Below are positions 1 through 64,000 of a stretch of DNA of 64,000 nucleotides, piece by piece. The position numbers and the translations under genes were made by a program. The notes beneath the pieces were generated by a model. That model was not told the origin of the DNA, ran no database searches, and saw nothing but the letters and a program-made list of their open reading frames with translations. Source of the DNA: an uncultured Alphaproteobacteria bacterium (lineage in GTDB: Bacteria; Pseudomonadota; Alphaproteobacteria; UBA6615); assembly GCA_943787745.1 (NCBI GenBank), contig CALSNJ010000002.1, positions 1 through 64,000 of the forward strand, written 5' to 3'. How positions within the stretch are numbered: the first letter of the stretch is position 1; every line of letters begins with the position of its first letter.

Positions 1-33
1 GTAGGGCGCCTTCGCCGGTAACGGGTCCCTGTC

Positions 34-471
34 GTGAGCGACATCGCGGTTTACGCCGGGCTCTTTGGGGTTTCGTTTCTGGCGGCGACGATTCTACCAG
101 CGCAGTCGGAGCTTGGCCTTGCCGGCTTGCTTGTCGCGGGTGATTACAATCTGTGGCTGCTGATCGGCATCGCGAGTGCGGGGAATACGCTGGGCGCGGT
201 CGTCAACTGGGGCCTGGGCCGCGGCATCGAGCGGCTGCACGACAAGAAATGGTTTCCGGCATCGGCCGAACAGCTCAACCGCGCCACGAACTGGTATCGA
301 AAATATGGCCGCTGGAGCCTTCTTCTGAGTTGGGTCCCGATTGTCGGCGACCCACTCACGCTGGCGGCCGGCGTTCTGCGTGAGCCGCTTTGGTCGTTCG
401 TGTTGCTCGTCGGGATCGCCAAAACGGCGCGTTACCTGACGGTCGCCGCCATCGCCTTGAGCGTGTTCTGA
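34..471 (+). CDS. YqaA/DedA-like (VTT/SNARE-associated) small membrane protein
   Basis: 145-aa hydrophobic ORF; NWGLGRG...RYGRWSLLLSWVPIVGDPLTLAAGVLR motif typical of the YqaA/DedA family. Confidence 0.8.
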   Translation: MSDIAVYAGLFGVSFLAATILPAQSELGLAGLLVAGDYNLWLLIGIASAGNTLGAVVNWGLGRGIERLHDKKWFPASAEQLNRATNWYRKYGRWSLLLSWVPIVGDPLTLAAGVLREPLWSFVLLVGIAKTARYLTVAAIALSVF

Positions 472-529
472 CCGGAGCCCGGTATCCCGCAGCTCCCGGG
501 TCACTCGACGCGTGCACGCGGGCGCAGGG

Positions 530-1430
530 CTACTTCGTCCCGATCAGCTCCATCGAGACCTTCCGCCCGAACAGCTTCTCGGCGTTCTTGTAGGCGATCT
601 TTTCGGCCACCTCGCGCGGGAGCTTGGACAGCCAGGCGCGGTTTGACGTCATGATGCCGGTGTAGCGGTCCCACTGGGCGTTGATCCAGGTGTCGCTGCC
701 GACCATCAGCCGGTCCTGAAAATCGAAAATCACCTTTTTCCATTCCGGATCGAGGTCCGCATCGCCGTAGCCCAGGATGGCGCTTTCGCGCAGGGAGGTG
801 TCGGCGTAAGAGGCCGGGAATTTCGGCCATCAGGGCGTGCACCGTCGTTGCCGGTTCACCGAGGCCGGCATGGGCCCAGATCATTTTGACCTCCGGGTCG
901 AGGCTATGGAGCCAGCGGATCGGTTCGGCGCCCGAATGAACGTGGAGCAGGATGTCCCGCGCCTTGGCCATGGCGATCACCTCGCGGAACAGCGGTTCGT
1001 CGCTGGTGTCGAGATTGTGGATGTGGAACTCGCCGATGCCCTGATGGGGGTATTTCGCGAGCCGGCCACGCAAATAGTCTGCCATGCCGTCGGCCTTGGC
1101 CCAGTTCGAGGACCCGGCATCCCCATGATAGGGGCGCAGCTCGGGAACAATACGATTGGGCGCGAACTCCCACAGCTTGATGGTGCCTTCGTCGGGCGTG
1201 GACGACACAAGCGCCATTGCGACGCCGTTCTGATCCATAAGCGCGACAACGCTTTCGACCGGATAAGGCCCCCAGGCCGGCTCCTTGTAGTGCACATGAG
1301 CATCAAAGAGCGGGACATCCTTGATGGCATCACCGATGGGTTTTGCGTGTTCATGGGCCAGCGAGGGCAGTGTCATGGTGGCCAGAAGTACCAGGGTGGT
1401 GGCGAACAGGCGGGGGAATGTCCGGGTCAT
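530..1430 (-). pseudogene. Exported amidohydrolase-family (TIM-barrel) protein, frame-disrupted
   Basis: N-terminal part MTRTFPRLFATTLVLL...PLFDAHVHYKE...MIWAHAGLGEP is in one frame; the C-terminal part SYADTSLRESAILGYGDADLDPEWKKVIFDFQDRLMVGSDTW...IGTK continues in another frame from about 815. Confidence 0.7.
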
Positions 1431-1608
1431 GGGTGGTCCTTCGGAGATAAAAACGGGGCACCTTGCCCGCGGTGGTTTGGGGCCCGGGCATGGTAGCGCC
1501 GATGGCGCATCGCTGTGAATAAGTTGTCGCCTCGCCCGAATTGATTTCACCCCCGAAAATCGGCCACATTGGTGGAAATTCGAAAACACGAACAGGTGGG
1601 ACGAGTAG

Positions 1609-3417
1609 ATGCCAAAAACGTCAGTGCGCAAGCCAAAGAACAAAGCCAAAGACGGCTCATGGACCGAAATCCGCGACGGGATGCGGATCGACTGGGACCT
1701 GCCGATCGCGATGGCGGACGGAACCGTCCTGCGCGCCGATGTCTATCGCCCCAACAAGAAGGGCAAGTTCCCGGTCATCATGACCATGGGCCCCTATGGC
1801 AAGGGTCTGGCGTGGCAGGATGAGCTATACGCCACCACGTGGGAGCTGTTCACCGGCGACCACCCCGATGCCATCAAGGGATCGACCAACAAGTATCAGA
1901 GCTGGGAGACCGTGGATCCCGAACAATGGGTGCCAGACGGGTATGCCTGTGTGCGGGTCGACAGCCGTGGCGCGGCGCGTTCGGAAGGTTACATGGACCC
2001 GTGGTCGCCTCAGGAAACCGATGACTTCGTGGAGTGCATCGAATGGGCGGGAACGCGCGACTGGTCCAACGGAAAGGTCGGCCTGAACGGCATCTCCTAT
2101 TACGGGATGAACCAGTGGTGGGTGGCTGAACGTCAGCCCAAGCATCTGGCGGCCATGTGCGCCTGGGAGGGCGCGAATGATTATTACCGGGAGTTTTCTC
2201 GCCACGGCGGTATCCTGTGCACCTTCATCGACAGCTGGTACCGGATGCAGGTGCAGCCGGTGCAGTATGGCGTCGGCACGAAAGGCTATCGCAGCTGGGT
2301 CCACGGCGATCCCGTGGCCGGCCCGCCGACGTTTACTGCGGCGCAGTTGAAAAAGAACCGCACCGATATGGGCCATGACATCCGCTCGCGCGAGATGCTG
2401 GATGACTGGTATCAGCCGCGTCAGCCCGACCTCAAGAAGATCAAGGTACCATTGCTGTCCCCGGCCAGCTGGGGCGGGCAGGGGCTGCATCCGCGGGGCA
2501 ATTACGAGGGCTTCTATCAGGCCGGTTCGAAGGAGAAATGGCTCGAAGCCCATGGGCTTGAGCACTGGACCGAGTTCTACACCCCCTATGGCGTGCAGAT
2601 GCAGAAGCAGTTCTTCGGGCATTACCTGAAGGGTGAGAAGAACGGTTGGGAGAAAAAGCCACCGGTGCTTCTCAAGGTCCGCCATGTGGGCGAGAAATTT
2701 GTCGAGCGGACTGAGAACGAATGGCCGATCAAGCGCACCAAGTGGACGAAGAAATTCCTCGATACCGCTCATATGAGCCTTGAACCAAAAGCCCCGGCCA
2801 AGAAGGGCAAGATCACCTATGCGGGTATGGGAGACGGCGCGACGTTCTTCCTGCCGCCCATGGATGAAGATACCGAGATCACCGGCCCGCTGGCCTCAAA
2901 GCTGTTTGTCTCGTCCTCGACGGTGGATGCCGATCTGTTCCTCGTGGTCCGGCTGTTCACCCCGGATATGAAGGAAGTGACCTTCAAGGGGACTGTCGAT
3001 CCGCACACGCCGATCGCGCAGGGTTGGCTGCGGGCTTCGCACCGCAAGCTCGACAAGAAGATGTCCAAGCCGTGGCGTCCGTGGCACAGCCATGACGAAA
3101 AGCAACCCCTCAAGCCGGGCAGCATCTATGAACTGGATATCGAAATCTGGCCGACTTGCGTGGTTGTGCCCGCCGGATACCGGCTGGCATTGACGGTTCG
3201 CGGCAAGGATTATGTTTATTCCGGTGAGCCGCTGAACCTGTCGAACTTCGCCCATCCGCTTGATGGCTGCGGCCCCTTCCTGCATGACGATCCAAAGGAC
3301 CGCCCGAAGAAAATCTTTGGGGGTGATGTGACAGTCCACACCGGTCCGAACCATCCCAGCTACGTGATGCTGCCGGTGGTGCCGCCGAAATCGGCTGCAA
3401 AGAAGAAAAAGCAGTAG
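1609..3417 (+). CDS. CocE/NonD family hydrolase (X-Pro dipeptidyl-peptidase-like)
   Basis: 602 aa; ADVYRP...VRVDSRGAARSEG, NGKVGLNGISYYGMNQW (GxSYxG nucleophile region), C-terminal jelly-roll-like domain. Confidence 0.88.
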   Translation: MPKTSVRKPKNKAKDGSWTEIRDGMRIDWDLPIAMADGTVLRADVYRPNKKGKFPVIMTMGPYGKGLAWQDELYATTWELFTGDHPDAIKGSTNKYQSWETVDPEQWVPDGYACVRVDSRGAARSEGYMDPWSPQETDDFVECIEWAGTRDWSNGKVGLNGISYYGMNQWWVAERQPKHLAAMCAWEGANDYYREFSRHGGILCTFIDSWYRMQVQPVQYGVGTKGYRSWVHGDPVAGPPTFTAAQLKKNRTDMGHDIRSREMLDDWYQPRQPDLKKIKVPLLSPASWGGQGLHPRGNYEGFYQAGSKEKWLEAHGLEHWTEFYTPYGVQMQKQFFGHYLKGEKNGWEKKPPVLLKVRHVGEKFVERTENEWPIKRTKWTKKFLDTAHMSLEPKAPAKKGKITYAGMGDGATFFLPPMDEDTEITGPLASKLFVSSSTVDADLFLVVRLFTPDMKEVTFKGTVDPHTPIAQGWLRASHRKLDKKMSKPWRPWHSHDEKQPLKPGSIYELDIEIWPTCVVVPAGYRLALTVRGKDYVYSGEPLNLSNFAHPLDGCGPFLHDDPKDRPKKIFGGDVTVHTGPNHPSYVMLPVVPPKSAAKKKKQ

Positions 3418-3425
3418 GGCAGGTC

Positions 3426-3527
3426 AGCATCCTTCGAGACGGGCCTTCGGCCCTCCTCAGGATGAGGTTCGAGTACAATGCAGACCCTCATCCTGAGGAG
3501 GCGCAAAGCGCCGTCTCGAAGGATGCT
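3426..3527. repeat. REPIN-like inverted pair of 42-nt palindromic elements
   Basis: Arm 1 at 3426-3467 and arm 2 at 3486-3527 are reverse complements except for the central 9 nt (gccttcggc vs cgctttgcg), each of which is self-complementary. Confidence 0.9.
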
Positions 3528-3560
3528 TAGGATGGCTCCGTGCTCTCGGGACGGTGCGGG

Positions 3561-4247
3561 TCAGTCCACCCGCACCAACACCCGTCCATCGAGTGCGGTG
3601 AAGCCCAGATAGGTGTAGTTCACGCCATGGGCGGCGCAGAACTCGGCCCAGGCCTTGTGTTCGTGCTGCTTCCAGCTGGGATAGTTGAAATATTCGTCGA
3701 ACAGCACATGGGTGCCAGGCTGCAGCCGGTCGCCGATATTGTCGAGGATCGTGACCGTCGAACTGTAGAGATCGCAGTCGATATGGACGAAGCTGACGGG
3801 GCCTTCATGGGCCTGCATGAAGTCGGGCAGGCTGTCATCGAAATAGCCACGGACCAGCTGCACATTGGCGGGAACCTTCGGGATCGCCTTCTGCTTGAAC
3901 GCACCGGCGGTTTCCACATGGCCGGTCCAGTCCCCGGGCAGGCCGGAGAAGCTGTCAAAGCCATAGACGGTTTTTCCCGCGGGGGCGTGTGAGGCGATCT
4001 CGCGCAATGTGTTGCCGGTCGCCACACCGAACTCCAGAAACATGCCGTCGATGGAGGCGTTGCTGACGGCGTGTTCAACGATCTGCTGGTGTAGCTGGAA
4101 GATCTGGGCTTCGGCCATATGCGCCTGCACATAGTCGGCGGCTTCGTCGCGTGCGCGCAGTTGCAACTCATAGAGCAGGTTGCGCGAGTAGTACTTATAG
4201 AAGAACCGCTGGATGAGCCGTTCGGAAAGGGATCTGCTGATCTTCAT
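3561..4247 (-). CDS. TylF/MycF-family (macrocin O-methyltransferase-like) SAM methyltransferase
   Basis: 228 aa; FLEFGVATGNTLREIA, VYGFDSFSGLPGDWTG, VSFVHIDCDLYSST motifs. Confidence 0.85.
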   Translation of the reverse strand: MKISRSLSERLIQRFFYKYYSRNLLYELQLRARDEAADYVQAHMAEAQIFQLHQQIVEHAVSNASIDGMFLEFGVATGNTLREIASHAPAGKTVYGFDSFSGLPGDWTGHVETAGAFKQKAIPKVPANVQLVRGYFDDSLPDFMQAHEGPVSFVHIDCDLYSSTVTILDNIGDRLQPGTHVLFDEYFNYPSWKQHEHKAWAEFCAAHGVNYTYLGFTALDGRVLVRVD

Positions 4248-4369
4248 AAATGGAGCCTTGAGCTTCTCGTGAGCCGCGTCCCTCGCCGCCCTGCAGGAAC
4301 GGGCAAGATAACAGCGGCCATGGTTCGCGACAATTCTTACCGGCTGGATATTCGCGTGGTAAAGCAGGT

Positions 4370-5149
4370 ATGTGCAGATACCAGATTATTCGTTCGGGCA
4401 CGAATGTGCGGGCGGGGGGCCAAGTGACGACGTACACAAACGATTTGGGGCAGGTGGTCGGGTTTCCGATTCCGGACTGGACGCCGCCCGAAGGGCCCGC
4501 GCGCGAGGTTCTGGTGGGCCGTGTTTGCCGCGCTGAGCCGTTGCGAATTGAAGACCACGCCGAGGCCTTGTACCAGGCCTTCACGGTGGAGGGAGCTGAT
4601 GCGGGCTGGAGCTATCTGCCTTATGGGCCTTTCGACACGCGCGATGCATTCGACGACTGGATCCGTGCGACCTGCCTGTCGGACAATCCGCTGTTCTTCG
4701 CCTTTGTGGATGTGGCAACGGGCAAAGCGGTCGGGCTGGCCAGTTACCTCAATATCAACCGGGCCTACGGCACCATCGAGGTCGGCCATGTTCATTTTGC
4801 ACCGGTGATGCAGAGGTCCCGGATCGCGAGCGAGGCCATGTATCTGATGATGCGCCACGCGTTCGACGCGGGATACCGCCGTTATGAGTGGAAGTGCAAT
4901 ATGCTCAATGCGCCTTCCCAGGCCGCTGCCCAGCGTTTCGGATTTTCCTATGAGGGTATTTTCCGCCAGCACATGGTGGTGCGCGGAGAGAACCGCGATT
5001 CTGCTTGGTATGCCTGTATCGATGGGGAGTGGCCGGCCTTGAAAAGGGCCTTTGAAACCTGGCTGGATGATGCGAATTTTGATGCCGATGGCCGTCAAGT
5101 TCAAAGTCTGTCAAATCTGACGCGTCCCATACTTGTTGCAACTGACTGA
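4370..5149 (+). CDS. GNAT-family N-acetyltransferase (RimJ/RimL type); start could be GTG 4424
   Basis: ASYLNINRAYGTIEVGHVHFAP...EAMYLMMRHAFD.GYRRYEWKCNMLNAPSQAAAQRFGFSYEGIFRQH. Confidence 0.87.
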   Translation: MCRYQIIRSGTNVRAGGQVTTYTNDLGQVVGFPIPDWTPPEGPAREVLVGRVCRAEPLRIEDHAEALYQAFTVEGADAGWSYLPYGPFDTRDAFDDWIRATCLSDNPLFFAFVDVATGKAVGLASYLNINRAYGTIEVGHVHFAPVMQRSRIASEAMYLMMRHAFDAGYRRYEWKCNMLNAPSQAAAQRFGFSYEGIFRQHMVVRGENRDSAWYACIDGEWPALKRAFETWLDDANFDADGRQVQSLSNLTRPILVATD

Positions 5150-5159
5150 CGGCTGAAAA

Positions 5160-6362
5160 ATGAACGCATTCGAATCCAAAACGGCTCGTTGGAAGCTCGA
5201 CTACCCGACCATTGAAGATTTGCGCGTTCGTGCGCGCAAGCGAACACCGCGTTTTGCCTTCGACTATGTGGACGGGGCTGCCGGGGCGAGCGAGCACAAC
5301 ATGAAAACCAACGCGTCTGCCCTCGATGCGGTGGAGATCGTGCCGCGCTACGGGGTTGAGAACTACAAAGCCAACACCGAAACCGAGCTGTTTGGACACA
5401 CCTATTCAATTCCCGTTGGCATTGCCCCAATGGGTATTCCCAGTCTGGTGCGGCCCGGCGGCGAACTCGATTTCGCACGTGCTGCAAAAGCCCACAACAT
5501 CCCGCTTGTACTCGGTGGGGTCGCAGGTGCGACGGTTGAGGACTGCGCCAGGGAGGCACCGAACAATTTGTGGTTCCAGCTTTACCGGGTCGCCAAGGAC
5601 GAACTGGCGGTTAATCTGGACATGGCGCGTCGCGCGAAAGAGGCGGGTGTGAATGTGCTGGTGCTGACCCTGGATGTCCCGGCGCGCACCAAGCGGCCAC
5701 GTGAATTACGGGGACGCCTGATGATCCCATATCGGCACAGCGTCCAGACCGTGTCGGAGGTTCTCAAGCACCCCGTCTGGCTGGCGGCCTATTTCCGCCA
5801 TGGCATGGACGGCTTTGCCAACTACAAGCCTTATGCGGGTGACAATGCGACCATGAAGGAGGTCACGGCCTTTGTGCGCCGTGAATCCGGTGGGTCGTTT
5901 ACCTGGGATGAAGTGAAGAAATTCCGGGACGCGTGGCCCGGTGCGCTGGTCGTCAAGGGCCTGTTGCACCCCGGAGATGCCGAGATGGCTGTGGGCGCAG
6001 GCGCGGATGGCGTGGTCGTCTCCAACCACGGTGGCCGTCAGCTCGAAGCTGCGCCCCCGGCGATCGATGCGCTACCGGCAATCGTTGATGCGGTGGGTTC
6101 AAAATCGAAAGTGATGTTTGACAGCGGTGTGCGCAGCGGTATCGATGTCGTCCGCGCGATGGCACTGGGCGCCGACTTCGTGTTCTCCGGACGGCCATTC
6201 ATGTATGGGCTGGGAGCGCTTGCATCAGCGGGTCCGGGATTTGTCGCGGACTTCTTTGCCGAAGAGATTTCGGCAGCCCTGCGTCAGATCGGTACCCAGA
6301 CATTTGCCGAGGCCCGTGAGCTGACCATTCGTCATCCCGGGGCGCTGACCTTCGACGCTTAG
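5160..6362 (+). CDS. FMN-dependent alpha-hydroxy-acid dehydrogenase/oxidase (lactate dehydrogenase/glycolate oxidase family)
   Basis: FDYVDGAAG, PVGIAPMGIPSLVRPGGE, GVVVSNHGGRQLE, VMFDSGVRSGIDVVRAMALGADFVFSGRPFMYG. Confidence 0.92.
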   Translation: MNAFESKTARWKLDYPTIEDLRVRARKRTPRFAFDYVDGAAGASEHNMKTNASALDAVEIVPRYGVENYKANTETELFGHTYSIPVGIAPMGIPSLVRPGGELDFARAAKAHNIPLVLGGVAGATVEDCAREAPNNLWFQLYRVAKDELAVNLDMARRAKEAGVNVLVLTLDVPARTKRPRELRGRLMIPYRHSVQTVSEVLKHPVWLAAYFRHGMDGFANYKPYAGDNATMKEVTAFVRRESGGSFTWDEVKKFRDAWPGALVVKGLLHPGDAEMAVGAGADGVVVSNHGGRQLEAAPPAIDALPAIVDAVGSKSKVMFDSGVRSGIDVVRAMALGADFVFSGRPFMYGLGALASAGPGFVADFFAEEISAALRQIGTQTFAEARELTIRHPGALTFDA

Positions 6363-6398
6363 GCGGTCAGACAGCGCGCCCGGTTGAACGATGAACCG

Positions 6399-6737
6399 TT
6401 ACGAGCGGTCGTGATCCTGCATGTGCGCTGTGAACTCTTCACGGTCAATCATGCCGTCGCCGTTCGTGTCCATGCGGTTGAAGCCGCCCTGGCCGCGATT
6501 GGCATGCTCCCGGTCGTCGTCGTCATGGCGACCCTGCATGCGTTCGGAGCGGTCGTCATCATCGTCATATTTGTCATATCCGCGACCTTTGCCGGGGTAT
6601 CCCTTGTCATGCTCGGAATCAGACATTTGCATATGCGGGTGGTCATCTCGGTGATCACCGGACATTTTGCTGCCAGCCACGGCAGAGCCGGCGGCGAGGA
6701 GCGAAAGAATAGCTGCGGAAGCGAGTAGGGTTTTCAT
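6399..6737 (-). CDS. Secreted Asp/His-rich EF-hand protein
   Basis: Signal peptide MKTLLASAAILSLLAAGSAVAG, D/H-rich low-complexity middle, C-terminal EF-hand loop DTNGDGMIDREEF. Confidence 0.8.
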   Translation of the reverse strand: MKTLLASAAILSLLAAGSAVAGSKMSGDHRDDHPHMQMSDSEHDKGYPGKGRGYDKYDDDDDRSERMQGRHDDDDREHANRGQGGFNRMDTNGDGMIDREEFTAHMQDHDRS

Positions 6738-6816
6738 GATGCGTCTCCATGTAGCGCGTAGGCGTTGAACATAAGAGACATATAATATTAGGTATATCTA
6801 ATTATAAGGGGTCGAT

Positions 6817-7833
6817 TCAAAGTTTTTCGACATACCGATCGACGGCGTCCAGTTGTGCCTGTTTCTCGCGGTCGCTGAGAAACGATCCCGCAAAGGAGTT
6901 CTTCGCCAGCGTGATGATTTCGTCGGGTGACAGGCCGACAGCGTTGCTGACCGCGATGTAGTTGTCGTTAATGTACCCGCCAAAATAGGACGGGTCGTCC
7001 GAGTTCACGGTTGCGAGCAGACCCGCATCCAGGGCTCTCTTGATCGGGTGTGCGGCCAGATCGGGAATGCCTTTCAGGCGCAGATTCGAAAGCGGACACA
7101 TGGTCAGCGGTATCTTTTCGCGCGCCAGCCGCGCGACAAGCTGCGGATCATCAAGCGCATGGTTGCCGTGATCGACCCGGGAGACTTTCAGGATATCGAG
7201 CGCGTCTTTGACGTATGCCGCCGGACCTTCTTCACCGGCATGGGCAACAGCGAGGAAGCCTTCTTTGCGGGCAGCCTCATAGACCCGGGCGAATTTTTCG
7301 GGTGGGTTCCCGGCTTCTCCGGAATCCAGTCCGACGGCGTGGATATGGTCTTTGTGGCGGCAAGCGCAGGCCAGCGCATCGAAGGCCTGTTCCTCGGGCA
7401 AATGCCGCAGGAAGCACATGATCAGCTTTGACGTGATTCCCAATTCGCGCACGCCGGATTCCAGCGCGCTTAGAATGCCGCTGAGGACAGTTTCAAAAGC
7501 GATACCGCGATCTGTATGTGCCTGAGGGTCGAAGAAAATTTCCACATGGGTCACACCCTGATCAGCGACCTTATCGAGATAGGCGCGTGTGAGATCATGG
7601 AAATCCCGTTCTTCGATCAGGACCGACATGCCCGCGTAGTAGAGGTCGAGAAAGTCCTGCAGCCCATCAAACTCATAAGCCGCGTGAATTTCTTCAACTG
7701 AGGCATAGGGCAGTTCGATTCCGTTGCGCTGGGCCAGTGCCAGCATCATTTCTGGTTCCAGCGTGCCCTCGATGTGAAGATGTAGCTCCGCCTTGGGCAG
7801 ATGTTCAATCAGGGAGGCAATCGGATCGGTCAT
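6817..7833 (-). CDS. Adenosine deaminase superfamily; sequence resembles adenine deaminase type 2
   Basis: KAELHLHIEGTL, AHAGEEGP, VDHGNHALDDPQLVARL, PLTMCPLSNLRL, NSDDPSYFGGY; start at MTDPIASL (7833). Confidence 0.88.
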   Translation of the reverse strand: MTDPIASLIEHLPKAELHLHIEGTLEPEMMLALAQRNGIELPYASVEEIHAAYEFDGLQDFLDLYYAGMSVLIEERDFHDLTRAYLDKVADQGVTHVEIFFDPQAHTDRGIAFETVLSGILSALESGVRELGITSKLIMCFLRHLPEEQAFDALACACRHKDHIHAVGLDSGEAGNPPEKFARVYEAARKEGFLAVAHAGEEGPAAYVKDALDILKVSRVDHGNHALDDPQLVARLAREKIPLTMCPLSNLRLKGIPDLAAHPIKRALDAGLLATVNSDDPSYFGGYINDNYIAVSNAVGLSPDEIITLAKNSFAGSFLSDREKQAQLDAVDRYVEKL

Positions 7834-8056
7834 GGCGTGTTTCGTCAGTTGTGGGTGACGGAGTTCAAGTCCTGAATGTATCACATCACGCCTGCTGTTG
7901 ATGGACCGGGCTGCCTTGGCCGTGTCACGAGATCACGAGAGCGTGAAAGATGTTTACCGTGGACTGGAGCTTCCTTATCTAGTGGTGCATAGCAGTTCGA
8001 GAGATTTTACCGTTGGTGGCCGGTCGCGCCGCCGCTTTGAAGGTGGAGAGGTCAAT

Positions 8057-8545
8057 ATGTCCAAGAACGCACTGACCCGAAGGACTGTCCTTGCCACAGG
8101 TGTCGCTGCCGTGATGACAGGTGCGTCAGGACTGCTGGTGCCGGCCCGCGCCAACGGGCTCGCGCCAACACGCACAATGCGCGGAGGCGCCAATAACTAT
8201 CTTCCCAATGCGCCGATCGTCGAACGGATTGGGGGCGGTGGTTTCTGGATGACGGGAACCGTGCGCCGTGCGGGCGATGGCACGCCCCTCCCTGGACAAC
8301 GCATTCAGATTTGGGCGCATACGACCGAAGGTCATGAACGTGACGCGCACAGCCACGGCGCAACCCTGACAGATGCGAATGGAGAATTCCGTCTGGAGAT
8401 GCCGCAAATCGTTCCGGCTTTCGGCCAGGCGCACGGCCATCTCGCCTATGACAGCGAAGATTTTAAAACCGTGTTCCTGCGCCCGGTCATGGCGAGTTCC
8501 AGCGATACGACCCTGCATGCCGACTTTGTACTTCTGCCAGTCTGA
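8057..8545 (+). CDS. Tat-exported intradiol-ring-cleavage-dioxygenase-like protein
   Basis: Twin-arginine leader MSKNALTRRTVLATGVAAVMTGASGLLVPARA; GTVRRADGTPLPGQRIQIW.H...DANGEFRLEMP.IVPAFGQAHGHLAY fold with an HGH pair. Confidence 0.65.
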   Translation: MSKNALTRRTVLATGVAAVMTGASGLLVPARANGLAPTRTMRGGANNYLPNAPIVERIGGGGFWMTGTVRRAGDGTPLPGQRIQIWAHTTEGHERDAHSHGATLTDANGEFRLEMPQIVPAFGQAHGHLAYDSEDFKTVFLRPVMASSSDTTLHADFVLLPV

Positions 8546-8550
8546 CCGCG

Positions 8551-9183
8551 ATGAATAAGACAGACCGGCGCCGGGTTTCCGGGCCGCTGATCTGGGCTGC
8601 TCTCCTGATCGCTGTCGCTGTGCCGATTACCGCTGCAGCGTTCAGCCCGCTGCTGGCCTGGCGGGAGCCGATCTACATTATCGCCGGGTTCGCCGGAATT
8701 CTGGGCATGGGGCTGCTGCTTTTTCAGCCGATCCTGGCCGGCGGCTATATTCCCGAATTGTCTACCCGAAGCCACCGGCGATTGCATCGCTGGGTTGGTT
8801 CGACGCTGGTTTTGGCGGTGGTGGTCCATGTCGGGGGGCTCTGGATCACGAGCCCGCCGGACGTGCTGGACGCCCTTCTGTTTCGCTCGGCAACGTCCTT
8901 CTCCGTCTGGGGCGTAATCGCCATGTGGGCAGTGTTTGGTGCGGCGCTCTTCGCCCTGACCCTGCGGCGGCTGCGTCTGAAATGGTGGGTCTGGCGCCTC
9001 GGTCATACCTCACTGGCGGCGATTACCGTCGTGGGCACGATCATCCATGTGCTGCTGATCGAGGGGACAATGGAGCCGGTCACGAAGGTGCTGCTCTGTA
9101 TCCTTGTCTTTGCGGCGGTCGGGAAAGTGCTGATCGATTTGCGTGTCTGGACGACCCAGACCCGCCGAAAGCTGAAATCCTAG
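8551..9183 (+). CDS. Ferric-reductase-like transmembrane protein
   Basis: Several TM segments with spaced His: STRSHRRLHRWVGSTLVLAVVVHVGGLW, WWVWRLGHTSLAAITVVGTIIHVLL; 5 nt downstream of the preceding ORF. Confidence 0.7.
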   Translation: MNKTDRRRVSGPLIWAALLIAVAVPITAAAFSPLLAWREPIYIIAGFAGILGMGLLLFQPILAGGYIPELSTRSHRRLHRWVGSTLVLAVVVHVGGLWITSPPDVLDALLFRSATSFSVWGVIAMWAVFGAALFALTLRRLRLKWWVWRLGHTSLAAITVVGTIIHVLLIEGTMEPVTKVLLCILVFAAVGKVLIDLRVWTTQTRRKLKS

Positions 9184-9244
9184 TTTCTGCGCGACTGAAT
9201 TCTTCGGCTTAATTTTTTTTAGAAAATGACGTAAGACGGCGCCT

Positions 9245-10264
9245 ATGAGTGCCGTGACACCCCATTCCAAGCCCGGGCCGCTTTCCGTTGCCCCGATGAT
9301 GGACTGGACGGATCGCCATGAGCGGTTCTTCCTGCGCCAGATCAGCCAGCATGCGCGCCTGTACACCGAGATGGTGACGACGGGGGCAATCCTCTTCGGA
9401 GACCGCGCACGTTTTTTGAAGTTTGATCCAACTGAACATCCCGTCGCCCTGCAACTCGGGGGGTCGGAGCCCGACGCGTTGGCGGAATGCGCCCGGATTG
9501 GTGCCGATCTTGGTTATGACGAAATCAATCTGAACGTCGGATGTCCGTCCGACCGGGTGCAGTCCGGTCGTTTCGGGGCTTGCCTGATGGCCGAACCGGA
9601 TTTGGTTGCGCTTAGTGTTGCGGCGATGCGCGCGGCTGTTGATGTGCCGGTCACGGTCAAGCACCGGATTGCCATTGACGACCAGCCGGAATGGGAAACC
9701 CTCATCGGTTTTGTCGACACTGTGGCCGCTGCTGGCTGCGCGCAGTTCATCGTGCATGCTCGTAAGGCATGGCTGCAGGGTTTGAGCCCGCGGGAAAACC
9801 GTGAAGTGCCGCCGCTGCACTATGATCTGGTCTATCGCCTGAAAGCTGAACGACCCGATCTGCATATTTCGATCAATGGTGGGATTGAGACGTTGGGTGA
9901 AACCAGCACCCATCTCGAACATGTCGATGGGGTGATGCTGGGGCGTGTGGCCTATCAGAACCCTTATGTTCTGGCTGGCGTGGATCAGCAATTCTATGAC
10001 GACGGGGCGCCGGTGCGGACCCGGCACGAGATTGTGGACGCGTATCTGCCCTATATCGAGCGAGAGATCGCATCGGGAACCCATCTGATCGGCATCACGC
10101 GGCATATCCTCGGGCTGTTCAATGGCCTGCCAGGTGCGCGCGCATGGCGGCGCTATTTATCAGAAAATGCACCGGGATTTGATGGCTCAGCCGCTGAAGC
10201 CGTGACGCTGGTGCAGACGGCTGCGGAGTTTGTGCGTCCCGAACATGAGACGGCCGCCGCCTAG
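9245..10264 (+). CDS. dusA: tRNA-dihydrouridine(20/20a) synthase DusA
   Basis: SVAPMMDWTDRHERFFLRQIS, YTEMVTTGAIL, NLNVGCPSDRVQ.GRFGACLM, VTVKHRI. Confidence 0.93.
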   Translation: MSAVTPHSKPGPLSVAPMMDWTDRHERFFLRQISQHARLYTEMVTTGAILFGDRARFLKFDPTEHPVALQLGGSEPDALAECARIGADLGYDEINLNVGCPSDRVQSGRFGACLMAEPDLVALSVAAMRAAVDVPVTVKHRIAIDDQPEWETLIGFVDTVAAAGCAQFIVHARKAWLQGLSPRENREVPPLHYDLVYRLKAERPDLHISINGGIETLGETSTHLEHVDGVMLGRVAYQNPYVLAGVDQQFYDDGAPVRTRHEIVDAYLPYIEREIASGTHLIGITRHILGLFNGLPGARAWRRYLSENAPGFDGSAAEAVTLVQTAAEFVRPEHETAAA

Positions 10265-10265
10265 G

Positions 10266-11216
10266 CTAAATATAGCCCCCGACGAGCGTTGTTTCTTCGC
10301 CGCCCAGACCGCGCTTGAAGCGGGCCACGCCGGGCGCATCGATATTGATGCCACCCAGATCAAACCACGCTGTACCTGCTGCCTTGAGGCGCTGGACGGC
10401 TTCCCAGAGCAGGACATGGGTGGCGCGTGCGTCACGTCCGGCTTCGCCGGTCCAGCCGACCAGATAAGTGGCCGCTGTGCCATGCCGGGCAAGAAGCAGA
10501 CCGGCGACAGGTTCACCGCTCTGTTCGGCGGCCAGCAGATGGAGTCCGGTTGTCTCATTGCTGTGCGCGTGAAGGGCTTCGAGCAGTTCGCCTGAAGCAC
10601 CCCGAAAGCCACCCAGTTCCATATGTTCGGAATGCTGCGTGATCAGCCAGTCGAGGCGTTCACAATTCGGATCATCAATGATGGTCAGGCCTGCGCGCTC
10701 ACCCTGCACCAGACTGTTGCGCCAGTTCTGGCGTTGGCCGGCCCGCAGATCATCGAGTGAGGGCGCCAGATCCAGCCAGATGGTCTCGTAACCTTCGGCG
10801 ATGCGCTTGAATCCGGCGTCCAGCAGTTGCTCATGATGGGCGGCTGTATTTGTCAGCTCCGGGTGGAATGTCACGGGGCGCGCATTGCGCAGACGGAACC
10901 GCTTGCGCAGAAGTTCAAGGGCCAGCTTTTGCATTTCGCCGGGAATTTCGTCGTGGACCCAAAGCGGTCCGCGATAGATCGTCTGACTGCCCGGTGTTCC
11001 CAGAGCCGGTTTGCCGTGCGCCACGACCATGCCGATGGGTTTGTTGTCGAAACGGATCACGCCGAGATCCGCCTTCATCCCCTGCAACTGGTGCATCGCA
11101 AGGGCATAGGTGGATGTCTGGGTCAGGCTGGGTCGTTTGCACGCCGCCAGCATGCCGTCCCACTGACTGCGCGTATTCCGGTTCCAGGAAATGCGAAACG
11201 GATTGAGATCGGACAT
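10266..11216 (-). CDS. FemAB/GNAT-like acyltransferase
   Basis: 316 aa; TQTSTYALAMHQLQG, RQNWRNSLVQGERAGLTI, FDLGGINIDAPGVARFKRGLGGEETTLVG typical of FemAB-like proteins. Confidence 0.75.
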   Translation of the reverse strand: MSDLNPFRISWNRNTRSQWDGMLAACKRPSLTQTSTYALAMHQLQGMKADLGVIRFDNKPIGMVVAHGKPALGTPGSQTIYRGPLWVHDEIPGEMQKLALELLRKRFRLRNARPVTFHPELTNTAAHHEQLLDAGFKRIAEGYETIWLDLAPSLDDLRAGQRQNWRNSLVQGERAGLTIIDDPNCERLDWLITQHSEHMELGGFRGASGELLEALHAHSNETTGLHLLAAEQSGEPVAGLLLARHGTAATYLVGWTGEAGRDARATHVLLWEAVQRLKAAGTAWFDLGGINIDAPGVARFKRGLGGEETTLVGGYI

Positions 11217-11222
11217 GGGAAT

Positions 11223-12137
11223 TTATTGGGCGGTCCGTGCTGCCAGCACGGCGTGCAGATCGCCATGATGGGTTTCAAGAAGCTCTGCAGCTTCGTCTGT
11301 GCTGATGCCTTGGGCGACCAGGATCGCGGGCTTCACGGCATAGTCGGTTGTCTCCAGCGCCGCACGAGCGGTCTCGGCGTCTGTGTCAGAGCCTTCCGCG
11401 ACAATACGAATGGCACGTTTTCGCAGCTTGGCATTGGAGGCAATGACATCGACCATCATGCCGCGATAGACGCGGCCCAGTCGGATCATGGTCAAAGTCG
11501 AAAACAGGTTCAGTGCAATTTTCTGCGCGGTCCCCGCGGACATGCGGGTCGAGCCGCCGATCGGTTCGGGACCCGATTCTAGCAGAATGGCGTGATCGAC
11601 AGACGCCAGTAGTGGTGCCCCGGCATTGTTGGCGATACCGATTGTCAAAGCGCCACCGGTACGTGCTGCGTTTGCTGCGGTGATGGCATAGGGCGTGATA
11701 CCGCTGGCCGACAGGGCGATGCACACATCACTTTCGCGCAGCAGAAGCGCGCGGGCATCGGCCATCGCCTGATTGACGTCATCCTCCGCACCTTCCTGCG
11801 TTCGCGTCAGTGCAGCAGGACCACCGGCGATCAGATAGGCGAGTCGGCTTTCGGGCCACCCAAAGGTGGGAACTAGCTCAACACCATCCTGAACACCCAG
11901 CCGGGCAGATGTTCCCGCACCGGCATAGATGAGCCGTCCTTTGGGGTCTGCGCGCAGGCGTTCAGCGGCGGCGTCGGCGGCCGCGGCAAGTGCGGGGATC
12001 GCGGGTTTGAGGGACGCGAGACCGCGCTCCTGCGCGTCGAGAATCGCAGTCAGGATGTCCGCGCTCTCCCGGGTTTCCAGGTCACGATAATCTTCAGAAA
12101 ATTCTTCGGTCTTGCGCATGGGGCCTGTTGGCTGCAA
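11223..12137 (-). CDS. murQ: N-acetylmuramic acid 6-phosphate etherase
   Basis: GRLIYAGAGTSARLGVQDGVELVPTFG, ALSASGITPYAITA, GPEPIGGSTRMSAGTAQKIALNLFSTLTMIRLG. Confidence 0.93.
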   Translation of the reverse strand: MQPTGPMRKTEEFSEDYRDLETRESADILTAILDAQERGLASLKPAIPALAAAADAAAERLRADPKGRLIYAGAGTSARLGVQDGVELVPTFGWPESRLAYLIAGGPAALTRTQEGAEDDVNQAMADARALLLRESDVCIALSASGITPYAITAANAARTGGALTIGIANNAGAPLLASVDHAILLESGPEPIGGSTRMSAGTAQKIALNLFSTLTMIRLGRVYRGMMVDVIASNAKLRKRAIRIVAEGSDTDAETARAALETTDYAVKPAILVAQGISTDEAAELLETHHGDLHAVLAARTAQ

Positions 12138-12246
12138 TCAACGTTTTTGAATAACACATGCGCCCGCGCCGTCCTTGTCGGAAACGACGGCGCAGCCTGC
12201 GCTGGTGTAGAATAGCAGCGAAACCCGATTGGAAGACCAAATACCT

Positions 12247-13152
12247 ATGGATTCTCGCTTGTTTTGTTGTGTCGATGGTGGTGCCAGCCACACCCGGGTC
12301 GCGCTTTATGATGGGGCCGGCCAGAGACTTGGCCTGTCGGTCGGGGGACCGACCAGCCTGACGATCCGCGGTGCGGGGGCCTGGCAGGAAATTCTTGCAG
12401 TTCTCGAGAACCTGGCCCGGGCGGTTTCGCTCGAGGTTGGTGATCTCACCGGAATTCACTTTGGCATTGGACTGGCGGGAGCCAACAATTCCGCCCAGCG
12501 TGATTTGTTCAAGGCCGCAGCACCGGCTGTTGGTGGCCTGCGTGTCTCAACCGATGCCTATATTGCGGCCTTGGGCGCCCATGGTGGCGCACCTGGTGCC
12601 ATTGTGATTGTGGGGACGGGCAGCGTTGGATATCGGATCGAGGCGGCGGGTCGCTGCCGTCTGGTCGGGGGCTGGGGCTTTCAGGTTGGAGATGAAGGCA
12701 GTGGCGCATGGATTGGCCGACAGGCGATCATGCAGACAGTTCGCGTGCTCGACGCCCGTCACAGCCGGCGCGCAACGGACCTGCATCGCACCGTGGCAAA
12801 TATCTGTGGTGCGACCCGACATGAAATGCTGGCATGGCTCTGGCGGTCCGAACCGGCACAGTTTGCCGAATTGGCGCCTTTGGTGCTCGACTGTGCGGGC
12901 GACGGTGACACAGCCGCGATGGCGATCGTCACGGAAGCCGGACGGGAGATCGATGCGCTCGCCGAAGCTCTCGATCCGGGCCGAAATGTCCCTCTTGCAC
13001 TCGTGGGCGGACTGGCCGAACCTTTGGATCCGTTCCTGCCGGACCGCTTGCGCAATTGGGTGCGCAATCCACAGGAAGACCCCATTCATGGTGCCCTGAT
13101 GCTCGCGCAGGGCCGGGCACCTGATGAAACGATTGTGTGGCAAAACCGATGA
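12247..13152 (+). CDS. BadF/BadG/BcrA-type kinase (N-acetylglucosamine kinase; MurK-like candidate)
   Basis: CVDGGASHTRVALYD, FGIGLAGANN, AIVIVGTGSVGYRI...GGWGFQVGDEGSGAWIGRQA. Confidence 0.85.
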   Translation: MDSRLFCCVDGGASHTRVALYDGAGQRLGLSVGGPTSLTIRGAGAWQEILAVLENLARAVSLEVGDLTGIHFGIGLAGANNSAQRDLFKAAAPAVGGLRVSTDAYIAALGAHGGAPGAIVIVGTGSVGYRIEAAGRCRLVGGWGFQVGDEGSGAWIGRQAIMQTVRVLDARHSRRATDLHRTVANICGATRHEMLAWLWRSEPAQFAELAPLVLDCAGDGDTAAMAIVTEAGREIDALAEALDPGRNVPLALVGGLAEPLDPFLPDRLRNWVRNPQEDPIHGALMLAQGRAPDETIVWQNR

Positions 13153-14240
13153 GTGAAGATCAACGCGTTGGCCGGATACTGACCCCGAATGGCTGGGTGG
13201 CCGGGCGCATTGTTTTTGATACCCACGTTGTTGCGATTGAACCGGGTGCTGTGGCGTCCGGGGCTCCGCGCATCATCCCCGGATTTGTGGATTTGCATGT
13301 GCCCGGCGGCGGCGGGGCAGACGTTATGCAGGGCGCAGACGCTGTGCGGACGGCAGCCCGGCTGCACGCGCGGCATGGCACAACATCCTTTCTGCCCGCC
13401 ACGATCACCGCGCCGGAAGATCAGCTCAAGTCCGCGCTGAGCGGTATCGGTGTTGTTCAGGGGGAACGTCGAACTGACGAGGCTCGGGTGCTCGGCGCGC
13501 ATATGGAAGGCCCGTTCATCAATGCGGGGAGGCTGGGCGCGCAGCCGCCTTATGCGCGCAGTCCCGATGCGGATTTCATTGCCGAAGTGTGTGCAGAGGA
13601 AATCGTAAAACTTGTCACACTGGCGCCTGAGCTTGACGGGGGACTAGAGGCAATTGCCCAGTTTGCAGCAGCCGGAATCGCTGTTCAAATTGGTCACACA
13701 GACGCTGATTATGAAACCGCATGCGCGGCGTTGAACGCAGGTGCGCGCGGCTTTACCCATCTTTTCAATGCGATGTCGGCTTTGCACCATCGGGCACCAG
13801 GCGTGGTCGGCGCAGCCTTGGCACAGGCTGAATACGCCGCGATTATTCCCGACGGCGTTCATGTATTTGATGGCGCATTGCTCTCAGCCCTGCGCGCGAT
13901 CCCGAAGCTCTTCATGGTCACTGACGCGACAGCGGCGGCGGGAATGCCGGACGGGGATTACCCGCTGGGCAGTCACACTGTGACCAAGCGCGGTGAGAGC
14001 GTGTTTCTCGATGACGAAACCCTTGCCGGCAGTGCATTGACGATGGACGTCGCCTTTGCGCGCTTGCTCGCGCTGGGCGTGCAGATTGAAGACGCAAGCC
14101 GCCGAGTGTCGACCTATCCGGCAGATTTCATTGGTCGTCAGGACCGCGGGCGTATTGCGCCGAAATCCTGGGCCGATTTTGTCATCTTGGATGGAAACCA
14201 GAAAATCATCGAAGTGGTAATTGAAGGTGGCGTGGTCTGA
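13149..14240 (+). CDS. nagA: N-acetylglucosamine-6-phosphate deacetylase
   Basis: PGFVDLHVPGGGGADVM, GAHMEGPFIN, IGHTDADYETACAALNAGARGFTHLFNAMSALHHRAPGVVGAAL; overlaps the stop of the upstream kinase. Confidence 0.93.
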   Translation: MSEDQRVGRILTPNGWVAGRIVFDTHVVAIEPGAVASGAPRIIPGFVDLHVPGGGGADVMQGADAVRTAARLHARHGTTSFLPATITAPEDQLKSALSGIGVVQGERRTDEARVLGAHMEGPFINAGRLGAQPPYARSPDADFIAEVCAEEIVKLVTLAPELDGGLEAIAQFAAAGIAVQIGHTDADYETACAALNAGARGFTHLFNAMSALHHRAPGVVGAALAQAEYAAIIPDGVHVFDGALLSALRAIPKLFMVTDATAAAGMPDGDYPLGSHTVTKRGESVFLDDETLAGSALTMDVAFARLLALGVQIEDASRRVSTYPADFIGRQDRGRIAPKSWADFVILDGNQKIIEVVIEGGVV

Positions 14241-14241
14241 T

Positions 14242-15375
14242 CTACCGCCAACTGTCGACGATCTCACTGGCGTTGAGTCCTGCATCCAGCTGCTGCCGCA
14301 AGTCGGAACGCCCGAACAGGGTGTCGATCGCACCGCCCGGAGAACCATCATGTCCGGGCAGCCAGACGAAGTCCGGGTGATAATCCCTGAGCCATGCGAG
14401 CAGGTGAATGCCCAGAAGGAGCGGTGATTGATGTTGCGCTTTTGTAGGCCAAAAGGTGACACCAGGAAGGCGCGTACCGGCGTCAGGGCCGCGCATTGGC
14501 GTAACCGGGCCTGGAAGGGCCCGAAACCCTGTGTTCCAGTCCGGTATATCTCGGGCCAATCGTTCTGCGTCGAGGTTCCGCGCTGAAATACTTCGAAACG
14601 ACACCGATGAACTTCGACCCTCGCTGACATTCGTGGCCTCCAGAAGCACCAGTGCGGCATAGGCGGCTATGGCATCGGGGTGGGGGAGCGCCGGTGATGG
14701 CGGAGACCACCCCAGAGTGGCCCGCAAACTGACATCGGCTGGATAGACCAGATAGGGCGCTTCACCAATGGCCGGTGCGACATGGCGGGACAGCAGTTCT
14801 GCGAGCGTGTGACCGTGCACAAAGGGCACATCAAAAAACGCGAGAAATGACCGCCGGTCGGCTTCTGGACGAGGGCCTTCCGCGCTTGGGCCCAGTGGGT
14901 TGGCACGGTCACAGACAATCACCTCAACATGTTGTTCGAGGGCGCGCCGCGCCGCCTGAGCAGCGGTTGCGGCATAGGTGTAACAACGCACTCCGACATC
15001 GCGGAGATCGATAATCAGAGAATCGATGTCTTCAAAGCTTGTGGTTTCGTCCAGACCGCCCCCGCCATAGAGGCTTTGAACCGCAAGTCCGGTCGAGGGA
15101 TCGATGGTGTTGTCAACGGGGTCGCCAGCATGCGCGGAGAGATGTATGCCATGCTCAGGCGTATATAGCCTGATCGGGGGGGCACCAGCCTCAGTCAGTC
15201 GTTGGCTCAGGGCGCGTGAGGCCGTAATGCCTGCGGTGGTGGCACTGGCATGGTTGGTCAGAAGCCCGACCTGCCGATGGGATAATCTTTCAATGGTTTC
15301 ATTGTCTGCGAGCAAACGATCAAGCCCGGCAAGCACCGGTCGTTTCTGACTTTGCTTCTTGGACTGGTTTTGCAT
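14242..15375 (-). CDS. DUF1343 / NamZ-like exo-beta-N-acetylmuramidase
   Basis: GLLTNHASATTAGITA, LYTPEHGIHLSAHAGDPVDNTIDPSTGLAVQSLYG, DSLIIDLRDVGVRCYTY, DRANPLGP, LLEATNVSEGRS. Confidence 0.85.
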   Translation of the reverse strand: MQNQSKKQSQKRPVLAGLDRLLADNETIERLSHRQVGLLTNHASATTAGITASRALSQRLTEAGAPPIRLYTPEHGIHLSAHAGDPVDNTIDPSTGLAVQSLYGGGGLDETTSFEDIDSLIIDLRDVGVRCYTYAATAAQAARRALEQHVEVIVCDRANPLGPSAEGPRPEADRRSFLAFFDVPFVHGHTLAELLSRHVAPAIGEAPYLVYPADVSLRATLGWSPPSPALPHPDAIAAYAALVLLEATNVSEGRSSSVSFRSISARNLDAERLARDIPDWNTGFRALPGPVTPMRGPDAGTRLPGVTFWPTKAQHQSPLLLGIHLLAWLRDYHPDFVWLPGHDGSPGGAIDTLFGRSDLRQQLDAGLNASEIVDSWR

Positions 15376-15423
15376 GGTGCCAGACTAACGCTGCACACCG
15401 TGACCGAGAAAGACCCCGGTTGA

Positions 15424-15738
15424 TCAGGCCACTTGATTGACCAGTCTGCCGCCCTGACGAAAATCGGATTGTGTCTCAGCAGCCTCTTCTGCGGGAAAGC
15501 GCCGAATGACATCACCGGTTGTCGGGTCGAGTATTTCGATAAAGACTTCGGCGTTTTCCGGATCATAGCTCAACCGCGCCTGAAATATCCGTCCTTCGGT
15601 CTCGACAAGGTTGACGCGGTTTTCGGATTCAGGGGCTGTTTTGGGGCCTTTTTCTTCGTCGCTGGCGTTTCTGGCCAGCATCGCAAAGGAGCCGGGCACG
15701 GGCTCGGTGGCGGGACGTATGCGTTCGATGTTCTCCAT
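15424..15738 (-). CDS. FlaG-family protein
   Basis: 104 aa; LSYDPENAEVFIEILDPTTGDVIRRFPAEEAA is the FlaG-like core. Confidence 0.72.
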   Translation of the reverse strand: MENIERIRPATEPVPGSFAMLARNASDEEKGPKTAPESENRVNLVETEGRIFQARLSYDPENAEVFIEILDPTTGDVIRRFPAEEAAETQSDFRQGGRLVNQVA

Positions 15739-15903
15739 TTCACGCTCCAGAGTTCTTCCTGTTGTGTCTCTGTACCGGCTTTACGCTCTGGACGGCTCAG
15801 GGGACGTTGCACGCACTGCTTGCCTGCAAACACAATTCATCGCGCGAATGGGCGTTTCGCGCAACGAAGATCGCGTGCAGTTTTAGTTTTTGGAAATTCG
15901 ATG

Positions 15904-15926
15904 AAAAACCCCGGCAATTTGCCGGG
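15904..15926 (-). terminator. Rho-independent terminator downstream of the DUF2794 gene
   Basis: Minus strand reads CCCGGCAAATTGCCGGGGTTTTT: 7-bp stem, 3-nt loop, T5 tract. Confidence 0.75.
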
Positions 15927-15940
15927 AAAGAACGTCAAAA

Positions 15941-16282
15941 TCAGCGAATGGCAACAAGCTTGGGGCGTCGCTTGATCGCGCCGAGAACATCCATGAGGTT
16001 TTGTCCCTGTTTCAGCTTTTGCGGACCGCGTGAAACCGCATAACGTTCGGGCCGGTTTCCCTTTTTGGGGAACTTCTCGATGGAGTAAAGCGGATGTTCG
16101 GCTGCGTGGCGGAATACCGAGAAAACAGCCCGGTCTTTGCAGAAATCAATGGCGTAGTCCCGCCATTCACCTGCTGCGACCCGGCGACTGTATTCGTTCA
16201 AAAGGATGCGAAGCTCGTTGCGGTCAAAAGAGACCTGACCAGGAGTGCGGTTCTTCTGGTTCACGATGTGCACGGAACTCAT
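15941..16282 (-). CDS. DUF2794-family protein
   Basis: VSFDRNELRILLNEYSRRVAAGEWRDYAIDFCKDRAVFSVFRHAAEHPLYSIEKFPK. Confidence 0.85.
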   Translation of the reverse strand: MSSVHIVNQKNRTPGQVSFDRNELRILLNEYSRRVAAGEWRDYAIDFCKDRAVFSVFRHAAEHPLYSIEKFPKKGNRPERYAVSRGPQKLKQGQNLMDVLGAIKRRPKLVAIR

Positions 16283-16370
16283 ATGAGATACGCTCGCCCG
16301 TTACTGTTGGATATCAGGGCAACAAGTTTTCACGATTTTCCGTGAACTGTCCAGCGGCGCAGCGCGCAGA

Positions 16371-16694
16371 TTAGTGGGTGCGTCGACTGACCGTCTCGTG
16401 CGGGTTTTCAACGGGATAACAGGTCATATTGGCAATCGACCGGTAGCAGGCCTGATTGGGAGGCTCTGGGACTTCGCCGACTTCGGGAACGCACCAGGCC
16501 TTGCCTTTGAACGAGTGCAGAAAGGAACAGTTTTCGCCTGTCGCAAATGACATGGCGTGGTCTGTTACCGTTTTTCCGGAATCGACAACGGTCACGACAC
16601 TTGCCCCACTCAGCGCGATAGAGGCCGGGTCAACGCAGGCCGTCAGGGTGAGCGGAACGAGCATCAAGGTGAATTGTTTGAGACGTCGGGTCAT
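16371..16694 (-). CDS. Small putative lipoprotein, unknown function
   Basis: Signal peptide with lipobox LTLTACVDP; Cys-containing C-terminus. Confidence 0.6.
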   Translation of the reverse strand: MTRRLKQFTLMLVPLTLTACVDPASIALSGASVVTVVDSGKTVTDHAMSFATGENCSFLHSFKGKAWCVPEVGEVPEPPNQACYRSIANMTCYPVENPHETVSRRTH

Positions 16695-16862
16695 GATCGC
16701 ATAAATGCTGGAATTCGGGTAAGTTTGACCTGTTGAGGTTAAGGAATGGTTTGAGACCTAGGGCAATTGATCAAAAGCCTGTTAAGAGGTTGATTTCGGG
16801 GCCCGCTCCGGCGATATAGCGCAGGGATGGCAGGGCGAAGTTATTGAAAAGGAAATATTTTC

Positions 16863-17507
16863 GTGTCGGACGAGTTATTTCGCGAAGTTGATGAAGAGGT
16901 TCGTCAGGATCGCTACCAACAAGTTTGGAAACGCTACGGCACCCTGCTGGTGATTGCGGTGGTTGCAATCGTTGGGGCAACTGTTGCGTTCGTTGTGTGG
17001 CGGGGCGCGCAGGAAAGCGCACGCGAAGCTGACAGCACGCGGTTCCTCGCAGCTGTGGTTCAGGAGCAGACGCAGCGCGATACCGCGATTCTTCAGTTGC
17101 GTGACATAGCGAATGACGGAACGCCGGGTTACCGGTTCCTTGCCAGTTTGCGGGAGGCAAGCCTGCTGGCTGATGCGGGCAATACGGCCGAAGCCGTCGC
17201 TGTGTTTGATTCCATTGCCGCGGATGACGATCTTGGCGCTTCCTATCGGGATATGGCTCGTTTGCTGGCCGTCGCCCGTGGCATGGAGCTTCTGGGGTCC
17301 GACGAGGTCGAACAGCGTCTGTCGGCTCTTAACACCGAAGACAACCCATTCCGGGTGACCGCGCGTGAGTTTCTTGCCGTTTCTGCAATCCGTAACGGGA
17401 ATGACGTGCAGGCACGCGAACTGTTGCAGGCCAATGTCGATGACTCGGAGGCTCCCCCCGCGTCCCGCAACCGTGCGATTGAGTTGCTCTCAGCTCTCGG
17501 TAACTAG
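16863..17507 (+). CDS. YfgM/TPR-like inner-membrane protein (GTG start)
   Basis: Single N-terminal TM after DEEVRQDRYQQVWKRYGTLLVIAVVAIVG; alpha-helical repeats; directly upstream of bamB, as in yfgM-bamB-der. Confidence 0.8.
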   Translation: MSDELFREVDEEVRQDRYQQVWKRYGTLLVIAVVAIVGATVAFVVWRGAQESAREADSTRFLAAVVQEQTQRDTAILQLRDIANDGTPGYRFLASLREASLLADAGNTAEAVAVFDSIAADDDLGASYRDMARLLAVARGMELLGSDEVEQRLSALNTEDNPFRVTAREFLAVSAIRNGNDVQARELLQANVDDSEAPPASRNRAIELLSALGN

Positions 17508-17509
17508 AC

Positions 17510-18853
17510 ATGACAACAGCACGCTATGATTTCGTGAAGAAAATTTGGCTGATCCCGGTCGCGCTCTTCGCACTTGCCGCCTGTGATTCACTCGATTTTT
17601 TGGGGGCTTCGGATGATGCGCCGTTGCCCGGTGAGAGAATTTCTGTCCTCGCGGCCCAAGACCAGATCGTGCCGTCATCCCGTGTGGCTGATCTTGCGAT
17701 TCGGTTGCCGCGTCCGCTGATCAATGTGGACTGGCCGCAGCAGGGTGGGTTTGCCAATCACGCCATGCACCATTTGTCGCTGGGGGCTTTACCGCAGGAA
17801 ATCTGGTCGAGCAGTCTTGGCTCAGGGTCCGATGACGACGAACCGATCCTTTCCGGTCCGGTAATCGCCAACAATCTTGTTTTCACCATGGACGCTGATG
17901 CGGTGGTTTCCGCCCGTCGCGTTGAGGACGGGCGGGTCGTCTGGCGGACCGATATCGAACCCGCTGATGAAGATGACGGAAATTGGGGCGGCGGTGTCGC
18001 CTTTGATCTGGGTAAGGTTTACGCCGGTACAGGCTTCGCGCAGGTCGTGGCTCTGGACGCACGCACCGGTGCAGAGCTTTGGCGGACGGCCGTGTCTGGC
18101 CCGATGCGTGCGGCACCCACGGCCTTTGGTGGCAGGGTTTATGCCATCACAAAAGACAACCAGTTGTTTGCGCTGGATGCTGAAACCGGCACCGTCGACT
18201 GGACCCACACAGGAATTGAAGAGACCGCCGGGCTGATCGGTTCTGCAAGTCCTGCTGTGGACGGGGACATCGTGATTGTCCCGTATTCCTCCGGTGAAAT
18301 TTTTGCCCTGCGCGCGCAGAACGGTCAGCAGCTCTGGAGTGACAATCTGGCGGCGATCCGGCGTGCCGATGCGGTTTCGGCACTGGCTGATATTCGCGGG
18401 CGTCCGGTCGTGGACCGTGGCCGCGTCTATGCCATCAGTCATTCGGGTCGCATGGTGGCAATTGATCTTGCAAGTGGGCGTCGTGTCTGGGAAGCCGAAG
18501 TCGGGGGTGTCAATCAGCCCTGGGTTGCCGGGCGGTTCATTTTTGTTGTGACAACAGAAGGTGATGTTGTCGCGCTCGTGGCGGAGAACGGACTGGTTCG
18601 CTGGGTACGGCCGCTTGGGCGTTACGAAGATCCCACGGATCGTGAAGACCTCGTCAATTGGTCGGGCCCCATTTTGGCCAGTGACCGCTTGATCGTCACC
18701 GGAAGTCAGGGGGTCGCCATTGCGCTTTCGCCTTACACCGGGGAAGTGATCGGTGAGATCGAAATGCCTGATGATGTTTCGTTGGCGCCGGTACTGGCAG
18801 ACGAAACGCTCTATTTCCAGACAGACGGTGCGCGTATCCTCGCGTTCCGCTAG
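17510..18853 (+). CDS. bamB: Outer membrane assembly factor BamB (PQQ-like beta-propeller lipoprotein)
   Basis: Lipobox LAACDSL; repeated ALDARTGAELWR / ALDAETGTVDWT blades; adjacent to der. Confidence 0.9.
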   Translation: MTTARYDFVKKIWLIPVALFALAACDSLDFLGASDDAPLPGERISVLAAQDQIVPSSRVADLAIRLPRPLINVDWPQQGGFANHAMHHLSLGALPQEIWSSSLGSGSDDDEPILSGPVIANNLVFTMDADAVVSARRVEDGRVVWRTDIEPADEDDGNWGGGVAFDLGKVYAGTGFAQVVALDARTGAELWRTAVSGPMRAAPTAFGGRVYAITKDNQLFALDAETGTVDWTHTGIEETAGLIGSASPAVDGDIVIVPYSSGEIFALRAQNGQQLWSDNLAAIRRADAVSALADIRGRPVVDRGRVYAISHSGRMVAIDLASGRRVWEAEVGGVNQPWVAGRFIFVVTTEGDVVALVAENGLVRWVRPLGRYEDPTDREDLVNWSGPILASDRLIVTGSQGVAIALSPYTGEVIGEIEMPDDVSLAPVLADETLYFQTDGARILAFR

Positions 18854-18877
18854 TTCCTGAAGGGAACGCCAAAGATC

Positions 18878-20236
18878 ATGCTTCCGACCGTCGTTATCGT
18901 CGGGCGGCCGAATGTCGGCAAGTCCACATTGTTCAACCGCCTCGTGGGGCGGCGCGAAGCGTTGGTGGATGACAGTCCCGGGGTGACCCGTGACCGTCGT
19001 GAGGGCGAGGCCACGCTTGCGGATCTGACGTTCCGCCTGATTGATACCGCTGGCCTTGAAGATGCATTCGACGAGAGCTTGCCCGCACGTATGCGCCGTC
19101 AAACAGAGCAGGCAATCGATACTGCTGATCTGGTGATGCTTGTGGTCGATGCGCGCGCCGGTATCACACCGCTTGATGAACATTTTGCAGACTGGCTGCG
19201 GACCAAGGGTGCCAACGTCGCGTTGGTCGTCAACAAGTGTGAGGGCCGTGCGGGGGCAGGCGGGTATCTGGAGGCGTATTCACTGGGTCTTGGAGACCCG
19301 ATCGCCATTTCCGCAGAGCATGGAGAAGGTATTCACCTCCTCTATGATTCGATCGCTGCCGTTTCGCCTGATCCCGAAGCAGAATGGGACACCGAAGAGA
19401 CGGAAGAATACGACGAAAAGGCAATGCGCCTTGCGATCGTCGGACGCCCCAATGTCGGAAAATCCACCCTGATCAACGCGCTTGTAGGCAATGATCGCAT
19501 GCTGACCGGCCCGGAGGCCGGCATCACGCGCGATGCCATTTCCATCGAATGGGAGTTTGATGGTCATCGCATTGCGCTTGTCGATACAGCGGGAATGCGT
19601 CGTCGTGCCCGGATTGAGGAGAAGCTGGAGAAGCTGTCTGTCGGCAATTCTCTCAATGCGATTCAATATGCCCATGTCGTGGCACTGGTGCTCGATTCCG
19701 ATCAGATGCTCGAGAAGCAGGATCTGGCCATCGCCCGGCACGTGATTGAAGAAGGCCGCGCCTTTGTCATCGTCGTCAACAAATGGGACCTGGTCACCGA
19801 TGGGGCCGCGGCGCTACGCGTATTGCGTGATCGTATGGAAATTTCCCTGCCACAGGGCACCGGAACGCCTATCGTGACCCTGTCCGCAGCCACGGGCCGG
19901 GGACTCGATCGTCTGATGCCGGCTGTTCTTAAAGCCTATGAGCACTGGAACTTCCGTGTGTCGACAGCCGGATTGAATGACTGGCTGACCGAATCAATGG
20001 AGCGTCATCAGCCGCCATTGGCGGCCAACAAACGCCCGATCCGGCTGCGCTATGCAACCCAGGCCAAAGCGCGTCCGCCAACGGTCGTTCTGTTCGGAAA
20101 TCGCCCGGAAGATTTGCCGACGAGCTATTTGCGCTATCTGGAAAACAGCTTCCGCGATCGCTTCCAGCTGGAGGGGACGCCGATCCGTATCCAGACCCGC
20201 AAAAGTGACAATCCCTATCACAGCAAGAAACGCTGA
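18878..20236 (+). CDS. der: GTPase Der (EngA), two tandem G domains
   Basis: VGRPNVGKSTLFNRL and VGRPNVGKSTLINAL, DTAG, NKWDLV, KH domain. Confidence 0.97.
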   Translation: MLPTVVIVGRPNVGKSTLFNRLVGRREALVDDSPGVTRDRREGEATLADLTFRLIDTAGLEDAFDESLPARMRRQTEQAIDTADLVMLVVDARAGITPLDEHFADWLRTKGANVALVVNKCEGRAGAGGYLEAYSLGLGDPIAISAEHGEGIHLLYDSIAAVSPDPEAEWDTEETEEYDEKAMRLAIVGRPNVGKSTLINALVGNDRMLTGPEAGITRDAISIEWEFDGHRIALVDTAGMRRRARIEEKLEKLSVGNSLNAIQYAHVVALVLDSDQMLEKQDLAIARHVIEEGRAFVIVVNKWDLVTDGAAALRVLRDRMEISLPQGTGTPIVTLSAATGRGLDRLMPAVLKAYEHWNFRVSTAGLNDWLTESMERHQPPLAANKRPIRLRYATQAKARPPTVVLFGNRPEDLPTSYLRYLENSFRDRFQLEGTPIRIQTRKSDNPYHSKKR

Positions 20237-20248
20237 GACGGTTGATCT

Positions 20249-20962
20249 TCAGGCGAGATCTATCAGCTCACCATGGCCCGTCCAGGCCGGACTGGCGAGT
20301 TCGACGAATTTGCCTGCGATATCTTCTGGCGTTTTGAGTGTTTCGGGGTCTTCCCCGGGGAATGCTGCCGCACGCATTCCGGTGCGTGTCGCACCAGGGT
20401 TGAGAATATTGACCCGTACATCCGTGTTTTGCAGTTCGGCGGCCCAAACCTTGGCCAGTGTCTCGACTGCAGCCTTGGTGACCGCATAGGCTCCCCAGAA
20501 AGCTCGCGGGTTGGCCGCCGCACCGCTGGTTACCAGAATGGCCCGCCCGGCATCCGAAAGGCGGAGCAGCGGGTCCAGTGTCCGGATCAGGCGCCAGTTG
20601 GCATGTACATTCACATCGAAGACGTTGTGCCATGACTTGGCGTCGTAATGGGTAAGCGGAGTCATATCTCCGAGCGCACCAGCATTGCCGACGAAGATAT
20701 CGAGTTTCTTGAAGCGTTCCAGAAGTGCCGGCCCGAGCGTGTCGATCGCTTCGAAATCTGTGAGATCACACGGCACAAGCGTGGCTTGTCCGCCCGCAGC
20801 CTTGATTGTGTCATCGACTTCCTCAAGGCCACCGACTGTACGCGCGATCAGGATGACATGAGCGCCTTCTGCGGCGAACCGCAGAGCTACAGCGCGGCCA
20901 ATGCCGCGTGACGCACCGGTAATAAGGGCTGTGCGGCCCGACAGGATGCCTTGTTGGCTCAT
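20249..20962 (-). CDS. SDR-family oxidoreductase
   Basis: ALITGASRGIGRAVAL, VGNAGALGD, YAVTKAAVETL. Confidence 0.92.
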   Translation of the reverse strand: MSQQGILSGRTALITGASRGIGRAVALRFAAEGAHVILIARTVGGLEEVDDTIKAAGGQATLVPCDLTDFEAIDTLGPALLERFKKLDIFVGNAGALGDMTPLTHYDAKSWHNVFDVNVHANWRLIRTLDPLLRLSDAGRAILVTSGAAANPRAFWGAYAVTKAAVETLAKVWAAELQNTDVRVNILNPGATRTGMRAAAFPGEDPETLKTPEDIAGKFVELASPAWTGHGELIDLA

Positions 20963-20978
20963 GGTATTACGTTTCTGT

Positions 20979-22454
20979 TTAGGCCAGCTCAGCGAGGAGG
21001 GACATCTGTGTTACGTCGTCAGCGTGTTCCTGATCGGTCAACGCGATCGGATAGTCGCCACTGAAGCAGGCATCGCAATATTGTGGGGCGTCATTGTCGC
21101 GGCCGGGTTCACCCATGGCGCGGTACAGTCCATCAATGCTGATATAGGCCAGACTGTCGGCGCCGATCAGCTTCCGGATTTCCTCAACTTCATGATTGGC
21201 AGCTAGCAACTGTGAAGCTTCGGGTGTGTCGATGCCGTAGTAGCAGGGCCCCCGGGTTGGTGGGCTGGAAATACGCACATGCACTTCGCGTGCGCCCGCG
21301 CTGCGCACCATCTCGACGATCTTTTTCGATGTGGTGCCGCGCACAATACTGTCGTCGACAAGAATTACGCTCTTGCCATCCAGCTGGCCGCGATTGGCAT
21401 TGTGTTTGAGACGAACGCCCAGATGCCGGATTTCATCCGTCGGTTCGATAAACGTACGCCCGACATAATGGTTTCGGATCAGACCGAGTTCGAAAGGAAT
21501 ACCAGCTTCCGCAGCATAGCCGATGGCCGCCGGAACACCGCTGTCAGGGACGGGGATGACGAGATCAGCGTCCACATGGCTTTCCCGGGCAAGCTCGGCG
21601 CCAATGCCTTTGCGCGCCTCATAGACATTGGTGCCGTCCACATCGGAATCCGGACGGGCGAAATAGATGTACTCGAAGATGCAAAGACGTTTTCGAACCT
21701 GCGGTGAGGGTTTGTAGGAGTGCAGTCCGTCCTCGTCGATCACGATCAGTTCACCGGGCTCGATGTCGCGTACAAAGGTCGCGCCAATGATATCGAGCGC
21801 ACAGGTCTCTGATGCCAGGATCCAGGCATCGCCGAGTTCTCCAAGCACAAGGGGGCGAACGCCGAGCGGGTCACGCGCGCCAATCATTTTCCGGCGTGAT
21901 AGAGCGACCAGCGAATAGGCCCCGTCAATGGCGCGCAAGGCCTCAATAAACCGGTCCAGCAAGCGGGTTTCGCGACTGGTTGCGATCAGGTGCTGGATAA
22001 CCTCGGTGTCCATGGTCGACTGGAACAGCGAGCCTGCCTGCACCAATTCCCGGCGCAACTGGCGTGCGTTGGTCAGATTGCCGTTATGGGCGAGCGCAAG
22101 TCCGCCGAAACTGTAATCCGCATAGAGTGGCTGCACATTTCGCAGAACGGTCTCACCAGCTGTTGAATAACGATTGTGCCCGATCGCGGAATCGCCGGGC
22201 ATGGTCTCGATCACCTCGGCGTTGCCGAAGATATCTCCGACCAGCCCCATGGCGCGATGCGGGTGAAAGCGCTTTCCGTCATAGGAGACAATGCCTGCAG
22301 CTTCCTGGCCACGATGCTGAAGCGCGTGGAGGCCCAGAGCTGTCAGCGCGGCAGCGTCTTCGCTGCCATAAACGCCAAACACGCCGCATTCCTCGTGGAA
22401 CTTGTCCGGATCGTGGGACGGCTGAAACGGATGGGTTGTCAGATTATCTATCAC
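20979..22454 (-). CDS. purF: Amidophosphoribosyltransferase
   Basis: ECGVFGVYG, GRTFIEP, VILVDDSIVRGTTSKKIV, DTPEASQLLAANH. Confidence 0.97.
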   Translation of the reverse strand: MIDNLTTHPFQPSHDPDKFHEECGVFGVYGSEDAAALTALGLHALQHRGQEAAGIVSYDGKRFHPHRAMGLVGDIFGNAEVIETMPGDSAIGHNRYSTAGETVLRNVQPLYADYSFGGLALAHNGNLTNARQLRRELVQAGSLFQSTMDTEVIQHLIATSRETRLLDRFIEALRAIDGAYSLVALSRRKMIGARDPLGVRPLVLGELGDAWILASETCALDIIGATFVRDIEPGELIVIDEDGLHSYKPSPQVRKRLCIFEYIYFARPDSDVDGTNVYEARKGIGAELARESHVDADLVIPVPDSGVPAAIGYAAEAGIPFELGLIRNHYVGRTFIEPTDEIRHLGVRLKHNANRGQLDGKSVILVDDSIVRGTTSKKIVEMVRSAGAREVHVRISSPPTRGPCYYGIDTPEASQLLAANHEVEEIRKLIGADSLAYISIDGLYRAMGEPGRDNDAPQYCDACFSGDYPIALTDQEHADDVTQMSLLAELA

Positions 22455-23116
22455 TGGTTCTTCCGGATCAGATCTTCAATGCCCTGTCGCACGCCGTCCT
22501 TATACCCCTCTTGGGCCGGTGACGCAGATGTTTCGGGCGGGCTGGTGAGTTTATCGAGAGCTTTGCGTGCCGCATCCACGTCATTGGCGCGTTTCTGGGC
22601 ATTTTGCAGGGCTGCGCCGGTTTCCCCGATCAAATTCTCCGGCAATAGATCACGGACCAGAAGTGCGCCGCGTTCAACAGCCGGGCGCGTGCGTGCGTCC
22701 TCAACCCATTCCGGTGTGTCTTCAGCCCAGACATCGCTCATGAACAGGAAGCCGACGCAGATCACCAGAGCCGATGCGGCCAGCCCGGCGAGCAAGCCGA
22801 GAGAGCGGTCGAGCGCATTCAGGCGGCCGGAACGGACCCAGCCACTCAGCATGTGACTGATCAGGTGGAAGACGATCAGGGCGACAATGAACAAGGCTGC
22901 CCCGGCAATCAGTTCCGAGAGCCATGCCGGCTGAATGTATTCCGCAGCGTAGGGCGTGACCGTTTCAAAGCCGTAGATCGTGATCAGGCCGGCACCGATC
23001 CAGGACGCCACGAACAAGCCGCCGCGCACAAATCCTGTAACCAGACCAAACAAGGCGCCCAGAAACACGACGGCGAGAACACCGATATCAAATCCGCTGA
23101 ATCCTGCTATTTCCAT
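22451..23116 (-). CDS. CvpA-family membrane protein
   Basis: DIGVLAVVFLGALFGLVTGFVRGGLFVASWIGA; start/stop overlap with purF. Confidence 0.88.
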   Translation of the reverse strand: MEIAGFSGFDIGVLAVVFLGALFGLVTGFVRGGLFVASWIGAGLITIYGFETVTPYAAEYIQPAWLSELIAGAALFIVALIVFHLISHMLSGWVRSGRLNALDRSLGLLAGLAASALVICVGFLFMSDVWAEDTPEWVEDARTRPAVERGALLVRDLLPENLIGETGAALQNAQKRANDVDAARKALDKLTSPPETSASPAQEGYKDGVRQGIEDLIRKNQ

Positions 23117-23118
23117 GA

Positions 23119-24513
23119 TCAGGCCGTTGCGATTGCTTTGGGTTTGCTGGGTACATCGAAATGGGTGAACAGGTCACGCAACTCCGATATTTCCGCGATC
23201 TGCAGATCGCCGGTATGTTTCTTTGATTTCTTGGTTCGCGCCGGTATCAGCGCCCGCTCAAAACCAAGGCTTTGTGCTTCGCGCAGGCGGGAATCGGGTT
23301 GGCCGACACCACGAACTTCGCCCCCCAGTCCCACTTCGCCAAACACAACCGTGCGCGGGGGAAGGGGTTGTTCAAGATGGGCTGAGACAAGCGCGGCTGC
23401 AACGGCAAGATCGGCCCCCGGCTCGCTGATCCGCAACCCACCCGCAACATTCAGATAGACATCATGGGACCCAAGATTGAGACCGCAGCGGGTCTGGAGT
23501 ACCGCGATCATCATCGCCAGCCGTCCGGAATCCCAACCGACAACAGCACGCCGTGCGGTGCCCAGCGCAGTTGGGGCCACAAGGGCCTGTATTTCCACAA
23601 GGACCGGTCGTGTTCCTTCAACGCCTGCAAACACAGCCGACCCGCTTGTGGTGTCGCTGTGCCCAGCCAGAAAAAGTTCGGATGGGTTGGACACTTCAGC
23701 CAGCCCCGCATCGGTCATTTCGAACACGCCGATTTCGTCGGTTGCCCCGAACCGGTTCTTGACCGCGCGCAGGATACGAAACTGGTTTGCGCGTTCGCCT
23801 TCAAAATAAAGCACGGCGTCGACCATGTGCTCGAGCACGCGCGGTCCTGCGATGGTGCCTTCCTTGGTGACGTGCCCCACGAGGATCATCGTTTGGCCAC
23901 GCCGCTTGGCAACACGGATCAGTTCCTGTGCGCAGGTGCGCACTTGTGAAACGGTGCCCGGCGCAGAATCCAGTGTGTCGACATACATGGTCTGAATGGA
24001 ATCGATAATCGCGACATCTGCGGCATCGGCGGAGTCCAGCGCGGCAAGAATATCGCGAATATTTGTTGCCGCCGCGAGAGAGACAGGCGCATCGGCGAGA
24101 CCGAGCCGCGCGGCGCGCAGCCTTATCTGGTCGATGGCTTCCTCACCGGAAATATAGGCCACCGAGACCCCTGATTTTGCCAGCAAGGCAGCGGCCTGCA
24201 GCAGAAGCGTTGATTTTCCGATCCCGGGATCACCGCCGACCAGCAGGGCCGAACCCGGGACGAGCCCGCCGCCGCAGACCCGATCAAGTTCCTTGATGCC
24301 GGTCAGCCGCCGTTCGCGATTTTCAGGCGCGCCGTCGAGCGAGGTAAAGGCGACAGGCTTACCCCCCGCCTTGGTCACTCCTTTGGGGACCGCCGCTTCT
24401 GCCACTTCCTCAACGATGGAATTCCATTCGTTGCAGGAATCGCAGCGGCCCGACCATTTGCCGTGGACGGCCCCGCAGGACTGACAGACGAAACGATTGG
24501 AGACACGCGCCAT
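23119..24513 (-). CDS. radA: DNA repair protein RadA
   Basis: Zn finger FVCQSCGAVHGKWSGRCDSCNEWN, Walker A GGDPGIGKSTLLLQ, KNRFGATDEIGVFEM. Confidence 0.97.
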   Translation of the reverse strand: MARVSNRFVCQSCGAVHGKWSGRCDSCNEWNSIVEEVAEAAVPKGVTKAGGKPVAFTSLDGAPENRERRLTGIKELDRVCGGGLVPGSALLVGGDPGIGKSTLLLQAAALLAKSGVSVAYISGEEAIDQIRLRAARLGLADAPVSLAAATNIRDILAALDSADAADVAIIDSIQTMYVDTLDSAPGTVSQVRTCAQELIRVAKRRGQTMILVGHVTKEGTIAGPRVLEHMVDAVLYFEGERANQFRILRAVKNRFGATDEIGVFEMTDAGLAEVSNPSELFLAGHSDTTSGSAVFAGVEGTRPVLVEIQALVAPTALGTARRAVVGWDSGRLAMMIAVLQTRCGLNLGSHDVYLNVAGGLRISEPGADLAVAAALVSAHLEQPLPPRTVVFGEVGLGGEVRGVGQPDSRLREAQSLGFERALIPARTKKSKKHTGDLQIAEISELRDLFTHFDVPSKPKAIATA

Positions 24514-24515
24514 GG

Positions 24516-25298
24516 TCAGCCTGCCACACGCAGCTGAATGGGCCCGTCAGAGCGCCCATGGATGAATTGGTCGAGCATCTCGTTCCCCGAGTGGTCAATT
24601 TCCGAGACTGGCCCGTGCCAGACGATCCGACCCTCGTAGATCATTGCGATATTGTCTGCGATTCGTCGGGCACTTGCCATGTCATGGGTAATCGAAAGGG
24701 CTGTGGCGCCCAGCTCCCGCACGGATTTGACGATCAGGTTGTCGATGACACTGCCCATGATCGGATCAAGGCCGGTGGTGGGTTCGTCAAAGAACAGGAT
24801 TTCCGGCTTGGTTGCGATGGCACGCGCCAGTCCGGCGCGTTTTTGCATGCCGCCTGACAATTCGGCTGGTGAGCGGTCGGCAATATCGGTCTCCAGACCC
24901 ACCTGGACCATCGCTTCGAGAGCGGCTTCCCGTGCTTCCCGGCGATTCATCCCCTGACTCTGCATCAGGCCAAAGGCGACATTCTCCCAGACCGGCAGGC
25001 TGTCAAACAGGGCCGCGCCCTGAAACAGCATCCCGAACTTGCGGGTGACGCGTTCACGTTCGGCAACGCTCATCCCGACCACGTCCTCACCATCAATCAG
25101 GATGGCTCCTGAATCCGGTTCCATCAGGCCGATGATGTTCTTGATGAGAACCGATTTTCCGGTCCCCGAACCACCGATGACAGCGAGGGATTTGCCCGCT
25201 TCAATCGAGAGGTTCAGCCCCTGCAGGACGTGTTTGGAGCCGAATGATTTATGAAGATCACGGACCTCGATTTTTGCTGTGTTTCTATCTTGGGTCAT
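24516..25298 (-). CDS. ABC transporter ATP-binding protein, MlaF type
   Basis: IEVRDLHKSFGSKHVLQGLNLSIEAGKSLAVIGGSGTGKSVLIKNIIGL, LSGGMQKRAGLARAIA, FFDEPTTGLDP; start MTQDRNTAK at 25298. Confidence 0.92.
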   Translation of the reverse strand: MTQDRNTAKIEVRDLHKSFGSKHVLQGLNLSIEAGKSLAVIGGSGTGKSVLIKNIIGLMEPDSGAILIDGEDVVGMSVAERERVTRKFGMLFQGAALFDSLPVWENVAFGLMQSQGMNRREAREAALEAMVQVGLETDIADRSPAELSGGMQKRAGLARAIATKPEILFFDEPTTGLDPIMGSVIDNLIVKSVRELGATALSITHDMASARRIADNIAMIYEGRIVWHGPVSEIDHSGNEMLDQFIHGRSDGPIQLRVAG

Positions 25299-26065
25299 AC
25301 GGCGAAGAACATGGCGGTGATAATGAAGTTGAACAGCAACAGCAGAATTGAAGCGGAAACAACCGCATTTGTGGTCGCCTGACCAACGCCCTGGGCACCG
25401 CCTTTGGAGTTGTATCCGTGATAGGTGCCCATGAGCGCGACCAGAAAACCAAAGACGGCGGCTTTCACGAGACCCGAGACGAAGCCAAGGGTGTCGAGGC
25501 TCGTCCATGTGCTTTTCAGGTAGGTCGTCGGGTTGAAACCGAAATCGTAGACCGACACGATGAAGCCACCGAGAACGCCGATGACATCGGCGACAAGCAC
25601 CAGCAAGGGCAGCATGGCCACAGCTGCGATCAGGCGGGGTGCCACCAGATATTTGAATGGATTGGTCGAAAGTGTCGTCAGCGCGTCGATCTGCTCTGTC
25701 ACGCGCATTGTGCCGATTTCGGCGGCCATCGCCGCGCCAATCCGCCCCGCAACCATCAGACCTGCGAGGACCGGCCCAAGCTCGCGCGTGATGCCCCATA
25801 CGACCACGTTTGCAATTGCGGCTTCACCGGCGAATGCAAACCCGCTGTAACTCTGGAGTGCCAGAACCATACCGGTGAAGATTGCGGTCAGGCCGACAAC
25901 GGGCAGGGAGTAGTAGCCGATCTCGATCATCTGCCGGAGGATCAACCGCGGATAAAATGGTGGGGTCACACAGTGGTAAAGGCCATTTGCGGAAAAGATG
26001 GAAATCCGTCCGATCACGGCGAATATGGCAATCGTGCCCCGGCCAATGACGCGCAATATTCCCAT
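25295..26065 (-). CDS. MlaE-family lipid ABC transporter permease
   Basis: GLTAIFTGMVLALQSYSGF, ARIAAAMAAEIGTMRVTEQIDAL-like motif, NAVVSASILLLLFNFIITAMFF. Confidence 0.92.
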   Translation of the reverse strand: MGILRVIGRGTIAIFAVIGRISIFSANGLYHCVTPPFYPRLILRQMIEIGYYSLPVVGLTAIFTGMVLALQSYSGFAFAGEAAIANVVVWGITRELGPVLAGLMVAGRIGAAMAAEIGTMRVTEQIDALTTLSTNPFKYLVAPRLIAAVAMLPLLVLVADVIGVLGGFIVSVYDFGFNPTTYLKSTWTSLDTLGFVSGLVKAAVFGFLVALMGTYHGYNSKGGAQGVGQATTNAVVSASILLLLFNFIITAMFFAV

Positions 26066-26067
26066 GA

Positions 26068-27213
26068 TCAGGATTGCCCGCCTTTGTAGAGACGTTCAAA
26101 GCGGCTGCCGAGACGTGCGAGCACTTCGTAGCCAATTGTCCCGCTTGCGACAGCAAGTTCGTCGACACTGACATGAGATCCAAGCAGCTCCACAGCCTGA
26201 CCGGGTCTTGCCAGTTCTTCGGGAATATCACTCACATCGATGGTGATCAGGTCCATGGAGACACGCCCGCAAAGAGGAACGTCATGACCTGCGATATGGG
26301 CATGCATGGTGCCACCTGTCTTGCTTGTCGCTGCGCGTGGGTATCCGTCTGCATAGCCTGCGGCAATGGTTGCGATCCGCGCCGGTTTTTCCACATGATG
26401 CGCGGCACCGTATCCAACGGTCATAGGGGTGTCAACGCTCCGGACTTGCAGGATTTTGGCATGAATTTCAACGACTTGCCGCATTGGATTCGGTCTGTCG
26501 AGACTCGGTGCGATCCCATAAAGCGCTGCCCCGGGACGGACCTGGTCGAGGTGAAACGCATCTCCGAGAAACGCGCCGGGTGAGTTGGCGAGACTTGCTT
26601 CAAGCCGTCCTGTAACCGCTTCAATCCGGGATCGTGCGACCCGGAATGTCTCCAGTTGTGCCGCGTTCATCGGATGGTCCGGGGTATCGGCACAGGCGAG
26701 ATGGCTCATGAGTGTGGAGACACCCAATTCGCTTAGCCGTTCGGGATCGGCAAGCAGCCTCTCGAGATCATTGTGGTTCAGGCCGAGCCGGTTCATGCCG
26801 GTGTCTATGTGAAGCCACGCCGTGGTGTTTTCATGTCGCTCTTTGATGGCGTCGTGCCAGGTCTCAATCTGCTCAAGGCTGTTGAGGGTCGGACAGAGGT
26901 CGAATTCAAAGAATATGTCTGTTGCGCCACGTGCCGGGCCGTTCAGAACAATGATCTGCGCGGTCGGCAAAATTTTGCGAAGGCTTGTCCCTTCCCGCGG
27001 TGTGGCGACAAAAAAGCTCTGACAGCCCACCCGGGACAGCGCCTTGGCAACCGGTCCGAGGCCAAGGCCGTAAGCGTTCGCTTTGACCGACGCGCCCACC
27101 GCGGCGTTCGGGCAGGTTTCCCGGATCAGTTTGTAATTCTCGGTGATCGCATCGAGGTCCACCACGAGGGTGGCGCCGGCATCGCCGGGAATCGAGATAT
27201 CACCAGTGGTCAA
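26068..27213 (-). CDS. alr: Alanine racemase (probable TTG start 27213; the longer ORF overlaps dnaB)
   Basis: VDLDAITENYKLIRE, ASVKANAYGLGLGPVAKAL, HIDTGMNRLG, RPGAALYGI, CGRVSMDLITIDV. Confidence 0.92.
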   Translation of the reverse strand: MTTGDISIPGDAGATLVVDLDAITENYKLIRETCPNAAVGASVKANAYGLGLGPVAKALSRVGCQSFFVATPREGTSLRKILPTAQIIVLNGPARGATDIFFEFDLCPTLNSLEQIETWHDAIKERHENTTAWLHIDTGMNRLGLNHNDLERLLADPERLSELGVSTLMSHLACADTPDHPMNAAQLETFRVARSRIEAVTGRLEASLANSPGAFLGDAFHLDQVRPGAALYGIAPSLDRPNPMRQVVEIHAKILQVRSVDTPMTVGYGAAHHVEKPARIATIAAGYADGYPRAATSKTGGTMHAHIAGHDVPLCGRVSMDLITIDVSDIPEELARPGQAVELLGSHVSVDELAVASGTIGYEVLARLGSRFERLYKGGQS

Positions 27214-27217
27214 GGTT

Positions 27218-28768
27218 CTAAAACCGTTCCTCGGGCAGGTAGGTGTCAGCCTGCAGGTCCGAGAACTGGGTGAACTCCCCGGTGAACTGAAGTGTGACGG
27301 TCCCGATCGGGCCATGGCGCTGCTTGGCAACAATCACTTCGGCCTTGTTGCGACATTGTTCGAGCAGTTCATTAAAACGCGTCTCGCGTTCCAGATAGGT
27401 ATCCTGCTTTTCGTTGTCGCGCGGCGTCGGGCGTTCACGCTCCTTGTAGTACTCCTCGCGATAGATGAAGGAGACGACGTCGGCGTCCTGTTCGATCGAT
27501 CCGGATTCACGAAGATCGGAAAGCTGTGGGCGTTTGTCCTCGCGCTGTTCGACAGCACGTGAAAGCTGACTGAGTGCAATTACGGGAACATTGAGTTCCT
27601 TGGCGAGTGCCTTGAGCCCCCGTGTGATCTGGGAGACTTCCTGCACACGGTTGTCACCGCGGCTGTTGGCCGGCGGATTCACGAGCTGCAGGTAATCAAT
27701 GATGATGAGGCTTAGTCCGTGCTGCCGTTTGAGACGGCGCGAACGCGTGCGAATCTGCGAGATCGTCAGGGCCGGCGTGTCATCAATGAAGAGCTTGAGG
27801 CTGTGCAGGGCCTGAGCCACGGCAAACACCCGGTTGTATTCCTCCTCACGCACATCGCCGCGTCGGATTGAATCCGATCGCACATGGGCTTGTTCTGAAA
27901 GAATACGCGTTGCCAGCTGTTCGGCCGACATTTCCAGCGAGAAGAAGGCGACGCTCTCGCTTTGCTCAATGTCGGTCCCGTCCGGGCCCTCGACGAGTTT
28001 CTTCGAGGAGGCCGCGTTGTAGGCAATGTTGGTCGCAAAGGCTGTTTTGCCCATGGAAGGGCGCCCGGCGATGATCACCAGATCGGACTCATGAAGGCCG
28101 CCAAGCAGCTTGTCGACATCGGTAAAGCCGGTCGGCACGCCGACGAGTTCGCCATCGCGCTTGTATGCTGCGGCCGCTGAATCAATGGCGGCGGTGACTG
28201 CGGTTTTGAAGTCCTGGAAGCCGGTCTCTGCAGAGCCCTGTTCGGCAAGCTGGAACAGCATTTCCTCGGCCCGCTCGATCTGTTGCGGGGCTGGGGCATC
28301 AAGCTCGTATTCATATGCGGAATTAACAACATGATCGCCGATTTCGATCAGTTCGCGTCGCAGAAAACAGTCATAGACTTCTTTGCCGAGGTCTCCGGCA
28401 TTCTGGATCGTAATGACCGCATTTGCGAGTTCGGCGATATAGGCCTGCCCACCGATGGCTTTGAGGTCCTCGTCGTCCTTGAAGTAGTTCTTCAGGGTCA
28501 CCGGGTCAGCGATCTGGCCGCGCTCGATCAGGTGCGCGCAGGCCTCATAGACACGCGCATGGGCCGGATCGGCGAAATGCTCGGCGAACAGAAACTCCTG
28601 AACACGTTCAAAAGAACGATTGTTCACCAGAATTGCGCCGAGAAGCGCCATTTCGGCTTCGAAGTTATGCGGCGGCGAACGGAATCCCGGCCCGTCTCCG
28701 TCCCCGTGAAGGGGCGTAACGTTGGCCGGCTCTTCTGCCATGTGGTCTGTCATATCGCTTGTGCTCAT
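27218..28768 (-). CDS. dnaB: Replicative DNA helicase DnaB
   Basis: PPHNFEAEMALLGAILV, IIAGRPSMGKTAFATNIA, FFSLEMSAEQLATRIL, IIIDYLQL, ALSQLSRAVEQREDKRPQLSDLRESGSIEQDADV. Confidence 0.97.
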   Translation of the reverse strand: MSTSDMTDHMAEEPANVTPLHGDGDGPGFRSPPHNFEAEMALLGAILVNNRSFERVQEFLFAEHFADPAHARVYEACAHLIERGQIADPVTLKNYFKDDEDLKAIGGQAYIAELANAVITIQNAGDLGKEVYDCFLRRELIEIGDHVVNSAYEYELDAPAPQQIERAEEMLFQLAEQGSAETGFQDFKTAVTAAIDSAAAAYKRDGELVGVPTGFTDVDKLLGGLHESDLVIIAGRPSMGKTAFATNIAYNAASSKKLVEGPDGTDIEQSESVAFFSLEMSAEQLATRILSEQAHVRSDSIRRGDVREEEYNRVFAVAQALHSLKLFIDDTPALTISQIRTRSRRLKRQHGLSLIIIDYLQLVNPPANSRGDNRVQEVSQITRGLKALAKELNVPVIALSQLSRAVEQREDKRPQLSDLRESGSIEQDADVVSFIYREEYYKERERPTPRDNEKQDTYLERETRFNELLEQCRNKAEVIVAKQRHGPIGTVTLQFTGEFTQFSDLQADTYLPEERF

Positions 28769-28949
28769 GGGCGCACCCTAACGGTGTCATCCGGACAACA
28801 GTTTAGCCTTGTTCAGTGAGTCTGGTGGAACATGGGGAAAACACCGATCTAATTCCGCTTGCAAGGAAATGATTTCCCGAGACCTGCATTTTTTTAGCGG
28901 ACTTTCCCATCCGTTGTGCGGGACTATAGTGTTCAAAATCAGACACATA

Positions 28950-29948
28950 ATGGGGAAACACGAAATGCGCGCATCCTGGTACGAAGAATTTGGTCCCGCC
29001 CGGGACGTTCTCAAGGTCGGAGACATGGATAAACCGGTCGCCGGCGACGGGCAGGTGCTCGTGCGTATCCATGCCTCAGGGATCAATCCGCTTGATGTGA
29101 AAGGCCGGGATGGCGCGCGGTGGCCCATGCGCGGCGACAAGATGATCCCGCATTTTGACGGTGCGGGCGTCATTGAGAGTGTCGGCGCAGGGGTTGATGC
29201 GAGCCGCGTCGGTGAACGTGTCTGGCTTTATGAAGGCAACCTCGGACGCGCGGAAGGGACTGCAGCCGAGTACCTCGTGCTTGATGCGTCGCGCGCCAAC
29301 CCGCTGCCGGAATCACAAAGCTTTGCCGAAGGTGCGTGTCTGGGCATTCCGGCAATGACCGCCCATGGCGCGGTTTACAAAGATGGTTCTGTAGAGGGGC
29401 AGACGATCCTGGTCACCGGTGCGGCGGGTGCGGTGGGCAACTACGCCGTTCAGATGGCGCGCAATGGCGGTGCCATGGTGATTGGCACTGTGAGTTCGGA
29501 CGAGAAGGCGGACCGTGCGCGCGAGGGTGGCGCGGCGCATACGATCAACTACAAGACCGAAGACGTGGCCGAACGGGTGAAAGAAATCACCAACGGCAAG
29601 GGCGTTGATCGTGTTGTCGAAGTTGAACTCGGCGGCAATATGAAGACCACGTCAAAGATCCTCAAAACAGGCGCTGTGATCGCCGCCTATGCCTCCATGG
29701 CAGAGCCGATCGCACCATTTCCGTTTTATGGTGTCCTGATGAAGGCACCGACGTTGCACATCATCGGTTGTTTCACGCTGCCACAGGCGTTCAAGCAACA
29801 AAGTGTGTCTGACATTTCGCGCTGGATGGCGGAAGGCAAGCTGACCAGCCGTGTGGCCGGTCAGTATATCCTCAATGATATCGCAGCCGCCCATGAGGCC
29901 GTGGAAGCCGGTCGCCAGGTGGGTTCGGTGGTGGTGACCATCGACTGA
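28950..29948 (+). CDS. Zinc-type MDR-superfamily NADPH:quinone reductase-like oxidoreductase
   Basis: VRIHASGINPLDVKGRDG, PHFDGAGVIESVG, VTGAAGAVGNYAVQMARNGGAMVIGT. Confidence 0.88.
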   Translation: MGKHEMRASWYEEFGPARDVLKVGDMDKPVAGDGQVLVRIHASGINPLDVKGRDGARWPMRGDKMIPHFDGAGVIESVGAGVDASRVGERVWLYEGNLGRAEGTAAEYLVLDASRANPLPESQSFAEGACLGIPAMTAHGAVYKDGSVEGQTILVTGAAGAVGNYAVQMARNGGAMVIGTVSSDEKADRAREGGAAHTINYKTEDVAERVKEITNGKGVDRVVEVELGGNMKTTSKILKTGAVIAAYASMAEPIAPFPFYGVLMKAPTLHIIGCFTLPQAFKQQSVSDISRWMAEGKLTSRVAGQYILNDIAAAHEAVEAGRQVGSVVVTID

Positions 29949-30080
29949 TCGCGAACGATCCTCACCTTGTGACCCATTGTGGGAAGGGGTGAGGGCAGCT
30001 TCTTACTTTCAGCCCGCCTGGCAGCCACTGACAGAAACTCCGCGTCAGTCAGAGCGCCAGACGTTGGCGTTTATTGGTAC

Positions 30081-30803
30081 TTAGCGACCGCCACCAATCC
30101 AGTTTTTGGCGGCTTCGGCATAGCCGACGGAAAGCCTCTCAACAGGGTCGTTCGAAGCGGCTTCGACAATCAGGCTCAAAAAACCACCCGGTCCGTAACC
30201 TGCAATGGAGAAGAGTTCGGGGTTGGTTGCAATTGTTTTGCCCGATGCCAGGTCGACGACATTCAAGGTCGCCCGCAACATATGGCTGCCGCCGACGAAG
30301 ACGGACTGACCACCTGAGATAACCCGAACTTCGATGACGTTGACTTCAACCTTTGCAGGGGCGGTCCCCTGAAACACCGGTTGAACTTGTTTCTGGAAAG
30401 CATCGGTGACCATTGCAACAACGCGATCTTCCATGAACTTGCGGGCTTCCGGAGAATTCACGAGGGCGTCGTAGTCACAATCCTGTGGCTTATTTTCTCC
30501 AGCGGCAGTGTTGTAGGGGTCTCCAGAGGTTGCCGTTTCTGGTTCTGGCTTTTCGCATCCTTTGGATTCGGCATACGCATCTTCGCCCGCGCCCCAGGAA
30601 ATCAACGTGCCCGGCAAAATGGTTACATCAACAACATCGATATCGATTGCCTCGATCTGTTGGGCCGTCATCGGGTTTTTCGGCCCGGTGGCGCATGCTG
30701 CCAGAGTGGCGACCATGGCGAATGCAAAGCCAAAACGCTTTGAGGCGCGAACTGATTTTTGCCATCCGCTTTCATGCGAATGGCTGTGTTGAAGACATGT
30801 CAT
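30081..30803 (-). CDS. Putative lipoprotein, unknown function
   Basis: Lipobox LAACATG after a signal peptide; about 240 aa; no family recognised. Confidence 0.65.
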   Translation of the reverse strand: MTCLQHSHSHESGWQKSVRASKRFGFAFAMVATLAACATGPKNPMTAQQIEAIDIDVVDVTILPGTLISWGAGEDAYAESKGCEKPEPETATSGDPYNTAAGENKPQDCDYDALVNSPEARKFMEDRVVAMVTDAFQKQVQPVFQGTAPAKVEVNVIEVRVISGGQSVFVGGSHMLRATLNVVDLASGKTIATNPELFSIAGYGPGGFLSLIVEAASNDPVERLSVGYAEAAKNWIGGGR

Positions 30804-30914
30804 CTGGAAACCCCCGAAATAGATCAATCAAATACCCAAAAGTTGACGGCACAACCAAAGGTGGTGTCGTCTTCTCATGACTAACGTTATCGTTGGAGAT
30901 TCGTGAGAACAAGT

Positions 30915-31367
30915 TTAGGCGCGTTTGATCGCCTGCACTTGCGTTTCCAGCGTCTGCAGAAAATTCGAACGGTCCTGCTTGGAGAAGGCGCGCGGGCCGC
31001 CGGTGATTTCCCCTGATGATCGCAGATCGGTCATCAGGTCCCGTGTGGCGAGTGTCATGCCGATGGAATCCTTGTCCAGCAGCTTGCCGTTGGGGCGCAG
31101 GACGCGGGCATCCTTCTTGATGCAACGATCGGCAAGCGGAATGTCCTGGGTCACGACGATGTCGCCGGGGCCAATACGTTCGGCGATCCAGTCATCGGCC
31201 ACATCTGCGCCATCGCTGACGACGGTCTGAGTGACGAGCGGGTGGCCATGGAATCCGAACATGCCGCTGTTGCTGACCAGCTGGACGTGAATCTGGTGGC
31301 GTTCTGCAACACGAACGATTTCGTCCTTCACCGGGCAGGCGTCGGCATCAACATATATCTGGTGCAA
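30915..31367 (-). CDS. YaiI/YqxD (DUF188) family protein
   Basis: YVDADACPVKDEIVRVAERH, VVSDGADVADDWIAERIGPGDIVVTQDIPLADRCI. Confidence 0.93.
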   Translation of the reverse strand: MHQIYVDADACPVKDEIVRVAERHQIHVQLVSNSGMFGFHGHPLVTQTVVSDGADVADDWIAERIGPGDIVVTQDIPLADRCIKKDARVLRPNGKLLDKDSIGMTLATRDLMTDLRSSGEITGGPRAFSKQDRSNFLQTLETQVQAIKRA

Positions 31368-31406
31368 GGGGCTCTCCGCGCCGGGGGGTGATGGCGCATT
31401 TATGCG

Positions 31407-32639
31407 TTACTCGGCCGCTTTTGTCGCGTCGGTTTCAGCCGAACGTTCCCAGTTCGCGATGTAGTCACGGGTCAGGGGAACAGCATCCTGACGTTTGGCA
31501 ATCTGAATCTGGAACACCATTTGCCCCATACGTCGGAATGCGATTTCACATCCGATCAGATAGAACTCCCACATCCGGCAGAAACGCTCGTCGTAAAGGT
31601 CCAGCGCTTTTTCGCGTTGCGCCATGAAGCGTTCATACCAGAGATGCAGTGTATCCGCGTAGTGCAGGCGCAGAATTTCAACATCGGTCACCCATAGCCC
31701 TGCCTTTTCAATGGCGGCCAGGGTTTCGGACAGGGACGGGGTATAGCCACCGGGGAAAATGTACTTGCGGAGCCAGGGGTTCGTGACCCCCGGGGGTTCC
31801 ATGCGGCCTATTGAGTGCAGCAAGAACACCCCATCGTCATTGAGGAGGTCCCGGGCTTTCTTGAAATATTCGAGATAGTGGACCGCCCCAACATGTTCAA
31901 ACATGCCAACCGAAACGATCCGATCATAGGTTGTGGATTCTTCTCGGTAGTCCTGCAGTTTGAACCTTACCTGATCTGAGAGACCCAAATCCTCAACACG
32001 CCTCTGACTGACCTTGTGCTGCTGGGTTGAGAGGGTGACGCCGGTAACGTCTGCGCCGGTTTGTTGAGCCAGATACAGGCCCATGCCACCCCAGCCCGAC
32101 CCGATATCAAGCACCTTCATGCCGGGCTCATGGAGCAGAAGTTTGGCCGCGATGTGCCGCTTCTTGTCCATCTGGGCACGTTCGAGGTCGTTGTGTGTGC
32201 CATCGAAATACGCGCAGGAATACTGCCGGTCACTGTCGAGAAACAGATCGTAAAGATCATCCGACAGGTCATAGTGATGTGCGACGTTTTTCTGCGCTTT
32301 GCCGACCGGATTGTATTGTTGAATGCGGCGAAACACCTGGCTCAGATTCGCCGAGAAGTCCGAGAACCAATGGTGTTCAAAAGCTTCGATGTTACGCCCG
32401 ATCAGGTCGATCAGATCATAGAGCGTACCTTCCTCAATCGTCAGCTTGCCTTCCATATAGGCTTCGCCGGCCGCCAGACGCGGGTTGAGGAGCAGCCGCC
32501 GTTCGGTGGCCTTGTCATGCAAGCGGATCGCGACACGTGGTGCCGCGCCATCTCCGAAATTATAAGCTCTGCCACGGGAATCGATCAGGGTGAATTCACC
32601 CTGATCTATAACCGCGCCGAGAAACCGTGCCAAAAGCAT
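31407..32639 (-). CDS. cfa: Cyclopropane-fatty-acyl-phospholipid synthase family protein
   Basis: NVAHHYDLSDDLYDLFLDSDRQYSCAYF, VLDIGSGWGGMGLYLA, GMFEHVG, YIFPGGYTPSL. Confidence 0.92.
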   Translation of the reverse strand: MLLARFLGAVIDQGEFTLIDSRGRAYNFGDGAAPRVAIRLHDKATERRLLLNPRLAAGEAYMEGKLTIEEGTLYDLIDLIGRNIEAFEHHWFSDFSANLSQVFRRIQQYNPVGKAQKNVAHHYDLSDDLYDLFLDSDRQYSCAYFDGTHNDLERAQMDKKRHIAAKLLLHEPGMKVLDIGSGWGGMGLYLAQQTGADVTGVTLSTQQHKVSQRRVEDLGLSDQVRFKLQDYREESTTYDRIVSVGMFEHVGAVHYLEYFKKARDLLNDDGVFLLHSIGRMEPPGVTNPWLRKYIFPGGYTPSLSETLAAIEKAGLWVTDVEILRLHYADTLHLWYERFMAQREKALDLYDERFCRMWEFYLIGCEIAFRRMGQMVFQIQIAKRQDAVPLTRDYIANWERSAETDATKAAE

Positions 32640-32723
32640 CGCTTCCCCCGTGTTGTAAAAAACTTACGACGCCGGGGTAAAAGCTAGCAAAACTATGCCA
32701 AAGAGCAAAACACGGATTTCAGC

Positions 32724-33425
32724 TTAGGATTTGGCCTCGTCGCCGTCTTCGGCGGCAACATCCCCATCGGTCGAATCGTCGCTGCCTTCTTCGGCGGCTT
32801 CGGCCACACGTTCGGCAACGTCTTCTTCAACCATCCCATCCACAGCGGCCGCTTCGGCCCCTTTGTCGTCGGCGAATGCGAGAGCTTCTTCAGCCAACGC
32901 AACAGCGTCTTCTGCGGCTTCGCTTTCTTCTGCGATTTCCGTGATGGACAGGCCACGCTCACGCTGGGTCTTCGCTTCGTCTTCGGTGCGCGCAACGTTT
33001 ACGGCCACTTCAACCCGGACTTCGGGATGCAGCGAGATACGGACCGGGTGAAGGCCCAGCTCCTTGATGGGGCGATCAAGCATCACCTGACCGCGTGTAA
33101 CGGTCACCCCAGCCTCAGAAACGGCATCCGCGAGATCGCGACCGCTGACCGAACCGTAAAGCTGGCCATTGTCGCCCGCCTGGCGGATCAACGTGATATC
33201 GAGTTCGCCAAGCTTCCCGGCGACAGCCTCGGCATCTTTGCGACGTTCAAGGTTCTCGGCTTCAAGCTGAGTGCGCTGAGCTTCGAATTGCTTTTTGCTG
33301 TCTTGGGTTGCGCGCAGGGCCTTTTTCTGCGGCAGCAGAAAATTGCGGGCATAGCCCGGCTTGACAGTGACGACGTCACCCATCTGGCCGAGTTTTTCGA
33401 TACGTTCGAGAAGAATTACTTCCAT
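32724..33425 (-). CDS. rplI: 50S ribosomal protein L9 with long acidic C-terminal extension
   Basis: [40 protein letters not shown]; tail [65 protein letters not shown]. Confidence 0.95.
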
Positions 33426-33426
33426 G

Positions 33427-34392
33427 TCACACCTCCTGGCCGGTCGGAACGAGTCCGAACCGCCGGCGAAGATCGAGGGTTTGGTCTGCCACACCGATCA
33501 ATGCGACAAGCGCGATGAGCGGAGGGAAGACGATCATAAAGCCGTAGAAAACGGCAATAACTACGTAAAAAATTGGCGTCTGGCGGGCGATCGCGTGGAA
33601 GGTTCCGGCTCCAACAAGGAACATCGGAACGAGCAATGCGATCGCAGCGTTCTGGCCCAGATAAGCCAGATTGAAATCGCCCAAGAGTACAAAAGCAACA
33701 GCAAGGCCGAATGCCAGAGGTATCCATAGGGGTACCTGCAGCTCTTCCATCCGCGGTGCCGGTCGTTGCAATGCACCCCAGAACCGCAGCAGGGCGAGAG
33801 CGCCTGCAGTCGCGGCTGAAAGCATCAGCATCCAGGCAGCGAGAGCCGCACCTGGAAAGACCGGTGTCATCGTGTCGACAAGCGACCGTGTTCGATGAAA
33901 ACCAAGTTCCGGAAACAGGCCGGTGAGGACCGGTTGCAGGAACGAACGGGTGAGGAACGGCAAATCCGTGTTGCCACGGATGACCATGACCGCAAACACG
34001 ATCATGACAAGCAACGCGCCTGCGAGCAGCCAGGACATAACATTCAGGGGCGGGTGCCACTCAATGTAACCCAGCGAAGACGTGCGTGAGCGTTGCAACT
34101 GCTGAACGGCAAAGACAACCGGAATGGCAAACAATCCGGCGAACAGAACGATGGGTTCCGAACTCAATGCGAAAAGGACCGCCAACCCGAAGATCAGAAC
34201 CAGTCCTGTAAGACCGGCACCAATCGCCGCAAGCACACCGATCCCAAGACCGGCCGCCATCAGCGGTATCCCGGTCAAGGTCATGGGAGCCACAGCACCC
34301 AGTCCCAGCGCAAACGGTGCTGCAAAGAGCAGCGCCGCTGCCGCACCGGCGGCAAGCGTAAGAAGGAGGTGTCTGGTTGTGCCTTGCATCAT
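33427..34392 (-). CDS. DUF2232-family membrane protein
   Basis: 321 aa polytopic; located between rplI and rps[40 protein letters not shown]-terminus. Confidence 0.8.
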
Positions 34393-34446
34393 CTGTCTTG
34401 CTTTGCTTGGGACAAAACGACCGCCAGGTCGCTAAGCCAGCTGACG

Positions 34447-34715
34447 TCAGTCGAGGACGTAAGGCAGCAATGCGAGGAAGCGCGCGCGCTTGATGGCACG
34501 GGCGAGTTCACGTTGCTTCTTGGCCGAAACAGCTGTGATACGGCTCGGCACGATCTTGCCGCGCTCCGAGATGTATCGAGACAGCGTCTTGGTGTCCTTG
34601 TAATCAATCTTCGGAGCATTGGAGCCGGTAAACGGGCATGTCTTGCGCCGACGGAAGAACGGACGTCGGCCACCGCCGCCGCCCCACCACCACCTGTACG
34701 GGGTTCCATGGACAT
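34447..34715 (-). CDS. rpsR: 30S ribosomal protein S18 (5' end frame-disrupted in a G-rich tract)
   Basis: [73 protein letters not shown]; no ATG/GTG/TTG in that frame upstream. ATG 34715 (TAATG overlap with rpsF) is one frame off; one extra G at 34682-34685 restores [21 protein letters not shown]. Confidence 0.9.
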
Positions 34716-35203
34716 TATTCTTTCTCCCCTTCGCTGTCAGAATCAGGGGCCGGTGCGGCCTCCGCTTCTGGAGTTGTTTCTGCGGGCTTTTCGTCCGATG
34801 CAGCAGCTTCTGGAGCCGCCGCTGCCTCTGTGGCCGGTTCGGCTTCGCCCTCTTCGTCTTCACGACGTGCGCCGCGTTCTTTGCGACCCTGCATCATGAT
34901 GGAGGGTCCCTCGTCGTGCTCATCAACACGAAGGGTCAGATAGCGAAGGATGTCTTCGTGGATGCGCTGCTGGCGCTCAAGTTCATTGATGACGTCCGAC
35001 GGCGCGTCGATATTCATCATCACGTAGTGACCCTTCCGGTTCTTCTTGATCCGGTAGGCGAGGTTGCGAAGACCCCAGGATTCGGCCTCAACGACCTTGC
35101 CGCCACCGGTTTCGACGACCCCGGTAAAGGCTTCGATCAGCTGATCGACCTGCGTGCCGGATACATCCTGACGCGCAATAAACACGTGTTCATAGAGTGG
35201 CAT
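34715..35203 (-). CDS. rpsF: 30S ribosomal protein S6 with acidic Ala/Glu-rich C-terminal tail
   Basis: [82 protein letters not shown]. Confidence 0.95.
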
Positions 35204-35460
35204 GTTATGCGACTCCCTCTGGCTGTTTGCTGACCGCCGCCGATCGCCCCGTTCACGGGCCGCGGCTGCACGGTCATATCCGGTGGGCACAATGCTTCAC
35301 CGGCAAGGAGTGCGGCGTGGATTTCTCCCCACACCGCTTGAGCCGCGGGGAATACACCACAAGGCTTTGTTCGCGCAAGCGGTTCCTTACAGTGCCTTGC
35401 GGCCCTGCGGTGGCAGCTTTATGACTTATCCAACACGTTTTTGTTGGGGGAATTCAGAAA

Positions 35461-36402
35461 ATGAGCCGTGCATTCGTCTTTCCGGGCCAGGGAAGCCAGG
35501 AAGTTGGTATGGGGTTGGCGCTGGCCGAGGCCTTTCCGGCTGCGAAACTGGTCTTTGAAGAAGTTGATGACGCGCTGGAAACGCGCCTCAGCAAGATCAT
35601 GTTTAAGGGGCCAATTGAAGACCTCACCCTGACCGAGAATACCCAGCCGGCGTTAATGGCCATGAGCATGGCCGTCATGCGGGTGCTCGAAGAGGAAGGC
35701 GGGATCAAGATTTCGGAAGTTGTCTCCTTTGTGGCGGGCCACAGCCTGGGTGAGTATTCAGCGCTGGCAGCCGCCGGTGCGATCCCCCTGGCGGAAGCTG
35801 CACGCCTGCTGCAGACGCGCGGTGAAGCAATGCAGGCTGCCGTACCCGTTGGAAAAGGCGCGATGGCCGCCATTCTCGGGCCGAACCTCGAAGATGTTGA
35901 ATCCATTGCTGCAGATGCCGCTGAGGATCAGGTCTGTGATGTGGCCAATGACAATTCTGATGGTCAGGTCGTGGTCAGCGGTAACACCGAAGCCGTTGAA
36001 CGGGCGGTTGAGATTGCCAAGGAGCGCGGCGCAAAACGCGCGATGATGCTGACAGTCAGCGCGCCTTTCCACTGTGCCTTGCTCGACCCGGCAGCCGATG
36101 TGATGACCTATGCGCTTGCGACCGCAAATATCACGGCACCCAATCCACCAGTTGTGGCAAATGTGACGGCCGCGCCGGTATCCGATCCCGATGAGATCAG
36201 AAACCTTCTGGTCGAACAGGTCACCAGCCGTGTGCGGTGGCGCGAATGTGTACTGGCGATGCGTGATCTCGGCGTGGATGAGCTGTGCGAGATCGGGGCG
36301 GGGAAGGTTCTCACCGGTCTGAATCGACGCATCGACCGAGACCTGACCGGTCGGGCGATTGGCAGCCCGGCAGATATTGAAGAGTTTCTCGCCACTCTTT
36401 AG
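35461..36402 (+). CDS. fabD: Malonyl CoA-acyl carrier protein transacylase
   Basis: AFVFPGQGSQEVGMG, FVAGHSLGEYSALAAAGAIPL, SAPFHCALLDPAADVM. Confidence 0.96.
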   Translation: MSRAFVFPGQGSQEVGMGLALAEAFPAAKLVFEEVDDALETRLSKIMFKGPIEDLTLTENTQPALMAMSMAVMRVLEEEGGIKISEVVSFVAGHSLGEYSALAAAGAIPLAEAARLLQTRGEAMQAAVPVGKGAMAAILGPNLEDVESIAADAAEDQVCDVANDNSDGQVVVSGNTEAVERAVEIAKERGAKRAMMLTVSAPFHCALLDPAADVMTYALATANITAPNPPVVANVTAAPVSDPDEIRNLLVEQVTSRVRWRECVLAMRDLGVDELCEIGAGKVLTGLNRRIDRDLTGRAIGSPADIEEFLATL

Positions 36403-36444
36403 GCGATTCCGACACCCAAGATATTTACGAGGAAGAAGGACGAT

Positions 36445-37182
36445 ATGTTCGATCTCGAAGGCAAGACAGCATTGGTGACCGGGGCGACCGGCGGCATAGG
36501 CGGGGCGATTGCAAAACAGTTGCATGATCGCGGCGCGACGATTGTGGCGAGTGGAACGCGGGCGGGAAAGCTCGATGAACTTGCCGCCGCACTCGGTGAG
36601 CGATGTCATGCCGTAGCGGCAGATCTGTCAGATCCTGAAGCACCTGATGCGCTCATCGCTGGTGCGATCGAAGCAGCCGGCAGTGTCGACATCCTGATCA
36701 ACAATGCCGGACTGACCCGCGACAACCTTGCCATGCGAATGAAGGACGAAGAGTGGCAACAGGTTATTGATGTCAATCTGACATCAGCGTTTCGTCTGAC
36801 CCGCGCCTCGCTGCGCGGGATGATGAAAGCGCGTTGGGGGCGAATCGTCACAGTAACGTCGGTCGTCGGCGCGACGGGTAATCCTGGGCAGGCCAACTAC
36901 GCAGCATCAAAGGCAGGTCTGACGGGGATGACCAAGGCTCTGGCGCAGGAAGTGGCAAGCCGCGGTATCACGGTGAATTGCATCGCACCGGGATTTATTG
37001 AAACACCGATGACAGACGCATTGTCGGACGATCAAAAGACGGCGTTGCTCGGGCGTATTCCCGCAGGTCGTCTGGGGGTTGTTGATGATGTCGCGGCCTG
37101 CGCGGTGTTCCTTTCCAGCACCGAAGCATCCTATGTGACCGGCCAGACACTGCATGTGAACGGCGGAATGGCGATGCTTTAG
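36445..37182 (+). CDS. fabG: 3-oxoacyl-ACP reductase FabG
   Basis: ALVTGATGGIGGAIA, NNAGLTRDNLAMRMKDEEW, NYAASKAGLTGMTKALAQEVASRGITVNCIAPGFIETPMT. Confidence 0.95.
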   Translation: MFDLEGKTALVTGATGGIGGAIAKQLHDRGATIVASGTRAGKLDELAAALGERCHAVAADLSDPEAPDALIAGAIEAAGSVDILINNAGLTRDNLAMRMKDEEWQQVIDVNLTSAFRLTRASLRGMMKARWGRIVTVTSVVGATGNPGQANYAASKAGLTGMTKALAQEVASRGITVNCIAPGFIETPMTDALSDDQKTALLGRIPAGRLGVVDDVAACAVFLSSTEASYVTGQTLHVNGGMAML

Positions 37183-37414
37183 GGCATGTGATTGGCCGCC
37201 TGATGAACTGCCGCCGCTTGACGTTACGCGTGAACGCAGCTAAGTCGCGGCCTCCATCACAGTATGTTCACCAGACTATGGTTTGTGCGGATATGCTGTG
37301 ATAGTGATCAATGGTCGTTTTTGGGCGCACTCGCAGGCCGAATCGTCCTAAATCGTTGTCTTAGAAACCTTCCCCTTGCGGGATAATGAAACAAGAAATT
37401 GAGGGCAGGCTGAA

Positions 37415-37651
37415 ATGAGCGATGTTGCCGAACGCGTGCAGAAAATCGTTGTCGAACACCTTGGTGTCGACGAAGGAAAAGTCTCTGAGAATGCAAGTTT
37501 CATCGACGACCTCGGGGCAGACAGCCTTGATACCGTTGAGTTGGTGATGGCATTCGAAGAAGAATTTGGATGTGAAATCCCCGACGATGCAGCCGAGAAA
37601 ATTCTCACGGTTGGTGACGCGGTCAAGTTCCTCGAAGAAGCTGCTGACTAA
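37415..37651 (+). CDS. acpP: Acyl carrier protein
   Basis: [23 protein letters not shown]...[35 protein letters not shown]. Confidence 0.98.
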
Positions 37652-37720
37652 CCTTCGGCAAAGGGTTCGTGTGGCACCTGCCGCGCGAGCCTTTCCCCGT
37701 AAACAGCGCATCGGAATCCT

Positions 37721-38980
37721 ATGAGACGTGTCGTTGTCACCGGAATGGGTCTCGTCACGCCGCTCGGCGTGGGCCTTGATCACAATTGGGCTCGCTTGAC
37801 GAATGGCGAGTCCGGAGCTGTGGCCATTGAGAATTTCGACGTGTCGGACCTGCCTGCGAAAATCGCGGCTCAGGTCCCACGCGGCGACGGCTCCAATGGA
37901 ACATTCAATCCCGATAATTTTATCTCCTCCAAGGAGCAGCGCCGGGTAGACGAATTTATCGTCTACGGCATCTCGGCTGCCGTTGAGGCTGTTGAGGATT
38001 CGGGATGGAAGCCTGAAGAACGGAATGATCAGGAACGGACCGGTGTCATGATCGGCTCCGGGATTGGCGGTCTGCAGACGATCGCCAATGGTGCGATCCT
38101 GTTACACGAACAGGGTCCTCGCAAGGTGGGACCGTTCTTTATACCCTCCGCACTGATCAATCTGGCCTCGGGTCATGTGTCTATTCGGTACGGCTTCAAG
38201 GGCCCCAATCATGCTGTGGTCACAGCGTGTTCGACAGGCGCGCATGCCATTGGTGATGCCGCACGTCTGATCATGCTCGATGATGCAGATGTGATGGTGG
38301 CCGGTGGTGCCGAAGCGGCGATTTGCCGGATTGGAATTGCCGGATTTGCTGCGTGTCGTGCGCTTTCTACAGGTTACAACGATACCCCAGAGCAGGGTTC
38401 ACGCCCCTATGACAAGGGCCGTGATGGTTTCGTCATGGGTGAGGGCGCGGGCGTTGTCGTTCTCGAAGAATACGAACATGCAAAAGCACGCGGCGCAAAG
38501 ATCTATGCCGAAGTTGTCGGCTATGGCCTGTCTGGCGATGCGCATCACATCACGGCTCCCGCCGATGATGGCGATGGTGGTTTCCGCTCCATGGCAGCTG
38601 CGATCAAGCGCGCTGGCCTGAACCGGGAAGACATCGACTACGTCAACGCTCATGGCACCTCGACCCCTCTGGGGGACGAGATTGAACTGGGGGCGGTCAA
38701 ACGCCTGTTCGGTGATCACGCATACGAGTTGTCGATGTCATCAACCAAATCGGCGATCGGACATTTGCTGGGAGCTGCGGGTGCTGTTGAAGCGATCTAT
38801 TCGATCATGGCCATCAACACCAATGTCGTGCCACCGACCATCAACCTCGATGACCCCTCGGATTCCTGTGATATCGATCTGGTGCCGCACACAGCCAAGG
38901 AACGTGAGGTACGCCATGTACTGAGCAATTCTTTCGGCTTCGGCGGAACAAATGCCAGCTTGGTTTTCTCAGAGGTCTGA
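37721..38980 (+). CDS. fabF: 3-oxoacyl-ACP synthase II
   Basis: RRVVVTGMGLVTPLG, VVTACSTGAHAIGDAARLI, NAHGTSTPLGDEIE, KSAIGHLLGAAGAVEAI. Confidence 0.97.
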   Translation: MRRVVVTGMGLVTPLGVGLDHNWARLTNGESGAVAIENFDVSDLPAKIAAQVPRGDGSNGTFNPDNFISSKEQRRVDEFIVYGISAAVEAVEDSGWKPEERNDQERTGVMIGSGIGGLQTIANGAILLHEQGPRKVGPFFIPSALINLASGHVSIRYGFKGPNHAVVTACSTGAHAIGDAARLIMLDDADVMVAGGAEAAICRIGIAGFAACRALSTGYNDTPEQGSRPYDKGRDGFVMGEGAGVVVLEEYEHAKARGAKIYAEVVGYGLSGDAHHITAPADDGDGGFRSMAAAIKRAGLNREDIDYVNAHGTSTPLGDEIELGAVKRLFGDHAYELSMSSTKSAIGHLLGAAGAVEAIYSIMAINTNVVPPTINLDDPSDSCDIDLVPHTAKEREVRHVLSNSFGFGGTNASLVFSEV

Positions 38981-39019
38981 CCCTCACGACTCTTCATTTC
39001 CCGTCTACCATGGCAGGCA

Positions 39020-40051
39020 ATGACTGACCCATCGGATATCCCGACGACCAGACCGCGACGACGCTGGGGCTGGATTGTCTCGTGCTTTCTTTTCTTGCTG
39101 ATTTCAGGTGCCTCGATTGTCGGGGGCGGAGCGGTCATGCTGCACCGCGCCTACACAGACCCCGGTCCGCTGTCAGCCGATACCAATCTGGTTATCCCCT
39201 CCGGAGCCTCCGGGCGGGCGATCGCACAGGCATTAACGCAAGCGGGCGTGAGTGCTGATGAGCGTTTGGTGCAGCTCTCGATCCGCCTGTTTGCCGACAA
39301 GACACCGCTCAGGGCGGGTGAATACGCATTCCCTGCGGGTATCAGCCTGCGGGATGCGATTGGGAAATTGCAGTCAGGCGAGGTCGTTGTTCGCCGTGTC
39401 ACATTTGCCGAAGGCCTTTCCACACGTGAAATCCTAGCGACCCTGAGCCGCGCAGAGGGACTCAGGGGCCCGGTTCCCGAGGCGTCGGAGTTCAGTGAAG
39501 GCGAGCTTCTGCCTGAGACTTATCATTACAGCCTGGGTGACAGCAGGGCGGATATCGTTGCGCGAATGAAAAGCGCGATGGATGCCGCCGTGGAACGCCT
39601 GTGGGCCGACCGTGACAAGGATTTGCCGCTCAAAACACCGCAGGAGGCAGTGGTCCTGGCCTCCATTATTGAACGCGAGACAGCCGTTCCCGAGGAACGC
39701 GCGCGTGTTGCTTCAGTGTTTATCAATCGCTTAAATCGGGGCATGCGTCTGCAATCCGATCCCACTGTCGTCTTTGGAATGGGAACAGAGGATGGGCCAT
39801 TCACCGGCCGCTTGCTCCGTCGACACCTTGAGATTGACCACCCACACAACACCTATACCCGGGACGGGCTGCCGCCTTCGCCCATCGCCAATCCGGGACT
39901 CGAAAGTATTGCGGCCGCGCTCAAGCCCGCAGCGACGAAATACTTCTATTTTGTTGCGGATGGTTCAGGGGGGCACGCCTTTGCCCGCACATTGGCTGAA
40001 CACAACCGCAACGTTAGAAAATGGCGCCAGATTCAGCGTCGGGCCCAATAA
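39020..40051 (+). CDS. mltG: Endolytic transglycosylase MltG
   Basis: N-terminal TM; FAEGLSTREILATL, ASIIERETAVPEERARVASVFINRLNRGMRLQSDPTVVFG, NTYTRDGLPPSPIANPGLESIAAAL. Confidence 0.95.
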   Translation: MTDPSDIPTTRPRRRWGWIVSCFLFLLISGASIVGGGAVMLHRAYTDPGPLSADTNLVIPSGASGRAIAQALTQAGVSADERLVQLSIRLFADKTPLRAGEYAFPAGISLRDAIGKLQSGEVVVRRVTFAEGLSTREILATLSRAEGLRGPVPEASEFSEGELLPETYHYSLGDSRADIVARMKSAMDAAVERLWADRDKDLPLKTPQEAVVLASIIERETAVPEERARVASVFINRLNRGMRLQSDPTVVFGMGTEDGPFTGRLLRRHLEIDHPHNTYTRDGLPPSPIANPGLESIAAALKPAATKYFYFVADGSGGHAFARTLAEHNRNVRKWRQIQRRAQ

Positions 40052-40140
40052 TCGTCTTTGAGGGCACGAACGGTCGCTTAGACAATTGCGATGCGCCTTT
40101 CGACAGGCCATACTTACGTAACGAAACTCCGGAGAGAACG

Positions 40141-40785
40141 ATGAACCTGATTGCTCGGAATTGCCTGCACCGTCTGCCCGCCGTGGTGACGGCCCTTTTG
40201 GTCCTGATGGTTGCAGTCCCTGCATATGCCCATCACCCCATGGGTGGTGTCACACCTTCAAGCTTTGGCGAGGGGCTGCTGTCTGGCATTGGTCATCCGA
40301 TCATCGGACTTGATCATCTGGCTTTTGTCCTCGGTATCGGTGTCGCGGCATCTTTTCTCAAGCGTGGGCTGGCAATGCCGGCGTTTTTCATCGGCGCGAC
40401 CCTTCTGGGAACCGCGATCCATCTGCTGGCCTTCAATCTGCCCGTCGTGGAGATCGTCATTTCGGCCTCCGTGCTGCTGCTCGGCGTGATGATCCTCACC
40501 CGACGCGATCAGCCGACAGCAATCTGGGCCGGATTGTTCGTGATTGCAGGTATCTTTCACGGTTATGCCTATGGCGAAGCGATCGTCGGTGCTGAAACGA
40601 CGCCGCTTGTGGCCTATCTGGCGGGTTTTGCCGTCACCCAGTATCTGATTGCCGGCGCTGCGTTCCTCGTCATGCGCCGCGCATCTGCTGTGGTTGATGC
40701 AAAACCTGTGGGCGCACGTATTGCCGGCGGCGTTGTCGCCGGGATCGGCTTCGTGTTCCTGTTTACCGCCGTTGCACCTTTCTAG
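40141..40785 (+). CDS. HupE/UreJ-family membrane protein (putative metal permease)
   Basis: Signal peptide; HHPMGG, GIGHPIIGLDHLAFVLGIG, GIFHGYAYGEAI. Confidence 0.88.
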   Translation: MNLIARNCLHRLPAVVTALLVLMVAVPAYAHHPMGGVTPSSFGEGLLSGIGHPIIGLDHLAFVLGIGVAASFLKRGLAMPAFFIGATLLGTAIHLLAFNLPVVEIVISASVLLLGVMILTRRDQPTAIWAGLFVIAGIFHGYAYGEAIVGAETTPLVAYLAGFAVTQYLIAGAAFLVMRRASAVVDAKPVGARIAGGVVAGIGFVFLFTAVAPF

Positions 40786-40800
40786 CTCGGGATATCCCGG

Positions 40801-41601
40801 TCAGACCTTTTGGTCTGGCTGGGCCATGACCTGATTGATCACCCGGTTATAGCCACCGAAATCGAGAAATCCGCCATCTACTGAAATGTCCTGGCCGGTG
40901 ATATAGGACGCATCGTCACTCACCAGAAACAGCACCACTGCGGCTATTTCTTCTGGCTGTGCGCCACGCTGCATGGGGGTCTGATCTCCCAGAGCATCGA
41001 TGAAGTCGTCTGAACCTTCGACCAGAGGTGTTATCACCAGGCCGGGCGCGATTGTGTTGACCCGAATACCCCAGCTTTGCAATTCCATGGCCGCGCTTTT
41101 TGTAATGCCGCGAATGCCCCATTTGCTTGTGCTGTAGGCGGTCGCGAAGTGCCCGGTCATGCCGGCGATGGAGCCCGTGTTCACAATCGCACCACCGCCG
41201 CTGTCGCGGATCAGGGGTGCAGCCGTCTGAATGCCCAAAAATGGCCCCGTCAGGTTGACCGCCATGACGCGGTTCCAGTCCTCAAGCGAGGTGTTGGCGA
41301 TGCGCCCCGTCCTTAGTGCAATACCGGCATTGTTGACGAGAATATGCAGTGCGCCGAACTCGTCCGCGATTCCTTGGACCACGTGTTGCCAGTTCGAGAG
41401 TTCCGAGACATCGAGGTGTTTGTAAAGTGCATCGCCCCCATCATCACGAATTGACTGCGCGACGGCTTCGCCGAGTTCATCCTGAATATCAGCCAGAATG
41501 ACCCTGGCACCGGATTTGGCCAGCAGTCGTGCCTCCGCTGCGCCTTGCCCACCACTTGCGCCCGTCACGATTGCGGTTTTGTTTTCGAGTTTCTGGTCCA
41601 T
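40801..41601 (-). CDS. SDR-family oxidoreductase
   Basis: AIVTGASGGQGAAEA, NNAGIALRTG, YSTSKWGIRGITKSAAMEL, DISVDGGFL. Confidence 0.9.
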   Translation of the reverse strand: MDQKLENKTAIVTGASGGQGAAEARLLAKSGARVILADIQDELGEAVAQSIRDDGGDALYKHLDVSELSNWQHVVQGIADEFGALHILVNNAGIALRTGRIANTSLEDWNRVMAVNLTGPFLGIQTAAPLIRDSGGGAIVNTGSIAGMTGHFATAYSTSKWGIRGITKSAAMELQSWGIRVNTIAPGLVITPLVEGSDDFIDALGDQTPMQRGAQPEEIAAVVLFLVSDDASYITGQDISVDGGFLDFGGYNRVINQVMAQPDQKV

Positions 41602-41621
41602 GGCGTCCTCGGGTGGTCGTT

Positions 41622-42347
41622 TCAAAAGAGTGCCAGCATGCGCACAGCCAGATACATGGGCAATGGAAAGGCGATCATGGCTGGGTTGCGTGCCAGTCGG
41701 TTGCGGATACGCGCGGCAGCACGATCGGTATCCATAAGGAATGGCATACGAAAATCATTTGCGTCGGTCATTGGCGAGCGCACGAAGCCCGGACAGATGA
41801 CGCTGACCCCGATGCCGTCTTTGGCATGGGCGCGCCGTAACCCGGCGGCATAGAACCGCACTGCAGCCTTGCTCGCGCAATAGGCTGGTGATTCACCAAA
41901 AGCACGGAAGCTGGCCAGGCTCGACATGATTGCGATTTGCCCCTGATTGCGGCGGCGCATGCGCTTGAGAGACGGCGTGACGGTATGAACCACCCCGTCC
42001 ACATTGGTGGCGAAAACATCTGCATCTGACCAGTGATCAGCGGCGGGCCGCTTGCGTGTGCCGGCAGAAACTCCGGCATTTGCAATGACCAGATCGAGTG
42101 GGGTTTGATCGTCGGCAGCTGTAACCCAGCTGTCCATGGCGTCGCGATCTCTGACATCGACGACTTGCAACGTGCATTCTGCACCCCGTTCTTGGACTTG
42201 TGTGGCGATTGTTTCCAAACGCTGAGAATCGCGACCAGAGAGCCATAGCGTGGTTCCAGGCTGTGCATAGGCCAGTGCAAGCGCCTGCCCGATTCCGCTG
42301 GATGCGCCAGTGATGAGTACAGATTGGGGGCTAGTGTTTCCGGTCAT
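41622..42347 (-). CDS. SDR-family oxidoreductase
   Basis: VLITGASSGIGQALALAYA, IANAGVSAGTR, YCASKAAVRFYAAGLR. Confidence 0.9.
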   Translation of the reverse strand: MTGNTSPQSVLITGASSGIGQALALAYAQPGTTLWLSGRDSQRLETIATQVQERGAECTLQVVDVRDRDAMDSWVTAADDQTPLDLVIANAGVSAGTRKRPAADHWSDADVFATNVDGVVHTVTPSLKRMRRRNQGQIAIMSSLASFRAFGESPAYCASKAAVRFYAAGLRRAHAKDGIGVSVICPGFVRSPMTDANDFRMPFLMDTDRAAARIRNRLARNPAMIAFPLPMYLAVRMLALF

Positions 42348-42462
42348 GATTTCCACGATACGCAAACTTGTTGGTGTTGGGAGTGCAAGCTATAAGGCCC
42401 ATCATGAATACAACAGTTCGATCTGTCGCCATTCTTTGCGCGACCAACATTCCAGGAACGCG

Positions 42463-43353
42463 ATGACGCTTCAAAGCATGACCGGGTTCGCCCGTGCCGC
42501 AGGTCAGGACGAACGATATTCCTGGGTATGGGAGGGACGTAGCGTGAACGCCAAGGGCCTTGATGTGCGCTGTCGTGTGCCCAACGGCTATGAAGCCGTG
42601 GAACAGGCGATCAAAGCGTCGGCGGGCAAGGGCTTCAAACGTGGAAGTATCACATTAGGGCTTTCCTTCGATCGCCTTGATCAAGGCAAAACCAGCTATC
42701 GTGTAAATCGGGATCTCCTCGATCAGGTGCGTGCGCTGCGTCAGGAACTTGGCGACGATGTTTCGCAGGAAACGCCGACCATTGAGGGACTGCTTTCCAT
42801 TCGGGGGATGTTGGAGAGCGTGGACGAAAGCGAGAGTGAGGACGCGCTCGCCGCTCGCATAGCCGCGATGATCGGTTGCGGGCAGGACATGCTCAAAGCC
42901 TTGGCTGTCGCGCGCGGTGCTGAGGGCGCGTTGCTGGCTGTGGTTCTTGACGATCACCTTAAGCGTCTGGCTGATCTGGTCGAGGCCGCAAGACAAAGTG
43001 CGGCGGCCCAACCCGAAACGATCCGGACCCGACTTCAGACAATGATCGCCGAACTGGTAGATGCCGATGCGCGTTTGCCCGAAGAGCGGCTGGCGCAGGA
43101 GGCTGCGTTGCTTGCGGGTAAGGCGGATGTCCGTGAAGAACTCGACCGTCTGCGGGTACATATTGCCTCGGCACAGGACTTGCTGGCCGAGGAGGTCGGT
43201 GTTGGTCGGCGACTGGACTTCCTGTGTCAGGAACTGAATCGTGAAGCCAACACATTTTGTTCCAAATCTGCAGATGTCGACCTGACGCAGATCGGTCTGG
43301 ATATGAAAGCAACAATCGAGCAGTTTCGCGAGCAGGTTCAGAATGTTGAATAG
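42463..43353 (+). CDS. YicC family protein
   Basis: LQSMTGFARAAG, GRSVNAKGLDVRCRVP, LDFLCQELNREANTFCSKSADVDLTQIGLDMKATIEQFREQVQNVE. Confidence 0.95.
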   Translation: MTLQSMTGFARAAGQDERYSWVWEGRSVNAKGLDVRCRVPNGYEAVEQAIKASAGKGFKRGSITLGLSFDRLDQGKTSYRVNRDLLDQVRALRQELGDDVSQETPTIEGLLSIRGMLESVDESESEDALAARIAAMIGCGQDMLKALAVARGAEGALLAVVLDDHLKRLADLVEAARQSAAAQPETIRTRLQTMIAELVDADARLPEERLAQEAALLAGKADVREELDRLRVHIASAQDLLAEEVGVGRRLDFLCQELNREANTFCSKSADVDLTQIGLDMKATIEQFREQVQNVE

Positions 43354-43365
43354 GGGAGACGCGAG

Positions 43366-44019
43366 ATGAGTGACAAAGTCAGCGATGGATTGAATATCAA
43401 GCGCCGTGGTCTGATGCTCGTTCTGTCATCCCCTTCGGGTGCAGGTAAAACCTCTATCTCACGTGAGGTTCTGGGTCAGGAAAGCAATCTGTCTCTCTCG
43501 ATTTCGGTGACCACCCGGCCGCGGCGCCCCGGTGAAGTGGATGGCGAGCATTATTTATTCGTCGACAAGACGACATTCGACTTGATGGTCAATCAGCAGG
43601 AACTTCTCGAATACGCAAAAGTCTTTGACCACTATTACGGTACCCCACGCGGACCCGTGGAAGCGGCACTGGAGGCGGGGAAGGACGTTTTGTTTGACCT
43701 TGATTGGCAAGGCACGCAGCAGCTTGATGAGCGCGCCCGCGATGATCTTGTGAGCGTCTTCATTCTGCCGCCGTCGACAGCAGAACTGGAGCGGCGCCTG
43801 CATACGCGCGCGCAAGATAGCGCTGATGTTATCGCCGACCGAATGGCAAAGGCGGCAGACGAAATCACACATTGGTCGGAATACGATTATGTGGTGGTCA
43901 ACCAGAACTTTGAAAACAGTGTAGAAAAAGTTCGCGCAATCCTCGAAGCCGAGCGTCTCAAACGCCCGCGGCAGGAAGGCCTTTCTGACTTTGTAAGGCT
44001 TCTGCGTCAGGGGCAGTAG
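43366..44019 (+). CDS. gmk: Guanylate kinase
   Basis: LVLSSPSGAGKTSISREVL, SVTTRPRRPGEVDGEHYLFVD, DLDWQGTQQL. Confidence 0.97.
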   Translation: MSDKVSDGLNIKRRGLMLVLSSPSGAGKTSISREVLGQESNLSLSISVTTRPRRPGEVDGEHYLFVDKTTFDLMVNQQELLEYAKVFDHYYGTPRGPVEAALEAGKDVLFDLDWQGTQQLDERARDDLVSVFILPPSTAELERRLHTRAQDSADVIADRMAKAADEITHWSEYDYVVVNQNFENSVEKVRAILEAERLKRPRQEGLSDFVRLLRQGQ

Positions 44020-44233
44020 CGGGCGGACCGGTGCGCGCAAGTTGCTGTGCTGCCACCTCGTCATCCAGCAATACCGCAAGCTTGCGAATTGAATCCTGCC
44101 GACAGAACGGCAGGGAGAGTCGGGCATATTCAGGTTCGTTCGTTCGATGCCGAAACCCGGGAACCGATGCATCTATGCGCGGGGATCTGGGGGTAAAAAG
44201 GAATGCTGCGGATATTTGGAGTATGTTTTTCAT
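43958..44233 (-). CDS. Hypothetical 91-aa ORF overlapping the gmk 3' end
   Basis: Fills the otherwise empty gmk-rsmA gap; ARLSLPFCRQDSIRKLAVLLDDEVAAQQLAR reads like plausible protein, but no family recognised. Confidence 0.3.
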   Translation of the reverse strand: MKNILQISAAFLFTPRSPRIDASVPGFRHRTNEPEYARLSLPFCRQDSIRKLAVLLDDEVAAQQLARTGPPATAPDAEALQSQKGLPAAGV

Positions 44234-44275
44234 CGTTCCAGCGTATCCCCAATCGCATTTCTGTACAGCCCCTTG

Positions 44276-45097
44276 TTAATCAAGCAGTCGTGAAATCGCG
44301 CAAAATTGCTCGACGGTCAGTTCCTCGGCCCGGGCTTCTTCGGGCACACCTGCGGTCTTCAGGAGCTCTGCACCGCCAATCGCAGAAAGTGACCGGCGTA
44401 ACATCTTGCGCCGCTGTCCGAAGGCCGCGCGGGTGACGGTCTCAAGCTTCTCACGCTGCGCGTCTGCTAACGGAGTGGGGCGCACCGTCATTCGGATAAC
44501 GGAGGAAGTTACACTCGGCGGCGGAACGAAGGCTGAAGGCGGAATATCAAACATCATCCGGGGCTCGGTAAGCCACTGTGAGATGACAGAGAGACGCCCA
44601 TAAGCCTTGTTGCCCGGCGTGGCGACAATCCGCTCCGCAACCTCTTTTTGGAACATGAGCGTAAAGGCAGTGAATTGGTCCGCCTTCATCAGCCAGTTAA
44701 TCAACAATTGGGTGCCGATGTTGTAAGGCAGGTTTGCGATGACCTGGCGCGGTCCGGGTACCGCATCGGCAATATCGAGTTTCAGGGCATCTGCGTCGAG
44801 AATGGTCAGCCGATTTTCCGCCTGCTGCGCCAGCTCTCGCAAGGCTGCGACGGCCCGCGGGTCACGCTCCACTGCAAAAACATGATGGGCATTGCTTTCC
44901 AGCAGGGCACGCGTCAGCCCCCCGGGGCCAGCACCGATCTCAACGACATTGATTCCTGACAGGTCACCGGCCATTGAAACGACACGGCGCGTGAGGTTGA
45001 GGTCGAACAGAAAATGTTGTCCGAGGGACTTCTGGGCAGCGATATCAAAACGGCCGACAACCTCACGCAGAGGTGGCAGCTTGCTGGCGTCAAACAC
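44276..45097 (-). CDS. rsmA: 16S rRNA (A1518/A1519) dimethyltransferase RsmA/KsgA
   Basis: KSLGQHFLFDLNLTRRVV, VVEIGAGPGGLTRALLE, VIANLPYNIGTQLLINWL. Confidence 0.96.
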   Translation of the reverse strand: MFDASKLPPLREVVGRFDIAAQKSLGQHFLFDLNLTRRVVSMAGDLSGINVVEIGAGPGGLTRALLESNAHHVFAVERDPRAVAALRELAQQAENRLTILDADALKLDIADAVPGPRQVIANLPYNIGTQLLINWLMKADQFTAFTLMFQKEVAERIVATPGNKAYGRLSVISQWLTEPRMMFDIPPSAFVPPPSVTSSVIRMTVRPTPLADAQREKLETVTRAAFGQRRKMLRRSLSAIGGAELLKTAGVPEEARAEELTVEQFCAISRLLD

Positions 45098-46358
45098 GCA
45101 AGTCGACGAAAGCAGCGCGCCTCAGGTCACGCAGATAGCGCCGAGACAGCATGTCGACACGTTCGCGCAACAAGGTGCTGCGGATTTCATCGCGGTTTGG
45201 ACCGGCATTGTCGTCACGCTCACAGACCATCAGGACCTGCACGCCAGATGGTTGGCGCAGTGGTTCGCTTGCCTGGCCGACCTCGATTGTAGAGGCAATT
45301 CCGCGTAATTGCGCATTCAGGTCCGCGAGTTTGAACTCTGCCGGATTGTCGGGCTGGGGCGTTCCGGCTTCCTCGGCCGCAGCAGCAAAGGCAGAGCAGC
45401 CATTGACGGTCGCGCTGATTTCCCGGGCTTTCTGCAGTTGTCCGTCGACTTCGCTCTGAGGGGCGTCTTCCCCGACCAGTAAAAGAAGCTGTCGCAGGTG
45501 CACGACGCGTTCACCTTCATCTGGCGGCGCGTTGGTGCGCTGAGCGCTCAGCCGGATGATGGCGATCCCGTCAGATACTTCCAGCGGGTCAGATACGTCA
45601 CCAACCTTCAGATCGGAGATTGCGGTGTTGATGGATGGCTCAAGCTCGCCGGGAAGAATCCAGCCGATGTCGCCACCGATTGCAGCTGAGGCGCTTTTCG
45701 AAAACTGTTGAGCGACGGCGCGAAAATCAGCACCACCACGTATCTGCTGGACAAGTCGCTCAGCCAGCGAACGGATATCGGGAGCATCGGCGGGATTGTC
45801 GACGGGAAGCAATATCTCGCCGACGCGGAACTCGGTCACGCCCTGGTTGTCTTCGATCCGTTTTATGACATCGTCGATCTTGTCTTCACCAATTTCGATC
45901 GTCGGAACCACCGTACGTGCCAGTAGTTTCTGCCATGCGATGTTGGTGCGTATCTGTTCTTCGGCAGCGAGCGGAGAGATTCCCTGCCGCTGCAGAAAAG
46001 CCTGAAACCCACCGGCGGGGATATTGTTTGAAGCCTCGACACGGGAGATTGCTTCTTCCATGTCACGCGGTGTCACACGGATGTTGAGCCGCTCAGCTTC
46101 CTGTTTTTGGAGCGCTTCGTCGACCAGGCCGCGCAGGACCTGAGGGCTGATTCGGCGTTGGGTCTCCCGGGTATTGGGAAGGCCGGATGAGGCGATCAGA
46201 ATGCGCATCCGTTGTTGGACATCGTAAATCGATATCACTTCTTCATTTACAACAGCCGCGATCCGCTGAACGTCCTGCGCGGCCGACGGAATTATCGACT
46301 CCCAGGACGCAAAAAGCAGCGAGGCTGCGACGACGGAACGACCGAGAATTTTGTTCAT
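45090..46358 (-). CDS. surA: SurA-like periplasmic chaperone / peptidyl-prolyl isomerase
   Basis: Signal peptide; IAAVVNEEVISIYDVQQRMRILIASSGLP, PpiC-like domain SLAERLVQQIRGGADFRAVAQQFSKSASAAIGGDIGWILPGEL; located between lptD and rsmA. Confidence 0.88.
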   Translation of the reverse strand: MNKILGRSVVAASLLFASWESIIPSAAQDVQRIAAVVNEEVISIYDVQQRMRILIASSGLPNTRETQRRISPQVLRGLVDEALQKQEAERLNIRVTPRDMEEAISRVEASNNIPAGGFQAFLQRQGISPLAAEEQIRTNIAWQKLLARTVVPTIEIGEDKIDDVIKRIEDNQGVTEFRVGEILLPVDNPADAPDIRSLAERLVQQIRGGADFRAVAQQFSKSASAAIGGDIGWILPGELEPSINTAISDLKVGDVSDPLEVSDGIAIIRLSAQRTNAPPDEGERVVHLRQLLLLVGEDAPQSEVDGQLQKAREISATVNGCSAFAAAAEEAGTPQPDNPAEFKLADLNAQLRGIASTIEVGQASEPLRQPSGVQVLMVCERDDNAGPNRDEIRSTLLRERVDMLSRRYLRDLRRAAFVDLRV

Positions 46359-46368
46359 GCGGTTCACT

Positions 46369-48500
46369 TTACAATATCGCGGAGGACAATTGCCCCAAAC
46401 TCTTGAATATAATTCGGAACGTAAGCGCTTCGGTTGGAGGTACGTCACGATCTCGTGTGAAATTACGACGATACTTTAGCTCGAAATCCATGCAGTCGCA
46501 TTTGTAGAACAGGGAGGCCCCGTAAGAGAGCGTGCCGCCATCAGATGTGAGGTCTCGGCGGGATCTCGACGCGACCAGACCAGCGTTCCGTGATCTGGGA
46601 GGTGAGACCGGCTGTGACCTCTTCGCGATCTGCAAACTCTGCCGTTCGATCGAAAAATACGTAGTTGAGATCAAGCTTGAGAGCGCGAGGCCCCGCAACG
46701 GTGGTGATCTCGGTCCGTCGCGCCCGGAACGAGTCTTTGTCGAACCGCGTTTTGTAGAGCAGATCGAATGCCGAACCTGGCGAGATCTGAAGGCTTGCGA
46801 CGATGTCGGAGAATTGGTCTTCCAGCCCCGAGCCGTTCTCGAATGGGCTGGAGTCGCGGAATCTGTAGGATTGACCGACAATCAGGGTGCTGGCTCCGCC
46901 TGAACTGCCGAACAGTCCTGTACGCAGGCCATAGACGACCCGCTGGCCACCTTCGACGCGATCAGTGCCCGCGAATCGGTTTGCACTGAACAGATTGGTT
47001 TCGTCGAACTCTACGCTTCGGCTGTCCTCGTTCGGGATTTCTGCCGGGTTGCCACCATTGGGCGAGAGCACCAGCGCGGTGAGGGGTTCCAGAATCTGGC
47101 TGCCTGTGCCGGCACGCCGGACCCATGGATATCGCCATGTGACAATGGCCTGCGGGAATACGCGGCCGTAGACGCCGCTGTCAGGCGCCGGTTGGCGTCG
47201 GCACATCATGGGTGTTGTAGATGTCACCCTGAATCGAGGTCCGAAAGCTGGTGATCGTGCCCAGACTGTCTGTGTGAGAAATCTGCCAGCCCGGAATAAT
47301 GCTGATTTTCTGGCTGCTTGCGCCTTGTTCGCGTGAGAGCGCCTGCAAGTTTCCATCAAAGGTGGTCATGCCGCCGAAGCTGTTGGGATCGCTGACATAA
47401 TTGTAATTGAATTTCGGGGCGACAATCGGAATTTCGTCCTGATCATCTTCTTCTCGCAGGCCCTGAAAATAGTAGGCTTCTCCGACGGCATAGCTGCGGG
47501 ATCCGAAGCCTTCGGCAAACAGGCGATTGGTGAGGGTGTCGGGGTTCGAAAAGCCGTAACGCTGCTGATAGGTGTCGTCACTGGCCAGTTTGACGTCGAG
47601 GCCCCACCGCCAAAGTTCACTGATCGAGAAACGCGTCTCGGAATCTATGTGTCCGCGGAATCGATCTGAACCGTTCTGGGCATCGTCCTGTGTCGCAGAC
47701 AGACGTGTGCGATGTTCGCCATCGGCAAAACGGTGTCGGTACTCACCGGTCAAAACAGGAAGATTATCTGTCGCGAAAATGGGGTCGAAAGTCAGGTCGC
47801 TTTCCCGGTTGATCGCCCAGAAATAGGGTGTCTGAATCGATGACCCCAGCAGACTGGAGACGCCGAATGTCGGCGCAAGGACACCCGATTTGCGTTTTAC
47901 CGAGGGGTCCGGGTGGCTCAGATATGGCGTGTAGAGAACCGGGAGCCCAAGAAATTCAAGGGTCGCATCCCGGTAAACAACTTCCTTGGCTTCGGAATCA
48001 TGAACAACGCGACGTGCGTTGACCTGCCAGAGCGGTTCATCACCGAATCCCAGGCAGTCGATGCACGGAGAATAGGCCGCCCGGGTCAACTCGGTCTTGG
48101 TCCCGCCGCGACGTTGTGCGCTGACGGCTGCCAGGCGCGTGTCGTCGTTCAAGAGCATCCGAAAACCGCGCAGGAAGCCCTCACGCATGTCATCAGACAA
48201 TTCGGCAAACTCGGCGAATATCACTTCTCCGGTGGGCTCAAGAAGAACCACGTTGCCCGAAGCTGTTACAATGTCATCGCGCTGGTTGTAGGTGACGGCA
48301 TCGGCATTGAGAATCCGCTGACCCTGCACGATTTCTACATTGCCACGCGCCGTTGCTGTTCCGAGGTCTTCATCAAAATTCAGCTCATCGGCCGTCATCA
48401 GGATCGGCTGATCGGGATCAATTGTCTGCGCATGTGCATTCACACCGGCAAGCAGACCAAGCAGAATCGCGAACACCGGAAGGGAGCGCATGAATCCCAT
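46369..48500 (-). CDS. lptD: LPS-assembly protein LptD, coding region split by two frame disruptions
   Basis: N part (47181-48500) has the OstA domain PILMTADELNFDEDLGTATARGNVEIVQGQRILNADAVTYNQRDD; middle part (from about 47195 down to 46560) has VTWRYPWVRRAG...LSPNGGNPAEIPNEDSRSVEFDETNLFSANRFAG; C part is RRDLTSDGGTLSYGASLFYKCDCMDFELKYRRNFTRDRDVPPTEALTFRIIFKSLGQ. Confidence 0.88.
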
Positions 48501-49600
48501 CAGCCGTCTTCCAAGTGTAAAAGCATCGTCAGTCCAGCCATCAGGCAGAATCCCGCCGGTGTCCAAGCCGCAAGAATGACGGGCACGCTTGCGCCCAACC
48601 CCAGTGCCTGTACCACATTCGTGAGCAAGAACAGAAAGAAGCTTGTGATAACGCCTGCGCCGACAAGGAGCAGAGTGCCGCCACGTCGTGTGAGTCGGAG
48701 CGAGAACGACGCCGCGATCAAAACCATCGCAGCCAGCAGTATTGGCTCAGCCAGAAGGGCATGAAACTGGAGGCGATGGGCCACGGGCGAAAACCCGGTT
48801 TCCTCAAGTACTTTTATAAACCGCGGGAGATTCCAGAACGCAACAGTTTCCGGGCTGGCAAAGCTTTCCTGAATTTTATTCGCTGTCAGGTCGGTCGGCA
48901 GTTCGTGGCGCTCGACAAACACGCCGGCGCGGGCCGGGCGGGTGAGCCAGGCTTCGGAGAGCTCCCAGCGGCCGTCGAGCAATCTTGCGCTCTCGGCGTC
49001 CACACGACCAATGAACTCATCATCCTTGGTGAACTCGAAAACGATGACATCTTCCAACTGCAGCGCATCGGGTTGCACACGGGCGGCATGAATAACGGTT
49101 TGGCCTTCACCATCGGATCCTGTCTGGCGCAGCCAGATTCCCTGGGACGATACGGCAAGCAGAGACGATCGACCGGTGAAGTAGCGGCCTTCAAGTTCCT
49201 CGAACTGAGACAACATGATCGCGGAGAGCGGATTGAGAACCGTGACATTGAAGATGCCAATCACAATCGCGGCGGCCAGTGCCGGTGTCAGGAATTGCCA
49301 GACCGATACCCCAGCGGCACGAACCACGACCAATTCATGATTGCGGGTCATTTTCAGGAAGGTGAAGATTCCGCCGAACATCACAGCAAATGGAATGGCT
49401 TCCTGGGCGAGGAACGGTGTGCGCAGCAAGGCCATGCCGGTGATGACTGAGGCCGTGGCATCGGGGCGGCCGCTGCCGCGCCGTAGAAGTTCGATGGCAT
49501 CGATCAGGCCGATGACCGCCACTATGGTCGCGAACATGACCAGAAACCACAGCAGGAATTGCCGCAGGATGTAGCTTGAGATGGTGGGTGAGGAGAACAT
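48500..49600 (-). CDS. lptG: LPS export ABC transporter permease LptG
   Basis: SSYILRQFLLWFLVMFATIVAVIGLIDAIELLRR, MTRNHELVVVRAAGVSVWQFL, position next to lptF and lptD. Confidence 0.92.
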   Translation of the reverse strand: MFSSPTISSYILRQFLLWFLVMFATIVAVIGLIDAIELLRRGSGRPDATASVITGMALLRTPFLAQEAIPFAVMFGGIFTFLKMTRNHELVVVRAAGVSVWQFLTPALAAAIVIGIFNVTVLNPLSAIMLSQFEELEGRYFTGRSSLLAVSSQGIWLRQTGSDGEGQTVIHAARVQPDALQLEDVIVFEFTKDDEFIGRVDAESARLLDGRWELSEAWLTRPARAGVFVERHELPTDLTANKIQESFASPETVAFWNLPRFIKVLEETGFSPVAHRLQFHALLAEPILLAAMVLIAASFSLRLTRRGGTLLLVGAGVITSFFLFLLTNVVQALGLGASVPVILAAWTPAGFCLMAGLTMLLHLEDG

Positions 49601-49610
49601 CGTCAGTGCC

Positions 49611-50726
49611 TCAACCGTCTGCCATTGCCAGGCCGCTGGGCCGACGCATGCGCGCGCGAATGATGATCGTCAGGCCGACAAGGATCGAGGCGAGCGGCAG
49701 GGCGTAAAGAAGCGGCACCAGCGAAAGAGACTGGCGGGACATGTTGAACAGCCCGAGCGAGGCAAGTTGCAGAACAAAAATTGCGGCAATCGCCACCAGC
49801 ACCCGGCTCGTGTTGCCGCGTCGGCTGAAATTACCGGAAAGCATGGCCGCCATCGCCACGATGGTGAAAACGAGAATATACAGCGGGCTTGTCAGGCGCC
49901 GGTGTCCCTCAGCTATCAACTGCTTGGAGTAGAAGGTGTCATGTGCGCTGTCACCGGGGCGAAGCAAGGAGCCCAGATAGCGCTCTTCGGGCTCGCGCCA
50001 ACGCGGTGCGGCGGTTTCGTTGAGGATGTTGAGGTCGAGGGAGTATTGATCGAAGTTGAAGAGCGTCAATCGGCCGGAATCCCGATCCACGTCCTGCTGG
50101 CTGCCGTTGAAAAGAACCACCCGTGTGCCTTCAGGTGATTGCACAGCGGTGCCGCGTTCGGCTGTGTAGGTGACCGGTCTTTCAGGGTCACGGGAATCAT
50201 GCGCAAAAATACCGCGCAACTCGCCTTCGCCCGATCGCTCCCGGATATAGATTGTCAGACCCGGGATCGGACTGTTGAAGCGCTGTTCCTGAAGCAGGAC
50301 GCTGCCATAGGAATTTCGATAGTTTAGCTGCTTGAGCTTGAAGGCATGTGTTGTCGCGGGCACGATGTAGAGCTGCAATGCATAGCCGATGAAGACTGCC
50401 AGAATACCCAGAAAAAGCCCGGGTCGCGCCAGCATGCCCTGACTCATGCCGGCAGCGCGCATCACCACGAGTTCGCTGTCATTGCGCAACTTGTTATAGA
50501 CAACCAGCACGGCGGCAAAGACGGCAATCGGCAGCAGAACAGCGATAAACTTCGGCAGGTTTAATGCCGTCATCTCGAACAGGACGGTGATCGGCAGTCC
50601 TCGATTGACGATGAAATCAATCAATCGGAGCGAGCCAAACAACGAGATCAACAGCGTCAGGACGCCCGCGACGAATAATGTCGCGATGACCAATTGTCGG
50701 AATATGTAATTGCCGATCGACGTCAT
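49611..50726 (-). CDS. lptF: LPS export ABC transporter permease LptF
   Basis: GNYIFRQLVIATLFVAGVLTLLISLFGSLRLIDFIVNRGLP, LRNDSELVVMRAAGMSQ, NFSRRGNTSRVLVAI. Confidence 0.93.
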   Translation of the reverse strand: MTSIGNYIFRQLVIATLFVAGVLTLLISLFGSLRLIDFIVNRGLPITVLFEMTALNLPKFIAVLLPIAVFAAVLVVYNKLRNDSELVVMRAAGMSQGMLARPGLFLGILAVFIGYALQLYIVPATTHAFKLKQLNYRNSYGSVLLQEQRFNSPIPGLTIYIRERSGEGELRGIFAHDSRDPERPVTYTAERGTAVQSPEGTRVVLFNGSQQDVDRDSGRLTLFNFDQYSLDLNILNETAAPRWREPEERYLGSLLRPGDSAHDTFYSKQLIAEGHRRLTSPLYILVFTIVAMAAMLSGNFSRRGNTSRVLVAIAAIFVLQLASLGLFNMSRQSLSLVPLLYALPLASILVGLTIIIRARMRRPSGLAMADG

Positions 50727-50939
50727 GATCGCTCCGAAGGGGGAATTGAGGGCAAACCGTCCCCCAAGTCGCTGATTCGAAAAACAAACATGTTCCACAG
50801 CAACGATGGTTTGTACCAGATCGCATCATGCTGACAAATAGCGGCCCTTGGCCACGGGGTTCGCTTGCGCGTAAATGGCGGGTACTCTAAATCTCGAAGG
50901 TCAAAAGAACCTGCACCCCATAGTTTAATGCCGCCAGCA

Positions 50940-52448
50940 ATGGATACCCGTGTCATGAAGATCAGCTTTGCCGAACCGAAATTGCCTGCCAATGGATTTG
51001 TTGTCGTTCTCATGGGCGGGGATGGTGAGCTCAGTTCTTCTGGGAAGACGCTCGATAAAGCGACGAAAGGCGCGCTCTCTCGTGCCGTCGATGCACGCAG
51101 CTTCGTAGGAAAGAAGGGCGAAACTTTGACGCTTTATGCTCCTGCGGGACGCGAGAAACTCAATATCGTGCTGGTTGGCGTGGGAGCCGCGAAAGACCTG
51201 GATACTTTGCGTGCGCAAGAAATTGGTGCCGCGATCTACAAGTCACTCAGCAGTCTCGGTGCAGACTCCGCGGCTGTTTTTGCCGAAGCGCCGCGCGGTG
51301 CGAAGACAAAAACAGCTGATCTGGCATCCGCCATGGCCTTTGGAGCGCGTCTGCGCGACTACAGCTATGACAAATACATCACTTATGCTGATGCAAAAGC
51401 GCGATTGGTCGGCCCGACGCGCCTGCAGCTCATGGTCAAGGGATCAGCGGCAGCTCGCAAACAGTTCAAGGAGCTTGATCACATTGCCGACGGTGTCGAT
51501 TTCGCCCGCGATCTGGTGTCCGAGCCCAGTAATGTAAAAACGCCGAAATGGATGGCCGCGCAATGCCGGAAACTGGCCAAACTCGGCGTGAAGGTTGAAG
51601 TGCTCGGTGAGGCACAAATGAAGAAGCTGGGAATGAACGCGCTGGTGGCGGTCGGTCAGGGCAGCGTTCAGGAATCCCAGATGGTCATCATGCGCTGGAA
51701 TGGTGGTGCGAAGGATGCCAAGACGGTTTCCCTGATCGGCAAGGGTGTCACCTTTGATACCGGTGGTATTTCCATCAAGCCGGCAGGCGGCATGGAAGAT
51801 ATGATCTGGGATATGGGCGGCGCAGGAACTGTGATCGGTGCCATGCACGCCATCGCGGCCCGCAAGGCCAAGGCAAATGTGATCGGTGTCGTTGGCTTGG
51901 TCGAAAACATGCCGGACGGTAATGCGCAGCGCCCCGGCGACATTGTGACGTCGATGTCGGGACAAACCATTGAGGTGATCAACACCGATGCCGAGGGCCG
52001 TCTCGTTCTTGCAGATGCCATGTGGTACACGCAAAAACGCTTCAAACCCGACGTCATGATCGACTTTGCGACCCTGACGGGCGCCATCATGGTCGCGCTG
52101 GGCCGTGAATATTCTGGCCTATACGCCAACGATGATGCGCTCGCCGACAAAATCATTGCGGCAGGCAAGACGGTGGGCGAGAAAATCTGGCACATGCCGC
52201 TCGATGACGCCTTTGACAAGCAGATCAACACGCCGCGCGCCGACATGAAGAATGTCGGGCCACGCTGGGGTGGCAGCATCACAGCAGCGCAGTTCCTCCA
52301 GCGCTTCACCAACGATGTGCCCTGGGCGCATATGGATATCGCTGGCGTTGCCTGGTCAGACAAGGAGTTGCCGCTTATGTCGAAGGGGGCATCGGGTTTT
52401 GCAGTGCGGGCCATGGACCAGTTCGTCCGTGACAATTACGAGAGCTGA
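50940..52448 (+). CDS. pepA: Leucyl aminopeptidase (cytosol aminopeptidase)
   Basis: GKGVTFDTGGISIKPAGGMEDMIWDMGGAG, NTDAEGRLVLADAM, LTGAIMVALG. Confidence 0.96.
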   Translation: MDTRVMKISFAEPKLPANGFVVVLMGGDGELSSSGKTLDKATKGALSRAVDARSFVGKKGETLTLYAPAGREKLNIVLVGVGAAKDLDTLRAQEIGAAIYKSLSSLGADSAAVFAEAPRGAKTKTADLASAMAFGARLRDYSYDKYITYADAKARLVGPTRLQLMVKGSAAARKQFKELDHIADGVDFARDLVSEPSNVKTPKWMAAQCRKLAKLGVKVEVLGEAQMKKLGMNALVAVGQGSVQESQMVIMRWNGGAKDAKTVSLIGKGVTFDTGGISIKPAGGMEDMIWDMGGAGTVIGAMHAIAARKAKANVIGVVGLVENMPDGNAQRPGDIVTSMSGQTIEVINTDAEGRLVLADAMWYTQKRFKPDVMIDFATLTGAIMVALGREYSGLYANDDALADKIIAAGKTVGEKIWHMPLDDAFDKQINTPRADMKNVGPRWGGSITAAQFLQRFTNDVPWAHMDIAGVAWSDKELPLMSKGASGFAVRAMDQFVRDNYES

Positions 52449-52462
52449 AGAACAGCAATACC

Positions 52463-52921
52463 GTGGCGGAAATACGCTTCTATCACCTGACATTAAAATC
52501 GTTGGAAGATGTCCTTCCGGTGATGCTGGAACGTACCGTGGTTCGGGATGGTCGGCGTGCCGTTGTGGTTGCGGGTTCGCCCGAGCGGGTTGAGAAGATG
52601 AACGCGCATCTTTGGACCTATAGCGACAGTGTGTTTCTACCCCATGGCAGCAAGACGGACGGGCATGCTGCGCAACAGCCGGTCTGGCTCACGGATGCCG
52701 ATGAAAACCCGAACGAAGCCAAAGTGCTGTTTCTGGTCGATGGTGGGGTAAGTGAGAATGTCGCGACATATGATCTGGTCTGCGAGCTATTTGATGGACG
52801 GAATGACGAGGCTGTTGCTGCAGCGCGACATCGCTGGAAAACCTACAAGGACGGCGACCACGCGCTGACTTACTGGCAACAGACCGAGCGTGGCGGCTGG
52901 GAACAGAAGGCCGAAGGCTAA
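52463..52921 (+). CDS. holC: DNA polymerase III subunit chi (GTG start)
   Basis: EIRFYHLTLKSLEDVLPVMLERTV, LWTYSDSVFLPHGSKTDGHAAQQPVWLT. Confidence 0.93.
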   Translation: MAEIRFYHLTLKSLEDVLPVMLERTVVRDGRRAVVVAGSPERVEKMNAHLWTYSDSVFLPHGSKTDGHAAQQPVWLTDADENPNEAKVLFLVDGGVSENVATYDLVCELFDGRNDEAVAAARHRWKTYKDGDHALTYWQQTERGGWEQKAEG

Positions 52922-53014
52922 CCGTTTGCACCGCTGGTTTTCACGATGCCTTGTGAAGACCGGGCGCGCTGGATATAAGGCGCGCACAATTCAATTCTCA
53001 CTGGAGCAAGACCC

Positions 53015-53437
53015 ATGGCCATCGAGCGCACTTTCTCGATCATCAAACCCGACGCGACGAAGCGGAATCTGACTGGCAAGATCATTGCGAAGTTCGAGGA
53101 AGCCGGGCTGCGCATCGTCGCCCAGCGGCGCATCCAAATGACCAAAGATCAGGCTGAGAGCTTCTACGGCGTTCACAGCGAGCGTCCGTTCTTCAACGAC
53201 CTCGTTGCGTTCATGACTTCGGGACCGGTCGTGGTTCAGGTGCTGGAAGGCGAGAATGCCGTCGCGCGCAATCGCGAGATCATGGGGGCAACGAACCCGG
53301 CCGATGCCGACGAAGGCACGATCCGCAAAGAGTTCGCTGAATCGATCGAAGCCAATTCCGTGCACGGTTCAGACGCACCGGAAACCGCTGCTGAGGAAAT
53401 TGCGTTCTTCTTTAAGGAAGATGAAATCGTCGGCTGA
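53015..53437 (+). CDS. ndk: Nucleoside diphosphate kinase
   Basis: [63 protein letters not shown]. Confidence 0.98.
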
Positions 53438-53469
53438 TCCGTCGATTTCCGTGTGGTGGGCGCGTCAGA

Positions 53470-53595
53470 TTAGACGATCGTCCACCACATAAGCAGCAGC
53501 ACAATCACAACGGCGGCGCCGGAATAGGTCATCAGTTTCAGAAAACCGTCCCAGGTTTTCATGCGCTGGTCGAGATTTGCGTGTTGCTCTGACAT
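53470..53595 (-). CDS. aa3-type cytochrome c oxidase subunit IV-like small membrane protein (41 aa, below the ORF-track cutoff)
   Basis: Manual translation MSEQHANLDQRMKTWDGFLKLMTYSGAAVVIVLLLMWWTIV*: short soluble N-terminus, one TM, typical of this alphaproteobacterial family. Confidence 0.8.
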   Translation of the reverse strand: MSEQHANLDQRMKTWDGFLKLMTYSGAAVVIVLLLMWWTIV

Positions 53596-53647
53596 TGTCG
53601 CTCGCGTTCCTTAGAGTTGGCGATATAACGCGTTTATACGCGACGTG

Positions 53648-53668
53648 ACCGGGCCGTTAAAGCCCGGT
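53648..53668. terminator. Strong GC hairpin between the coxIV-like gene and purN
   Basis: ACCGGGC cgttaaa GCCCGGT, 7-bp perfect stem; short T run on the plus strand. Confidence 0.45.
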
Positions 53669-53682
53669 TTTGCGTTTTCCAC

Positions 53683-54339
53683 TCAGATGGCTGGCGGACT
53701 GATGATATGGCTGCCCTGATCGGGTGGCATATCCACGATTGCGGTGTCGCCATCAATCTGCACGCGCCCTTCGGCAATAAGCTTCACCGCGAGCGGATAG
53801 CATTTGTGCTCAACGCTGAGAATGCGCGCGGCGAGTGCGTCTTCATTGTCGTCGGGCAGCAAGGGAACGGCGGCCTGGACGAGAATTGGTCCCGCATCCA
53901 TCTCGGCGCGTACGATATGGACTGTGCATCCGCTCAGCTTTGCCCCCGCGGCAATGGCTTGTGCATGGGCATCAATACCCTTGAAGGATGGCAGAAGGGA
54001 GGGGTGGATGTTGATGATACGGTCATGCCAGGCTCCCACGAACCAGCCTGAAAGCAAACGCATGAACCCGGCCAGGCAGACCAGTTCCACGCCGGCTTCC
54101 TGAAGATCGTCATGGACAGCCCTGTCGAAACTCTCCCGATCCGCAAAGTCACCATGTTCAACAATCGACGTCGCGATACCGGCATCGCGAGCATGGTCGA
54201 GCCCCTTTGCGTCAGGCCTATTGGACACAACCAGAATGATCTCGGCGGGAAACGTGGCATCTGCGCAAGCCGCGATCAGGGCCTGCAGGTTTGACCCGCG
54301 CCCGGATATTAGAACGCCAAGTTTCAGGCGCGCCATCAA
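53683..54339 (-). CDS. purN: Phosphoribosylglycinamide formyltransferase
   Basis: [58 protein letters not shown]. Confidence 0.96.
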
Positions 54340-55400
54340 TCGCCTCCGAGAGCGGCCTGCAGGTTCTCGATATTCACCATCGAATCCGGGTCCGACACGA
54401 CCTCGCCGATCTGGAATATCTGCTCGCCGGCGTCACGGAGCTTTGCGACAACTTTGCTTGCCGCATCTGCCTGAACAATCGCCACCATGCCGATCCCGCA
54501 ATTGAATGTCCGCGCCATTTCCATGTCGCTGACGCCGCCATTCGCCTGCAGCCAGGCGAAGACAGGCGATGCTGTCCAACTCGCGCCGTCGAGGTTGACG
54601 CCCAGTCCCTCGGGTAACACGCGCGGAATGTTCTCCAGAAGTCCGCCGCCGGTGATGTGTGCGAGCGCGTGAATGCCACCACCCTTGATGGCCTCCAGAC
54701 AAGGCTCCACATAAATGCGGGTCGGTTCGAGAAGGGCTTCGCCCAGAGTGATGGTGTGATCGAACGGAGCCGGGGCATCGAGTGAGGCACCGCTTTGCTC
54801 AATAATTTTGCGCACCAGCGAGTATCCGTTTGAATGAACACCGCTTGAGGCCAATCCGAGAACGACGTCTCCGGCCGCAACGGGGTTTGCTGGATCAGGC
54901 AATCCTGTCCCGCGTTCCATCGCGCCGACGGAAAAACCCGCCAGATCAAATTCACCCTTGGCATAGAGGCCTGGCATTTCTGCCGTCTCGCCACCTATCA
55001 ATGCGCAGCCAGCGATCGTGCAGCCCCGGGATACACCTTCGATAACCTTGGTGGCGACTTCGGGCTGAAGACCGCCCGTCGCAAAGTAATCGAGAAAGAA
55101 AAGTGGCTCGGCACCCTGAACAACCAGATCATTGACGCACATCGCCACCAGATCGATGCCGATGGAATCATATTTTTCCGTGTCGAATGCCAGCTTCAGC
55201 TTGGTGCCGACACCGTCGGTCGCTGACACCAGAATAGGGTCCTTGAACCCCGCTGCGCGCGGATCGAAAGACGCTCCGAAACCGCCCAGCGCATCCATCG
55301 TACCGGAACGCTGCGTTGCCGCCGCCAGCGGCTTGATCGCATCGACGAGTTTGTTGCCAGCTTCGATATCAACACCGGCATCCTTGTAGGAAAGCCCCAC
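54336..55400 (-). CDS. purM: Phosphoribosylformylglycinamidine cyclo-ligase (GTG start)
   Basis: [83 protein letters not shown]. Confidence 0.97.
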
Positions 55401-55531
55401 AATTCGTCTCCCATACGTGCTTTTGACGTTTTCGTGCTATTTCTTCGCCGAAGTCGCCAAGATGTGGATCCAAACGCGCCCGAATCGCGTTGTTGTTGCG
55501 GCTCACAATAGGTGTTTCGAGGTCATTTGCA

Positions 55532-56707
55532 ATGCGTCGCATAAGGTCAAAAAGCAGAGTGTTTCCGTCCCTTTTCGCAGTTTTTGCGATGTTGTGGATA
55601 TCCGTCGTGCCAAGTGCTGTGTCTGCGCAGCAGGTGACGAGCGAGGAAGTGTTCGTTGTTCGTGAAATCTCTGTTGATGAAACAGCGGAATCTACGTCTG
55701 CAGCGCGTATGCAGGCACTCGCGAAGGGCCAGATTACCGCTGCTCAGCGGCTGATGGATCGCCTGACACGCCCGCTGGACAGGTCGGCTCTGGCACCCCT
55801 CGATGCAGAAACGGTTCGAACGCTGGTGGCATCGTTCCAGATCGATAACGAGAAAACATCCAACGTGCGCTACCTGGCCGATATGACGGTCAGCTTTAAA
55901 CCCGCAGCGGTACGCCGTTTCCTCCAAACCTTTGGTGTGCCCTTCGCAGAAGTCCGCAGTCGTCCGGTTCTGATCGTTCCGGCACTCGCGCGAGAGACAG
56001 GTTACATCTTGTGGGAAGAGCCAAATCCCTGGCGGGAAGCCTGGCAGAACCATCCTTCCGCAGAAGGTCTGGTGCCGGTTGTGTCTCCCGTGGGAGACCT
56101 CGCGGATATTACCGGACTGTCCGCCGAGCAGGCCGTCGATGCAGATGTCGGCGCGCTCCATGATGCCGCGACGCGATATGGCGCAGGCACTGCGATGGTG
56201 GCCATTGCGTCTCTTGATCAGTCTACGCCCGGCGGAGAACGCATCGATATAACGCTGATCCGCGTGGGCCGATCGGATGAATTGCCGTTGCTGATTTCAC
56301 TGCAAATTCTTGCTGATGAGCCACTGGAGGCGTTTCTGGGGCGGGCCGTCTCGCTTGTTATCGAGGCGCTCAACACGGAATGGAAAAACGAGAACATTTT
56401 CACGTCCGGTCAGTCCGGACGGTTGCGCGCGGCGGTTCCTGTTTCAGATTTGAAAAGCTGGGTCGAAATTCAGCGCCGTCTTTCGCGTGCACCAAATGTT
56501 TCGGCGGTGCATGTTTTGGCTCTGACAGCGAATTCAGCTGAAATTGAAATCGACTATCGCGGAGACACGGACCGGCTTGAACGCGCACTCTTGCGGTCAG
56601 ATCTTTTGCTGGAACCAAGTGGATTCGGTGATCCGAGTGCCGAAACGGGGCTTACGCCGTCTGAGGTGATCCTGCCGACGCATGTGCTTCGTCTCGCAGG
56701 CTTTTGA
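55532..56707 (+). CDS. DUF2066-family exported protein
   Basis: Signal peptide; EEVFVVREISVDETAESTSAARMQALAKGQITAAQRLMDRLT, VSFKPAAVRRFLQTFGVPFAEVRSRPVLIVP. Confidence 0.82.
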   Translation: MRRIRSKSRVFPSLFAVFAMLWISVVPSAVSAQQVTSEEVFVVREISVDETAESTSAARMQALAKGQITAAQRLMDRLTRPLDRSALAPLDAETVRTLVASFQIDNEKTSNVRYLADMTVSFKPAAVRRFLQTFGVPFAEVRSRPVLIVPALARETGYILWEEPNPWREAWQNHPSAEGLVPVVSPVGDLADITGLSAEQAVDADVGALHDAATRYGAGTAMVAIASLDQSTPGGERIDITLIRVGRSDELPLLISLQILADEPLEAFLGRAVSLVIEALNTEWKNENIFTSGQSGRLRAAVPVSDLKSWVEIQRRLSRAPNVSAVHVLALTANSAEIEIDYRGDTDRLERALLRSDLLLEPSGFGDPSAETGLTPSEVILPTHVLRLAGF

Positions 56708-56719
56708 TCGGGTTCGCTC

Positions 56720-57400
56720 GTGACACGCCAACTTATTCTTGATCTTGGTCATCGCACAGCAACGGGCCGTGCGGACTACCTCGTTTCGAGCAGCAATGCC
56801 GAAGCCGTTGAGTGGATCGACCGCTGGCCGGAATGGCCAGCGCGCGCGCTTGTGATCTGGGGACCGGCCGCATCGGGTAAGACCCATCTTGGTCATGTCT
56901 GGTGTGCGGTCAGCGGAGCTGAACGTATATCGCCTGAAGATGTGCGTGCAGCAGATGCTGGCATTTTGCGACGGCGCAATAGCAGTTTCTTTCTCGATGA
57001 TGCGGAGCAGCTCGCAGGTGACGGGGAAGACGAAGAGGCCTTGCTGCACCTCTACAATTATTTGCTTGAGACCGATGGCGCACTTCTGTTGGCATCCGAG
57101 AAGGCGCCAGCCTTCTGGCCGGTTGCTCTGGCGGACTTGTCGTCACGTATGAAGGCACTACAGGGCAGTGGCATCGCGCCGCCCGATGACAGCCTGCTCG
57201 CGGCGTTGTTGATCAAGCAGTTTCAGGATCGTCAGCTGCGCGTTGGCGAGGAAGTGATTACCTATCTGGTGCCACGTATGGAACGGTCCTTTGAGGCCGT
57301 TGCCCGTATCGTGACCGCTATTGATACAACGGCACTGGCACGGTCGCGCCCGGTAACAGTGCCGCTTGTGCGCGAAGTTCTTGAAGAAATTGGCGTTTGA
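56720..57400 (+). CDS. Hda-like DnaA-related ATPase (regulatory inactivation of DnaA)
   Basis: QLILDLGHRTATGRADYLVSSSNAEAVEWIDRWPEWPARALVIWGPAASGKTHLGHVW. Confidence 0.88.
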   Translation: MTRQLILDLGHRTATGRADYLVSSSNAEAVEWIDRWPEWPARALVIWGPAASGKTHLGHVWCAVSGAERISPEDVRAADAGILRRRNSSFFLDDAEQLAGDGEDEEALLHLYNYLLETDGALLLASEKAPAFWPVALADLSSRMKALQGSGIAPPDDSLLAALLIKQFQDRQLRVGEEVITYLVPRMERSFEAVARIVTAIDTTALARSRPVTVPLVREVLEEIGV

Positions 57401-57417
57401 CCGACCCCGAAGTCGAA

Positions 57418-57435
57418 TTGTCATGGTGCTGTCAC
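57418..57435 (+). promoter_or_regulatory. Putative PhoB (Pho) box upstream of ppk1
   Basis: TTGTCAT-GGTG-CTGTCAC: two 7-mers with 4-nt spacing; one mismatch each to CTGTCAT. Confidence 0.6.
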
Positions 57436-57518
57436 AAATTGCGGACATGTTGCGATCACGCTAGCTTGGCGCATTGCCAAGTCTTTGCGCGCTATCAATC
57501 CTGACAAGAAATGAACCT

Positions 57519-59681
57519 GTGGTTTCTGAACTGACAGCTGAATATCAAGATTCTGTTCCGGCAATTTCTATGGATTCGCCAGACCGATTCATCAATCGCG
57601 AGCTGTCGTGGCTGGCGTTCAATGAACGTGTTCTTGAAGAGGCAGAAAACGCCAACCATCCGCTTTTGGAGCGGCTTCGGTTCCTCTCGATTTCTGCGTC
57701 CAATCTCGACGAGTTCTACATGGTTCGTGTCGCAGGCCTGAAAGGGCAGGTGGATGCGGGCGTGACGACACACAGTCAGGAAGGGCTGTCACCGAGCGAA
57801 CAGCTCGCCGCAATCAATGCGCGTGCGGGCGCATTGATGGGAGAACAGCAGCGGATATGGCGAACACTGGTCGGGCAGCTTCGTGACTGTGACCTGACGG
57901 TTGTTGAGCCTGATGAGCTGACAGACGAAGAGCGTGCATGGCTCGAAGAGCGATTCATGAGCACCATTTTTCCGGTGCTGACGCCGCTCGCTGTTGATCC
58001 AGCCCATCCATTTCCGTTTATTCCAAATCTTGGTCTTGCACTGGCGATGGATCTGTTCCGCGCGTCAGACAATCGCGAGATGATTGGCTTGCTGCCGTTA
58101 CCGGGGCAGATCGAGCGGTTCATCCGCCTGCCGGGAACCGCGCCGCGATTCATTCTTCTCGAACGCTGCGTCACGATGTTCATGGGACATGTCTTTCCGG
58201 CCTTTGAGTTGCGTGGGCACGGCACATTTCGGGTCATCCGGGACAGCGATATTGAGGTGCTTGAGGAGGCTGAAGATCTCGTGCGGCTTTTCGAGAGCGC
58301 ACTCAAGCGTCGCCGGCGTGGTTCGGTTATCCGTCTGACCTTCGATTCGGACATGCCCGAGAGTCTGCGCAAATTCGTGGTTGGTCAAAGTGATGTGGAC
58401 GATCAGGACGTGTTTCTCTTGGAGGGGCTCCCCGGGCTGGACCGGACCAAGGAGCTCATCATCGACGAACGCGGTGATCTTCTGTTTCAGCCCTTCAATA
58501 TTCGCTTTCCCGAACGTATTCGGGACTTTGCCGGGGATTGCTTTGCCGCGATCCGGGCCAAGGACATCGTGGTCCATCACCCGTTCGAATCCTTCGATGT
58601 TGTTGTCCAGTTCCTGCGCCAGGCCGCGCGCGATCCGCAGGTCGTGGCGATCAAGCAAACGCTTTACCGCACCTCCGAAAACTCACCGATTGTCGAAGCC
58701 CTGATTGAAGCCGCTGAAGCGGGCAAGAACGTGACGGCGCTGGTCGAGCTTAAGGCGCGTTTTGACGAGGAGGCCAATATCCGCTGGGCGCGTGAGCTCG
58801 AACGCGCGGGCGTGCAGATCGTCTATGGGTTTATCGACCTGAAGACCCACGCCAAGATCAGTCTCGTGCACCGCCGCGAAGGTTCCGATCTGCGCAGCTA
58901 TGTGCATTTCGGGACCGGCAACTACCATCCGATCACGGCGCGGATTTACACTGACCTCAGCTATTTCACGCAAGACCCTGTGCTGTGCCGCGATGCTTCG
59001 CGCGTCTTCAACTACATGACGGGTTACGCGCGCCCCGAAGAGCTTGAAAAGGTTTCTGTTGCGCCGCTCAGCCTGCGCGAAACCCTGATGCGGCGTATTG
59101 AGGAAGAAATCGAACATGCGCGTGCCGGTCGCACGGCTGAAATCTGGGCGAAACTCAACAGTCTCGTCGATGGCGATATTATTGATGCCCTTTACCGCGC
59201 CTCTCAGGCCGGGGTGACCATCCGCCTGGTGATCCGCGGCATATGCTGTCTGCGCCCCGGCGTTCCCGGGTTGAGCGAGAACATTGAAGTCCAGAGCATT
59301 ATCGGTCGTTTTCTCGAGCATGCCCGAATCGCGGCGTTCAGCGGTGGCGAGGAATTGCCCAACGACAATGCCCGGCTTTACATCTCCTCGGCGGACTGGA
59401 TGCCACGCAATCTGGATCGCCGGGTTGAACTTTTCGTGCCGATCGAGCATGGCACGGTGCATGAGCAAATTCTCGACCAGATCATGGTTGCGAATCTGCT
59501 GGATCGCGCCCAAAGCTGGGATATGAGGGCCGATGGCACTTATTCCCGGATCGATACCAGTGGCGAGCAAGACCCATTCAGCGCGCACAAATATTTCATG
59601 ACAAATCCGAGCCTCTCCGGGCGCGGAAGTGCATTGAAAAAGCCGGGCAGCGCGCCACAACTACTTGCCCATCCCGACTAG
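57519..59681 (+). CDS. ppk1: Polyphosphate kinase 1 (start GTG 57519 or ATG 57570)
   Basis: [85 protein letters not shown]. Confidence 0.96.
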
Positions 59682-59693
59682 TCTCTGTATGGC

Positions 59694-61202
59694 GTGGCGT
59701 CGATGGCGCCTAACCTGTCCAACAACACCTTTCGACCGGCCGCAGTTGTCGATATCGGCTCGAATTCCATTCGCCTTGTGGTCTTTCGTGATCGCACGCG
59801 GGCACCTGTGGCCGTGTTCAATGAGCGGGTCATCTGCGGGATCGGGCGGGATATGGCCCGCACCGGCCATTTGCACAAAGACGGCGTCGAACAGGCACTG
59901 GCAAACCTGCCGCGCTTTGCCGCAATCGCCCGGTCCATGGACATTCAGGACACGGCCCTGCTGGCGACGGCTGCGACCCGTGAAGCCGCGGATGGTCCGG
60001 ACTTTCTCAGGAAGATCGAAGATATATTTGACCGTCCGGTGTTGCAGCTTGATGGGGACGAAGAAGCGCGTCTCGCGGCTGCCGGCGTCTTGTGTGGTCT
60101 GCCTGATGCCCGGGGTGTCGTGGCCGATTTGGGCGGGGGCAGTCTGGAACTTGCGGCGCTCTCAAAAGGCAAGCTCGGCCATTTTGTCACCTTGCCGCTC
60201 GGACCGCTGCTTCTGCTCGCGACTGTGGGCGATGATCGCAAGAAAGTTGCCAAAAGTGTTGATGCAGCGCTCGGGGGTGTGCCGTGGTTGTCCGATGCTG
60301 TCTCGGATGGGGCGATTTATATCGTGGGCGGTGCATGGCGCGCGCTGGCGCGTCTCCACATGGTGCAGACAGGATATCCATTGCGGGTCATCCACAATTA
60401 TCAGATCAGTGGGCGTGAAGCCGTCGAGTTTTGTGAGGTTGTCGCGGGACTGGGCGCATCTACGCTTTCCCGGATTGATGTGGTTCCCAAGGCGCGCGCC
60501 AATACCCTGCCGCTGGCGGCCGCTATTTTGCAGCGTCTGATTTCTGAATCTGGTGCCGAAAAGATCGTGTTTTCTGCGCTGGGTATTCGTGAGGGTCAGG
60601 TCTACGACTCCCTCGATGATCGTGCAAAGGCTGAAGACCCGCTGATCGTTGCCTGTGAAGAGGTGGCGGATCGCGAAAGTCGTTTCCCCGGTGTTGGTGA
60701 CGCCTTGTTTGACTGGGTCGCGCCGCTGTTTCTTGAGGAAACGCCCGCCGAAAAACGGCTGCGTCGCGCGGCTTGTCTGCTCGGCGATATTGGCTGGCAT
60801 GAGCACCCTGACTATCGCGCTGAGCAGGTCTATTTCCGTATTTTGCGTCTGTCGTTGCTGGCTTTGAGCCATGCGGAGAAAACCCAGATCGCGCTCGCGG
60901 TCTATCGCCGCTATGGCGGGTCGATGAACGATCAGGCGCTGCGCACCGCCGAGGCACTGCTCAGCGAGGACGATATTGTCTGGTCGCGGCGCCTAGGGGC
61001 CGCCCTTCGGATGGCGGAGACCCTGACCGCGGGCAACGCGACCCTGCTCGAAGGCGCAAAGTTGAAGCTCACCGATGAAACGCTGACCCTGACGATGAAG
61101 AACGGCAATGCCGCGCTTGTCGGCGATGTTGTCCGCATGCGGTTCGGGGCCTTGGCCCGCCAGTTCAATCGGATGCCGAAATTCGAAGGGAAGGGGCTTT
61201 AA
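59694..61202 (+). CDS. ppx: Ppx/GppA family exopolyphosphatase
   Basis: AVVDIGSNSIRLVVF, LATAATREAADG, GVVADLGGGSLELAAL. Confidence 0.94.
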   Translation: MASMAPNLSNNTFRPAAVVDIGSNSIRLVVFRDRTRAPVAVFNERVICGIGRDMARTGHLHKDGVEQALANLPRFAAIARSMDIQDTALLATAATREAADGPDFLRKIEDIFDRPVLQLDGDEEARLAAAGVLCGLPDARGVVADLGGGSLELAALSKGKLGHFVTLPLGPLLLLATVGDDRKKVAKSVDAALGGVPWLSDAVSDGAIYIVGGAWRALARLHMVQTGYPLRVIHNYQISGREAVEFCEVVAGLGASTLSRIDVVPKARANTLPLAAAILQRLISESGAEKIVFSALGIREGQVYDSLDDRAKAEDPLIVACEEVADRESRFPGVGDALFDWVAPLFLEETPAEKRLRRAACLLGDIGWHEHPDYRAEQVYFRILRLSLLALSHAEKTQIALAVYRRYGGSMNDQALRTAEALLSEDDIVWSRRLGAALRMAETLTAGNATLLEGAKLKLTDETLTLTMKNGNAALVGDVVRMRFGALARQFNRMPKFEGKGL

Positions 61203-61214
61203 GGCCGCTTTGGT

Positions 61215-62369
61215 CTAGCCGTCGATTTCGACCAGCCGGACCTTGCCATGTCCGGCACCCAGCGCGATCTCACCATGCTTGAGACGCAGCGCATCATCAC
61301 CAAAGATTTCCCGCCGCCAGCCTTGCAGGGCAGCAACATCGGCATTGTCATCGGCGGCAATCGCTTCGAGTTCGGCCACGGTGGCGACAAGCTTTTGGGC
61401 GACGTCATGAGTGTCGCATTTGAATTTGAGCAGGACTTTCAGCAAATCCATCAGCGGTCCGGCTCCCGGTGGCAATTCCACCAGCGGCGGTAGAACGGGC
61501 GCGTCGCCTTCCGGCAGGTCGCGCCCGGCTTCGACCGCGTCCATCAGGCCGCGTCCCATCTTGCCGTCAACAAAGCCTTTGGGAATGCCGCGCACCCGTG
61601 ACAGGCTTTTTGCGTTTTCCGGTGGGCGGGCGGCGATCTGGGAAAGCACGTCATCGCGCAGGATGCGGTTGCGCGGCTGGTCGCGGGTCATTGCCTCACG
61701 GTCACGCCAAGCGGCGACAGCCTGCAGAACGGCCAGATAACGTGGCTGGGCCCGCTTGGGCTTGAGGCGACGCCAGGCTTCTTCGGGGCGGACTTCATAT
61801 TTTTCGGGATTGGCGAGCTTGACCATTTCCTGCTCGACCCAGGCGATACGTCCGTTCTCTTCGATCTGCGCGCGGAGCTTTTCATAGGCCACCCGCAGAT
61901 GGGTCACGTCGGCCATCGCGTATTCGAGCTGTGAATCAGATAGCGGGCGCGCCGACCAGTCGGTGAACCGGCTGCCCTTGTCGAGGCTGACCTTGGCGAG
62001 CTTTGAGATCAGCCCCTCATAGCCGATCTGGTCGCCGAACCCGGCCACCATGGCCGCGATCTGGGTGTCGAAGAGCGGCTGGGGTGTGACGCCGCCGAAA
62101 TGGTGGAAAATCTCGATGTCCTGAGAGGCCGCGTGCATCACCTTGAGCACGTCCTCATTGGCGATCAGATCGTAGAGCGGCTGCAGGTCAATCCCGTCGG
62201 CCAGCGGGTCGATAATGGCCTCGTCATCCGGTCCGGCCACCTGAATCAGGCACAGGATCGGCCAGAACGTGCTCTCGCGCATGAACTCGGTATCAACGGT
62301 GATGTATTCGGCGCTGGACAGCGCCTCGCAGAACGCGGCGAGAGCGCCGGAATTGGTGATGACTTTCAT
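61215..62369 (-). CDS. rnd: Ribonuclease D
   Basis: YITVDTEFMRESTFWPILCLIQVAG, VMHAASQDIEIFHHFGG, DWSARPLSDSQLEYAMADVTHL, HRDC-like region. Confidence 0.96.
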   Translation of the reverse strand: MKVITNSGALAAFCEALSSAEYITVDTEFMRESTFWPILCLIQVAGPDDEAIIDPLADGIDLQPLYDLIANEDVLKVMHAASQDIEIFHHFGGVTPQPLFDTQIAAMVAGFGDQIGYEGLISKLAKVSLDKGSRFTDWSARPLSDSQLEYAMADVTHLRVAYEKLRAQIEENGRIAWVEQEMVKLANPEKYEVRPEEAWRRLKPKRAQPRYLAVLQAVAAWRDREAMTRDQPRNRILRDDVLSQIAARPPENAKSLSRVRGIPKGFVDGKMGRGLMDAVEAGRDLPEGDAPVLPPLVELPPGAGPLMDLLKVLLKFKCDTHDVAQKLVATVAELEAIAADDNADVAALQGWRREIFGDDALRLKHGEIALGAGHGKVRLVEIDG

Positions 62370-62451
62370 GGGCCGCGTTTCTACAGGAAATCATTCGGGG
62401 CGGGAAGGCATGTCCAAATGGCGGGGATCGCCAGAACAACATTTGTCTAAT

Positions 62452-62486
62452 CCGTCATGCCCGCACTTGTTGCGGACATCCACGTG
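62452..62486. repeat. REP-like hairpin, left of the GIY-YIG ORF
   Basis: ccgtcatgcccgcacttgttgcggacatccacgtg; reverse complement is 30/35 identical to 62834-62868; ATGYCCGCA/TGCGGRCAT stem. Confidence 0.85.
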
Positions 62487-62528
62487 TTCGACCATGCATG
62501 ATGAAAACAGGAGACGCACGCAGCCCGA

Positions 62529-62816
62529 ATGTCTGGCAGCTGGGTGTACATCATGACGAATAAGCCCAACGGCACGCTGTATGTCGGCGTGACGTCCGAT
62601 ATTGCCCGTCGAGCATGGGAGCATCGTGAGAGCGTTGTCGAAGGGTTCACCAGGAAGTACGGCTTGAAACGACTGGTTTATGTCGAATCACATGACGATA
62701 TTACTGCGGCCATCCAGCGGGAAAAGACCATTAAGCATTGGCCGCGTGCGTGGCGCGTAAATCTCATCCTCGAACGGAACCCGGATTGGAACGACCTCTA
62801 CGACACGCTGATATAG
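62529..62816 (+). CDS. GIY-YIG superfamily nuclease (stand-alone, 95 aa)
   Basis: VYIMTNKPNGTLYVGVTSDIARRAWEHRESVVEGFTRKYGLKRLVYVESHDDITAAIQREKTIKHWPRAWRVNLI. Confidence 0.92.
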   Translation: MSGSWVYIMTNKPNGTLYVGVTSDIARRAWEHRESVVEGFTRKYGLKRLVYVESHDDITAAIQREKTIKHWPRAWRVNLILERNPDWNDLYDTLI

Positions 62817-62833
62817 AGGCGTGTCGCCAATAC

Positions 62834-62868
62834 GACGTGGATGGCCGGAACAAGTCCGGCCATGACGG
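62834..62868. repeat. REP-like hairpin, right of the GIY-YIG ORF, inverted relative to the left copy
   Basis: gacgtggATGGCCGGAacaagTCCGGCCATgacgg: 9-bp perfect stem, 5-nt loop. Confidence 0.88.
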
Positions 62869-62998
62869 CTTTGGAGTAAATGTGTTGTTGCCGGTGTCGA
62901 CACTGGTGATTTGCGGAAGCCTTGACACACGCACGCGTTCCATGGCCATTGGCCAACGCTCCTTCATGTTGAAATTCCAATAGATTCCGAGACCGACC

Positions 62999-64000
62999 AT
63001 GCATCCGTATCGATCCCATAATTGCGGCGAATTGCGCGAAGACCACGCTGGCGAGACGGTGCGTCTCTCGGGCTGGGTTCATCGCAAACGCGACCACGGC
63101 AATCTGCTGTTTGTCGACCTGCGCGACCCGTTCGGAATCACCCAATGCGTGATCGACACCTCCAGCCCGCTGTTCAAGGCTGTTGAGGATGCCCGGGTGG
63201 AATCCGTCCTGACGATTTCCGGCCCGGTGGTGACCCGCTCAGCTGAAACCATCAATGACGCGATCCCGACCGGCCACATTGAGGTCCAGCTCGCCGAGGT
63301 GAACGTCGAATCTCCGGCAGACGTGCTGCCGCTGCAGGTCAATTCCGACGAAGATACCGGCGAGGATATCCGCCTGCGTTACCGCTATCTGGACCTGCGC
63401 CGTGAAAAAGTCGCGCGCAATATCCTGCTGCGCTCGGACGTCATTTCCTCGATCCGCCGCCGCATGATCGAGGGCGGGTTCCGGGAGTTCCAGACACCGA
63501 TCCTCACCGCGTCCTCACCTGAAGGCGCACGTGACTATCTGGTGCCCTCGCGTTTGCACCCGGGCAAGTTCTACGCGCTGCCCCAGGCCCCCCAGCAGTT
63601 CAAGCAGCTGCTCATGGTGGCCGGTGTCGACAAGTACTTCCAGATTGCGCCGTGTTTCCGCGATGAAGACGCCCGGGCCGATCGCTCGCCCGGTGAGTTT
63701 TACCAGCTCGATTTTGAGATGGCCTTTGCCACCCAGGACGACGTGTTCAATGCCATCGAGCCGGTGATTGCCGGTGTGTTCGAGGAGTTCGCCGGTTTCA
63801 ACCGCGAGACCCCGTGGCCGGTGACCTCGACCCCGTTCCCGCGCATTGCCTATGCGGACTCGATGCTGAAATACGGCAACGACAAACCCGATCTGCGCAA
63901 CCCGCTGATCATCGCCGATGTCGCCGATGTGTTTGACGGGTCGGACTTCAAGATTTTCGCCGGGCTGATCGCCAAGGGCGGCACGGTCCGCGCCATTCCC
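62999..64000 (+). CDS. aspS: Aspartyl-tRNA synthetase (3' truncated by window end)
   Basis: [105 protein letters not shown]; open to 64000. Confidence 0.97.

Follow-up and report, generated by a model that had tools for sequence, protein, structure and literature searches.

A short reading frame between rnd and aspS, in an uncultured alphaproteobacterium, raises the question of whether a nuclease of the GIY-YIG superfamily can be tied to a family of hairpin repeats as RAYT transposases are tied to REPs and REPINs. The preliminary description of the window (the whole 64,000-nucleotide stretch that was analysed) had reported a lone 95-aa GIY-YIG ORF bracketed by two copies of one hairpin in opposite orientations, and had proposed a small insertion unit. 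Here we consider the anatomy of this locus, the flanks of homologous genes, the alleles found in relatives and the company that the repeats keep across genomes.

The locus and its hairpin family

Both the ORF and its bracketing hairpins were confirmed (Table 1). PF01541 is the sole Pfam match of the ORF (54.1 bits, E 1.9e-14), and the inverted repeats at 62449-62485 and 62835-62871 agree at 86% over 37 nt. The hairpins of this ORF-bearing unit face inward, with starts 382 bp apart; in the left copy the CGTC tag faces outward and the CCA tail faces the ORF. Each has a 9-bp stem and a CTTGT loop (read on its own strand for the right copy), though the left hairpin is the less stable of the two (folding energies of -6.7 versus -11.4 kcal/mol). 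Stem covariation had been claimed for CCGCA/TGCGG against CCGGA/TCCGG, and the change is indeed compensated, but its two differences amount to one base pair (C-G versus G-C), and the left stem also carries one uncompensated C.A mismatch where the right stem has none. As stable stem-loops in intergenic DNA, the hairpins could simply end transcripts or stabilise mRNA for rnd, aspS and the ORF and have nothing to do with mobility; given the symmetric inward orientation around the ORF, the copying of the sequence across loci and the tie between hairpin copy number and the gene (below), we regard this as extremely improbable.

Table 1. Features of the rnd-aspS locus, in window coordinates
Feature	Position	Strand	Detail
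rnd, neighbour gene	61215-62369	-	
Whole hairpin-to-hairpin unit, ~415 bp	62453..62867	.	Homology with other-locus copies ends here
Left CGTC-type REP hairpin	62453..62484	+	CGTC-ATGCCCGCA-CTTGT-TGCGGACAT-CCACG
Spacer, left hairpin to ORF	62485..62528	+	Within unit conserved at other genus loci
GIY-YIG nuclease ORF, 95 aa, intact	62529..62816	+	Pfam PF01541
Right CGTC-type REP hairpin, inverted	62836..62867	-	CGTC-ATGGCCGGA-CTTGT-TCCGGCCAT-CCACG
aspS, neighbour gene	from 62999	+	

The hairpin is not private to the rnd-aspS locus; it belongs to a genome-wide family of 34 copies (at most 3 mismatches; 17 per strand) in the 3.27-Mb genome, where a reversed control pattern has none. Most of this family consists of REPIN-like inverted pairs, about 12 in number, with start positions separated by 55 or 69 bp. 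Among 23 distinct copies in the genome, both sides changed in 4 of 9 stem pairs while 97% of stem cells remained paired, and the resulting covariation score (0.250, versus 0.089 in shuffles) was reached by none of 500 shuffles, with all slid controls lower; chance is thereby ruled out as its source.

In form these repeats are CGTC-tagged REPs, which occur mostly in Alphaproteobacteria, are paired as inverted dimers and are defined by an 8-9 bp stem starting AT, a 4-5 nt loop and a CCA tail (Di Nocera, De Gregorio and Rocco, 2013; PMC3733652). Specifically, the window's family shares with them the tag, an AT-initiated 9-bp stem, a 5-nt loop, the CCA tail, multiple copies and inverted pairing. 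CGTC REPs were described as elements that “apparently lack a dedicated transposase,” being without transposase-gene association, and GIY is nowhere mentioned in that survey (PMC3733652); our data, by contrast, connect them with a GIY-YIG gene.

Pairing of gene and hairpins across homologues and genomes

If the nuclease and the hairpins belong together, homologues elsewhere should carry inverted repeats of their own. Our main set held 147 alphaproteobacterial homologues (mostly 46-100% identity) from family and class searches; for each, the 250-bp flanks of the gene were compared in inverted orientation and the highest-scoring match was kept. A flank score of at least 20 was reached by 58.5% of them and by 0 of 3,984 displaced control positions at the same loci; at a score of at least 16 the figures were 71% and 0.5%. 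In a named set of 77 loci that partly overlaps the first (including Bradyrhizobium, Rhodopseudomonas, Parvibaculum, Ancylobacter, sphingomonads and Nitrosospira), 74% had matching flanks versus 0 of 449 controls, and outside the class but within the phylum, 7 of 13 loci did so versus 0 of 168 controls. Thus the gene is usually hairpin-flanked rather than found alone, with about 30-40% of homologues showing no clear flank-to-flank repeat under the score test. In the GIY unit of G224 (L134), the hairpin is 80 bp long and nearly identical on both sides, with a second palindrome inside the REP loop.

As the displaced controls are mostly coding, flanks were also swapped among GIY loci. The match between a gene's own left and right flanks (58.5%) fell to 11% when one flank was taken from a different GIY gene in that genome and to 3.7% when it came from another genome, and in 66 of 84 multi-copy cases no flank matched better than the gene's own partner. 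Own-flank matches so far above swapped ones indicate that each gene owns its hairpin pair, and the pairing of gene and hairpins is almost certainly private. Further, loop type mapped on the GIY protein tree requires 16 changes, as compared with a mean of 22.7 and a minimum of 19 in 200 shuffles of the labels. A REP-rich neighbourhood alone is ruled out by the same-genome and cross-genome swaps. The gene could still be a passenger of REP-rich intergenic regions that gather small genes, with no functional tie to the hairpins, and in relatives the rnd-aspS and gatB intergenic regions do hold unrelated inverted repeats; however, private left-right matching, the empty tally among the 3,984 control positions, a loop type that follows the GIY tree and homology that ends at the hairpins (see below) leave this explanation very little room.

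Hairpin abundance and gene presence are associated at the genome level. Among 386 genomes, at least 5 copies of two REP patterns were present in 52% of GIY-positive and 10% of GIY-negative genomes (OR 9.5, p 6e-19). Of the 43 families that contain both kinds of genome, 29 showed more REPs in their GIY-positive genomes and 10 showed fewer (p 0.003). The kind of repeat follows as well: where typed flanks are all CTTG-loop, the REPs of the genome are mostly CTTG (23 versus 5), and in CGNARG-flank genomes they are mostly CGNARG (15 versus 1). These genome-level correlations partly reflect shared ancestry, an effect that stratifying by family and comparing loci within one genome lessen without eliminating.

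The preliminary description had asked whether hairpin copy number tracks the gene and had counted equal abundance in relatives lacking it as contrary evidence. On average the two go together, but individual genomes depart from the rule. Eighteen genomes hold at least 10 REPs yet have no GIY match at E 1e-10; a profile search recovered a homologue in 5 of these and none in 13, a yield no higher than among REP-poor controls (6 of 18). With 13 of the 18 still negative by profile, strict copy-number tracking was not found, and REPs can persist after the gene is lost or be driven by something else. Six genomes with 50-160 CGTC REPs in which a GIY homologue was not detected (G246, G289, G220, G253, G319 and G376) may have lost the gene recently or may have such a driver.

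One candidate for another driver is a RAYT-type HUH transposase that moves the hairpins while the GIY-YIG gene hitch-hikes within a REPIN. The layout of the short pairs is REPIN-like (starts spaced by 55 or 69 bp), and RAYT-type genes occur in 80 of the 386 class genomes. Yet the window's own genome has no match to the Y1/RAYT transposase (PF01797), REP counts among GIY-positive genomes are alike with or without RAYT (51% vs 53%), and no CGTC REP was found flanking a tyrosine transposase gene by Di Nocera et al. (2013; PMC3733652). RAYT as the driver was rejected on the first two of these grounds, and we consider the hitch-hiking scenario very unlikely.

The unit at different loci and its empty and ORF-less alleles

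Within the window's genus, a unit of ~415 bp is found at three loci, i.e., rnd-aspS, gatB and a third. It lies at rnd-aspS in G000 and G007 (in the latter with a stop codon within the ORF), and a related unit is present at two other loci in G006 (85% protein identity) and G003 (83%). DNA homology among the genus units, which measure 413-422 bp, stops at the hairpins; the spacer lies within the conserved stretch, homology with L036 and L037 beginning at -76 and -78 from the ORF.

Relatives also provide alleles that lack the unit or its gene. At gatB, G003 carries the unit, G000 and G007 carry a hairpin pair that lacks the ORF, and G004, G005 and G019 have an empty site. At rnd-aspS, G006 keeps both hairpins around an internally deleted ORF whose junction fits a short repeat (TGGCG), G004 retains the left hairpin and the first ORF bases, and in G017, G018 and G019 the intergenic region is short and lacks the unit. 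The discrete unit at differing loci, together with empty sites, is what is expected of an insertion sequence or MITE, and in this respect the proposal of a small insertion unit held. The empty gatB sites are too diverged for a junction or target-site duplication to be read. The inner ends of the short hairpin pairs are closer to the unit ends than shuffled ones are, though this signal is weak.

On these sequence comparisons, the unit very probably is, or once was, mobile. The genus copies differ by ~25% in nucleotides, and among 24 aligned within-genome paralogue pairs no recent duplicates were seen (best 78.5% identity). Because no near-identical copies within a genome were seen, the movement may lie in the past.

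The intergenic region between gatB and a transporter gene (L288, L289, L290, L291, L293, L294, L300) is a repeated landing site whose contents vary by relative, being empty in some and occupied in others by a hairpin pair, by a GIY unit or by a distant GIY gene; in G022 it is the last of these, with CCTCATNCTGAG palindromes. The rnd-aspS intergenic regions of G020 and G023 (L189, L192) contain a different inverted repeat, GGGCGGGTTTnnAAACCCGCCC.

The nuclease, its proposed action and known systems

The ORF has the domain and the catalytic Tyr, Tyr, Arg and Glu of the GIY-YIG superfamily. Y7, R28, H32, E65 and N84 are invariant among 26 homologues, Y18 is conserved in at least 90% of them, and all six are present in the window's ORF. 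As the protein comprises these catalytic residues and almost nothing else, recognition must lie within ~95 residues, which probably read the hairpin itself. dN/dS between unit copies is 0.03-0.14; by this measure purifying selection acts on the ORF, even as the unit occupies differing places. No match was found between the ORF and anti-phage defence families, and a single-sequence AlphaFold model was of low confidence (pLDDT 63) and was left out of the interpretation. A second GIY-YIG copy of the genome (G000:C5:237570-237836; L032), at 48% identity, is bracketed by an inverted palindrome of another sequence (GTCATTGCGAG...GCAATCCAG) and has Cys in place of the YIG tyrosine; it may be dead.

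GIY-YIG enzymes cleave DNA by metal-dependent hydrolysis, and no strand-transfer step is known among them, such that movement of the unit would need host repair. We lean toward reading the locus as one copy of a hairpin-ended unit that encodes a nuclease specific for the unit's hairpins and that moves, or once moved, through cutting and host repair. The protein would bind the hairpin on exposed single-stranded DNA (e.g., on the lagging strand or in repair or uptake intermediates) and cut beside the stem, whereupon host repair and replication might produce a copy of the hairpin-bounded segment at another site or re-insert it there; internal deletion of the ORF would then leave the short inverted hairpin pairs, REPIN- or MITE-like, that persist as most of the family. 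We infer single-strand recognition (by analogy with RAYTs and with the Ssn nucleases), the position of the cut, and cutting as the cause of spread. That the nuclease acts on its hairpins is highly likely; whether it also causes their spread is an evenly balanced call.

The Ssn family (site-specific single-stranded nuclease), described by Chenal, Veyrier and colleagues in 2025 (Nat Commun), reportedly consists of GIY-YIG ssDNA nucleases paired with cognate repeats, the repeat being present in hundreds of copies in Neisseria, with thousands of homologues that have sequences of their own. By that account the likeness is a GIY-YIG nuclease with its cognate repeat, while Ssn is reportedly cast as a modulator of transformation rather than as a mobile unit. 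Neisseria Ssn was sought through DNA uptake sequences in the phylum-wide loci, and none was found. On an Ssn-like reading, the nuclease here would recognise its hairpins as a host or selfish ssDNA cutter, modulating (for example) uptake or recombination by cutting at repeats that spread otherwise. Cutting of ssDNA at a many-copy repeat with an effect on transformation, as reported for Ssn, would fit, as would purifying selection on the ORF, a chemistry that alone transposes no DNA, and REP-rich genomes without the gene. However, gene and hairpins form a unit at different loci, and the short pairs resemble ORF-deleted units (though the similarity of their ends is weak); we judge the non-mobilising cutter rather unlikely, and retain the hairpin-ended, nuclease-recognised unit as our reading.

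Homing endonucleases of the I-TevI type share the catalytic domain, and residues 4-35 of the ORF weakly match intron and phage homing endonuclease models. The ORF, however, is intergenic and repeat-flanked, with no DNA-binding tail, intron or intein; homing endonucleases interrupt their own target, whereas this ORF is flanked by its putative target.

The nuclease is the best candidate for a driver of CGTC REPs, a widespread class of repeats, and is found alongside them throughout Alphaproteobacteria and also outside the class. We tentatively suggest that this GIY-YIG family supplies the missing dedicated mobilisers of these REPs, and with them a second, chemically unrelated class of REPtron, in which a hydrolytic nuclease acting on single strands would take the place of an HUH transposase in spreading the hairpins and the derivatives without an ORF. 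If the nuclease does spread REPs, then REP-type elements evolved at least 2 times in bacteria, with unrelated enzymes; even if it merely cuts, a gene lying between copies of its putative target offers a catalogue of nuclease-target pairs. Should the Ssn work already cover flanking repeats in Alphaproteobacteria, the CGTC link, the signs of the unit's mobility and its ORF-less derivatives would stay new.

The closest parallel is with the RAYT, REPtron and REPIN systems (Nunvar, 2010, PMC2817692; Bertels and Rainey, 2011, PMC3116915), of which the locus had been proposed as a possible GIY-YIG counterpart. That earlier interpretation proved largely correct for anatomy, association and a unit at several loci, and strict tracking between hairpins and gene was not found. 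In both systems, a single small nuclease ORF sits between two inverted REPs, further copies of which occur in the genome, short inverted pairs occur as non-autonomous relatives, and REP and enzyme vary together between lineages. The difference lies in the enzyme and the tag: RAYTs are HUH tyrosine transposases (Y1_Tnp, PF01797) associated with GTAG, whereas the window's ORF matches PF01541 only and its hairpins bear CGTC, and the chemistry of transposition would differ accordingly between the two.
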